From NCBI RefSeq assembly GCF_020740795.1, contig NC_067294.1, positions 5,766,001 to 5,830,000 of the forward strand: DNA of 64,000 nt, given 5' to 3'. Below the pieces are notes generated by a model. The model was not told the DNA's origin and did no database searches. It saw nothing but the letters and a program-made list of their open reading frames with translations. The translations under genes were made by a program, and so were the position numbers. The stretch is from Apus apus (Eukaryota; Chordata; Aves; Apodiformes; Apodidae). This document shows, one piece after another, positions 1 through 64,000 of this stretch (position 1 is its first letter; every line of letters starts with the position of its first letter).

Positions 1-8105
<8,105 letters not shown>

Positions 8106-8167
8106 TTGCCCAGTTCCTCAAAGAGCTGGTACTCCTCGGTGAAGCGATTGCAGGTGATGGTGGCCAT
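8106..8167 (-). CDS. CAMK2A: CAMK2A coding exon 1, with start codon
   Basis: The first coding exon gives M-A-T-I-T-C-N-R-F-T-E-E-Y-Q-L-F-E-E-L-G and the first two bases of Lys21, the highly conserved N-terminus of CaMKII alpha. The start ATG is 8167-8165. The donor is GTAAGT at 8105-8100, and exon 2 supplies the last base of Lys21. Residue 7 is Asn where I recall Thr in mammals. The untranslated leader continues upstream; its length cannot be fixed from sequence alone. The gene is transcribed leftward, away from ARSI. Confidence 0.96.
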
Positions 8168-8226
8168 CCCAAGGGGCTGGAAATGCTCCCTCCCCAGTGC
8201 AGAGTTTGGGGCAAGCAGCTCTCTTC

Positions 8227-8373
8227 TCACTCCCTCCCTCTCCGTGTGCTCCCGGGGCTCTCTCCTCGCCGAGGTAAATAAGGGAATATGTTTGATTGAC
8301 AAGCCCGGAGATAATGATGAGGGCAATTTGTCTTCTCAGCCTCACAAGCCTTCGTCAGCATCCCCGTCCCCAT
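8227..8373 (-). promoter_or_regulatory. CAMK2A: Candidate upstream ORF in the CAMK2A leader
   Basis: A 48-codon minus-strand frame begins M-G-T-G-M-L-T-K-A-C-E-A and stops 59 bases before the CAMK2A start codon. Its first codons sit in a segment closely resembling what I remember of the human CAMK2A 5' untranslated region (an ATGGGGAC followed by GATGCTGACGAAGGC). If the transcript begins upstream of 8373, ribosomes would meet this AUG first, and it could dampen or gate translation of the kinase. The resemblance is from memory, and the transcription start is not visible in sequence, so its role is inference. Confidence 0.4.
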
Positions 8374-8646
8374 GGCGACCACCGCTGCCAGAAACGCCCT
8401 GTTTCTGTTGCCAGGGCAACTGCTTCCCAAACCCTCCGTGCCCGTGGGGATCAGAGCCATGCTGGAGACCCAGCCCCAGAGGCTGCCCGGGGGTCACCTT
8501 CCTGCTGTGGGGTGGGGGAGAAGGTTAAAATGCAAATATTAAAGGCAAATTAAAGGACGTGGCAGTGGTAGAATAAGTGGGGCAAAAAAGGTTTCCATGG
8601 AAACTGTAGTTTCCCTGTTGCAGGAGGATGCTGTCACCCTAGCAAC
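8366..8646. promoter_or_regulatory. RFX X-box cluster upstream of CAMK2A
   Basis: Four palindromic motifs of the RFX X-box type lie within 281 bases just upstream of CAMK2A. GTTGCCAGGGCAAC (8407-8420) and GTCACCCTAGCAAC (8633-8646) both fit GTNRCC-N2-RGYAAC perfectly. GTTTCCATGGAAAC (8591-8604) is a perfect palindrome with one mismatch per half. GTCCCCATGGCGAC (8366-8379) is degenerate and overlaps the upstream AUG. RFX1-4 and RFX7 bind such sites, and two perfect matches so close together are unlikely by chance. Occupancy is inferred, not shown. Confidence 0.55.
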
Positions 8647-11600
8647 TGCTCCACACACACACCCCCCAAAATCAAGGCCCTGCTGGTGCCCGCAGTGGCA
8701 TCCCTCAGGGCTTAGGGGGCTGCAAGATGGGGGGACACGCTGGGGTGGGTGGGAGCAGATGGAGCAGAAGTGTGTCAGGAGAAGCTGGAGAAACCATGGC
8801 AGGTCCCCAGGTCCCCATACCAGCCTGCCGCCAGCCAGGCTCCTCAGGGGGGCTGGCCCTGATTGCTCTGAAGGGGAGGGCTGGAGCTGCTCCCTGCTCC
8901 CCTCTCTGCCCCCCAAAAGTCTACCCCAGGGCTGCTGGGGGAGCAGGTTGCATGGGTCCCCCACCCCGCTGTGGGGTTTGCAGCTTGGCACAGCTAATTG
9001 GAAGCAAAAGGCTGTGTCCTGGGCTGCTGTTCCCCTGTGGTGCCCAAACCAGGGTGGAAAGGGAGGGGATTGCAGGGTGGGGGTGGAAGGAAGGTGTACT
9101 CCCTCTTTCCTCAGGCTATTTGCTGCTGAGCCACACTGCTGCATTTAACATAAAACAGCACATAAAAGGGCAATAAAAGTGGAGTGACAAGGTCCAAGAG
9201 TTCAGGGAAGCAGTTCCCCCTGAGCCCACCTTGCTGCCACCACCCCTGGCAGCACCCACTGGGGAACCAGCACCCCCTCCTCCATCTACACCACCCCTTG
9301 CACCCTCCCACCTTCTGAGCTTTCTTCTAAGCTTTTGTCCCGTTTCTGGATGGTTTTGCAGCAACAGGAGCATCCACCCCCAGAAGTGGTTCCCACAGCC
9401 AGCCAGGAGGACATTGCCTTTGGCAGGTGAGATGGATTGAGTTCCTTTCCAGGATGCCATGGAAGGGTTAAAAAGAAAAGAAAAGGCTCTAACCAGACAA
9501 AAATAGGGAGAAATCTTTGAGAGGAGAGAGAGAAGGAGGAGCAGAGAGAGGGAGAGAAGAAAGGAGGTGGAAGTGGAGGAGGACAGCAAGTGGTGGAGTG
9601 AGGAAGAAGAGGGGGAGGAGAAGAAAGGTCTAATGGCTTTTCCATTAATTGCACCGTTACCCACCTTCATCCCCACCTTGCATCCCCACATCCAGACTGC
9701 AGCTCCTGCATGGCCCAGCCCGAGGGGACCCTGCGGTCCTGGTGGCAGGGTGGGGACCCAACTCCCTCCCGTGTGCTGGCGGCCGCCAGACCCACCCCGG
9801 CCGTGGCACGGGGCGGGCAGCGCAGGGCAGACACCCTCCCTCGCGGTGAGGGCGATGCACACGCACAGCCCGTGCCCTGGGGATATGCTAGTCCCCAAAA
9901 CACATCCCTGCCCGTGCACGTCTCCTCCTCATCCCGCTCCCACGCAAAAGGGGGGCTTAATTCACCGCCCCCGGGGTCGTGCTGGAGGCAGGGGCTGCAG
10001 CGGGGGCCGGTGCAGCCGGGTGCTTGGGGGAGTGTTCTGCTCCTCCAGCTTCCTGCTGCCAGCCCCCAGCAGCCCCTCAGAGCCAAAGGGTGAGAAGAAG
10101 AGCCCGGCAGGCAGGAGCCCCCCACGCCAGGGACCCACAAAGCCCCCCCCTGCTGCTGCCTGCACTAATGAACGTGTCCCCGTGGGTGCTGCAGTGTGAC
10201 CTGCTCCCCCCTTCCTGCGCCCACCCCCACACTGCCACGCGTGTTCAGCCCCACACGCGTGACTCCATGTGCTCGGGGGGATCCATCCCTTCCTCCCCCC
10301 AGGGACCCCTCTGCACCCCTGGGCCCCGCATCCCAAACCCCTCGCCTGGGGCAGGGGATGGGTACAAAGGCCCCCGTGGGGACCCTGCAGGTTTCTGCTG
10401 CCTGGCAGAGACCCGGGTCTCCAGGAAGGGTTTCTCTCTCCCTGCCCTTCTCTCTATTCAGACTTTTCCCTTTTCCTCAGCATTTTTCCCTCTCCGAGGG
10501 TGAGGGGGTGTCAGGCTTCTGGGTGCTGAACACGCTCTGCTCTGCTGACAATGTTTTTCCAAGTGGGAACTGCTACGTGGCTCCAGTCCCAGGAGCCTGG
10601 AGACAACCCAAGGGGTGCAGGAGCTCTGTCTGGGTGGGATCTTTCCCCTCTGGACTGGGGGTCTCCCACCAGCTTCCAGGGAAGGGAGCAGTCCCAGACC
10701 TCTCCCAGGGGCCACAGGATCCTCTTCAGATGTCTGTCCCCTGCCGATGTCTCTGTTCCCAGCCTCCTCAAGATTTGTCCTGCAGAGCTTTAGATAGCCA
10801 AGCTGTTCTGCTGCCGTGCTCAGGTCTGGCCGCCTGATGGAGACCTTCATCCCAGCAGCTCTTCTCCATCAGCCGGCTCCCTCTCCAGACATGCCTCCTG
10901 CTCTCACCATGCCTGCTCCAGCTACAGACACGTAGTTTCTGCATCCCAGCATGGGACTGCTCCAGGATGAGGTCTGATGCCAAACCCCCCACTGGACGGG
11001 CAGCTGCCCCATGGGGCTCAGGGAGGACCAGCGCGTCCCCAGGGGGCTGCAGCAAGTCCCCCCTCCCCTGGAGATCCCCCCTCCTCCCAGGGGATGGGGC
11101 CAAGGGCCTGGAGGAGCTGGCAGCAGTGCCTGGCATGCAAAACCAGTGGGGCTGAGAATTACATATTGCCAGGATCCCAAAATTACTTGGACAATTTCAC
11201 ACACGAGCTGGGGTCTGGGGGATGCTCAGTTGATGTCCTCTGGGAAGCTGCATTTGGGGTTATTTTTAGGGAAGGATTATAAATACCATAATGAGGAGAG
11301 CTGATTTACAAATCGAGTTGTGTTTGCAAGCGTGCCCTGTCTCTGCGGGCCCCAGTGCTCACTCCTGCAGCCACACGAAACTGCTTTTGGCTGGGACAGG
11401 GTGTCCCCAAAACCACCTTCTCCCCAACACGGGGAGAGTGCCCAGCAAGCGTATCTCCTGGGTGCAGCACCAGGGCTCTCACCAGCTGCAATAACCCCTT
11501 GGCATCCAGAGCACACAGGCCTTCCCAAGGGGCTCGAACTGTGTGAATACATGGGATTTGGGCACATGGCTGCATTTTTTCCCCACAGCAGACCATTAGT

Positions 11601-12424
11601 GAGCAGTGGTGGGGTGGGGAGCCAGCCTCTTCCCAGCCCAACACTCAGATACAGCCGTGAAGGGCAACTGCTGTCCTGGGGCTGGAGGCTCTGCACTCTC
11701 CAAGCACCCAGAGATGCTCCTGCCTCTTCATTTTCAAACACTAAGACTTTTCTTCATCTGTTTCTTTTTGTAAAAATTCAGAATGCAACTTTTTTAATTA
11801 AAACAAAAAAAAAAAAAAGAGGAACACAGATCCAAAGCTATGGTTATGACTGTGCAAACCCAGCATCACCCCAGCAACTCAGAAACTGGAAATCAAGCAA
11901 GACCAAATGAACCTTTTCATGAGGCTATTAGTAAAAGTGAAGGAAGAAAAATCAAAACTGTTTTCATGGAAATTTCCATTTTTGAAGGAAAAAAAAAAAA
12001 AAGAAGGGCTAAACTTGGATGCATTTATATAAATATGGAAATGAAAGCTGTTTCCCAAGCCTTGTCACCATCCCACGGCCAGCCCTGCTCTCTGCTCCCC
12101 CCAGTACCCCCCTTTGTCATGCCTTGTGCCCAAGCCCCCCACAGCCATCACCCCCTGCCCTCCTTCAGCTCTGCCTGCTGCAGCCTCCTCTTCTTCAGCA
12201 AAGCTTTGCTTTATATTCAGCAACAGGTTGGCTTTGCCAAATGGCATCTGGCAGCACAGCCCTGCTGCTGATGGGTGGTGGGCATCCCGGGGGGCACAGC
12301 TGGCCTGGTGAGGTAGATCAAGGATGTGCAGCATCCCCAGGGCTCCCCTTGCTACAGGAGCTGGGGATGGAGATGGGGCATCACAGGGCTGATGGCAGAG
12401 CTGAGTCCTGCCCTGATGTTGCTG
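8647..12424. other. Intergenic DNA between CAMK2A and the CR1 copy
   Basis: No gene is recognised. The stretch holds a purine-rich (GA) tract at about 9470-9630, a CpG-rich patch near 9770-10030, an A run at about 11805-11819, and an A-rich patch around 11990-12005. Open frames are short or low-complexity. Confidence 0.7.
9470..9630. repeat. Purine-rich (GA) tract
   Basis: Dense AGAGA, GGAGGA and GAAGAAGA runs on the plus strand make an almost pyrimidine-free stretch about 160 bases long. Such mirror-like tracts can form triplex DNA and often vary in length. No coding role is apparent. Confidence 0.7.
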
Positions 12425-12778
12425 TGGGAGACCTGATAGTGGCCCTTACAGTACCTGAAGGGGCTACAGGAAAGCTGGGGAGCAGCTTTTTACAAGGGCC
12501 TGTAGTGATAGGATGTGGGACCATGGTTTTTAAGCTGGAAGAGGGGAGATTTAGGTTAGACATTAGGAAGAAATTCTTTAGTGTGAGGGTGGTGAGACAC
12601 TGCAACAGGTTTCCCAGAGGAGATGTGGAAGCCCCATCCCTGGAAGTGTCCAAGGCCAGGCTGGATGGGGCTCTGAGACATCTGGTCTAGTGGGAGGTGT
12701 CCCTGCCCATGCAGGGGGGTTGGATCTAGATGATTTTTAAGGTCCCTTCCAACCCAGACCATTCTGTGATTCTATGAT
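12425..12778 (+). mobile_element. CR1 LINE, 3' fragment (plus orientation)
   Basis: This is the 3' untranslated end of a chicken repeat 1 (CR1) non-LTR retrotransposon. Diagnostic stretches are the segment around 12490-12560 (...TTTTACAAGGGCCTGTAGTG..., then TTAGACATTAGGAAGAAATT), the run from 12700 (GCAGGGGGGTTGGATCTAGA, then GGTCCCTTCCAACCC), and the terminal CTGTGATTCTATGAT at 12764-12778. The copy is 5'-truncated, as nearly all CR1 copies are, and has no reverse transcriptase. The left edge is approximate. It lies downstream of ARSI on ARSI's antisense strand. Confidence 0.92.
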
Positions 12779-14236
12779 ATGCCTGTAGGGATGCAAGGGC
12801 TGTGGAACGGGGTGGGATGGGGTGGTGTTGGGTGTGCACAGAGCAGCTGGAACCAGCACACAGGCTGCCACACTCTGGCTTTGCAAACTCCTTCCCATCG
12901 CTACAGCAAGAGGCCTCCTCTCTTCTGCCTTCTTGTCAGCTCTTTTATTTTTTTTCTTTGTTTCTATAGAAAATCCCAATTCCCCCAAATAATCCAGCTA
13001 AGAGTAAGAAGAAAAAAAAAAAAAAAAAAAAAGAAATACAAATGTGTCATTGCATTCTCTTCCCATCCCCATCCCTCTCTCTCTCACACACACAGGGCTC
13101 AAAAGCTCACTGCAAGGTACTCAGCCCGCACGCTGCCAATTGTCACATCTTTCAATGACAGATTTTAAATGAATGTTATTTTGCAAGGGAGGGGGGGAAA
13201 GAAAGAAGAAAAAAAAAGAGGAAAAAAATAAAAGAAAAAAAAAAAAAGCCCACACTGCTCATCCAAGAGCTGACAAGTCCTAACGGGCCTCATTTTCCAG
13301 AGACAAAAATAACTATTTTCAAAATTCACAGCAGGGCCTTCGCCTACACACGCTGCACCAAGAGAAACCTGTGGGGAGAAATGTAAAACACATTGTGTAG
13401 ATGGAAATGCACCGTGCATCCAGAATGCTTTTCAAGCTATTTACCCCCTTTCATCCTCGCCAGCTCTGCCCCGGGCACACGAACGTGCGTCCGCAGACTG
13501 CCCGAGGTGCAGGGGCCCGGGGCTTTGCTGGCTACCCTGGCTTCCAAGCTGCTGGCCCCCAGGGCCAGCTCCCCATGGCAGGAGGACCACGAGGAGGTGT
13601 TTCCCCCCACTGCATGTGCTCCTGGGAGAGCTGTGTCCATCTGTGGTGATGGCAGGTGGGAGTTGTCCCCGTTCCCCCCATGGCTTTGAAGTCCTGCAGC
13701 TACAGAGCAGCACAGCAGCGTCTGCAGAGGTCTTCTTGAGATCTTCCTTCTGCTCCAGGGAGGTGGGAATGGGGACAGCTCCAGCACTGGAAAGGGGCAG
13801 CTGGGGTGGCTGGCTGGTGGGATGCATAGGGTCCATGGGGAGGAACGTGGGTGCCTATGGCTGTGCACATGGTGGGTCTGGCCAGGCAGAGCTGTGAAGG
13901 GAAGGGTCTCCTGGGTGGCTTATCCAAGTGAAGTCCACCAGACCTTGGAGAAAACCTGCCTCCCAAATGTGGGGCTGTGGAGAACCATTTGAGCACCTGA
14001 GCTCAGGGGGCTTGTACACCAGATCCAAGCCCCATAGCTGAGCCCACATCACCCTTCCCTGCCGCCAACGGTCCAACCAGAGAGGAGACATGTTTTGGGG
14101 TGAACCCTGGACAAAAAGAAAGTAAGAGGGTGCTGGTCAGCTCCCCGTCCATCCCTCTCCCTCAATCCCATCCTGTGGCACTTCTGTCCAGAGTTCCAGC
14201 CTGGCCAGGCTGGGTCCATGCTGGGGGCATCTCCCC
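12779..14236 (-). other. ARSI: ARSI 3' flank, probable 3' UTR, with A-rich tracts
   Basis: There is no coding sequence. An uninterrupted A run lies at 13012-13032 and an A-rich patch at about 13190-13250. On the minus strand these are T-rich and lie downstream of the ARSI stop codon, so part of this stretch is probably ARSI 3' untranslated sequence. The only clear AATAAA I see on the minus strand is at 12949-12944. Confidence 0.5.
12944..12949 (-). terminator. ARSI: Possible ARSI polyadenylation signal
   Basis: A canonical AATAAA on the minus strand lies 1.29 kb past the ARSI stop codon. A minus-strand gene upstream makes it a plausible end signal, but it sits in an A/T-rich tract where such hexamers arise by chance, and the CR1 copy begins shortly beyond it. 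Confidence 0.3.
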
Positions 14237-15638
14237 TCAGATGCGGTTGGACATGAGCCTGGTGTTCAGCTTGCGGAAGAAGGAGCGCAGCTTGCAGATC
14301 TTGCACTTCTTCTTCTTGTTCCTACTCTTTGGGGACTCCCCAATGCCTTCCCACTCCTCCACGTCATCCTCGCTGGCCCAAGGTCCCCAGGCACCACCGT
14401 TGAAGTCTGGGTGGGCCCGGGGGTTCTCAGCAGGGTACCGCACCGGGATGGCCGTCCGGTTGTAGTGCACCAACCTCATCAGGAGGGTCCTGACCACATC
14501 TGGGCGCTGGTCTGACAGGTCGTAGCGCTCGTAAGGGTCCGCCGTGATGTTGAAGAGCCACACGGACTTCCTCAGGCCATCGGTGAGACGCTCCAGGTTC
14601 CACCAGCTCCCTGGGAAGTTGGTCAGGGTCTGCGGAGGGATCCAGTCGCTGTACCCCGGGTCACCAGTGAGGAGCTTCCACTCCCCGACCCGGATGGAGG
14701 CCTGCACAGCTGTGTTCCAGATGCCAAAGCCATCCTCCAAGGAGCCATACTTGGCATGGTTGTACAGGGGGTCGATGTTGTGCAGGATTTCAGTTCGTGG
14801 TGACTCCTTGCCCTCGCTGATGGCAGGCCAGACATTGTAGCCATCCAAGCCTGGCACATTGCTCAGGTTGCCCCTGGCCAGGCCAACCAGAGTTGGGTAC
14901 CAGTCTGTGATGTGAACCAGTGCCCAGCTGGTCCGGCGCTTGCGCTTGATCAGGGGACTGTGGACAAAACCAATGCCACGAACTCCCCCTTCCCAGTACG
15001 TCCCTTTGCGGCCCCGGAGTGGCCAATTGCTTCCCCCGGAGAAGGTCTGTCCCCCATTGTCGGTGGAGAACACAATCACACTGTTGTCATAATAACCATA
15101 CTTCTTGAGGGCCCAAGTGATGTTCTTCACCGCCTCGTCCATGCAGGTCACCATGGCTGCGTACTTGCGGCGAGCCACGTTGCCCATGGAGCGGTAGCGG
15201 TAGATGTACTCCTTGGGTGACTGCAGGGGCGTGTGCACTGCTTGGAACGCCACGTAGATGAAGATGGGGTCCTTGGGGCTGTGGGATGCCAGGATCTTGC
15301 TGACACGCTGAGCGTAGAGGAAGGTGGAGTACTTCCCACTCTGATCCCAAGCCACGTCCTCCCCTTCGTGCAGGTCGTAGCCACAGACGCCCGGCCCGTC
15401 ACAGTTGTCGTAGGTGTAGTAGTCCACGTTGCCTGTCAGGGAGCCCAGGAAGGTGTCGAAGCCCCGCCGGGTGGGCAGGCACTCCTTCTTGTAGAAGCCA
15501 AGGTGCCACTTGCCCACCATGTGCGTGGAGTAGCCAGCTTCCTGCAGCTTCTGGGGCAGGGTGACCTGGTCGAGGGGCAGGCAGTTGGGCTGCCGAGGGC
15601 GGATGATGGAGTGCTGCAGCCCAGTGTGGATCTGGTAC
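14237..15638 (-). CDS. ARSI: ARSI coding exon 2 (3' exon)
   Basis: This 1,402-nt exon encodes residues 107-573 and the stop codon. It starts at an AATAG acceptor (15643-15639) with G-TAC-CAG, completing Arg107. It carries [18 protein letters not shown], the [10 protein letters not shown] motif and the basic tail. The frame is intact throughout. Confidence 0.97.
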
Positions 15639-16623
15639 CTATTGGGAAAGAGCTAGGAGAAATCAATGATGATGGGGACCAGAGCTGGCTGGGAATGTAA
15701 TGGCACTTTATGTGCTGGAGACCCAAATGCATGCAGCTCTCTGTGTCACCCAGCCCAAAGCCATGGAGCAAGCTCCATGCCAGAGACAGGGAGCTCCTCG
15801 TCCATCCAAAAGAACCAAAAGCACAGGTGCAAAAACATAGACGGGGCTCAGCAAACATTTCAAAAGCACTCTGAGCTCTCTCCCAGGATCCCACCAGAAG
15901 CTGTCCTCACTGCTAGAAGCCCAGGGAAGGTGGCTGGGTTCTGTCAGGGCTGGGAATCACAAACAAAAGTTGTATAGTAATCCCTGTGGGTTTGCAGTGC
16001 CCACCTGGGTGCCCACACATCCCTGTCCCCCTGCTTTGCACACCTCAGACATACTTGGGACACCTCTACAGCCATCAGGAGAAAAGAAAGGCCTTTGCCT
16101 GGACCTCAGTGGGCTCCACCACCCCCAGGCAGTAGGTGACCACATCCATAGGCTGCTCCCTAAGGGCCTGCTCCTCAGCAGGAGATGATCTCCATCATCT
16201 GCCAATACCCTGGGGCATCTGTCTAGCAGTGAGCTAGACAGATGTCCCTGAGGAAGGGACAGAAGAGGGGACAGGAGAGGGGTGTCAGCAGACGCTGGCT
16301 TACCTGCCAGTTATCAGCTGGCTCCGGGACGGGGTGCAGATGGGCTGGATGTAGTAGTTCTCCAACTTTACGCCCTCGGCCGCCAGCCTGTCCAGCGTTG
16401 GCGTCTGGATATCTGAGCCGTGATACCCGACGTCGTGGTAGCCCTGGTCATCAGTCAGAATGAAGATGATGTGGGGTGGCCTGGCAAAGGTGGGAGGCGG
16501 CGATTTCTCCATGGGGTCCGTGGCCACATCAGCCACCAAACTGGGCTTCATCCAGTCCCAGGATAAATAGCCAAAGCTGAGCAGGCTGACAAGCGAGAAG
16601 CCGGTGAGGGCATAGACGGCCAT
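14237..16623 (-). CDS. ARSI: Arylsulfatase I gene (ARSI), complete coding region
   Basis: Two coding exons, join(16304..16623, 14237..15638) on the minus strand, give 573 residues, close to the 569 I recall for human ARSI. Residues 6-22 form a hydrophobic N-terminal signal segment ([17 protein letters not shown]). The sulfatase domain follows, with metal ligands in [14 protein letters not shown] (Asp58, Asp59), the CTPSR signature (Cys96, converted to formylglycine in the ER), and GKWHLG (Lys150, His152). A STDNGG motif follows further on. The C-terminus is strongly basic ([20 protein letters not shown]). Arylsulfatases hydrolyse sulfate esters; ARSI's natural substrate is not well established. 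The start gives [15 protein letters not shown], in register with mammalian ARSI. ARSJ is the closest paralogue, but residues and synteny favour ARSI. Confidence 0.96.
15639..16303 (-). other. ARSI: ARSI intron
   Basis: A 665-base intron with GTAAGC donor (16303-16298) and TAG acceptor. It splits the Arg codon directly after the CTPSR-containing segment (...LITG|R), the position I expect for ARSI and ARSJ. Nothing else is seen in it. Confidence 0.9.
16304..16623 (-). CDS. ARSI: ARSI coding exon 1, with start codon
   Basis: This 320-nt exon encodes residues 1-106 and two bases of codon 107. It contains the signal segment, the DDQ metal-binding motif and CTPSR with the catalytic Cys96. The ATG is 16623-16621. 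Confidence 0.96.
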
Positions 16624-19600
16624 CCCGGAGCACGCTGCGCTGCCTGCAAAGGGAGCTACTGTCCCGGCATGGTCTCAGAACTACAGAAACAGGAGGTCTC
16701 CAGGAGAGCCCCCCGGCCTACAGGATGGCCCCTGAGACCCCTGCAGCAGGTTTTGCAGGGGCAGCTCCCATGAAGACACACTTGCGCGCACACAAAGAGC
16801 TTAATCCGGCAGGGCTGGGTTGCCTTCAGTCAAAAGAAAATAACCCTGCGCTGCTCCAATCAAACACATCTGCAGGGCAGGACGGGCTCCTCGCAGCCCC
16901 GCAGCCGCTCTCCAGGCGTCCCAAGCTCTGGAAATACTTCCTGGATTCTTGGCGTTTTCTCACTGGTGTTATTTCTTTATGTAGAACTCTGTAAAAACCT
17001 CACTGGAGAAAATCACTGGCTTCTCCTCCACTCCAGCCCTCTGCCTGCCTGGCTGTCCGGACGGCTCACTTGGGATACTATGATCCTTTTCCTTAAACTC
17101 CTGCGGAAGAGGGTGCTAAAGTTCAAGCCCAGAGGTGCCAAGCTCTCCTCCTCACGCTCCGGGGAAGAGCCTCCCTCTCCTTTTCCCACCCTCTGCTCCA
17201 AGGCGGAGAGTCCCAACATCTGTCTGGGTTGAGGGCTGTGCCACCAGGTTTATGGGGAGCTGCAGGCTCAGCCCCTCCCAGCTCAGTGGCTCCAGGAAAA
17301 ACCTGGGAAGCCCCGGAGCATGCGGGATCCTAGGCGTTGCATTCCCTGAGCAGCCAACACTTCCCTCCCTGCTTGACCTGAGACATGGGGGTTGTTTGAT
17401 CCCCAAGTCCTGGTGGGTTGTTCAGCTGAAGCCCCCACAGCACCCAGCCAGGAAGAGCAGGAGGGATTGCTGGGGCCAGTTGCCTGCCCTGCCAGAATCA
17501 CTGTCCAAATAAATCCTGGGCAAGGGGAAGCTGCAAAAACTTGTCAGGACACCCCCAGTGTTGAATAAAAACACCCAGGGGCTTGCAGAGCTCTGCAGAG
17601 TGGGGTGGGGGCTGCTGCGCCTCTTTTCCAGGTGGGGAAACTGAGGCAGGGAGGGACCATTTGTACTGACCATGGTCACAAGCAGCCAGGGAATAGGTTT
17701 GGTGTGAACTGGCATTGGCAGAGGTCTAAGCCACGGGTGCTGGGACAAGAGGCTGGCTTGGTGCCTGGATGCTTCAGGGGAGCTTTTGGGAGACATGAGC
17801 AGTGCTCCTGTGCACCTCCTTTGGCAGGGCCAGCATTCTCCAGGCAGCAGGAAGCCATCATGCCTGGCACATGAGTCACCCCCTCAACTTCCCCAAGGGC
17901 AAGGACAGGGATAGGAAGCCTGTTTCAGCTGGGGCTCAGGGAGTTTGCAGGAGGACTGGGAGGGTGCAGGGGAACAGGAGCAGGAGGCAGGGATGGAGAG
18001 AGGTTTTCTGTGCCTTTCCCTGCTGGTAGAACCCCCTGCTCGCTCGGAGGAGTGTGGTAGGGCTAGGCTGAGCCCTTCAACGAGGTTTGATTAATCCCCA
18101 GGGGTTCATCACTTATTTCTTTCACTCACTCCTCCTTTCCCCTCACTCTTTCCCACCCCTCCCTTTCCTCCTGCACATCTCCCTCCTTTCCCCTGATGTT
18201 TAGTTTTCAACAATTCCCTCCTCTTGGAAACAGCTGGACCCGACTGAAGGGGAATGGGGGGTGGGGGAAGGTCAGAACCCCCAACTCCTAGGTCCTGTGT
18301 GCTCTTCCATTGTTCCTGGAGGACCTCAGCAGCCCAGGGAGACCTCTCTGCATTGCCTATGAGCTAGCTGGGGCTGCAGGACTCCCCAAGCATCCCGACC
18401 TGCAGCCCTGTAGACATGGCTCCATGCACACCTCAGACTGCAGACAGAGTTATCACCAGGGACTATAACCACAGCTCTTTCCAAATAATACGTAACAGTT
18501 GGTTTGGGTGATTATCACAGATTAGAGAGGAAATTGGAGATCTTGGGGTTGAGATGCAACAGAAAGTGTTTAAGGCATCACAGACTGCTGATAAACTCCG
18601 TCTTATTTGTGGCTGGAGGGTTGAGCAGGGTGCAGGAGGAGGGCAGCAGCAGGGATGTGCCAGCCACAGGAGCAGGGCTGGAGCTCACCTCCAAGGAGCA
18701 GAGCTGAGCACTTCCCAGTGCCTGGATTTGCCACAGCCACGTGGTGGGTCACATCCTGCTCATGCCTTAAGATGAGGAAGCACAGGCCAGGAGTCTCACC
18801 CTGAATTTAAGCTGCAGTCAGTGACCAGAGCTCAAAGGGATGAAAGGAGGGGAAGCAGCCAAAAGCAGAGACATGGGCATACATTGGCACAGGGAAGGGA
18901 CCTTCTGTGCCCAGCCAGAGCAGCCAGCTCAGGGAAATCAGTGGTGGGTCTGAGCTGGCCCCAGGTCTGGAGAGGAAACAGTGGGATTAACTCAGCTCAG
19001 GGAGCTTTTCCAAGCGCCAAAGGGTGAATAAATAGTGAATTTGTTGGCAGTGACCCTGCTCTGACAGTTCAGGGACAGCTGACTGGGTTCCAGCAGCACA
19101 CGGACACCTCCTGGGGAAGACAGCCTGGGTCCTGCTCCAGGAAAAGATAAAAAGGTGGAAAGCAGCAAGGAATATGGGGAAACTGCTCTAGATCCCAGGA
19201 GAAACAGGGTGCAGTGGGACCTCGAAACAGCCCTTCTGAAATTATCTGACAGGGAGTGGCTGGGAGGAAAGAAGAGGGGGAGGAGGAGGAGGGAGAGGAA
19301 GAAATGACAACTCTGGAGTTTCAGGGTCAGGACAACTTAGGCCATCTGTGAGGCAGCTCTGGGGGTGATAAATGTATCACAAGGTCTAAGGATGGAAAAA
19401 GTACTCAGGGCCTGCAGCCACCCACCCTGGCCACTCTTAATTCAAGGCAGTGACTCGTCCAGCCTCACTCAAGGATGTCTCAAGAGCCAGGAGCTTCCTT
19501 GGAGAGCTCCAGCCTGTTGCACAACAGGGAGGTTTCCCCTGGCAGCCGGCCTGGCTGTGGATGCTGAGCCAGCTGACAGACCCTGCCTGCTTCGGTCCTG

Positions 19601-20039
19601 CATCCGCCCAGGCAAGGACAGCCTCGCTCCTCCCTGTCACAGCAGCTGCTGTGACAAAGGCACTGAACCTCCCTCCCAAACTGCTCCATAACCAAATCCA
19701 AGGTGACAGGGAGCTGCAGGTGCTGCCTGCAGGGCCAGCAGCAGCTCCACGGGCAGAGCATCACCCACCCTCACCCCAACCCAGATCCCCCAGCCCAGCG
19801 CATCACCCACCTGCACCCCAAATTCAACATGCCTGTCAACCCTTTCCAGCTGGGACCAAGTCCCCCATGCTGAGAAATCATGCAGCAGCCAGGGTTGAGC
19901 GATCACCCAAAGCCCAGTATGTCCCTTTTTGCTGTTTTTTAATCCCAGCCACACGACCTGCAAGGCAGCAAACCAGGGCCAGGTCCCTCCATGTCCCTGC
20001 AGCTGGCACAGCTCCTCGCATTTGCACAGCTGGTTCTCT

Positions 20040-20780
20040 AACCAAATATTTGAATATTGCCTCTTTTTCTTATTTTTTCTTTTTTTTTTTTTTTCCTTTT
20101 TTTTAATTAATTTTATGTGGCCTGGGGCAAGAATGAAAATAATCACAGCCCTTCCTGCTTTTTTTTTCTTCCCCCCACCGCCCCCCCGGCGCCGGCCGCA
20201 CTTGCGTTTTGGCTCCGAAAGCACTCGCTGCAAACGGGGTTATGCAAACAGGCTCCACGTATTTCTCAGCAGTTGTGATCAGCCACGAGGGCCACACAGC
20301 AAAGTTTAAAACGAAGCCTCGATTTTTTTGGTTGTTGTTTGTTTGTTTAATTATTTATTTCTCCTCCTCCACTCCCTCCTTTCTCCGCCTCTCCCCCCCT
20401 CTTTTTTCTTTATTTTTTAACCCTTCCCAGGGTAGGAGCCCCTTCAGCCCTCAATACTGCCTTTCTCTCACCATCAATGGGGCATTATGGCCAGGGAATT
20501 ATTGAAAGCAGAACTCCCAGGCTTTACAATGGGAGCTCTGTGCAAGGCAAATATTGCACAATCTGTTTGCACGGCCGCTGGCTCGATCCCCTTCCCCCCT
20601 CAGCAGCCCCGCTCACGCCTCACGCCTCGGCCTCCGGCCTGCAGAAATGGGACCTGAAAACTCAGAAATATGAAAGGTTTTTAATAAGTCCCCTCTCTCC
20701 TTCTTCAGAGCGGGACATTTGGCCTAATAGGGCATTGGGGAGCTTAGCCCAGCCTTGAAAAAACACGGCGCGTCGCTCTC
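20040..20780. promoter_or_regulatory. Candidate non-coding regulatory island
   Basis: A block mixing T-rich tracts with unusual, non-repetitive sequence: an octamer-like TTATGCAAAC (20240-20249), a SOX-type ACAATGG (20526-20532), and AAATATTGCACAATC near 20550. There is no coding potential. The composition resembles deeply conserved enhancers, but this is judged by eye and not tested. Confidence 0.3.
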
Positions 20781-23700
20781 ACCTCTTAGATGTTTAAGGG
20801 TTTCCGCTCTCCCTGGCCAACGTGTGATGCATTTACTTTTTTATTGGTGTGATGAAAGAGCCTAGGCAAGTCTGGAGGAGAAGGGAGCAGTCCCAGGAAT
20901 GGGGAGACCTTGTTATTTTGTCTGAAGAGGAGGGAAAAAAGGCCGAGGGGAGGGGGCAGCTATGTCATCCATGGGGAAGGAAGGAGGCTGGAGACATCAC
21001 TGGTCCCAAGCCCAGCAGAGGATGTGCTGGAGGTGAACGCCTCTCCATTGACTTTGGGAGCTTCTGAGAGGTCCTGGCCATCATGCTCGTGGCCTCAAGA
21101 TGGATCATGGTCCTATCCCATTCTTCTCCCTCCCATAAAGTGCACTTTGCTCCTCTGGTGTATTATCCTCCAGCGATATTCTCTGGAACAGTCTGTCTCC
21201 TCCCTGATGCACAGTGGGCAGGCAGCACTTCTGCCAGGCCCCAAAAATTGCATTTTCCCACTCCAGGACCTCATTTTCCCACCCCACACCCAGCACCTCC
21301 CCATCTCTGGCTGCACAGGCCCTGTGGGTAAAAGCCCATTTTCTAGCAGCAACCGCTGCGGTGAGACCTCGACCAAATGATAGGGATGGGGTTTGGTCTG
21401 GGGCAGCTCAGAGGTTTTTGAACACACCATAATTCGTCCTCTGGAAGCTGAAGCCGGAGGAGGAGAAAACAGCAAATCTGCATCAATTTCTGCTCATGCA
21501 GCCACCATAATTGTCAGAGGAATGAAGGGCATTGCAGGAGCAGCCATCAAGTAGGATGCTGAAGCCATGAGGGGTGGCACGTTATGGGGACAGAGAGGAG
21601 AGCATCAGCCATCCCCTGACAAGAGCTCAGCAGCACTGGTGGACATTGTTCTTGGAGCCAAAGGGCCCTTTTTTCCAACACCCTGCCCCTATTCCATGCC
21701 ACTCAAGCAGCTGAAAATCAGCCTCATTATCAAAACGCACTTAAAATCCATTGCACAGTATTAGAGCATTTTCTAATGTAAACCAATGCCTCTACCAACA
21801 CATTTGGTTTGGCCAGGGCTTGTTCCTGATCAAAACACTGCTGGTCCCCTTCCTCCTCTCCTGCTCACCCAGTACTAGGAAAATAGGAGATAAAAGCCCT
21901 AAATATGAGTCGGTTTGTCTGTTAGGCTACGGAATTTTTCTTCCGTTTTTGCTCCCTGATGAGACATCTCAATGATTCTGCAAATTCTCCCGTGAAATGG
22001 CTTCTATGCTTTCCTGCTCACGTTTGTTTTCTTCCTTCCCCTTCATTCAGGAGACTTCAGTCCATCAGTTCCCCTTCCCTGATACAATATTCCTCCCCTT
22101 GCCTTTCCCCACCTCCTGAGAAACTGCAGCTCACCGCCTTCTCCTCTCCTCTCTCTAATGACTGGCGTGCTTGCTTTGAAGAGCTGGAGAGGAGCCCATG
22201 GGTTTGGCACCACTCCTTTCTTCCCATGCCTTATGGCAAGCTTTCCACACAGCCTGGGTGCTCTCCCTCCTCATCCTGCCTCCTCTTCCCAAGCCCAAAA
22301 TCCAGCCTCCCCCTGGAAGAGAGGCACTTCCCGCTGCAGCTTCCCAGCAGAGCCCTGGAGCTCACATGATGGCTGGCAGTCTGGATAGAGAGCTCCTGGT
22401 TCATGCAGGGATGTGTTGGGACACAGATCCCCATGGGATGTGTGGGAAGACATCAAGGGAAGCAACCTGCATCTGGCTTCACAGGTGGGACAGACAGGAG
22501 GAGAGGAACCTGCCTGTGTGTGGCAGCATTTGGTGGAAAGCTAGAGAGAGAAGCAGAGGAGAAGGTCACAAGGCAGAGGAAGGAAGGACTTAAGCCTTTA
22601 GCATAGCTGGTTTCTGGCAGCCCTGCCGTGTGACCCTGACATTGGCTTCCCCAGCTTATTGCTTTTGGATTCCCCCACCTTCACTCCTAACACGATCTAT
22701 CATGAGATACACAGAAACTCCTCAATCCTCCAAGTACGCAAGATGCTGGCATCCCCTCCAGCCTCACCCAGACTTGGGAAGAAAGAGCAATTCTTCCCAG
22801 CACTCACCTGGCAAACGTCCCTCCATCCCACAGCCATGCTGGGCTGTGCCCTGGCACCTTCAGCAGAGCCCCCAGACAGGAAAGGGCTGTTTCCCCTCTC
22901 CATGAGAGGATCACCTGGGAAGGCTGCTCTCCTTCTGGGAGCGGTGGGAGCAATGGCTACCCAGGGATGCTCCTGAAGGAGCAGCCCCAGCCCCTCCACT
23001 TCTTCCTAACACCCTGCCAGGGGTCTGGCTCCCCTCCCATGTCACAACTCAGCGAGGGACCAGCCACCCACTCCCCAGGGCTGGGCAGCCTCGACACTCC
23101 TGCCTGCCCTTGCCTTCCATCTCCCCTTTCAGGTGCAGCCTCTTCAAAGGCAGCTGGTGGGTTTCAGCTGGCAGGAGATGTGATGGCCAGTGGGCAGGAT
23201 GCCTGCACAGAGCTCTGCCTACCTCCCTCAGCCAAGGCATGCAGAAGGAGGAGGATGAAGCCTGGCACTCCCCAGCTTGGCTCGGGTGCCTGCCCTGGAC
23301 AAGGAGCCCTTTCTTGCCAGGGAGCTCACAGCAGGGCAGGGCAGGATGGCCTGAGCCCGCAGCTTGTTTATGGCCCCTGTTCAGCACAAGGAAAACACAC
23401 CTGCCCATGCCAGCCCACACCTGTAACCCACCAGGGAGAACTGTTTACCAGGAGGTGTTTTTTTCACATCCCAGGAGGCTGCTTCTCCCCCAGCACTGAG
23501 GTTTGTTTTCCATCCCAGCAGGAGAGGAAGGCGGAAAGCTCAGGAGGGGCATTTCAAAGGCTTTTGCATCAAAGCTGGCCACAGCAGAGCTCCTGGAGCA
23601 GAAGGAGGGCAAGGGAGCATGGCCAGGCAGAGCCTGGGAGCTGTGGCTCTCCCCTGCCTACCCCATCCCCACAGGCACCTCTGGGCAGGGATGCTGGCAG

Positions 23701-26700
23701 AACCCACTAACTCCCACCATCCCAAAACGTCTCTGTTCTGTCAAGCACTTGCTGGGGAGTGATTCAAAACAGGCAAAGAGCCCAATTAGCCACTGCATTG
23801 CTTAATACAAAAGGTATCAATAATCCAGCAGGAGAGATGAGAGCTCTTTCTCACCGAGGATGCCAAGAGCACAAATTGCCTCTTGTAAGAGAAAGGCTTA
23901 ATTTCCATAGAACATGACAGATTAAATCTCAAGTGGGTGGGTCCACTCTATTATACATCAGTGTTCACTGCTCACAGGAGAGGGTGTGCTGCCTCCTTTG
24001 AAGTTTCTTCGAAGGCCCAGGGTGCCCAGAGACATTTTATCAGGGTGGAAAGCGAGATACAAAGGGATGGAGGTTTGAAGGCTCAGCCCTCACATTCCTC
24101 TCTGCTCTGGGTTTGTAATGCACCAGCCTTGCTGCTGCTTTTCCTTCCTGAGATGAGTCAAACCACAAGGTCCTTGTTTAAACCCAGAGACGTGTCTGAT
24201 TTTTTTACCTAAACCAGGGGTGAAGGTGTCCAGGATGGCATTGCTGCTGCATCAGTCCTGCCCAGAGCCTAGCAGAGCTTCCTTACTAGCTGTGCAATGA
24301 GCTCTGTTAGTGGAGAAATCTAGGATTAAACTTTGGAGCGTGGATTCCTCCCTCCTGAATGGGAAACAGTGCAAAATAATAATAAGAAAAAACAGTTTCC
24401 ATCAGATGAATGTACTGGGGAGAATACTGAGGCATTTCACTCAAATGGAAAACTCCAGGAGGGATTCTTCAGGGACAGCACATTGCATTTGCAGGTGAAC
24501 TCTGCAAGGTGAGATTGGTACATGGAAATAACTTCATTTCAAAGCAGAGGGGCCCGGAGCAGCCAGGGTCAGGGCAAGCTGTGTTTACTCCAGTGCAGGC
24601 AGCTGCCCACCAGATCGAGCAGAAAAAACGTGGTTACCCACACAGAAACTACCAAAGCCAGTGCTGGGTGATCTTGCAAGGAAACCTGGGTACCAAGCAG
24701 TAAGAATGTGGGGAAGGGGTTGGAAGAGACTGGAAACAAAGTCCTGGGTGGGGAGCTGGAGCTGAGCCATGACGTGCACCAGGAGCCCTGTCACAGGCAA
24801 GGATGGTTGATAAATGTGCTCTGCAGATGCCAGATCTGGAGTGCCAGCCCCTTAATTCAAGCCCACCCGTTACCATCCAGGGTTTTCTGCTCCCAGTTGC
24901 AGGCATAACTTCCAGGGTGGTTGTTGGGAGGCTTAAAGTACCTATATCAATTCTGCAGAGGGTGATTCATTATTATCTGCAGTAATCCAGAAGCTATACA
25001 AAATTGCTAATAATAGGTCTTCAAAACCGACATTTTAGTCAAGATAAAAAATGACTGGAACAAAATCCAGTCCTGCTTTGCTAAAACTATAAAAGGAAAG
25101 GTATAATCCATATTCAGCTTCCCTAAACAATGAGCTAAATGAAAGCAGGGAACGTAGATCAGCCCCAGGATCCAAGTCAGAGTGGGCTTGGGAACCCGCC
25201 TGGGGAGAAGTTGATTCTCAAACAGGCTGAAAGCAGCTCCCAATGCGCGAGGTGCCAGAGGACTGGCTTAAATCCGGGATGATGTGGGGGGCGATTTGGG
25301 AAAGGAGAAGCATGAACACGGATTATGTAGCTGCTCTGGCAGCATGTGACGGACTGCAAGAACTGCCAGAGCTGAGCTTCCAGCTGCGGGTTGTGGATGC
25401 TGGGCCCAGCAGGGTTCAGGGTCCTGCTGAACACCATTTATTTAAGGCTGGCGTGCGATCCGAGGCACAGTTGCTAGGTGATGGGAGCCCAGGGAGGCAG
25501 GAGTAACAGGGTCAGCCCTGGTCCAGCTCCGCAGCATTGCAGCTCTGGGATGCATCAGGATATGGCTCCAGGTCCAGGGAGCAGCACAAGAAATAGGGCA
25601 AATACGGAGGCTGTCCAGGGGGATGCCAGGAACAACTGGAGAGCCTGGCTGGGTCTGTGCAGTCGGGCCCTGGAGCCCGAGATCTCTGCAGGCAGGGAGA
25701 GCACAGAGCCTTTCCCAGCCCTAGGTCCCAAAACTTCTTCTCCCTTGCAGCTCCCACACTCCTCCTGTCTCCAAATGCCTGCTTACCCTGTTGGGGAATC
25801 TCTTCTCACCCCGCCTGACTCGCAGTGTTTCATCTGCCTACAGATCTGATAAGCTAATAAAATGTGCTGAACGCACCAAACGGAGCCTGTTCCCTCCATC
25901 CGCTCCCGGCCGCCGGCGCATCCAAACCGGCGCCCCCGCCTCCAAGGCCTCAAAAATCCCCTTTGCCATTGACACCACAGCAGAGCAGGGCACTTCCAGC
26001 ACCAAAGTCAACACAAAATTTGCAGGGATATTTGTGGTATCGAGGGCAAGTTACCAACTGAAGCCCGAGGCAGATTTATTGTCACAGTTTTCACCGAGGA
26101 CTGTAAAATTCAGCATGTTGCGAGCTGGTCGTTAACACCAGCTTTAGGCTTTCAAAGTTCTGGCCTGGGAAGCAGCAGCAAACATTTCTGTGTGTTGCTG
26201 TGGGACTGTAGGTAAGTGTGGGCTCAGCTGTTCCACACCGAACCCCATGGCCCCCTTGTTTTGGGCATAACTGGCCCTTCTTCCATCTTCACTGCCCCTC
26301 CCAAGGGAGGTGATGTTTTCTTTCCTCCCTCAGGGATGACTTCACAGTGAATCCCAGCTGGGCAACGAAAAGTGGGGTTTTACCCCACAACAGTTCCTGG
26401 GAGACTGAGAAAGAAGGTGTCTTCCTTACTTTTTGCCCTATCAAATCATGAGGCATTTCATACTGACCCCTTAAATGAAACCAGATTGTTTAATCCAAGC
26501 AATTACTCATAAGCAGCATCTAATTACTTCTAGTATTTAGAAAGAAAACAGAAGAATCTCCTTGGAGTATAAACTCAGTGAAGAAGCTGCAGTTGCAAGA
26601 AGAGAGCCCGTGTTACCCAGACACACATCCTCCTTCACATCCATCTGCAAAGCATCACCCGAGCACCCCACATCCCTGGCCCACAGGCAACCCCCCAAAG

Positions 26701-29700
26701 CACTTAGGGGTGCAATCACCCCTTTCTCCCCTCATCCTTCTAGCAATAACTGCATAAGAAACAGATGGGAGTGAGGGGGTTTGCAAATATAGATCCCAAT
26801 ATACCATATCCATACACACACGGGTGCACACACACGCTCCTGCCAGAGAACGAGGGGGGAAATGAAGCCAGGCTGCGTGGGAAAGCAGTGCCCAGCCCTG
26901 GGGCAGCCCGACAGCTGCCCTCATCAGCAGATAAGATCAGGGGCTGGCAGAGCCACCCTCCTGTCTGGTGCACTGCAGGCTCTTCCCACCCCAGCGGCAG
27001 ATGAAGTTACGAGGGAGCTGGCTGGAGCTCCTGGCCGGAGATGCCATCAAGCCCACACCCACTGCCCCAGCCTCCTGGGATGGGAGGAGAATGAGACTCC
27101 AGCTTGGAAATCTCCCAGAGCATTTCAGTCTTCTGCCTTGGACAGGACCTTGGAGCAGGTGTTCAGAAACAAACACAGGTTGTCCCTCAAGAAGGAGCAT
27201 TGCAAAGATCCTCTTGTAGGAAGCCCCATGTCCCCTGCCCATGTTGTGTCATGGGGGGGATGCTGCAGCCTGGGAGCCTGGTGGGAAGAGGCAGTGGGGA
27301 GCACTGCTTTTCCCCAGGGAAGGCCACAGGGATATGCAACAGATACCCCCTGGGGCCAAAAAACAACCGGCAGCCCAAGCGTGTGGGCACGAAGGAGGCT
27401 GCAGCCTGTGTGGTGTGACATGCCCAGGGCCACCAACCACCAGCACCCTGGGGACAACCCAGGCAGCTGGAGCATGGCCATAGCAGGAGCATTTTCCCTG
27501 CATCTCAGGAGGCACAGATGATCCTGGAGCATCCTTGGCAGAGGCACCAAGCTGCCTCCATCCCAGCCTGGTCTGAGTTTGGAGGACTCCTCCACCAACC
27601 TATGTCCCCAAGCCCTGGTATCTCTGGAGCAGAGGTGCAGGACTGGCTGGCTGTGCAGCTCCCCTGGAAGCACAAAGGACAGCTATGGAGCAGTTCTCCA
27701 TTCTTCCAAAATTTCTGTAAAATGTAGGGTTTGCATGAGACCACCACCAGGGAGCAAGGGCGAGGTTTCTTTCCCTGCCTGCTACAGCGATTTTGGGAAG
27801 TTCACCTCTCTTCTGGCAACAGGACAGTTTGATGATGCCAGCACTGATGCTAACTAAAGCCAGGCAGAAGAAAAAGACTCCACAGCTCCTCAGTATGAGG
27901 ATCCCAATTCCAGCCAGCACTCTCCCCTTTAGGACTTGAACAAGGACTTTCAAAGAGCCTCTGGTTGCCCAGTCTGGATTAGTCTCCAAGGGGTACTGCT
28001 GTCCTCTGTTAGCTGGGGACATCTCTGGGTTTGTCCAAGACCACCACAGCACAGGATGGGACTTTGTCACCCTCTTGTGGCTCACAAGGGCTGGCAGGCT
28101 TGCTGTGGCTTTGAGGTGGCCGTATCTAGGACTCCTGCTCCAGGGAAGGCCGGAGAGTGTCTTCAGCCTACTCCTCACCCCAGCATCACTGATTTGGCCT
28201 TTAGATCCCAGGAGCTTCAAGGAGGCTGGTCCAGAGGATCAGGTCTCCCGGCTCTCCTGTCTTATGAGTCTCATGCCTTGAGACCAATTTCTTGCTCATC
28301 TGGTTCAATCCCAGCCAAGGAAAAGACTCCCTCGACTGGGATGCCCCTGCCAGCCCCACTCCCCCCCTGGCAAGCCAGGGAAAGCATCTGCAAGTCATTG
28401 GGTTGCTTTAAGGAGCTCCTTCCTTTCCAGTTTAGGTGGCTGGAAATGTCCTACCCAATTCCCAATTCACCCAAATCTCAGCTTGGAAATCAGGCCACAC
28501 CAGTCTCTGAGACAGGGAGATTAATTCAGCTTTATCAGAAAGCCATTTTGAGTATGTCCAGATTCCTAATGAAACTTGGATAAAACCCCAGGGATATATA
28601 ACAGTGCAGGGCTTTTTTGGATACCAGGGTTTTTACTGTTTCCAAGAGAAACATCTATATGTGCTTTGGTGGAATCTCTGCATACATTTTCTTGGCAGAA
28701 AAGGCAAAGTAAATCCCTTTACTGCAATAACCCTCGAGCAAGATAAGGAAAGAATCTGTTTGCAATTCCTGTGTATTGTTGTCATATGCAGATAAACGGG
28801 CATCTCTGGTCGTGCTGTCCCCTCAGCCAGGCAGGGAGGACAGGGATTAAATTTTCTGCAGGAGCCCACCTCTGCTTCCCACATTGGCACAGATCCAAGC
28901 TTGATCCTCTCCTGTGTTACTCGCACACAAGCACACGTGTATGTGTTGTTCCTGTGTGAAACTTGAGCTTTTCTGCTACATGAAAGTCACATCAATCTGG
29001 AGAATGCAGCTGGAGCCAGTGCAGGGCTGCATCCCACCCAAGCAGAGACAGCATTCCACAGCCCACCCAGAAAGCCCTGGAGGTGACAGGTTTGGATACC
29101 AGCAGCACAAGCTGGTATCCTGCCCACTCCCTTGTCTGCCAGGGAGCAGACAGAGTGGTCAAGTACTTAGTGGTCAATCACACTTTTGGAGGAGGAGGAT
29201 GCTGTAAGCAAGACCATCACCCCAGCCTCTGATGCTCACATCATGAGCATCAGGAAGGGCTGGCACCACCACGGCAGGAGGCAATGCTCATGCTGGAAGT
29301 GCTTGCCCAAGTTTCCCCTGCCTTCAGATTGAGCCCTGCCAAGTGAGGGTAGAGCCTTGAGGAGTCTGTGAGGTCTGCCCTCCATCCCCAGCCACTTGGT
29401 CAAGGGGTGCAGGGCATGGGGAAGCCGTGCTCCTCACAACCCCCCTCCTCCTGAGGCAAAGCACCCAACAAACAGGCCCTCCCAGACTGCCCAGAGCACT
29501 AATGCATTTGGCATCTGTCCACTCCCTTCCCTTAACCACTGTGGCTTTTTCCATCTTCACAAGCAGGGAAAGCAATCACCATAAGGAACGTCTCGAAAGC
29601 TCTCACCACGGCACTCAGGACATGCTAAACGAAATAAACACACATCAAGAGCCCATTAATGGTGCTCTCCTCCTGCCCAGCAGCCACAGTCAGGCGCGAT

Positions 29701-30599
29701 GGGGACCAGGAAGGGACACTAATGTACAAAGCAGAAACACTTGGAAAGAGAGGGATGAATTCTTACCTATTTTTTTTTTCCCCTTTCCCTCTTTTCAGAT
29801 TGTTGCATCTCTACTGCCAGCACACAGCTGTGCCCACAGCAGGACAGTGCCAGCAGAGGAGGGCAGTGGGACATGCTGCTACTCAGAGATGCTCCTCACA
29901 ATGTACCCTCCTCTGGGTGACACATTCTGCCAACCATCCAGCCTTGAAAAGCTTTCCTCTCTTTCCCAACCTCCCAGGCACAATGTACAAGGGGATTTTG
30001 GAACAAAACAGATGGCCACAGGTTGTGGTTATGGTCAGAGACTGTGGGGAAGAGAGCTCCAGTCTGAGGGGCAAATGCTTCTAGTTTGTGTGGGAACATG
30101 AGCAGGAGCCAACTGTCCTAGGGCAAAGTTACAGGATTCGGTCACACTAGTGGGGCAGCTCGAGACTGAAAAACAAGGGGTTGTTCCTTCTCTCTCAGAC
30201 TCATAGTGGGCCACTAACCAGGAGCAAGAGTTTTGCTCTGGTCAGAATTGAGCTGAGAAGCTCAAGATTCTGGAAAGGCAAGTGATGCTGTGGTGCAGCT
30301 CCACAGCACGACCCCGGCACAAGCAGCCCCTGCTTCTTCCCTCCTTTTCCTGCTGCACGGCCAGGATGCCTGATGGGGGAAAAATAATCCCCCAGACCTC
30401 TGGCTTGGGGAAGGCAAACACAGCCCCTTCCCTTCTCCTCCCAGGTAACGCTGCTGAAATCTGGATAAACACAGCAGAGCTGTTGTGGCTGTTGGTGTTG
30501 GCCGGGCTGCACCGCACGCCTGCCAGGCCTTTTAACGGGGATACGCTTACGAAGCAGAGCAGGAGCCTGGGGGAAAGCAGGGCTGGGATGGGGGTTGAT

Positions 30600-31020
30600 T
30601 AATAATAACAGCCCTTCTGCTCGCTGCACGGGCAGATATTAGATCTACTACCAAAAGAAAAATTGAAATAAATCAGAAATCAAATGGTTTAATGCTACTA
30701 GCTCTTCCGTGTCAGCGCTGAATAACTGCCACGCCAGCAGACACACAGGCGGTTAGACATAGCAGGAGATACATTTCCAGTCTAGATTGTTAAAATTAAG
30801 CATATTGCAACCAAATTTTAATGTCACGTCTTCTGCTCGTTGGAGTTCTCAAATCTGTTCTTTCAGCTACCAAAATTAAAAGACTGCTTTATCTGCTGAA
30901 GACTTAGAAGTGACTTTTTTTCCTCACAATTAATTAGTTTGAAACTAACAGGGCTGGGCTGCTGAGTTTTAATAATGGAGCTGTAGGGATATGTGTGTGT
31001 ATATATAGATTTTATTTTTT
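30600..31020. promoter_or_regulatory. AT-rich island, candidate conserved non-coding element
   Basis: About 400 bases of high AT content within GC-rich surroundings, without simple repeats over most of its length, rich in TAAT and AATTA homeodomain-type cores. It ends in TG/TA and T runs near 30990-31025. No frame is open. It is a candidate enhancer by composition only. Confidence 0.3.
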
Positions 31021-32074
31021 TTTTCCACTTCTGAGCTGCTGCTTCTCATCTGACAGCAGGCTGCCAGTGAGGGAGTCAATGCCTGCCTGACTGCTTAGGT
31101 GAAATGATCCAGCCACCCCAAGCAAAGCCCCAGCAGCAAGCGGCCACATCTCAGAAACCCCCTCACCCTTGGCTCCCTGTCAAGGGGCCAAGAAAAAGGA
31201 AGGCATGGGAACACAGCCCAGCTTTCCAGAGGTGCCAAGGGCTAAGCTGGAGGTGGCAGGGAGGGCTGTGCTGGGCTGGGTTCTCTCTATCCTGTTTTTA
31301 CACCTTGTGCAGAAACTCTATAAACGTAACATGGGAAAGCCCTTCATCCCCAAAGGCAGCAAGGACCAGATGTTTCAGAGTTAGCTCCTGGTTTCACCAC
31401 TGGTAAAGCGCTTTGGGCTCAGTTTTGCCTCCACAAATGCATCTGCTTAGTGAATGAGTGTGACTTGAGCACCTAGGTCCTGGAGGGCACCTGCCACTGA
31501 GCTGGTGTAGATGCTGAAATGACCCTAAGTGTATTTGCAGAATTGCAGGCAGAGAACTGCCCGAGCAGGGCTGAGCCGCAGCGGGGCCATGTACACAAAA
31601 CAATGCCATGATTCATCTGAGATTGCCATAACCCATCCATTTCATCAGGATGCTGTGGCATTTAAAATGGCATTTCCTCCCATCTGCTGTGCATTAGCAG
31701 ACAAAGAAAAAGGAGGAGGAGGGAGAGAACAGCAAGACAAAGACGGGTGAGAAAAAAAAAAACAAACTGGGATTCCTGAGTCAGACTGTTCCCAACGCAG
31801 CTCCCTGTCCTTGCAAAGCCCAAGCCCACCCCGCCGGGCAGAGGGCAGGGAGTCTGGCTGTGGATAGTTTTGCTTCTCATGCTGGCCATGGCCTGGCTAC
31901 AGCACAAGACCTGCTCCCCAGGCCCGTGGTGAGATGCTGGTATTGGTGGTGACTCAAAGCCCTGCAGAGCAGCACCTGGCAACCCAACCCTCCATGCACC
32001 CAGTGCTAAGCACAGACAAAGCAGGGGCACAAATCCCAAAGGCTAACCTCTGCTGTGGCTTAATTTTCCATTGG

Positions 32075-32335
32075 CCATTTCCTCCCCTTCATCTCTCCTT
32101 TGATTTTCCACTGGCCCTTCTCTTTCCTGCCTTGGAAATGAGAACCCTTCCTCCATGCCTTCCTCTCCCTTGACTGCTCCCCCTTTGCTCTCTGCCTGTG
32201 CTCCCACCTCCTCTCCTGGCTGTCCCATAGAACTTCACCATCCTCCTCCTTTGATCTCTGCCTACCTCTTGCACCCACCCTGCCCTGACCCATCCCCACC
32301 TCCTTCGATACTCTCTCCTCTCTGCTCAGCCCCCA
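32075..32335. repeat. Pyrimidine-rich tract
   Basis: Long CT-rich stretches (CCTCC, CTTTC, TCTCTCC) on the plus strand for about 260 bases. Open frames on the opposite strand here (Glu/Arg/Lys-rich) are composition artefacts. Confidence 0.6.
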
Positions 32336-33484
32336 TGGCACCCAAGGTGCTTCCCAGGAGGGAGAGAACATGAAGCTCTCTTGGCAAGGCACTCAGAGCA
32401 GAGCAATTCAGCTCAGCTTCTGACTTGGGCCATGAAAACTAGCCTTGTAAATCTGGCTTGCACTTTAAGTCAATGCTCTGACTCATGAGATACAACAGAG
32501 TCACCTGCTGGGTTAACATGGGCCCTGTCCCTGGCCACCCATCCCACCCCTTGGCTGGAGCCGAGGGGGAAGGAGCCATGTGCCTGCAGATCACACTTTG
32601 GCTGGTATCAGCAGCCATGAAACGGGTCAGGTGAGGAGCTGAGAAGGAGGCAGAACTCCTTTTCTGTTGTCCCTGCTCCACCACCAGGGTGTAAACACCA
32701 GCAGCTGGAGACAGAAACTTCCTCAGGCAAACAGCCTCGGATCCCCCCATATCTAGCCCCCACGGGCACTGTGTACAACCCTCCCACCCCCCTTCCCTAT
32801 GGATCACAAAGTCCCTTCCTTCACTCTGCAACCCCACCACAGGCATAAGCAACTCCACATGCACCAAATGAAAAGGTCAGACCATGATGGGAGATCTGTT
32901 CCCTGCCGCTACCACACACCATATGCCAGAAACTTCTGGGTGGACAAACACATTAAATCGAAGCTTGCAGAGCAGCCAAGTGTCCCTGCAAGCCCAGGGG
33001 TCCAGCAGACGTGCCTGGAGGCTGTCAGCTCCCAGCCGGCACAGCAGAGGAAGGACAGCGCCCTCCAGCACGCTCCCTGAACCGGGGTTTGGCCGGGACA
33101 CAAGCAGTCATTCAGAACGGAATAGGTGTGGACAAGTTTGACCCCAAGCAATAACCAAAGAGCATGTGAAAGTGGCAGCGAGCAAAGCTCTTGGCTTGTC
33201 AGGCTGAGGGCAGGGACGGGGCTGTGTGGTTATTAGCAGACTGAGCTGAGCTGGCGTCTCAATTACAGCTGTTTTATCCCCTGTCTGGATTTGAAGCAGC
33301 TTCCTCCAATCTCTTCGTGACTCAGTGTCTTGGCATGGAGATAGCATACCCCAGAGGTTGGCTTTTGAAACCCACCGGGGGCATTTCACCTTCCTAAAAT
33401 AAGGAGTGGGCAAAAAAAATTGTCAACCTCCCTCCAAAAAATGCACACACACACAAATAATCACTCTTTAAGAAGTGGATGTTG

Positions 33485-33575
33485 TTGGGTCGCAGCTGGC
33501 TTTGGGCTGGGGTAGATTTTCCTATTTATAATCATGCAGCTGTTTGCTGACTGAATAGCTCTATTTATCACTTGG
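33485..33575. promoter_or_regulatory. MEF2 / E-box motif cluster
   Basis: Within about 80 bases there are two CAGCTG E-boxes (33493-33498 and 33537-33542) and two MEF2-type sites, CTATTTATA (33522-33530) and CTATTTATC (33561-33569). This pairing is typical of muscle and neuronal enhancers. Function is inferred from motifs only. Confidence 0.35.
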
Positions 33576-35486
33576 CATGTTTACTAACTGCCTCAAATAC
33601 CTTCACTACCTGTAATTGTGGTGCAGCACACATATTATTTTTTTTCTCAGATTTTTTGATTCAAGTGGGTTGTGTGAGTCCCAGGCCCCGGGCTGCGGTT
33701 TGCTGAGGGTTTGAGGGTATGAAGCTTTGGACTCAGGTGACCCTGAACTGTAGCAGACCTGCAAAGAGACACTTGGGGGACAAAATGGAGTCGATTTCTC
33801 AAGCCATTTATCCCTGGGTACTCAGGGACATAACATACTCTATTTGCCTTTCTTGAGAGCAGTCTCTCCTGAATGTTTCCTCCCATTTATTCTTCTTCCT
33901 TTCCATGTTCTACTGAAATTGGTCACAGCCAAACCCTTTATGCTTTCTAGAGAACCAGAGTCCTGAGTCTTGAGGAGAGGAGACCCTAAAACGCAGCACA
34001 GCAGCGGCTTCTTGGACTCCTGGTACCCTGAAACTAAGGGAGATCAGTGCACCCAGTTTCTCCAGGCACCCTTCAAGACATGGAAAGAATGGAGAGCTCT
34101 GGAAAAGCTGGCCAGACGCCTCCAGCCCAGCCCACTGCCACCGTGCCCTGCAGAGCTTTGCTGTCCTCTAAGATCACCTGAAGGGTCTGCCTGCATTGTC
34201 CCACTCCTGAAAGTTGTCAGGACATATTTGCCCTCCTTTGTCTCTGCTGGCATCTTGATGACTTGCTAATCTGGTCACCCCTCATCTTCCCAGCCCTCCT
34301 GCCCGCGTCCACCCTCCATTCAGACCAATCTAACCAGTGCTATTGCAATTCCCTGCACCACACAGGGCTCCTTTCATTTGTTTAGAGAGCTGCATTGCCC
34401 AGGAGGGACCTTCTGCTTCTTTCTGCTGGAGGCCTGGGAAGCCCCTCCTGTAAACACCAGGCTGCTGCACACCTGATGAGCAGGGACAGGGCTGGAGGAG
34501 GGTTCATTTGGTGCTAGGATTTGTTTTTTAACAAACAAAGCGAACTGCCACCTTTCCTGGGGGTTATAAAACCATTCCAGACCATGTCAAAAGAGGTCCA
34601 AATCTGTTCATCAAATACTTGTGGACCACAGAGGCTGAATCTCCTCCAACCCATCTCATTTTCAGTGGCCCCTGAAGTCAGCTGCCCCAGGCTCTGCCCC
34701 AGGCTGCCTCTGTCCTCTCAGCCCTGGTCCACAGCATTCCCAGGAGACACCCTTGGTGTTTCTCTGTCTCTACCAGCCTTTATCTGTCTCTTCCTCTCCG
34801 GTGAGGAGAATCAGGTCTCCAAACCAGGCCACCAGCTGCTCAGACCTCACACCTTGGGTCACCTCAGAGCAGTGCCAGTGGTGCTGGGACACCGACCCAG
34901 GCCGGCCACCCCGCTGTGGCAAGTGCTGCGGCCAGGTTCGCACCAACCATCAATGCCTGTTTGTGCAGGGGGAGGTCAGCCCCAAAAAGGACCAGCCAGG
35001 CCTGCATTTCATTTACAGGAGCTGTAAAACTGCCACTTGGCCACCGGCTTTACGGCTTTGGATGATGCTGGTGTCAAAGACGTTTGGTGCAGGAGCCAGC
35101 TGGAGCCCGGCCAGTTTTATATTTAATCTTTGACTCTAAGAACAAATAAAGGGTCTGTATCTTGAGCGAGCAGCAGGCGCACCATGGACATTATTGAAAC
35201 TTCCAAAAATAAACCTCTGCCAAAGTGAGCCAGGTTTTTTTCCTGGAAAGTATCACTGTGGGGTGGGGGGTGGTAACAGGGCAGCCCCCCTGCTGCACGG
35301 CCCCTCTCCAACAGCTGCTCTGTGTCAGGAGCGCCCGTTTTCCCCTCACTGTTTGCTTGTTTTAGCCCCAAAAAATGCCTGAGCAGCTCCTCTGGGCAGC
35401 TTAATGCCCAGCCGGTGCTAAAGCAGCCCTGAGGATTCATCGCTGGGGTGCTGCAGGAGGGAGGCCTCCCTCTTCACAGCTGGAAA

Positions 35487-35700
35487 ATCACAGGATCGTT
35501 TGGGTTGGAAAAGACTGTTCAGATCATCCGGTCCAACCGCTCACCCAGCCCTGCCGAGCCCAGCACTAAACCGTGTCCCTCAGCGCCACATATACGTGGC
35601 TTTCAGATGCCTCTGGGGCTGGTGAGCCCACCCCTGCCCAGGGCAGCCTGTGCCAGGGCCTGACAACCCTTTGGGTGAAGAAACTGTTCCTGTTACCCTG
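35487..35700 (-). mobile_element. CR1 LINE, 3' fragment (minus orientation)
   Basis: The plus strand reads as the reverse complement of a CR1 3' end: AAATCACAGGATCGTTTGGG, TTGGAAAAGAC, CAGATCATCCGGTCCAACC, then GGGCAGCCTGTGCCAGGGCC and CAACCCTTTGGGTGAAGAAA. The 3' terminus is near 35487 and the element runs rightward to about 35700, where the sequence becomes unrelated. It is more diverged than the copy at 35975-36472. Confidence 0.85.
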
Positions 35701-35974
35701 CCAGCAGCTCCCCCGGCGCCGTCCGGACGGCGGGGTCTGTCCCCCGGCCTGCAAGAAGCTGCTTCACACACAGAATCAAGGAGTTTGCTTTCATGTCCTG
35801 TCCTGCGCAGCAAAGGGAGCAAGGGGGGGGTTCCGCAGAGCCAGATCAGTTTCCCCGACGTGCAAGCGCCACTTTTATACCCCAAAAGGTGAAAAACACC
35901 GGACGACATTCTGCCGCCGGGCACGGCGGGTCAGCGCCTCCCTCGCCTCCGTCTTGAAGCGGCGAGGCTTGAAG

Positions 35975-36472
35975 TTCTGGGCCCCTCAGTTCAAGGACAG
36001 GGAACTGCTTGAAAGAGTCCAGCGCAGAGCCACAAAGATGATGAAGGGAGTGGAACATCTCCCTTATGAGGAAAGGCTGAGGGAGCTGGGTCTCTTGAGT
36101 TTGGAGTAAAGGAGACTGAGGGGTGACCTCATCAGTGTTTACAAATACGTAAAGGGTGAGTGTCAAGAAGATGGAGTTAAGCTTTTTTCAGTGATGACCA
36201 GTGATAGGACAAGGAGTAATGGATACAAATTGGAGCATAGGAGGTTTAAGGTGAATATCAGAAACATTTTTTTCACTGTGAGAGTGACAGAGCACTGGAA
36301 CAGGCTGCCCAGGGGGGTTGTGGAGTCTCCTTCACTGGAGACATTCAAAACCCGCCTGGACGCCTTCCTGTGTGATGTACTCTAGGTGACCCTGCTCTGG
36401 CAGGGGGGTTGGACTAGATGATCTTTCGAGGTCCCTTCCAACCCCTATGATTCTATGATTGATTCTATGATT
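35975..36472 (+). mobile_element. CR1 LINE, 3' fragment (plus orientation)
   Basis: A longer CR1 3' end that includes the end of the second open reading frame or adjoining sequence (AGAGTCCAGCGCAGAGCCAC near 36015, AGGAAAGGCTGAGGGAGCTG near 36070). It continues through TTGGACTAGATGATC (36409-36423) and CCCTTCCAACCCC to ATTCTATGATTGATTCTATG repeats at about 36450-36472. It is 5'-truncated and does not code for protein. Together with 35487-35700 it forms an inverted pair about 0.6 kb upstream of TCOF1. Confidence 0.92.
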
Positions 36473-36867
36473 CTCCCCGCGCCTGCTCAGGGGGCTTTTT
36501 GCTGGCAGGGTCCCCCCTGCCTGCGGGCGCGTCAGTGTGGTGACAGCACAGCGATATGTTAATGATATGTTAATACAGCCTTGTCTACCCGGTGCTCCGG
36601 GCTGTGGCCAAGCTCAGCCGTGCGCAGGGCTCCTTCCCAGCCCTTCCACGTCTCCAGGCCAGGCCATTGACTCCTTGGGATGCGTTTTTCCTCCAGCTCG
36701 GATCTATTTCTTCCCTACCTCTTGCTGTTTCGCTGTCAGCGGGAGCTGCCTTGTTACTCCACGCCTCCCTTTTGCTCCCTTGCAGGGGGCTTCTTTTCCC
36801 CCAAGCGTGATCTTTATTTATTCCCCCCCCCTCCCCGTAAAATGAAAAGTATATCGGCGCGGACCGG

Positions 36868-36893
36868 CCCCCCCCCCCCCCCCCCCCCCCCCC
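36868..36893. repeat. Poly-C run (26 C)
   Basis: Twenty-six consecutive C on the plus strand, 130 bases upstream of the TCOF1 ATG. It can form G-quadruplex or i-motif structures, and its true length is doubtful because homopolymers this long are often mis-called. Confidence 0.95.
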
Positions 36894-37022
36894 GCCCCAG
36901 AGCCCGCCCTGCTCCCGCCCCTCCCGCCTCCCCCAGGGACTACGTTTCCCGGCAGGCCGCGCGGCGGAAGCGGAAGCGGAAGCGGCGCGGGGCACGCGGG
37001 CCGGGGCCGGGCCGAGCGGGCC

Positions 37023-37134
37023 ATGGCGGCGGAGGGGCGGGGGGGGGCGGGAGCTGCTCGCCCTCATCCACCAGCACCTGCTGCGCGGCGGCTTCGCCCG
37101 GGCGGCCCGCGAGCTGCAGGCGCAGAGCGGGCAG
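37023..37134 (+). CDS. TCOF1: TCOF1 exon 1 (start codon; apparent frameshift)
   Basis: The frame from 37048 reads RELLALIHQHLLRGGFARAA and continues RELQAQSGQ, matching the treacle N-terminal LisH-like motif, and ends at GTAACG. The only nearby ATG (37023) is out of that frame by one base. Nine consecutive G at 37039-37047 separate them. With eight G the start would read M-A-A-E-G-R-G-G-R-E-L-L, very like mammalian treacle. I take this as a homopolymer error, not a broken gene. Confidence 0.85.
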
Positions 37135-40100
37135 GTAACGGGGCAGCGCCGGCTGGGGCGGGGCGAGGGGCTGCGGGGGGAGCTCAGTCGGGGCCTCGCT
37201 GGGGCTGGGGGGTCCCGTGCCCCGTGAGGGAGCCGGGGGTGCTGGGCCCGCGCTGGGCGTCCCGGGCCTGTGCTGGGAGAGGGGCCGGGCCCGCCGTGCC
37301 TCCGCACCGGCCCCGGCTCCGCGCTGCACCCACGTGCTGGCCCGGCCCCGAGCGGGACCCCGCGGGCTGCCCCGGCCGGGGGGGCCTGGAGCCGCCCGGT
37401 ACCGGCGGCGGCTGCTCCCGAACGCCTGCGGATGTCGCCGGGAGATCGGGGCCCCGGGTGCAGCGCGGCCCTCCTGCCCCGGGGGGCTTTGCTGGGAGCC
37501 TCGTGCGGGGAGGGCCCGTTCGGTTTCCTGAGGGGGGGGGGGGGCGGGGGGCTCCGCCGTCTCCGGTTCTCCTGGTCCGGGGGCTCCATCCAGACCCCGG
37601 GACTCACTCGCGTTCCCTTTGCTTTCGCAGAAGTTGCTCCCTTCCCTCTCGGCCTCTCTTGAGGACATCTTCACCCACTGGGAAAAGTAAGTGGAAGGAG
37701 GAGATCTCCGTCAGATCCCGGGCCGCCTCAGCAGGCAGGATGCATGGCACGTGCCATCTTGGTTTGCTGGAGTTTCCCATTGTTGGGGTATTCCCGGTGA
37801 TAACTGTGCTCGGCAGGCTTTCCTCCTGGGCTTTTGGTTTCAGACCGATTCGTTTCAGATGTTAAAAGATTATGTTGGTTTCAAACTCCCTGAAGTTGGA
37901 GACAAGTTGTTGCTCTGGTTTTGAGAGGCTGATGCTGTTCTTGCTCGTTGGGGTTGATGCTGGAGGACTGTGGGGCTGAGACTTGGGCTTTACTGGCATT
38001 TTTTTTTCTCCCCAGTTTCACTTTCTGTTTAAAGCCACGTGCTTGTCAGGAATTGACCCAAGGGAGCCTGAGCAGATGCTGAAATGCCAATGCTCTTACA
38101 GGGACTTAAACCTTAGCATAGATTGTGTATCCTCTGACTCAGAGGAGGTCCTTTGGGTTCAGCCTGTCCTCTCAAGCCCTGACATGTTCATCCCAACCCC
38201 TTCCCACGCAGTTATTCTGCTGAGTACCCTACAGGAAGGTCTGCAGTGTGGAGTCTTCCCATCAGTGGGATGCTCCAACACCTGCACCCATCCTGCACTC
38301 TCCTGGCTTTGTGGAGAGGCTGGAGAGCCAGAGCCAGGCTGGAGCTGGGTTTCTGTGCCTGTCTTGAGGGTTGCTGGAGTGAAGGTGCTCACTGTGGCTG
38401 TGGCAGGTGGGTGTTTGCTTCAGAGGTGTCTTCTGCTAGAACCCCTCTTGCCTTGGTGCTGCTGCAGTTCTTGCTCTTGTATCTCCATGATTTTCGTACT
38501 TGAGCAGGAGAAGGTCTGGATCTAGGTGAGGATGTAGCAGTGAAGAAACAGGCTTGCAGTTCCTTCCTTTAACAATTGAATGCTCTCTTGGGTACTGATG
38601 GTGACCTTTCTCTGTGCTGGTTCTGCTGGGTGCTACAGCAAACCCTTCCAGACACTGTTGCTTTTAAAGCTTGGGGAGCAGCAGGGCACCCACATCACAT
38701 TTAAATCTTTCTCTGTAGTGTCACCCCTCTGTTGTGGTCCCACCCCACAGGTATGCCTGTTGTCTCTGTCCCCCAGGGTTACACCTGGTTTGGAGTCACC
38801 ATGAGTGATGTATTGACCAGTAGCTTTGTCCTGGAGTGCTCCCCTTTCCGTTGGTGTTTGGCCTGAAAATGTCTCTCCTCCAGCTGTGCTGCAGCTCTTG
38901 CCCATCTAACCAAGGTTATCCTTGGTGCTCTCCTTCAGGGTCTCCTATAAAGTGAACCTAAGGGTTGGGATTTGCAGTTCCTTAGGAGTGGCCTCCCTCC
39001 AGGGCTGTGCTTCAGGATGCTGGGAGGGGTGGAATGGTGCCTGTGAGCTGGGGAAGCTGGAACCTGCTCAGCCCCAGGAGCAGCCAGAGCCCTCAAATGC
39101 TTGGGGCATGAAAAAAAACAACCCTCTTTTCCCTCATGGGGTGTCTCTGGGCCCCTGGTTGCTCACAACAAGTTCTCCAGCAGTCTCTGTTGTGCTGTTG
39201 GCTTCTAGTGGATCAGGAAGGTGTTGGAGTGTTGTAGCTGGCTGTGTGGCTTTCCCTAATATTTTATTAAAGGGATTATTGCAGTAGTGAACAGGACTTT
39301 GTAATTGCAAATGTGCCTTCAGCCTTGCCTGCTTGCAGAAGACTTGCTGTTGTAGCTACACTACTGAAATGCTCTCATAATTACTGGCCAAATTGTTATG
39401 CTGATCTTATTTTTAAATCAGATCAATAAAATAAGCTGAACTGGCACAAAAGTGAGTAGTTTTGCCTCTGATAATTACATGTCTTGGGGCTTAAAAGTAT
39501 TGCCTGTGTGAGTCACACAGGCGTGTGCTCAGCCAACATTATCCTCATAATAAAGCAAGTGTATTGCCTGTGTTCTCATTTGAAGATTAAAGATAACTTT
39601 AGCCACATCATCTGTTCTGGTACAGGTAGGATTCAGAGCCTGGAAACATCTTTCTGCAGCTTAATGTTTTAACCCAATTGAACAGCTTAAGTCTTTAATG
39701 CTCATCTGTGGCCTCTTCCTCCCTTTCAACGCATCTTCTGCAGGTCCAGACTCTTCCTCTCTTAAATCTCCCTGCAACATGACTTTTCTGTCCTTTTGGC
39801 CTCTGAGCCCAAGTTCAGATGGCTTTTGCTGCCTTCAGATTCACTTCTCTTGGCCTTGTGGAACACCAAGGCCTGTTTGGGAATCACTGCCCCAGCCCTG
39901 GGACTGCATTTACTGACTGCCAGGCTATAGCTGACTCCTGGACACAGAATTTGTTCTGTGGTGTCCTCCCTGAGTATTGCAGGGATATGGTGCTCTCAGG
40001 AGGTGCCTGAGGAGGACTGGAGATGTTCCTTGCAGGACTGAAAAGTATTTCTTCCACTCCTGCAGAGCTGTAGAGGAATGACAGTGTGTCCTTAGTTTGG

Positions 40101-43100
40101 AGCCTGACCTGACAGTGGATGAATTACTGTATTCCAGTTTGTTCAGGATTTTTTTCCCCCCCTGGTTTTGACACAAATTCTCTTCCCCCAGAACTCCCTC
40201 AAATTCCAGGAGAAGAAAGGTGAGTGATGAGGAGGCAGCCATCCCAGAAAAAATCCGAGTTCCTGATCCTGTGAGCAGCTCTGAGAGCTCAGAGAAGGAA
40301 GAGGATGAGAAAGAGAAGGCGAAAGCTGCAAACGGTAGGAGCCTTTCATCTCCCTGGAGCTGACATAGAAGGGTTGGAGGCTGGTGAAGGAGCAGCCCAA
40401 CTTGCTTGGCTAGAGAAAATGCTTTCTAAAGTGAAGGCTATTCCCTTGTGCTCATAGAAAAGTAGGACAACCAATTTAGCACCCTGTTCTTTTGGAGTTT
40501 CTGAGGAGCACAGATGTCAGCTGAAGCTAGAAAAAATCCTATTATGATTCGTTGGGGAGGGATAGGTGGTGTTGATTGGATGAAGACTTGGGAACCTGAC
40601 ACTGTCCACTGTGGAGCACCTTCTGGTTGGTCCCAGGTGTCTGTTGGGCCAACAAAGGCAGGTCTGTCTCCTGCATGAGTGAAGGACTCGTTAGTTGGTC
40701 TGGAAAGCCAGAGCCCTGTGTCTGAAGTGGGGATAGTTCCCTGGTGCAGCTGATGTGGGAGGTGTTTGCTTGCACAGTCTAACAAAACCCCATGTGTCTG
40801 ATACGTTTTGGCTCAGTCTCATCTCCTGTAGACCAGCTCTTGGAAACATGCAGATCTAGGCAGGTTCCTTGTCTTGGTGGTGGGGAGAAGGATGGGCTGG
40901 AGGAGTAAAGCAGTTGTCTGTCCCAAGAGCAGAGGTGTTGGGGCAAGTGTGGAGATGGGACCCTGCCCTGCCTGCTGGGGCTTTCCTGCAGACCAGAGGC
41001 CATCTCAGTGCGAGAGGATCTCACACAATTTCCCTGTGGCTCTCTCCTGTGCAGCAGCCAGCCTTTCCCTGCCCACCAACTCAGCAGTGACTATAGACAG
41101 CAGTGAAGATGAGGACTCCTCATCAGAAGAGGAGACTTCAGCTGGGAAGGGTGCAGTTACGGTAAGGAAGTACTCCTCTTGGCTTTGAAGGGTGAGAGTA
41201 CTCTGAGGCCACAGCTGTCCCAGACTCACTGACATGGGTAGAGTGGTGGGGTTGACGTGGAATTCATATTTACACAACCCACCTATTTTGGCATTAGCCT
41301 TCTCTTAGATACCTGTCCCCCTATGGGCTTCCCTAAAGAACTCCATGACTTGCCCAGCTGCCAATTTGCTCTTCGAGGTTTGTTGTGTCCAGTTTAACCC
41401 CTCATAGGCATCTAATTTCTTTTGTTCCCTGTAGGTGACCCCAGCTGTGGTGGGTGGCAAAGCTGCCAACTCCCTGCACTCTCCTCACAAACCTGCTGCC
41501 CCAGCAGGCAGAGCTGCGGCGCTCGCTGCTCCCAGCAGGACTGTGCTCTCCAATAAGCAGCAGCCCAGTGCACCGGTGGCTGCTGCAACTCCGGCCAAGG
41601 CTGGGCAGAAACTGCCCAGTCCTGGGAAGCCTGGACAGGCTACAACAGCAGTGGCCAAAGTAGGTCAAAGCAAAGCACCAGTAGTGACCAAAGCAGCAGG
41701 AACCTCCAGCAGCAGCAGCTCCTCGTCAGAGAGTGAGGAGGAAAAAGAGACGCCGGCTGCGAATGTCCCGGCTCCCAAAGTAGGTAAGGAGCCTGCAGGG
41801 TGGGGTAAATGCACACGTGCTCCAGCTTTGCTGCCACTCAGGACTGGGCTGTGCCCTCAACCTGTTCCTTTCCAGTTCCCTCGCTGGAAAGCTCAGAGTG
41901 ATGGTTGTTCCTTGGGGAGGCTGTGAGGATGCTGCAGAGCAGCCAGGTCTGGAGCTCTGTGGGATGAATCCCGCACACGTGCTCCCATTTCAAGCAGCAG
42001 ACTGTGCTAAGATGTCTGTCTGGCAGCACCCAGTGCTGCGGGGTGGGAGATGACAGCAGAGCCTATCTGGAGGAGATGCAGTGCTGATACTGTAGAAGCT
42101 TTCAGCTCTTGGAAAAGGCACTGCAGCATCTTCTCCTTGTTCCCAGTTGCAAAGTGATTGAGTTTTGGTTTCGAGGTCTTTAGGGAAATCTCTCTTACTG
42201 CTTTGAAGTGTGTGTGTTGGGAGACAAGGGGGTGAGGAATAGATCACAGAAGCTCCGAAAATTATCCTCTTGGCTCTTTTCCAGGGGTGGTCCATGCAGG
42301 CTGGGTGCCCTTGCATGGAGTTGTGTGTGGCCGGACAGCTCCCTGTAGGGTCAGAGGGTGGCCAGGAAGGATTTGCCACCTCTGCCTGCCCTTGGGGGAG
42401 TGGTGTTTGTGGGCCGACATTTGTCTGGAGAAGCTGTTCCCAGCAGGCCACTGATGCTTTCAGCAGGACTAGGCCTTTTTCCTTGCAAATCCCGTTAGCT
42501 CTCTCTGTCACTTGTTTTGTTTTCTTGACTTCAAAAGCTGCATTAGCATCATGCTCTGGGAGCTCAGAGCAGGCAGCAGCTGTGACATCTCCTCACTTGT
42601 GTTTCAGAGCTGAAGCAGGCAGCTGGGGCTGCTGAGAGCAGCAGTGAGGAATCGAGTGATGAGACATCCTCTGAGGAGGAGCTTGCAACTCCAGCAGGCC
42701 AGGTAACCTTTCCAGCCCCGTTCCTTTGTTTCTAGGAAATCACTTTCCTTCCCTTGAAGGAGAGAGGACATGCTGCAATGCTCTGTTCTGACAACACCCC
42801 CTTCTCTGGGTGTGTGGGATCCCTAAACCCAAGGCCAGAGAAACACACTGTGTGGCTGAGAGCCCACTAACCCCTGCCAGCATCAGCTGTTCCATCCCAG
42901 TTCCTCCTAGTGCCTGAAATTGAGGGAGACCCTTTGATCTGTAGGAGGTGATTGGTGTGCAACTCCACAGAGCTAGTCAGGCTGGAGAAAGTAGTTTGCT
43001 TCAGATAGTCCCCAGGCCATGGAATTGAACAAGCCTATCCTGATCAAAGTTGTCAGGGTTGCCTTCCTTAAAACAGGTTCCATGCATTTACAGCTCTCAA

Positions 43101-46100
43101 CTGGTTTCTTGTGAACCGTTACCTGATTACTCTGTTCCTTTTTGTTCCCTCTGCTCCCAGGCAAAACCAGCTACAAAACCAGCTCAGGTTAATGCAGAAC
43201 CTCTGAAAAGTGCTCCTGGTGCTTCAGTGTCCCTCAAGAAGAATACAGTGAGGCAAACAGCAGCAGCACCAAACCAGACCAAACCTGCATCCACAACAGT
43301 TCCTGGGGCTGCAAAGCCCGATGACGCCTCAGAGAGCAGTGACTCCTCAGACAGTGAAGATGAGGAACCTCCATCAGTAACACAAGTACGTCTGTCCAGG
43401 ACTCATGTCTTTCCTTGCTCACCTCTCCAGGGCTGGGAATTGCAGTGAAAAGAAAATTTTGTAAATGCATGTAGTGCAAAGTCATGGTGGGGACAGGAGA
43501 AAAGAGGCTTGGGGTGTTGAAAGGCACCTCAGTGTCTTTGCTCTGAGCCTTAATTAAGCCATTGTACCTTTCTTTAAAAAAAAAATAAAATATCCACCAG
43601 TACTTTTAAATTAAAAAGAGCCCAGCAATTACTTTCCCACCTGAGGAGGCAAATTGTCATAGTTGAATTTGCCTCTCAGCTATAAATTGCAATAAATAGT
43701 ATCTAATTTGTTGAACTCTAGTGCAGCTTAGCTTCCCTGCTGTGGAGAGTGCAGAGTGCTCCAGTGTTCCTCACTGGAGGGGACTGGTAGCATCAGAAAG
43801 CTGATGAGCAATGTCTGGTCTTGCTTTCTTGTCTTTGGAGACTATCCCCACACAGCTAGATGAAAGGAATCCTTGTGCTTCCTGCCAGTTGCTAATCGGC
43901 CTTCAGCATTTGCCTTTCCCAGGGGGCTCTGAAATCTCTTCCCTTGGTTAGTCTGAGCAAATAAATGGTGCTGCTGTGGGATTTGCCTTGTTTCATGCTG
44001 TTCTTATCTTGTCCAGGCAAAGCCACCTCCAAAATCCTCCCAAGCCGTCCCACCCCCAGTGAAACCTACACCAGCAACATCACTCTCTGGCAAAGCAAAT
44101 CCAGCAAAAACACTTCCATTGTCCCAAGGGAAGCCAGCCCCAAAACTGGGAGTACCACAGCAGGCCAAAACCAAGCTGGGAAAGACTTCTGCTCCTGCAA
44201 AGCCTGCTGAAAGCACAAAGCCAGCAGACAGCTCCGATTCCTCAGGCAGTGAAGACGAGAGTCTCCCTGTGCCCATCAGCCAGAAGGTAGGTGGTACTGC
44301 ATCCAGCCCAGTGCCAGGGGATGGGATACTCAGTATAATTGTTTAGCTCTTAAATGCTACCACTGCTCTCCTTGAAACACCAGTAGCATGGAGTATGTTG
44401 TGTCTTGGTTCTTCAGAGAGCAAGATCTTTCTTTCTACCTGGAAACAAGTATAGCCTACTTTTCACCCAGCTGTAGCAGAGAAAGTCTAACCTACTGGAT
44501 ACCAGCTGGTTGGCTCCACTCATGTCTTGCCTCTCTGGAATGAGCCTTGGGTGCAGGGTCACAGATAGCTTGGTCTTGGCTCTCCTGTGAGGGTTTGTTT
44601 AGACCTCTCTTGTGAGAAGGACCATGAACCCAACCTGGATTCAGGTGGCTGAATCCCTAGGGAGGCCTATTGTATGGAGACCTTCTGCATTGACTCTGAG
44701 CTGCAGGGATCTTTGGGAAGTGCCCTGAATGCAGCATTTTGAAGTTGGCAGCTATTATCTGCTGGGGAGGAAGGGAAGCTGGGGGCAGAGCCTCACGTGT
44801 CCTTGCAAGGAGGCTCTTTGTCAACACGTCCTTTTGCTATTGACAGGCAGGAGCCAGAGAGGCTCTGCATTTTTGTCTTTATAGCCTTGGTCTGCTAAGG
44901 TGGGTGGAGGGGGATGCATCTCTAGCAGTTGGCTCTGTGCTGCTCTCTTCCTGCATGATTATATGTCAAGATTCAGCTTTGGCTCGCAGGAGCAGCCATT
45001 CTGATAGCTGTGCCGTGGGGTCTGACTGGGAAACTATTGGCACTTATCCACTCCAGCAGAGTTGTAGGTGAAGGGACCTGCTGGAGTGGGTTTGTTCTCC
45101 AGTGTTGACTTGAAGCTGGCAGCAGCAGGTAGCCATCTTGCTGACAGCCCTTTAACCACTTCAGCATCTTCCTTCTTGCAAACTGGTGATTTTCCCTCGG
45201 CAGCCACGGTCCTCAAGGAAGAGCTTGTCATCCAGGGAGCTCTATTTTTACCAAGCAGGCTGTTTCTTCCCATGGTAGTATCCTGCAGGCAGAGACCACG
45301 AGGGAAGCCTGAAGATAGACTGTTAGGCTTAGCTGTGTCCACCATCCTGTCCTCTCAGTCAAACTCTTCTTAGCTCATCCTCACCATCTGCTACTTGGGC
45401 ATATGGTAACTACTGACTTACTGTATCCTGCAACTTCCTCTGGCTTCTGTGCAAGATCCAAACAGATACAGAGCGTTGGAAGCAGCTTCATCTTTCCCTG
45501 TGGGGGTGGATTAGCACAATTAAAATGAACATCATGCTTAAATTGAACTGCTTAATTGGTATGTTTACCCCTGAAGACTTAGGAATATTTAGTGAAAGAA
45601 GTTGACATGGTTTTTCTATGTTTTGGGGGGGAAGGGTGGTGATGGGGGACAGTCTGGATTGACCTTAAAGATGCTGTGAGCTGCCTTTCTTCTGGAACTT
45701 AATTTTGCTCTGCTTCTGTCCTGGACATTCTGGGCCAGAGATGGCACACGGGCCCTCCATGGACAGGCTTTGGCTTCTGTTTGCCAGGACTGGGGTGAGA
45801 TGCACGTGCATGTGCATGTTGGGAACCTGGTCTTCCTTAAGCATCCCAGGAAGCTGTGCCTGCAAGTTTTCATCATGGACCACAGGCCCTGTGGGGAGAG
45901 GCCCGATATCCTAAGAGATGGAAGGCCTCTCTCCCTCCCTGAACCCTGCTCCCTTGCAGGTGGCAGTCCTGCCTTTGCTGTGTTGTTACAGAGCTGAGAT
46001 ACTGGTCTCAGTCCTGATCTGCTGATGGTGCTTCTGTGGTGCACAGGCAGCCAGGGAGTGTGGTTGTTACAGTGTTCTCAGAGGGATTGTTAGAACGTGC

Positions 46101-49100
46101 TGGGTGCACGTGGCTGGGCGATGTTTCCCCCCTTGTCATGCAGAGCTGCATGATGCAAAGGGAGCTGCGAGTGGCAGATGGGCTGTGCAGGAGCTGAGTC
46201 ATCACACACTGAGCCACAGGCAGCTCCTGGCTTGGGGGCTGGAGAGGGAGCAGGACAAAGTATTTCCTCTTGAATTCTTTTCCTCCTCTCCAAGTTACTT
46301 TGGTACCTGTGACTCGAGTTGTCAGAAGCTCTCTGCCTGTGGTGTTCTGCTCCCTGGGTGTAGCTCAGCCATGATGCTGGCCTGGTCCCACACTGTAGGA
46401 CATGGTGCCTGTCATCCACCTGGCAGTGACCGAGATTAGGTCAATGAAGGGACCTCCCAGAAAGATCTGAGGAATCCTGAGGCTGTGCAAAGCTTATGGT
46501 GGCTTCTCTGTGGATGCTCCTACATTCTTTCTGTGTCAGGGTGCCTCTGTGTGGCAGCTCTTCCTCAGTCTCTTGCTAAGTTAGAAGACAAAGCATCCCT
46601 TGAACCGTGCATCTGAGCAGAGGGAGAAACAAGTCTCGTGGCTATGAAGGTCTTAAAAGTGAGCAGGTGGGGTCTGATCTTGGTAGGCTGTTCCCTTGCA
46701 CAGCAGTGCTTGGAACAAGAGGGAGAAGAGCTAGCTTGTTGGAGTAGAGTGTGTGAATTGTGCCTGCTTCAAGTAGTTCTCTCTCTTCAGCATTGCCAAT
46801 CTGGCCTCTCTCCTGGAGATAGTGACTCACTGGTATCAAAACAAAACAAGTGAGGTTTGCAATCCCCCCCCTCCCCAAGTGCTGGTGGAGGTTTCTGTTT
46901 CTCTAAGCGGAGTCAAAATGTGCTTGGCTTGTGCAGAGAACTGTTCTGTGGTGGGATAAACATGCAGATGCTGTTGTCTGTTTAGTGTTTGTCTTGGAGA
47001 TGATAAACACTGCCCCAGTGGCAGCCTTCAGTGGGGCTGTGCCAGGACGTGTGGTAAGATCTGTCCTCTGAGAAGGCTGCTAGGCTGGAGCTCTAGGCTC
47101 CTGGCTTGGAGCAGCCCCCTGGTGGGCTGGAGCCGCTGAAGTCCTTCTGGTCCTCTGCTGCAGGTTGAGAGAGGGTATTGCTGCATTAACATGGCAGGGC
47201 TGGGAAAGGAGGACGACAGGGGCTGTGCAGCTGGGCAGGAGTCTCCCTGCCTTCTTGCAGGAGGGCTGGAGACTGAGCACTGCATGGAGCTGCTGTCACG
47301 TGCAGATCGGATGGGGTCTGCCTGTCCTGGCAAGCGTGGTGTGCTCCTTGTCAGAGCAGCCCAGAGATGAGCCATGAGTGCAGTAAACTGAGTGGGTGCA
47401 GAGCATTGCAAGCCTGGAGAATGTCTGTGGGTGGTGAAGTTACCCTGTATCCCTTGGCAAGTACTCCCCCTGCCACCAGTGCCCTCAGCAGCATGCAGGA
47501 CGGGAGTCTGCAGCCCGCAGCCCAAGCCAGGAGAGGGGCTGGGAAGAGATCATCTCACCTGGCCATTGTGTACCTGTTGCTGAATAACCAGGGCTTCCTT
47601 GTGCTGAAACACCAGCTGACTGGGACAGTAGCTGATGGCCTGTCCTGGGACATCAGAGTGTTGAGGGGTGTTGTAAAAAGGCACAGTGCAAGTGAATTGA
47701 AGAGTTGGGTTTTTTTTGTCAGGAGACTTGTCTGGTGTTGGAAATAGATGACCTGTTGACAGATAAGTTTCTAAGGTGGGTTCCAGCCTGTCCTCTGTAT
47801 CCCCAAATCCTGTCTCTCCACTGAGCTCTCCAGCAGCTCTGGGGTGTAGCTGCTCATACTGACTCTTGCAAGAATTTTGGCACAAGGTTTCCCAGCTCCT
47901 GCTGAATCCCCCAGCTGGGGGGAGGTTGTGCTTAAATGGCAGGCTTAAATTCCATGGAATGGGGTCTCAGGGTAGCAGCACTTCTCCTGCCTTCAGGCTT
48001 CCATCCAGCCAGTGTCTTGGCCTCAGCAAGGAACTGCTATTAAGAGCTCATGAGCACTGTTAGTCCTGCATGCTCATGTGGTAAAACACGCTTGGGCTTT
48101 GTGTCAAAAGCCAATTGCTAAATGCAGTGGTATGTGCCTTCAGCAGCTCTGTCCAGGCAGTAACTGAAGCCCCTTCCAATCTTTACATGCCAGGTTTGGA
48201 GTGAGTGTTAAGAAACAGCTGTGTCAGGTTAAAACAAAACACAGCTTGAGCTGAAACTGCACTTAAACTAAACACCACCTGTACTAATACCACGTTTCTG
48301 TGCCTGTGTTTCTTTTTTGTTAAGAGGTTAACAGAACAGGCTGGGCCTGTTCCCAACCTGAGCCAGGCTGATAAAGCTGAGCTCCCTGAAAAAGCAGTGG
48401 GAAGCACCTTGAAAAGCCAAGTCTCAGAAAGTGGGAGCAGTGACTCATCTGACAGTGAAGAGGAGTCCCCAGCAGCACAGACACAGCCTCCGCAAGCTGG
48501 TGAGTCTCCTGCTATGGTCAGGATCCCTCACCTGCATCCGCACGGATTTCCTTCTCTCCCCTGCATGTCCACAGCCCAGCCTGTTGTGCTAGCTCCTGCT
48601 CTGGTCAGCCATGCAGAGCAACTCTCTCATGGTGAAATTCTTTCTGCTTTTCCTGCAGTGAAAACCAATGCTGTGCCCCAGCCAACAAATGTGAAGAAAG
48701 GACCAGCTCCAGCACCAGTGCCAGCCCCTCCACCTGTGGACAGCAGCGATGATTCCAGCGAGGAGTCCGATTCAGAGGAGGAGATTGTGCCCCCTTCTCA
48801 GGTAAGGAGCCACTGGGTGTGGATGCTGTTAGTCCTGCATGCTCAGGAGGTCTCAGGGCTTGTGAGGTGGTAGTTGGGTGGGTGATGAGCAGTGCAGAGA
48901 GGAGGCTCCTTTTGGCTGGGTCTGATTTTCTTGGCATCATCCCAGGGTCTCACTGAATCCAGCTCTGGGTGCACAACTCAGCTGTAGCAAGTTTGCAGTG
49001 TGTGAGAGCAGTGGAGAGTGGGAATGGTTTGCCAGGAGCATGGGTAGACACATGAGCCCAGACCTCCTCTGGGATTCTGTCCTGTTTGCCCTGCTCCAGG

Positions 49101-52100
49101 GAGTTAGACTGGAAAAGCAGCCAAGTCCTTGCAGGCAGAGTCTTTCCATGAGCTTGGTAGCTCTGAGGCAGCCCACCCTCTGATTCCTCCCAAACTCTTG
49201 GGTGTGGGGTGTGGCTGGAGCTTTCTGGACCCCCCATTCCACAAGCCTTGGGAGGCTGGAAGGCTGTGCCCTGAAGTGGTCCTGCTCCCTTTCAGCTGCA
49301 GGAGCCAGACTCCTGTCTTGGAGACCCAAAATCCATGCTGAGACACTGCTGAATGTTGTGAAGCCCATCCCAGCTCTCTCACCTGAGTCTCTGTGTCACA
49401 TCTCCTCATGCCAGTCCCACAGGGCTGTGACTGAGCTCCCAAGAGCAGGAGCTGCCTGAGTGAGAAGCTGGCTGGGGTGTCTCTGCACTTATGCTGCATT
49501 TTGAGCCTGAGAAAGAAACCACATGAAGAAGCATTGACTGAGCAATGTGGCTACTGTTCCTTTGTGGTGATGGTGGCTTGGCTGATACTCTGAGCTCAGG
49601 CCTTAGAGGCCAAGTGTGCTTCTTGTCCTGCACTCACGTGTCCCCTGTGTTTCCAGCTCCCTTCCTGGGAGAGGGGGATTATGTGCACTCAAGAAGACCC
49701 TTCCCTGTGTTGGCCTGATGCTGTGGCCAGTGGAAAGGCTGTCTCCCCCCAGCTGGTGGGCTGGCAGCCAGCCTGCACAGTCCTTGATTAAAGGGTGTTT
49801 ATAGAACCAAGACTGTATAAAATAAGGCAGTTGCTGTAACTTGAGCTGTGTGTGAGAGGGCAGGGAGCTTGTGTCGGGTTGGCGGCTCCGCACGGTGGAG
49901 CGTTGCCTTCTTTTCTGAAGGCCAGATGTTGTGTGAGGGAAATGTCAGCCCACAAAGGCCCAGCTTGTCAGGGATCTGGAGAGGGAGGGCTGCTCACGTA
50001 GCCTCGGTTGTAACACAAACCAGGAGGCTGTGCACTCCTTCCTCGCTCCTGCTCCCTCCTCTGCTGGCATTTGTGTCTTGGACCTGATGTCAGTGTCTTG
50101 ATTTCCATGCCCCTGGCTCTTCTATTTTTAACCCCTCTTACGTTTAGTTTGATGGGAGGTTTCAAATGTGAGGCAACAAAATTGCCTCTCATTGATTTGC
50201 TCTCTAATCTGTTGCTTGCTTGTGGACCTGAAGGCAGATTTGCCCTGTGCTTGGTGTCTTTGCTTTGTCTCTGTTGCCAATTATCTTGTGATGTGTATTT
50301 TTTTTAGAGAGTAGGAGTTCGAGTGCCCACTTTGTGAAGCAGGGTTTCCAACTGCAGTCTTGTTGCTGCTGCAGTGCTTAGGGATCTCCCAGCCTGCAAG
50401 CACATCACATTCTGCCTGTCTGCCCTCAGGATGGGTGCCTTTGGGGCACTGAACTAATGCTTTAGGCACTCCCGGGGTGCTGGCCCTCGCTTCTCTGCTC
50501 CTGGCTGTGCCAGAGGCCCTGCTCACAGGCTCGTAGGAGGCAGCTGGCCTGCAAAGGGGAAAAAACCCAAATGTGAGTCTTGGGGCTGTGCTGAAAATGA
50601 TGGAAGGGCTCAGGAGTTAATGGTGGATTGGTGTATGCTTCTGGCTCTTTTTCCTCCAGGTTGTGCTCTGTCCTCATTTTCTTTGTCATCTATTTTAGAG
50701 TCTGCCCCAGCAGAATGTCAAAGCAGCAAAGGTTTCAGGTGCAGTGGCTGCCAAGGCTAATGCCACCCTGCCTGTGGGGAAGGGGCCAAAAGCACCCACT
50801 GTCCCCCCTGTTAGCAGAGATTCTGAGAGCTCCAGCAGAGATTCCTTGGAGCACAACAAGCTGGCAGGAGAGGTAACAAGGGGAAGACTCAAGTGGGGAG
50901 CTTCCCTGGGGAGAGTGGTAGCTGGGTCTGCTGGAGTCTGAGGCTGGAGCCGTGTTCGTGGAGGGGGGAGAGCAGGGTTGCTCTATTATAACCACTGTTT
51001 CTGCACCATGAGGTGAGGCAGATGAGCAGAGGGTAGCCCAGGAACCTTTGCTGTTCCTGTCTTCCAGCTGGCTGCCAGGTTTCTTCCTTCTCTAGTGATA
51101 GCAGTGCCCTTCACAGTGAAGAGTTGTCTGTTTAGCCACAGCTGCCTGCTTCATCTGTGGACTGGGGAGAGATGGGGGTATCTGTGCCCTGCATGAGAGA
51201 TTCTTGGACTAACCTTGACCCAAACTGGAGCAGAATAGCTGAAGAAGGGCTGAGGTGATCCCAAGTCCATCTGCTCTGGGCTGCTTCATGTAGTTGATTG
51301 GCATCAGCAGTTATTCCTCCTTCAGATGCATTTCATCTTCTTTTTTCTGTAGGTCCTCACTCCTCCTTCCCTAAAGCAAACGGTTCCCATGGGAAAAGCT
51401 CCTCCAGCCAACACTGCTGTCCCACAGACTGCTTCACTGCTGGGAAGTCCCACCACCAAGTCAAGGAAGCCAGGCCTGCAGGCAGTGCAGGATGCCAGGC
51501 TGAGCCAGACCATGCCACCCGCCCAGGCAGAGGAGACCTCAGACAGTAGCAGTTCCTCAGATAGTGATGAGGAGAAGAAGCCCAAGCAGTCCCCCAAACC
51601 TGGTCAGTTCCTAAGAAGATGCCCTCAATGTTGCTGGTCAGGTCAGGGTGGGAATACTGTTTTGTTATCCTGTGGGAGGTGGGTCACCTTCATGTAGTGC
51701 TTGGGGAGGGCTTCCTCTGCTCCAGCTTGGCAGAGCACTCCCCTTTCTTTGGAGGCAGAAGGCCTTTTGGTGGCAGGAACTGCAGTGGGGTAGGTGACCT
51801 CAGCCCCAGGCAGCAGTAGTGGGTTTAATGAGATGAATTCTGCTGCTCCAGCAGGGTCGCAGCAGAAACCAGGAGGGACCCAGCCAGCCCAGAGCTCCTC
51901 CTCGGAGTCCAGTGAGGAAGAGACAATGTCACAGGTATGGTACTGGTGCAGGCTGGGATCCTCTGGGGTCTTGCAACTGACTTGTAGGTAGGACAGAGAA
52001 AGGGCTGAATTCTCAGACAAAGCCAACAGGGTGCTGAGTGGGTTTGGCAGCACAGAAGTGGGGGCTCCCAGTGCAATGCTGTGAGCAGGCCCTTTTGGTG

Positions 52101-55100
52101 GGGGCAGAAAGAGACTTCTGAACCTGTATTCTTCCCCAGGCAGCTGTGCCTTGGGTCCAGGGCTTATGGTGCCTTCCCCAGGAAAAGGGATGGGAGGTGG
52201 TGCCTTGCAAGGGTTAAACCAGAACAGTGCCAATAGCAGCAGGATTTTTTTCCCCACTTTTATGTGTAACTTAACCCATGTCCATGCTATTAAATTCCCT
52301 TTGTAAGTGACGTGCAGGGCGTGCAGCACATCTGCAGTGCATTAGCTGTGCCTGGGTGCACACTCATGGCCAGGAGCCTCCCCCAAGCCTGCTTTACTGG
52401 GCGAGAACAAAGAGGACAGACCCTCTCACCCTCAGCTCTTGCTGCTGTAAGCTCAGCCAGCATCTGACAGTGCTGCCCACCCTTCTCCTGGCAGCCCTGG
52501 CATCTCTCAGGGCTGGCTGAGGGGTGCAGGATCACTTTGTGGGTGTCCAAAGGTGGGCCCTTCACTTGGAGCATGGGGGCAATAGCAGCAGAGACAGAAC
52601 TGTGTGTCTAGTGCTTGGGAGGTGCCCTGCTGTGATTCCTCAGCATGTCTCTGCTCTTTCAGTCCCTCCTTACAAGCTATCTGGGCCTCTCCAGTACCAC
52701 AGCAGCACCTCAGGCATCAAAGACAGTTCCTCCCCAGCCTGCAGGCAAGGTGGGGCAAGGGAAGGCAGCCGTGGCTGCTGCCAACTCCTTTCCCAAGTCC
52801 TCTGTGAGAGCAGCCCCAGCCAACAGCTCCAGCAGCGACAGCAGTGATTCCGACACTGACATCGACCAGGTGGCTGCAAACCACAAAGCAGGTGGGTCTC
52901 CTTCGGCAAAGCTGGGAGTGGGATCGGCCCTGGAGCATAGCCCTGCTGGCACAGGGAATGTGACTCTGGGAAGGGGCCCCGTTCTCAGCCTGGCTGCACC
53001 ACAGAGCCCAGCGGTGGTGTGGCGTGCTGCTGCCGTCTGCTGGCTTCCCGTGCCACCACAGCCTCCCTGAACACCCCTTCTGTGCTGGCTGCTTGCAAGG
53101 CTCTGCCTTTGCCTCTTCCAAGTTCTGCTTTGACTGCAGTTTTACTGCAGTTCTGCAGTAATTAATGCAATTAATGGGAGTAGGTAGGGCCGTCCCTAAA
53201 ACCTCTGCCCACCACACTGGTGTGCTGTGGTCGTGATGGCTCCTCAGGAAGCAACATTTGAACAGTAGCTGAAGAACATCTGCTGCCATGCAGTGCTGGT
53301 ATTCCAGCCTCCCCTTGTATTTTCTGGGCTCTGCAGTGTGTCTGGAGGGCAGAGGAGGGGAAGCAAGTGGGAAGACCTGTGGAGAAATGAAGTGTCCTGA
53401 CATTTCCCTATCACCTTTTTGTTGGCAAATTGTCAGACTCTTAGCTGGAAGCTGCTTCTGCACTGGTGTGACCCTGGCACCTTCAGATGGGCTCTGGTCT
53501 GGCTGAGAGCTCTGGCCTGCTGTAGAGGCTCACAGGGGTCTTTTGGCACGTCAGTAAGTTGTGCAAAGGGCTGTTGAGAAGGTGAGAACTATAGGTTCAA
53601 GAAGACCCAGGTGCTGGAAGGTGGGCCGTTGGTGATGGTTAAACGTGGTGCAATGGATACCACCTCCACCTTGGGAAGTCTCTGGCTCACTGGGGTAGGT
53701 GTCCTGGGGAAGGAATACTTTATGCTCACCTGTCTGGAGATACAGTTTCCTTTGTTCTAGCCCCTGTTCTCCATGGATGTGCCCAAAGCTATTGTGGCTG
53801 TTGTCACAGGTTCCCTTGCCAGATACTTGATCTCAGGCTGAGGCACCTTTCTCTAGCTCTGCTGTAATTGGGGTGGCTAGCAGGTTTTGCTTTTGGTGGC
53901 AGAGCTGGATACTCCTCTTCCAATGCCTATTTCCATCCTCCAGTAACTCTGTGGTCTATATAACAAGTGCTCCCTGACTTCTCTCATCACTGTTTCCACA
54001 GAAAACAACCTCCCTCCAGAGCAGGAAGTCACCGGAGCCTCCAACAAAGAGAAGGGGGCACAAAAAACAAAGCCAGGTCATGCCAGCCTCAAACCTCCCC
54101 CAGTCAAGAAAGCCCTGACTGTGAAAGAGAATGATGTTGGGGCAAAAGGGGCACAGGTGCTCCCAGCATCACATGAAGTGTCGTCCATCCCACAGTCAGA
54201 GGAGTCAAACTCGGGGAGCGAAACGGAGGTCACCTCTGCTGCCAAAGTTCCTGTAGTGCAAATGCTGGAAGGGCTGGAAGGGAAAAAGAAGAAGAAAAAG
54301 GAGAAAAAAGAGAAGAAGGAAAAGAAGAAATCTTCCTCCACAGCAGACAAGGCTGTGAAAACATCTAAGAGCAATGACAAAGAGAATAAGAAGCAGAAAA
54401 CATCTCAGAAGCGGAAACTGCCAGGAGAGGATGGGGCTGTTGGGCAGCCCAAGGAGAAGAAGAGGAAAGGGCAAGCTAATGAAGAAGTACCCAAAAAGAA
54501 AAAGAAGAAAGCATCTGGTGATGTGGAGAAGCTGCCAGGCAGCAAGGAAAAGAAAAAATCAGCTAAAAGTAAGCATCCCTCACTTGGGCTGCATTGGCAA
54601 TAGGTTCTTGCAGCTGATGCACGTTCAGCCTCTGGTGCAGGGCCTTGTAAGTAGCACCCACTTTCCCCTTAGCTTCTTGCTTGGCTGCTTCCCTCTTGAC
54701 CCACCCAAAGCCTATGCCAGATTTCTAGCCCCCCACTTCAGTGTTTTTCTACAGTCTCAGCACCAGGTCGTGTTGCAGACAGAAAGCTGCCCAGCACAGT
54801 GGGAACTATGTTAAATACTTGCTCTGATCCTTGCTGCTTGTAGAGGAAAGCTGGTGTCCCTGTGCATCTTCTATGGCATGACCTGTCCCTTCAGGACTTT
54901 CTCCTTTCCTGGCTTTTACCCTGGCTGGAAGCAGCTGAGGGCTGGCAGAGGGTTGAGGTGAATCTGTGTTGAACCTCTGAGGCGCCTTTGCCCCCTTGCA
55001 TGGCCTGCCAGCCTGTGCAGGGCTTGGGAGAGTTCCTGCTAGCTGTCAGCCAGGAGGCCTGTGCTTTGCCTGCTGCCCTGCTCTGTGTCTGCAGTGTGGA

Positions 55101-56897
55101 ACTGCTTTGCTCACCCAGTCCTGGCTCCTCTGTGGCAAACACAACACATGCTAGCAGAGAGCTAAGGTGAAACATGGCTGGGGATGGCAGGCAGAAGGTG
55201 CCTGACATACTGGGCCTGAGCAGAAGCTCAGCATCCATGTGCAGGGCTTTGTGTTTGGCAGAGCTTCCTGAACGTGGCTCCTCGCTGCCAGCCTCTTCAG
55301 GCAGAGGCTTGAAATCTGTGCTGTCATCTGCCATGTCAGCCTCTGCTGTTCCCTGGGGGGCAATAGTGCCCCTTCCTGACCCTGCCTGATCAGTGTCTGC
55401 TGCAACACGGTGAGCAGCTTGTTTTAAGAGATTTGACTCAGGGCTGTTAGTCTTGCTTTCAAATCCCTAGGGAAGGAGAAGGGTGGTACCAGCTGCCTGC
55501 TTGTTGCTCCCAGTTAAGAGCATTTCCTGCCCTCCTTGTCTGCACATCCCTCAGTAATGCTCTGTTTGCTGCCCTAATGCAAAGGCATTTGTTTTTCTTT
55601 TGCATTTGTAAATCAGAGCTGGTTCTCTCTCGATCTTTTTTGTTGTTTCCTAAATTAAAAAAAAAAAACAAAACACCACAAAAAAACAACCAATAAAAAA
55701 ATGGATGGAATGGCTGGTCCCAGCCTGCTGCAGCTCCTGTTCCACAGAGGTGCAGCCCTGTATTTTGGAGTAGACAGACTGGTCTGTCAGCCCTTGTGTG
55801 GGCTGTTGCCTAGGTGTGAGCTGGAGCCTCTTGGAGCAGTTGTGCTGAGCTAAACCTTGTCTCCATCCTGTGTTAATAGCTCCCTTTGCTCTTTGTCCAG
55901 CTATTTCAGCATTGAAGTGGTACCTCAGAGTGCATGTGCAGTAGGAGGTGGAAAGAAGGGGATCCTATGTGATTCTGTTCACACATGTGCATGGCTGGTG
56001 GGATCAAACTGCTCTGGCTCAAAGGTAGTGGAGAAGCAGCCCGGGGCACAGCTGCTTTATAGCAGGGCTCTGTCCTCACTCAGGTACTGCTCTGGAAAGC
56101 TTGCTCAGGTTCAGATGTGATCAAGAACTTAAGCTCCTACCACTCTATGCTGCATCTCAGAGACTAACAATACCAGAGCCTCTCTCTTAGTTGACTTTTC
56201 TTCCCCTTTCCCAGAAAAAAAGACTGGAAAAGAAAAGAAGAAGAGCAAAAAGGTGTCTTTGGAAGGGGAGCCTGTAGCAGATGGCTCTGCTGAGGTTCAC
56301 AAGAAGAAGAAGAAGGTATGTGCAAGACCCTGGGATGAGATACTGTGGGGAGAGCTGTTCTGAACTGCAGTTGTGATGCTCATCCCTGCAGCATCCCAGG
56401 CTGGAGAGGAACAGATTCCTGTCCTGGCCTTGCTGGTAGTACAGAGGAGGCTGCAGTTAATTGCAGCTCATCTTTAGACACCCTGACCTTTGGCTGGGGG
56501 ATTGGAGTGGCTTGAAGAAGGGTTTGTTCCAGTATCACTTCCCCAAGAGATCCTTTTCCCTGGAAGAGTCAAACCCAGGGGCCTTTTTTGATGGCAGAGA
56601 GCCTGCCCAGAGAGTGAGTGCTCTTCAGCTGTCTGGTCATCTAGTTGCTCTCAGCAGAAGCTGGAGCTTCTGAGGGCTTGGCAGGCTGCTATGTCCCATC
56701 CCAAGAGCTAGGAAGAGGGGCAGAGGGAGACTGTAAAATGTTCCCTGGAATGGATATGTCCCTGTAGAGATGGTAGCCAAGAAGCCTGTGTGGCTTGTGG
56801 CTTTGAGTCCTTCAAGTTTGTGGTGCAGATGATACTGACTTATTTTTCACCCTTTTCTTTTTAGAAGAAGAAAACAGCTGAGCCTGAAGGACTGTGA
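37023..56897 (+). CDS. TCOF1: Treacle gene (TCOF1), complete coding region in 17 exons
   Basis: Treacle is a nucleolar, intrinsically disordered scaffold that binds RNA polymerase I and UBF, and supports rRNA transcription and snoRNP modification. It is mutated in Treacher Collins syndrome. Exons: 37023-37134, 37631-37686, 40192-40334, 41055-41161, 41435-41783, 42608-42702, 43161-43385, 44017-44286, 48325-48499, 48659-48801, 50699-50872, 51353-51602, 51855-51934, 52663-52891, 54002-54568, 56215-56315, 56865-56897. All boundaries are GT-AG and all phases agree. The sum is 3,109 nt, one base too many, explained by the 9-G run in exon 1; without it the product is 1,035 residues (human about 1,488). 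Layout: N-terminal LisH-like helix (exons 1-2), serine/acidic clusters alternating with Lys/Pro/Ala linkers (exons 3-14), and a Lys-rich nucleolar-targeting tail (exons 15-17). I may have missed small exons. Confidence 0.92.
37631..37686 (+). CDS. TCOF1: TCOF1 exon 2
   Basis: 56 nt, read KLLPSLSASLEDIFTHWEK, similar to the mammalian segment ending in LLDIYTHW. Acceptor TTTCGCAG, donor GTAAGT, ends in phase 2. Confidence 0.92.
37687..40191 (+). other. TCOF1: TCOF1 intron 2
   Basis: 2.5 kb. It has a T-rich patch near 38000 and AT-rich DNA at about 39380-39640. No additional treacle-like exon is seen. Confidence 0.8.
40192..40334 (+). CDS. TCOF1: TCOF1 exon 3
   Basis: Reads TPSNSRRRKVSDEEAAIPEK, then IRVPDPVSSSESSEKEEDEK. 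The basic RRRK followed by the first serine/acidic cluster mirrors the mammalian GRKRK...SSE segment. Ends in phase 1. Confidence 0.92.
41055..41161 (+). CDS. TCOF1: TCOF1 exon 4
   Basis: Reads ASLSLPTNSAVTIDSSEDED, then SSSEEETSAGKGAVT. It holds one acidic serine cluster, a casein kinase 2-type substrate. Ends in phase 0 before GTAAGG. Confidence 0.9.
41435..41783 (+). CDS. TCOF1: TCOF1 exon 5
   Basis: A 349-nt exon with a long Ala/Pro/Lys linker (VTPAVVGGKAANSLHSPHKP at its start) leading to TSSSSSSSSESEEEKE. The donor is the second of two overlapping GT choices (AG|GTAAGG at 41783/41784), chosen because it keeps phase with exon 6. Confidence 0.9.
42608..42702 (+). CDS. TCOF1: TCOF1 exon 6
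   Basis: Reads ELKQAAGAAESSSEESSDET, then SSEEELATPAGQ: one acidic module ending at GTAACC. Confidence 0.92.
43161..43385 (+). CDS. TCOF1: TCOF1 exon 7
   Basis: 225 nt, phase 0 at both ends. A Lys/Ala/Pro linker (AKPATKPAQVNAEPLKSAPG) is followed by ASESSDSSDSEDEEPPSVTQ. Confidence 0.94.
44017..44286 (+). CDS. TCOF1: TCOF1 exon 8
   Basis: 270 nt, phase 0 at both ends. The linker begins AKPPPKSSQAVPPPVKP and the exon ends with ADSSDSSGSEDESLPVPISQ-K. It is similar in layout to exon 7, as expected of duplicated repeat exons. Confidence 0.94.
44287..48324 (+). other. TCOF1: TCOF1 intron 8
   Basis: The largest TCOF1 intron, 4.0 kb. I searched it by eye for further Ser/Asp/Glu modules flanked by splice sites and found none. 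No mobile element was recognised. Confidence 0.75.
48325..48499 (+). CDS. TCOF1: TCOF1 exon 9
   Basis: Reads RLTEQAGPVPNLSQADKAEL, then a linker to SESGSSDSSDSEEESPAAQ. The acceptor TTAAG fits phase 0 from exon 8; the AGAG alternative two bases later would break frame. Ends in phase 1. Confidence 0.9.
48659..48801 (+). CDS. TCOF1: TCOF1 exon 10
   Basis: Reads a Pro/Ala/Val linker (KKGPAPAPVPAPPP) followed by VDSSDDSSEESDSEEEIVPP and SQ. Phase 1 in, phase 0 out. Confidence 0.93.
48802..50698 (+). other. TCOF1: TCOF1 intron 10
   Basis: 1.9 kb without recognisable features. No extra module or repeat element seen. Confidence 0.75.
50699..50872 (+). CDS. TCOF1: TCOF1 exon 11
   Basis: 174 nt, phase 0 at both ends. 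It reads SLPQQNVKAAKVSGAVAAKA and ends VSRDSESSSRDSLEHNKLAG-E. Its serine cluster is much less acidic than the others, suggesting a decayed module. Confidence 0.85.
51353..51602 (+). CDS. TCOF1: TCOF1 exon 12
   Basis: 250 nt with a Pro/Lys linker and SDSSSSSDSDEEKKPKQSPK. The donor is GTCAGT, weaker than the others, but it is the only one that keeps phase with exon 13. Confidence 0.88.
51855..51934 (+). CDS. TCOF1: TCOF1 exon 13
   Basis: An 80-nt exon reading GSQQKPGGTQPAQSSSSESS, then EEETMSQ. Phase 1 in, phase 0 out. Confidence 0.9.
52663..52891 (+). CDS. TCOF1: TCOF1 exon 14
   Basis: Starts SLLTSYLGLSSTTAAPQASK, resembling the mammalian SLLSGYMTPGLT segment, which anchors it as a late treacle exon. 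It ends NSSSSDSSDSDTDIDQVAAN-HKA. Confidence 0.92.
52892..54001 (+). other. TCOF1: TCOF1 intron 14
   Basis: 1.1 kb. In mammals a predicted helical segment (QPWPLNEAQVQ type) is encoded near here; I did not find it in this intron or the next. Confidence 0.7.
54002..54568 (+). CDS. TCOF1: TCOF1 exon 15 (lysine-rich)
   Basis: 567 nt. It begins ENNLPPEQEVTGASNKEKGA, passes an acidic SEESNSGSETEV patch, then becomes Lys/Glu-rich with QKRKLPGEDGA, comparable to the mammalian RKRKLSGD motif, and several KKKKKK blocks, the expected nuclear and nucleolar targeting signals. Confidence 0.94.
54569..56214 (+). other. TCOF1: TCOF1 intron 15
   Basis: 1.6 kb with an A-rich patch at about 55655-55700. No coding module is seen. 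Confidence 0.8.
56215..56315 (+). CDS. TCOF1: TCOF1 exon 16
   Basis: Reads KKTGKEKKKSKKVSLEGEPV, then ADGSAEVHKKKKK. Lys-rich, phase 1 in, phase 0 out. Confidence 0.92.
56865..56897 (+). CDS. TCOF1: TCOF1 exon 17, with stop codon
   Basis: Reads KKKTAEPEGL and TGA (56895-56897). Human treacle ends in KKKKTAEQTV, so the C-terminus is clearly homologous. Confidence 0.94.
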   Translation, partial: KKKTAEPEGL

Positions 56898-57950
56898 GAA
56901 GGTACATGGCCTGTGGCAACTGTCAATTGGCAGCTCTGAACGGCGGTAACCTTGGCCAAATTCAGTTCTCCTGGGCCACTCTGGGGAAGACAAATGTGCC
57001 CTCTAAATGCTCGCTGAGTCAGCCTGGCCTTAGATTAAAGGGCCAGGGAGTGGAGCAATGCAAGGAAAGTCACACAGCAGTGTGCTGGCTTCTCTGGATG
57101 TGTTTGACCTCAACTCTTTAGCTGCTGAGAACTGGATGTCCAGCCTGGACGTTGCTGTCCTCTTGTCACCAGCAGAGATGAGTGGCCTCTGGCAGTGTCT
57201 GTCTGTCCCTGCTGACCCACAGGGAGCTTGGAAAAGTGGTGTGGATTAGCTGGTGGTGATGTTGCCACCTGGAAGTGGACAAGATGGCTCTGCCCCTGCT
57301 CTGCTCAGCTGTAAGGCTGTTGTCCTCCTCCCCATCCCTAACTCTTTTAACTCCTCTCCCCCAAAGGTACCGCATCCCTGTGATTAAGGATTTATGGGTG
57401 AAGATCAAGCAGAAGAGAGGAAAAGAAAGCTCACCAGGAGAATTCCAACTTTTTTTTTTTTTAATAATAATTTATAACTACTTTTAACTGTGACTTCTAG
57501 AGCAGAGTGCTGTAACTTTGTCTCTTCCTGCCCTGCAGGGGCCCAGAGATGTGTTCTTGCCCCCCTTGATGGCTCAGTTGTTGCACAGGAACCGAACTGA
57601 GGGAGGCAGTTTGACCAGAGAAGAGCCAGCTTGCAGAAACTGCTTTCCTCCTCGTTGACACCCTGCCACCTCTTACTCTTTCTCATCACAGAGTTATATT
57701 TTTAAGAGAAACTTTTACCTTTCCTCCCCCCCCTTCTGTGATTATAGTGGTGTCAGTCCTTTTGCTACTATGGGAGAGAGAAAACTCTCGGGTTTCGTTT
57801 TTATCCTAATACTGACGACAGTGGTTATCATGTCCCTGGAGTTGCACTGAACAGCTGTGTCCAGCAGCTGTTCTCAGCCAAGACGGTGTAATTTTTTTTT
57901 TGTGGGGTTTTTTTAATGGAATATTAAATAAAAAAAAGGTGATATGTTGC
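56898..57950 (+). other. TCOF1: TCOF1 3' untranslated region
   Basis: About 1.05 kb from the stop codon to the polyadenylation signal. It includes a T run near 57450-57461. There are no open frames of note. Confidence 0.75.
57927..57932 (+). terminator. TCOF1: TCOF1 polyadenylation signal
   Basis: AATAAA within ATTAAATAAAAAAA, followed by GT-rich GGTGATATGTTG. It is the first canonical hexamer after the TCOF1 stop codon. Confidence 0.7.
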
Positions 57951-58690
57951 TTCAGCTGCTTTGAAGGGAAGGGGAAGTGACCAAATCCAGGCCAGTGTGG
58001 CAGGGCCCCCAGTGGGGCTCAGCTGTCTCTGAAGGATTTTGGATTTTGGAGTCCACCTTCCACCTAGATTTATAGGCACCACTTCAGCCCCTAGGGAAAC
58101 ATGAAGTGCTTCCTGAGGAAGTTCAGCTTTCAACTGCACGTTCTAGTGTTGGTTTGTATTTTTTTCATTACTAAAATGCTGTGGTGAGAGCAGGTTTGTG
58201 CATCACCCTGCACAGCCCCAGCCTGCTGCCTCACTGGCAGCTGCTGTACCTTGTGCTGGGCTTGTGCCTGGTTTCCTTCCTTCACTCCCAGCTCTGGGGT
58301 TTAGGAGGTGAGGGAAAAGGGACCAGGGTCCCCTTGCACTCCTCCCTCCCTTGCTGTGCAGCCCGGCTCTAGGCTCTGCTGGTGAGGGCAGAGCTCTTGG
58401 GTTGCTACCCTCACACCCAGGTGCAGGAGGGAGATGGCTCCAGCCCAGGGGGCTGCTCTCCTTTTCCACTCCTCCCCACCCTGCAACTCACGTGGAGGTG
58501 ATTTCAGCCTCCTGGGCCATGCTGGGGTGCAGGGGAGCTTGAACAATTGATGGGCCAGGAATGTGGCCTATCCTGGGTGGAGGCACAGATCACCAGAGAT
58601 TTGTTTCCCATTTCTTCTTAGGATATGCTTATTTTTAACTTGGGACAGCTGCAAACTGCTAGAGTTGCTTGCAAGGCTTTCTTATTTAAA
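57951..58690. other. Intergenic spacer between convergent TCOF1 and CD74
   Basis: About 0.7 kb between the two polyadenylation signals. No gene or repeat element is seen. The genes converge tail to tail here. Confidence 0.7.
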
Positions 58691-59326
58691 AGTTTATTTG
58701 AAATATTTAGCTTGTGAGGACATTTATCAAGGAACTATCTGATACATTCAGAAAAATAGAAGCCCCTCTACCTCCAGGGCCCTCCCCTCTGCCCACCCTC
58801 ACCCATGGCCATGGCTATGCAGCCTGTGTACAAAAGCTGAAGGTGAGCATCTATCTACAAACCTGAGCACTCCACAAGAAAAACCCTCTACACCAGTAAC
58901 CTAACAGGGCTTCAGCCTTCCAGGGTCAGTTACAAAGCTGGTGAAGGTTGTTTTGCTGCTTTTTTAATACTCATACAGCATAAGAAAACATTAGCAGATC
59001 ATTTTTCAGCTGGGGTGAGCTCTGCTGCTGCTGCCCGGGTGCTGTGAGATGCTGATGAGCAAAAAGGAACAGGATTGATGGGTCTGACACTGTTGAGATC
59101 ACTTTCCAGCCTGCTTTACCCACCCTCTGAGGGGTCACTGGCTCTAGCACTGATCCTGGTGGCAGATCAGGCCCATCTGTTGCCCTGCAGCGAGGAGGGG
59201 GCAGGAGCGTGCAGGGGTGCCCACTGTTAATCTCAGGAAAGCAAGGTAAGAGCAGAAATGAAACAGCGAAAAAAACGGGGGAGCTGGGATGCTGAAGAGA
59301 GGGCCTGGCAGCTGCTGGTGTCCTCT
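58670..59326 (-). other. CD74: CD74 3' untranslated region
   Basis: The stretch from the CD74 stop codon to the polyadenylation signal, non-coding. Its length is similar to that of mammalian CD74 3' UTRs as I recall them. Confidence 0.6.
58693..58698 (-). terminator. CD74: CD74 polyadenylation signal
   Basis: AATAAA on the minus strand, about 630 bases past the CD74 stop codon, in an AT-rich stretch. It is the most likely end of the CD74 transcript. Confidence 0.6.
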
Positions 59327-59331
59327 TTATT
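59327..59331 (-). CDS. CD74: CD74 coding exon 9 (five coding bases)
   Basis: After a CCCCCACAG acceptor the exon begins AATAAAGAGG. One G from exon 8 plus AA makes Glu, and TAA stops. The AATAAA at 59331-59326 overlaps the stop codon. Terminal exons this small are hard to prove without a transcript. Confidence 0.65.
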
Positions 59332-62300
59332 CTGTGGGGGAAAGAGAGGATGGAGTTGGTAAGGTGACTTGCAAGACCTCCCAAAAAGCCCAGGCTGCTT
59401 TTGCTATGCCCATTATAACCTCCACTGCCCCCACAGTGCTTTTTTGGGCTGCTGTGGCTCTGTGGGGTGGACCTGTGCCTCCCTCAGACACAAGGGCTCT
59501 CTGCAACACCCCACAACCACCCTTGGCCCTCACCTTTCTCTGCACCCAGCTTGAGCATGTCTACCCCAGAGAAGATCATCTCCTCCGGCTCCGCAGTGGT
59601 GGCAGAAGCAGCGGTGACATCTGCAGAGGGAGGGCAGGAGGTGGGTGTGGGACCCCTGGGCTGCCCCATCGCCCCCACCCCTCAGAGCAGCAGGGGAGAG
59701 CCTGTGCCCACCCCCTGAGCCACGCATTTTGGGGGCAAGGGGGCTCGTGGATAACCTTGACTGCATGTCTCTACTCTCAGTGCAGCTCACCAAGGAGGGC
59801 TGGGGATTTTAGGGTCCCCTCCAACCCTAACATGCTGGCACCAAGAGGGGTGTGGGACACTGGCTGCAGCTGGGCCCTCTCCTCCCTAATCAGTAGCCAA
59901 ACAGGGGGCAACATCCATGGGTGCTGCTTGCTCCTCTCCTCCATCCCTTCCCTGGCAACCTACCAGGGCATTCCAGCTTTTCCCGAGTGGCAGTGCCCTC
60001 AATCTTAGTGCCATTTTTGTAGGAGCACCAGCAGTAGCCAGTGGAAGGATTGCACTGCTTGGGCAGGTAGTCGCCGTTCTCATCGCACCGGGGGCGGAAG
60101 TGGCCAGGATGGACCCCCTTGGAATTGGCCTCAGCCTGGCACTTAGTCTGCACTAGGGTAATAAAACAAAGGGGGAGACACTGTGAGGGCCCCAGGCCCT
60201 TCCACAGCCTCTGCAGCAGCCTTTTATCCAGAAGCAGCTAATTAAATATAAGAAGAGGACAAGCCCGGCCCAGGTGACCTTTCTAAAGCTCCATGGGCTG
60301 GCCAAGGAGTGAGGGGTTGCTGCAGTGCTCTGGATTTTCAGATATTTGCTCATCCCAAATGACCTGTGGGCAGTGGCTCTGTGTTGTTCTAAGTGACACC
60401 AATCAGAAGCTCCCCATGCAATGAAATGATCCATGAGTTTGGTGGCCTTTGAGAAGCCCCATGCTGGCACCTCCTGGGGGTGCTTTCTCCCAAAGGGCCA
60501 GTCCCCACCCTCCCCAGCTCAGCAGCCCCCATCCCCAATACCTTTCTCTGCTGGGATTGCCTTGTTGTCCTCCACCTTGGGGTTCTTGGCCATCTCAAAC
60601 AGCAGCCACTTGTGCATCCAGGATTCAAAGGCCTGTAGTAAGAGGAACCAGCATGTTAAGTGGTATGGGGTGGTGCACCACAAGGAGCCATGCTGCAAGC
60701 TCCAGCTTCGGCTAAAGATGGCTGTGAGCACCACCACCTCCCTTAGGCTGGGGGCAACTCAAGCTGGACTTTGTTTTTCCAGGTGGGCACACTCCAGTCC
60801 CTCCCCAAAGCAGGGTGCTCCTGGAAAGAGAAGAGTAGGACAGCAGCAAGCACTGACCTTCCAGTCTGCATCAGTCATGGTCTTCTTCAGACTCTTCAGG
60901 TTGTCCATCAGGTTGTCCTTCAGCTCTGGGAACATCTTCCTGGGGTCTGCTTGCTGCAGAGTGACCACCACAGTGAGACAAGGCAAAGAAAAATGAGGTG
61001 TGGGGGATGAAGCTCTGCTTGCATCAACCAGACGGGAGGCCAGGAGCTCCCACCAGCTCTGAGTGCACCAAGAGACACCAGACCCAACCAAGACACAGCT
61101 TGAAGCTGGAAGCAGAGGGTCCCATTGCCTCCTGCAGCACAGGGGCCAGCTATGGGGTGTGTAGAGGAATGGGGGAACCTTACCAGCAGCAAGTGCTTCA
61201 CTTGGTCCTCGGTTTTGTTGCTAGCAGGGGCCATGTCCTCGAGAGAAAAAGCAAAGGGGCAGAGTGAGCATGAGGACAGGCAGCAAGCCCCGAGGGCAGC
61301 AGGCAGCAGCAGTAGGCATCTCTTACCATGTCAGCTACAGATGGGGCAAGAGGCAGGACCCTCATGGCCAGGGGGGTGTTCACCATGGCCATCTTCATCT
61401 TGTTGACTGGCTTGGCACCTGTGGAGGAAAGAGCAGTGTGAGGGGTACTGGGTTGGGTGGTCCCAGGGAGACCCATCCCTTCTCCCCGCCACGCTGGTGG
61501 CTGTAGGGCTACTGACTGGCCGGCATCTTCCTCTGCAGTGCCTCCAGCTGCAGGGTCTGGGAAGTCTTGGTCAGCTTGCTGATCTGCCCGCTCTGCTGGT
61601 AGACGAAGTAGACGGTGACAGCCTGGCCGGCGATCAGCAGGGCCACCAGGATGGAGAGCACAGAGAGGCCGGCTCTGCGGCCCAGCACAGACCTGCAGGA
61701 CACCAGGAAGGAGCTCAGCCCCAGCCTTTGGCAGGAGACGTCCTCACACCCTGCTACCACTGCCCCCTCGAATCTCTCCTGCAACCCACATCGCCCCCCT
61801 CGCCCCCCCAAACACCCCCCTCCCAGGGGCTTTGCAGCCAGACACATGCAAATTCCCCACTCATAGGGGTGCAGAAGTGAAATCTCGGTGTGAAGGTCAT
61901 TCCTCTGCACCAGGGGAACCGAAACCCGTGGCAGGGGGCAAGGGGGGTGGGCACGGGTGGGTACCCGAGTGCCACAGGGGGGCTGCAGACAGGACGCTGC
62001 CAGGGGGGTTCTGGGGCACAGCAGCGCTCTGGGCATCGCCTGGGGGGGATGATGAAGCCCCCCAGAGCCCGGTCCCAGGGAGGACATGACATGTTCCATG
62101 GGATGCCAGACTGCACTCCATTTTTTTTAAATCCTGTACCAAAAGCGAGGGCGGAGGGCACCCCGAGGGTGCCACGGTGCTGCCACCGCGCTCGGGTGCC
62201 GCGGGAAGGCGAAGTCAAGCACCTCCCGGGAGGGCACCCGTGGGTGCTGCCGCCGCAGCGCAAGTCCGGAACGGGACGCGAGGCCCGCATGTCTGCCTGG

Positions 62301-62983
62301 TGACTGATGATGTCAGAGCTCCAGAGCTTCTGATTGGCTGGAAGTGTTGGGAGGGGCCGGGGTGGGGGTAGGAGTGAGGGGTGTCGTGGGGACCTGGGAC
62401 GTTGATCCCACAAAGCTGGCTGGATCGTGGATCCACACTGCGTCCCTGCCTGCCCCATGGACACACCTCGAGCCTGCCCACCCCGCAGCCCTGCTGTGCC
62501 CTCCATCCGCCCCACAGACACACCTCGAGCCTGCCCACCCCGCAGCCCTGCTGTGCCCCCCATCCGCCCCACAGACACACCTCGAGCCTGCCCACCCCGC
62601 AGCCACACTCTGTCCCCATCCACCCCATCGCCATGATTTGCACTGTCCGCCCCACAGCCCTGCTGTGCCCCCCATCTGCCCCACAGCCACACCGTGAGCC
62701 CGTCCACCCCACAGCCACGCCATGCCTCAGAGATCCAGCCACCCCCTCGCCCATCCCATAGCCATCCCGTGTCCCTTCCTGCCCCATAGCTATGCTGCAG
62801 CCCCTTCCACCCCACGGCCACGCAGCGTCCCCGCTGCTCCACATCCCCGTCGTGCCCCTTTGCCCTCCCCACGCCCCCAACATCCCCTGTGCCCCCCGTG
62901 TGCCCCCGGCAGCAGCACCTCTGGGTGGCCCCAACATTGAGGCTGCCGCGGTCGGAGATGAGGTCCCGCTGCTCCTCGGCCAT
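59327..62983 (-). CDS. CD74: Invariant chain gene (CD74), p41-type coding region in 9 exons
   Basis: CD74 (Ii) is a type II membrane protein that trimerises, fills the MHC class II groove with its CLIP segment in the ER, and carries class II to endosomes. Exons on the minus strand: 62919-62983, 61517-61692, 61327-61418, 61184-61237, 60858-60953, 60542-60632, 59964-60152, 59534-59620, 59327-59331. All junctions are GT-AG and in phase; total 855 nt, 284 residues. Order: cytosolic tail with the DLI endosomal-sorting signal ([10 protein letters not shown]), transmembrane helix ([20 protein letters not shown]), CLIP in exon 3, a glycosylation site (NKT) in exon 4, trimerisation domain in exons 5-6, thyroglobulin type-1 domain in exon 7, and a short acidic tail. 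Skipping exon 7 (189 nt, phase 1 at both ends) gives the p33 form of 221 residues. Likely induced by CIITA through the X/Y promoter upstream. Confidence 0.95.
59534..59620 (-). CDS. CD74: CD74 coding exon 8
   Basis: Reads [20 protein letters not shown], then DMLKLGAEK. Phase 1 at both ends. It corresponds in place to the acidic C-terminal tail of mammalian p33 and p41. Confidence 0.88.
59964..60152 (-). CDS. CD74: CD74 coding exon 7 (thyroglobulin type-1 domain, p41-specific)
   Basis: Reads [20 protein letters not shown] and onward through [12 protein letters not shown] and YCWC to LECP. All six domain cysteines are present in the family pattern. In mammals this domain inhibits cathepsin L. 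Phase 1 at both ends makes the exon skippable without a frameshift. Confidence 0.96.
60542..60632 (-). CDS. CD74: CD74 coding exon 6
   Basis: Reads [20 protein letters not shown], then [10 protein letters not shown], very close to mammalian FESWMHHWLLFEM of the trimerisation domain. Confidence 0.96.
60858..60953 (-). CDS. CD74: CD74 coding exon 5
   Basis: Reads [20 protein letters not shown], then [12 protein letters not shown]. It forms the start of the trimerisation domain and matches the mammalian NADP...TMETIDWK segment. Phase 0 at both ends. Confidence 0.95.
61184..61237 (-). CDS. CD74: CD74 coding exon 4
   Basis: Reads [18 protein letters not shown], with an Asn-Lys-Thr glycosylation site and a match to mammalian MTEDHVMHLL. 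Phase 0 at both ends. Confidence 0.93.
61327..61418 (-). CDS. CD74: CD74 coding exon 3 (CLIP)
   Basis: Reads [20 protein letters not shown], then [11 protein letters not shown]. The KMKMA...TPLAM core is the CLIP segment that occupies the class II groove. Compared with mammalian KMRMATPLLM there are three extra residues (MVN) before TP. Confidence 0.94.
61517..61692 (-). CDS. CD74: CD74 coding exon 2 (transmembrane)
   Basis: Reads [20 protein letters not shown], then [20 protein letters not shown] and onward to QRKMPAS. It holds the single type II transmembrane helix and the membrane-proximal stalk, including the Gln in the helix thought to aid trimer packing. Confidence 0.96.
62296..62342 (+). 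promoter_or_regulatory. MHC class II-type X1-X2-Y module inside CD74 intron 1
   Basis: X1 CCTGGTGACTGATG (62296-62309) fits CCYAGNRACNGATG with one mismatch. X2 TGATGTCA (62308-62315) is CRE-like. Y CTGATTGG (62330-62337) is the inverted CCAAT for NF-Y. Twenty bases separate X1 from CTGATTGG, the spacing I recall for HLA-DRA. The module reads on the plus strand, opposite to CD74 transcription, about 640 bases inside the gene from the start codon. RFX5, CREB and NF-Y with CIITA would be the expected binders. Confidence 0.6.
62400..62870. repeat. 57-bp minisatellite in CD74 intron 1
   Basis: Three near-identical tandem units of 57 bases, with the CCTCGAG landmark at 62466, 62523 and 62580, are followed by decayed CCCCACAGCCACxCC-type copies to about 62870. 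As 57 is 19 codons, the repeat stays open in several frames and makes spurious 19-residue protein repeats on both strands. Confidence 0.9.
62919..62983 (-). CDS. CD74: CD74 coding exon 1, with start codon
   Basis: ATG at 62983-62981. Reads [21 protein letters not shown] and two bases of the next codon. The QRDLIS motif is the leucine-type endosomal sorting signal shared with mammals. Donor GTGCTG at 62918-62913. Confidence 0.94.
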
Positions 62984-63091
62984 GGCTCCGCTCTCGGCTC
63001 CCCAGTGAGCAGTGACCGTCCCCAGTGCCCCCACTGGAAATACCCCCGGGCCTCCGCCCTGCCACCCCCGGGGGGGGGCTGAAAAAAAAAG

Positions 63092-63130
63092 CCCCATTGG
63101 CTGACAGCAGCCACATCACCTGTTGCTAGG
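63092..63130 (-). promoter_or_regulatory. CD74: CD74 proximal X/Y promoter module
   Basis: On the minus strand CCTAGCAACAGGTGATGTGG (63130-63111) contains an X1 box with one mismatch to CCYAGNRACNGATG and a partial X2. It is followed by AGCCAATGGG (CCAAT at 63100-63096), an NF-Y site. It lies 110-150 bases upstream of the CD74 start codon, as expected for a CIITA-controlled gene. I saw no clear S/W box. Confidence 0.75.
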
Positions 63131-63293
63131 CAGACCTCGGCTCAGCAGGTCTCCAGTTCACTGATAACGCCGGACGCAGCCGGGAGCACCACGGCCTCTT
63201 CACGGGCATCACTTCCCATCCCACCAGCACCAGCAGGTCATGATGCTCAGCCCGGCGACACCTGGTGTGGTGGGCACAGGAGCTTTGGTACCG
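63126..63293 (-). CDS. Unidentified candidate 3' exon upstream of CD74
   Basis: After a TGTCCCCCCCCAG acceptor the frame reads RYQSSCAHHTRCRRAEHHDL, then LVLVGWEVMPVKRPW, for 55 codons to TAG at 63128-63126. It joins in phase 0 with the candidate exon at 63476-63571. I do not recognise the product. Its Arg/Cys/His/Trp-rich composition could equally be a GC-rich chance frame. The stop codon falls inside the CD74 X box. Confidence 0.2.
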   Translation of the reverse strand, partial: RYQSSCAHHTRCRRAEHHDLLVLVGWEVMPVKRPWCSRLRPALSVNWRPAEPRSA

Positions 63294-63475
63294 CTGGGGG
63301 GGGACAGACAGGAGCTGGGATATGGGGTACAGGATACAAGAAATGGAATGTGGAGGTGGGATGAAGGAAGCAAAAGGCAACATGGGATGAAAGAGGTGGG
63401 ATGCTCCCCACACCAAAGGCTGAGCAGGACCCTCCATGGGGGCATGCCAGCAGGGGACACCCACTCCTCACTTAC

Positions 63476-63571
63476 CTTCACTGCCAGGGAAAAGCACTTT
63501 GATCCAAATGCCATCTCAAGGGTCACCTCAGACACCTCCTGAGCGGGGGTGCTTGGCCAGCACTTCTCGGG
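63476..63571 (-). CDS. Unidentified candidate internal exon upstream of CD74
   Basis: 96 bases bounded on the minus strand by a good acceptor (TTACCCTTTCAG) and a strong donor (GTAAGTGAGG). Only one frame is open: PEKCWPSTPAQEVSEVTLEM, then AFGSKCFSLAVK. Ends in phase 0. It may belong to an unnamed neighbour, be an alternative 5' exon of CD74, or be chance. No further upstream exon is evident before the window ends. Confidence 0.25.
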
Positions 63572-64000
63572 CTGAAAGGGTAATGATTAAAAGCCCATCA
63601 AGTGCTTTCAGGGCCTCCTCCTTTTTGGGGCACCCCTCTCACCCTGCCCACAGTGGCTTCAGGGGGCTGAATCCCCAAACCCAAGAGAGGATAAGCAGCC
63701 CCTCAAGGTGGGTGACCCCAAAGCACCAGTAAATGTGGGGCAGACTGAGGGGCAGTGAGGGTCCCCACCTCACAGTCCCACCAGCACTATATGGGGTGAG
63801 AAAAGCCACCAACCCCCATAAAGCTGAGTTCAGGTGACTTTATACAAGGACCCAGGGGTAACACATCCCCGATGCCAGCACTGCAGCATGGGGCTTGGCC
63901 TCACAAGGCACGTCAGGTCCAGCACTGAGCTGGATCCAGCACCAGAACCCAGCACCACCATGGCCAAGGTTCAGCCAGAAGTGAAACTCGGAGTGTGAAA
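63572..64000. other. Right-edge sequence, no gene recognised
   Basis: No exon of the next expected neighbour (RPS14 in human) is recognisable. A TATAAAG on the minus strand near 63840 is the only promoter-like word. Confidence 0.6.

Follow-up and report, generated by a model that had tools for sequence, protein, structure and literature searches.

Intron 1 of CD74 in Apus apus carries a complete class II-type X1-X2-Y module on the strand opposite to the gene. What does such a module do there, in a gene that also has an X box in its own promoter? We analyzed a 64-kb stretch of DNA, hereafter the window (NC_067294.1, positions 5,766,001-5,830,000, forward strand; assembly GCF_020740795.1), and coordinates below are relative to it. 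The identity of CD74 was confirmed by exon 2, which matches MHC2-interact with an E value of 6.4e-19. The gene is on the minus strand, and its reading frame continues from exon 1 through the exon 1 donor to the exon 2 acceptor. The features of the locus are collected in Table 1.

Table 1. Features of CD74 and its two X-box modules in the window.
Feature	Position	Strand	Basis or remark
CD74 exon 2 with MHC2-interact domain, up to the last complete codon tested	61518..61692	-	
CD74 intron 1, 1226 bases	61693..62918	-	exon 1 donor and exon 2 acceptor in frame
CpG-rich patch, X1 side of module	62150..62300 (bounds approximate)	.	CpG observed/expected
TCTG directly 5' of X1	62292..62295	+	also in the host genome's CD74, B2M and MHC class I promoters
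X1 box CCTGGTGACTGATG (putative RFX site)	62296..62309	+	one mismatch to consensus
X2 box TGATGTCA (CREB/ATF-like site)	62308..62315	+	overlaps X1 end; CRE-like
Y box CTGATTGGCT (inverted CCAAT, putative NF-Y site)	62330..62339	+	exact consensus match
CD74 exon 1, coding part	62919..62983	-	reading-frame check
CD74 promoter CCAAT, forward relative to X	63096..63100	-	
CD74 promoter X1X2 block CCTAGCAACAGGTGATGTGG	63111..63130	-	one of the 13 exact X sites of the genome
S-like region, CD74 promoter	63131..63158	-	19/28 identity with the corresponding region of MHC class I promoters

At 62296-62339 of the plus strand, X1, X2 and Y stand in class II order, orientation and spacing. The initial annotation had described an X1 with one mismatch, a CRE-like X2 and a consensus Y separated from X1 by 20 bases, all on the opposite strand to CD74. 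We found the motifs, the coordinates, the gap and the strand to be correct. An X-Y spacing of 20-22 is given in PMC4374748, where the motif edges may differ from those used here. The G at position 4 of X1, which counts as the mismatch, recurs in this genome's B2M and MHC class I promoters, and X1 fits the same-genome X pattern exactly. ATTGG lies 17 bases past the X1X2 block, compared with 17 in B2M and 18 in MHC class I. The CpG-rich patch reported beside the module is also there, with a CpG observed/expected ratio of 0.88 at 62100-62299 versus 0.35 at 62300-62499. The S region 5' of X1, where an S (W) box would be expected some 16 bases before X, is weak. By pairwise identity to a class I-type yardstick, which contained no host class II S box, 19% of the 24-mers in the 4-kb CD74 region scored as well as this region with TCTG excluded, and B2M was likewise poor (11.5%).

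The module is rare within the window. The 20-base X1X2 consensus matched three times at three or fewer mismatches, the intronic site having one; 100 dinucleotide shuffles of the window gave a mean of 0.07 matches. The Y box is the sole exact match to CTGATTGGYY, a motif that with one mismatch occurs 8 times and thus less often than the 26 times expected. On an independent-base estimate, the composite with at most one mismatch in total is expected about 3e-8 times per window. A weight matrix trained on three promoters, that of CD74 excluded, placed the intronic site at the top of the window with 26.5 bits, and the runner-up reached 15.5 bits. The maximum in 20 Markov sequences of window length was 22.4 bits.

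The same holds for the whole 1.1-Gb genome. The sole exact match to ACNGATGAYGTCA-N15-TGATTGG is the CD74 intronic site. Two sites were found with one mismatch, one of them on a small satellite-like contig, and 1139 with up to three mismatches, many of them satellite. When the X-Y gap was made one base shorter as a control, no site with 0 or 1 mismatch appeared in the genome.

Genes for the class II A and B chains were not found in the assembly, so MHC class I, B2M and TAP, with their class I-type promoters, served as the yardstick. Profile searches with PF00969 and PF00993 were empty in the host genome and equally in 14 control genomes, and these blanks therefore prove nothing. A C1-set search of the host genome gave 18 matches, and a typed-in chicken-like class II beta-2 query gave 7 matches at 34-40% identity; neither contained an intact class II gene. 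We take the missing genes to be an assembly gap.

We fitted the pattern CTGCCYRGNRMCNGRTGAYG-N{18,22}-ATTGG to the host B2M, MHC class I, CD74-promoter and intronic sites. It has five exact matches in the genome: apart from the CD74 intron, these are the B2M promoter and three promoters of class I type, two of which belong to MHC class I genes. Read backwards, it has none. Recovery of the B2M, class I and intronic sites is not independent because the pattern was fitted to them; the absence of unrelated sites is. Exact X sites number 13 in the genome, and at 7 of them a CCAAT, forward or inverted, follows within 55 bases. All 7 lie at CD74 (intron and promoter), at B2M or on the MHC class I/TAP contig, the latter comprising two class I promoters, a third of class I type, and a site that lies between the two class I genes beside TAP2. 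At 0-1 mismatch there are 135 X sites versus 9 in the control; context was examined for 13/13 exact and 2/122 one-mismatch sites. Weaker, unrelated matches also came up when X with CCAAT was sought under relaxed settings in the window and in the class I and B2M sequences.

Upstream of exon 1, an X/Y promoter had been expected. Its X half stands, as the X1X2 block at 63111-63130, and its Y half does not: CCAAT is forward and only 10 bases past the 20-base block, and no inverted CCAAT lies downstream of the promoter X. The CD74 promoter departs further from the class II rule than the intronic module does. A forward, closely spaced CCAAT after X is also found beside TAP2. The X1 starts of promoter and intron are 834 bases apart and of opposite polarity (minus versus plus), in agreement with the paired modules about 0.8 kb apart around exon 1 noted before. 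Their flanks have no homology in common except TCTG and the X box itself. No support emerged for the suggestion that the pair makes up a looped promoter. An origin of the pair by inverted duplication was rejected: aligning intron 1 (plus) locally to the promoter region (minus) gave a top score of 28, less than the best of 200 shuffles (31), and this alignment was located elsewhere. An X-plus-ISRE element lies about 0.9 kb upstream.

We consider it likely that the intronic module is a platform for RFX, CREB/ATF and NF-Y that recruits CIITA and acts as an intronic enhancer of CD74. RFX would bind X1, CREB/ATF would bind X2 and NF-Y the inverted CCAAT of Y, and the helical spacing would let the three stack and recruit CIITA wherever CIITA is expressed, as in B cells, dendritic cells and interferon-gamma-treated macrophages. 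The module would then work as an orientation-independent enhancer on the CD74 promoter, at a distance of some 0.8 kb; that promoter's own module has the forward, closely spaced CCAAT. Factor binding, CIITA recruitment and enhancer activity are what we infer from this arrangement. An RFXAP-type domain is intact in the host genome, spread over three exons. The enhancer had been proposed in the initial annotation, and it is well supported by the grammar of the same genome and by the mouse precedent. CD74 is a known CIITA target in human ChIP-seq; the part of that report available names a CD74 mark proximal to the start site and no intronic one (PMC4243378). CIITA is a likelier partner than NLRC5, because the S box sets NLRC5 specificity in mouse (PMC4374748) and a class I-type S region is not recognisable here, by an identity test on which B2M also scores poorly.

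It is unlikely, though consistent with several features, that the module instead serves a sense promoter further down intron 1, giving a CD74 transcript with an altered N-terminus. Mouse Cd74 has an interferon-inducible intronic promoter that is boosted by the downstream one of its intronic enhancers, according to PMC2883540. In Apus apus the CpG-rich patch is on the CD74-sense side of the module, TTTAAA occurs at 62121-62131, and the reading frame of exon 2 extends back into the intron without a stop over 144 codons, with ATGs located at 62099, 62087, 62036 and 61847. However, local Markov sequences yield an open frame this long with a probability of 0.077.

That the match is due to chance or is a relic, or that the X box is used by a different RFX protein (RFX1-3) unconnected with CIITA, is highly improbable. 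At 6 of the 13 exact X sites (surrounding GC 37-49%) no CCAAT follows within 55 bases, and these sites may themselves be chance; one of them, C5:75221847, is identical to the intronic X1X2 over all 20 bases, and the weak S region would also fit. Against this, X, X2 and Y occur together in full nowhere else in the genome, and the gene around them is a known CIITA target. A chance origin of the module is very unlikely.

Least probable is an antisense promoter starting a plus-strand transcript near 62350-62450: the polarity is that of the B2M and MHC class I modules, which have start codons downstream of Y, and a GC-box-like sequence lies at 62353-62367, but there is no TATA in 61693-63400, CpG observed/expected drops to 0.35 past Y, and the sequence there enters a 57-base tandem repeat and then runs back through exon 1, and this earlier suggestion finds no support in the sequence. 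Active enhancers commonly yield short bidirectional RNAs, and a cap tag by itself therefore cannot separate an enhancer from an antisense promoter.

If the intronic enhancer reading is right, a CD74 intronic CIITA enhancer exists outside mammals, and joint control of the invariant chain and class II genes through more than one enhanceosome would be either ancient or a design that evolved repeatedly. CIITA/NLRC5 targets in bird-like genomes can be picked out sharply with the same-genome pattern (TCTGCCYRG... X followed by ATTGG at 17-18 or by a nearer forward CCAAT). More speculatively, the intronic module rather than the promoter could be the main CIITA platform of CD74 in this lineage, the promoter having drifted to a forward, close CCAAT and the full class II X1-X2-Y having been retained in the intron. 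With the X-plus-ISRE upstream, it might form a three-part CIITA/interferon control unit parallel to that of mouse, either inherited from the amniote ancestor or arisen twice. We regard this as a possibility, and a doubtful one.

No avian report of such an element was found in a search of the open literature, which covers few subscription papers. Like MHC class II SXY promoters and the distal S'-Y'/XL enhancers, the module combines X1, X2 and an inverted-CCAAT Y, and their order, orientation and spacing agree. It differs in its weak S region and in its place, within an intron of a non-MHC gene and on the strand opposite to that gene. With the host MHC class I and B2M SXY promoters (NLRC5/CIITA) it has in common the TCTGCCYGG start of the X box and ATTGG 17-18 bases past X1X2. 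In contrast to them, its Y is the class II-like CTGATTGG instead of CCATTGG, its X2 is TGATGTCA, and GCAACCT at -23 is not recognisable. This kind of enhancer is already known from mouse Cd74 intron 1, and it is not new as a kind. According to PMC2883540, which cites Moore 1998 and Krawczyk 2004, the mouse intron holds two enhancers; in vivo interaction with CIITA is reported for both, and one has been described as a homologue of class II promoter elements (Moore 1998, by title). The mouse intron has 3897 bases and two enhancers versus 1226 bases and one full module in Apus apus, a likeness by description. From the same gene, the same intron, class II-like elements and a position upstream of a possible intronic promoter, together with the CIITA association reported for mouse, we infer a kinship between the Apus apus module and the mouse Cd74 intronic enhancers.

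An X1-X2-Y module lies in CD74 intron 1 on the strand opposite to the gene, with a gap of 20 bases between X1 and Y. The initial annotation had described this triplet, and its motifs and coordinates were found. The genome searched comprises 1.10 Gb, with the window on contig C14 at 5766001-5830000.

Coordinates of features at the CD74 locus (window positions unless prefixed by a contig handle) and elsewhere in the same assembly
Feature	Position	Strand	Details
CD74 exon 1, coding part	62919-62983	-	
CD74 intron 1	61693-62918	-	1226 bases
CD74 exon 2	starts 61692	-	Pfam MHC2-interact match, E 6.4e-19
X1 box, intron 1	62296-62309	+	CCTGGTGACTGATG
X2 box, intron 1	62308-62315	+	TGATGTCA
Y box, intron 1	62330-62339	+	CTGATTGGCT
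Tandem repeat, intron 1	62452-62716		57-base unit, 4.7 copies; between module and exon 1
Octamer, intron 1	61846-61853	-	ATTTGCAT; motif scan
EICE-like PU.1/IRF site, intron 1	61915-61924		GGAACCGAAA; motif scan
Open CD74 exon 2 frame	61518-62126	-	four in-frame ATGs: 62099, 62087, 62036, 61847
CD74 promoter X	63114-63133	-	
Upstream element	63978-64000; C14:5829978-5830039		extends beyond window end
B2M	C11:874097		
MHC class I genes (2)	C62:681434 and C62:708695		
CRE-like satellite	C39, C44, C54, C63-C70, C85-C93; C5:36528040-36530546		small contigs are examples

Against the 20-base X1X2 consensus, the intronic X1X2 has one mismatch, and window shuffles gave a mean of 0.07 matches (≤3 mismatches). 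Across the whole genome, ACNGATGAYGTCA-N15-TGATTGG matched exactly once, at the CD74 intronic site, and two further sites had one mismatch. When the gap was shortened by one base, no site with <2 mismatches was found genome-wide. At ≤3 mismatches there were 1139 sites compared with 437 for the reversed-pattern control, which is lower because a CRE-rich satellite supplies many of the forward near matches. This satellite is built of CRE-like TGATGTCAT/TGACGTCAT units at about 15-base spacing.

B2M and the two MHC class I genes, which flank TAP2 on C62, provided same-genome yardsticks. All three promoters carry TCTGCCCGG-type X boxes. ATTGG lies 17 bases 3′ of the X1X2 block in B2M, 18 in MHC I and 17 in the CD74 intron. 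The single X1 mismatch noted initially holds against the 20-base consensus, but the position-4 G is shared with the B2M and both MHC I X boxes. For a weight matrix, B2M, MHC I and a third class I-type promoter served as the training set and the CD74 sites were left out; it ranked 62296 top in the window at 26.5 bits (runner-up, 15.5; maximum among 20 Markov sequences, 22.4). Neither domain searches nor a class II beta-2 query turned up an intact class II A or B gene in the assembly. At C1:3978971-3979204 is a C1-set domain that resembles MHC class II beta-2 but has decayed, with two TAG stops.

Exact CTGCCYRGNRMCNGRTGAYG-N{18,22}-ATTGG matched five genome sites (B2M, the CD74 intron, two MHC I promoters and C62:805933), and the backward pattern none. 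Because the B2M, MHC I, CD74-promoter and CD74-intron sites had been used to fit the pattern, the value of this result is the lack of unrelated matches. Searched by itself, the X part matched exactly at 13 positions. A CCAAT of either orientation follows ≤55 bases 3′ at seven of these (the five above, the CD74 promoter and C62:695043 near TAP2) and at none of the other six. At C62:805933, a class I-type SXY promoter is followed by a signal-peptide-like frame, MEPGLVVLGVVAIVGLVVAAAM...

The X/Y promoter expected for CD74 was confirmed in part. Its X is exact to the same-genome pattern and its S-like region is identical to the MHC I counterpart at 19 of 28 bases, but its CCAAT is forward, 13 bases 3′ of X, and is not a class II-form Y. 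The site beside TAP2 (- strand) also has an exact X and a forward CCAAT, at 12 bases, accompanied by an ISRE-like site. C13:280970, in CpG-rich sequence, has a one-mismatch X with a forward CCAAT at 15 bases and is possibly a further CIITA/RFX target. Since these three sites share it, a forward CCAAT closer to X seems to be a second form of the module that recurs. Two ISRE-like sequences, GAAGTGAAAC and GAAAGTGAAAG, stand roughly 0.9 kb upstream of the X box in the CD74 promoter. A one-mismatch X box, TTGCCTGGAAACTGGTGACG (-), with no CCAAT follows after another 12 bases. Together these form a candidate interferon-responsive element.

In mammals, RFX, CREB and NF-Y assemble at X1, X2 and Y to recruit CIITA, and the order, orientation and spacing of the boxes are strictly preserved (PMC2278383, PMC7866136, PMC4374748). 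By its sequence, the CD74 intronic site fits such a platform: RFX would occupy X1, CREB X2 and NF-Y Y, CIITA would be recruited, and the module would act as an enhancer. This genome encodes at least part of the RFX complex, since an RFXAP-type domain is intact, spread over three exons. We infer that CIITA is favoured over NLRC5 as partner, because the Y is of class II form and the S box that specifies NLRC5 cannot be recognised. The S region of the intronic module is weak: without TCTG, the four bases directly 5′ of X1, 19% of local 24-mers reach its score, though B2M likewise fails this test.

A sense promoter within intron 1, as in mouse, is possible. The CpG-rich patch, correctly described as adjoining the module (CpG o/e 0.88), is on its CD74-sense side. 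From exon 2, the open frame reaches 144 codons back into the intron (Markov chance probability 0.077). The octamer and EICE-like site are separated by 62 bases; with 16 patterns scanned, either could be due to chance. The suggested antisense promoter on the + strand finds little support: on that side CpG o/e falls to 0.35, TATA is absent and the tandem repeat comes next.

The initial reading as an intronic CIITA-type enhancer is the one we prefer, from sequence fit and mouse precedent. An enhancer role is favoured by the intronic position of the module and its reversal relative to CD74. It is also favoured by mouse Cd74 intron 1, where two enhancers are reported to interact in vivo with CIITA, one of them published as homologous to class II promoter elements (PMC2883540). 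Counting against this reading, the CD74 mark named in the available part of a human CIITA ChIP-seq study is TSS-proximal only (PMC4243378). The searches, which covered mainly open-access literature, listed no avian report of the module. Elements of this kind are already known in mouse, and the CD74 intronic module is apparently a new example from a bird-like genome.
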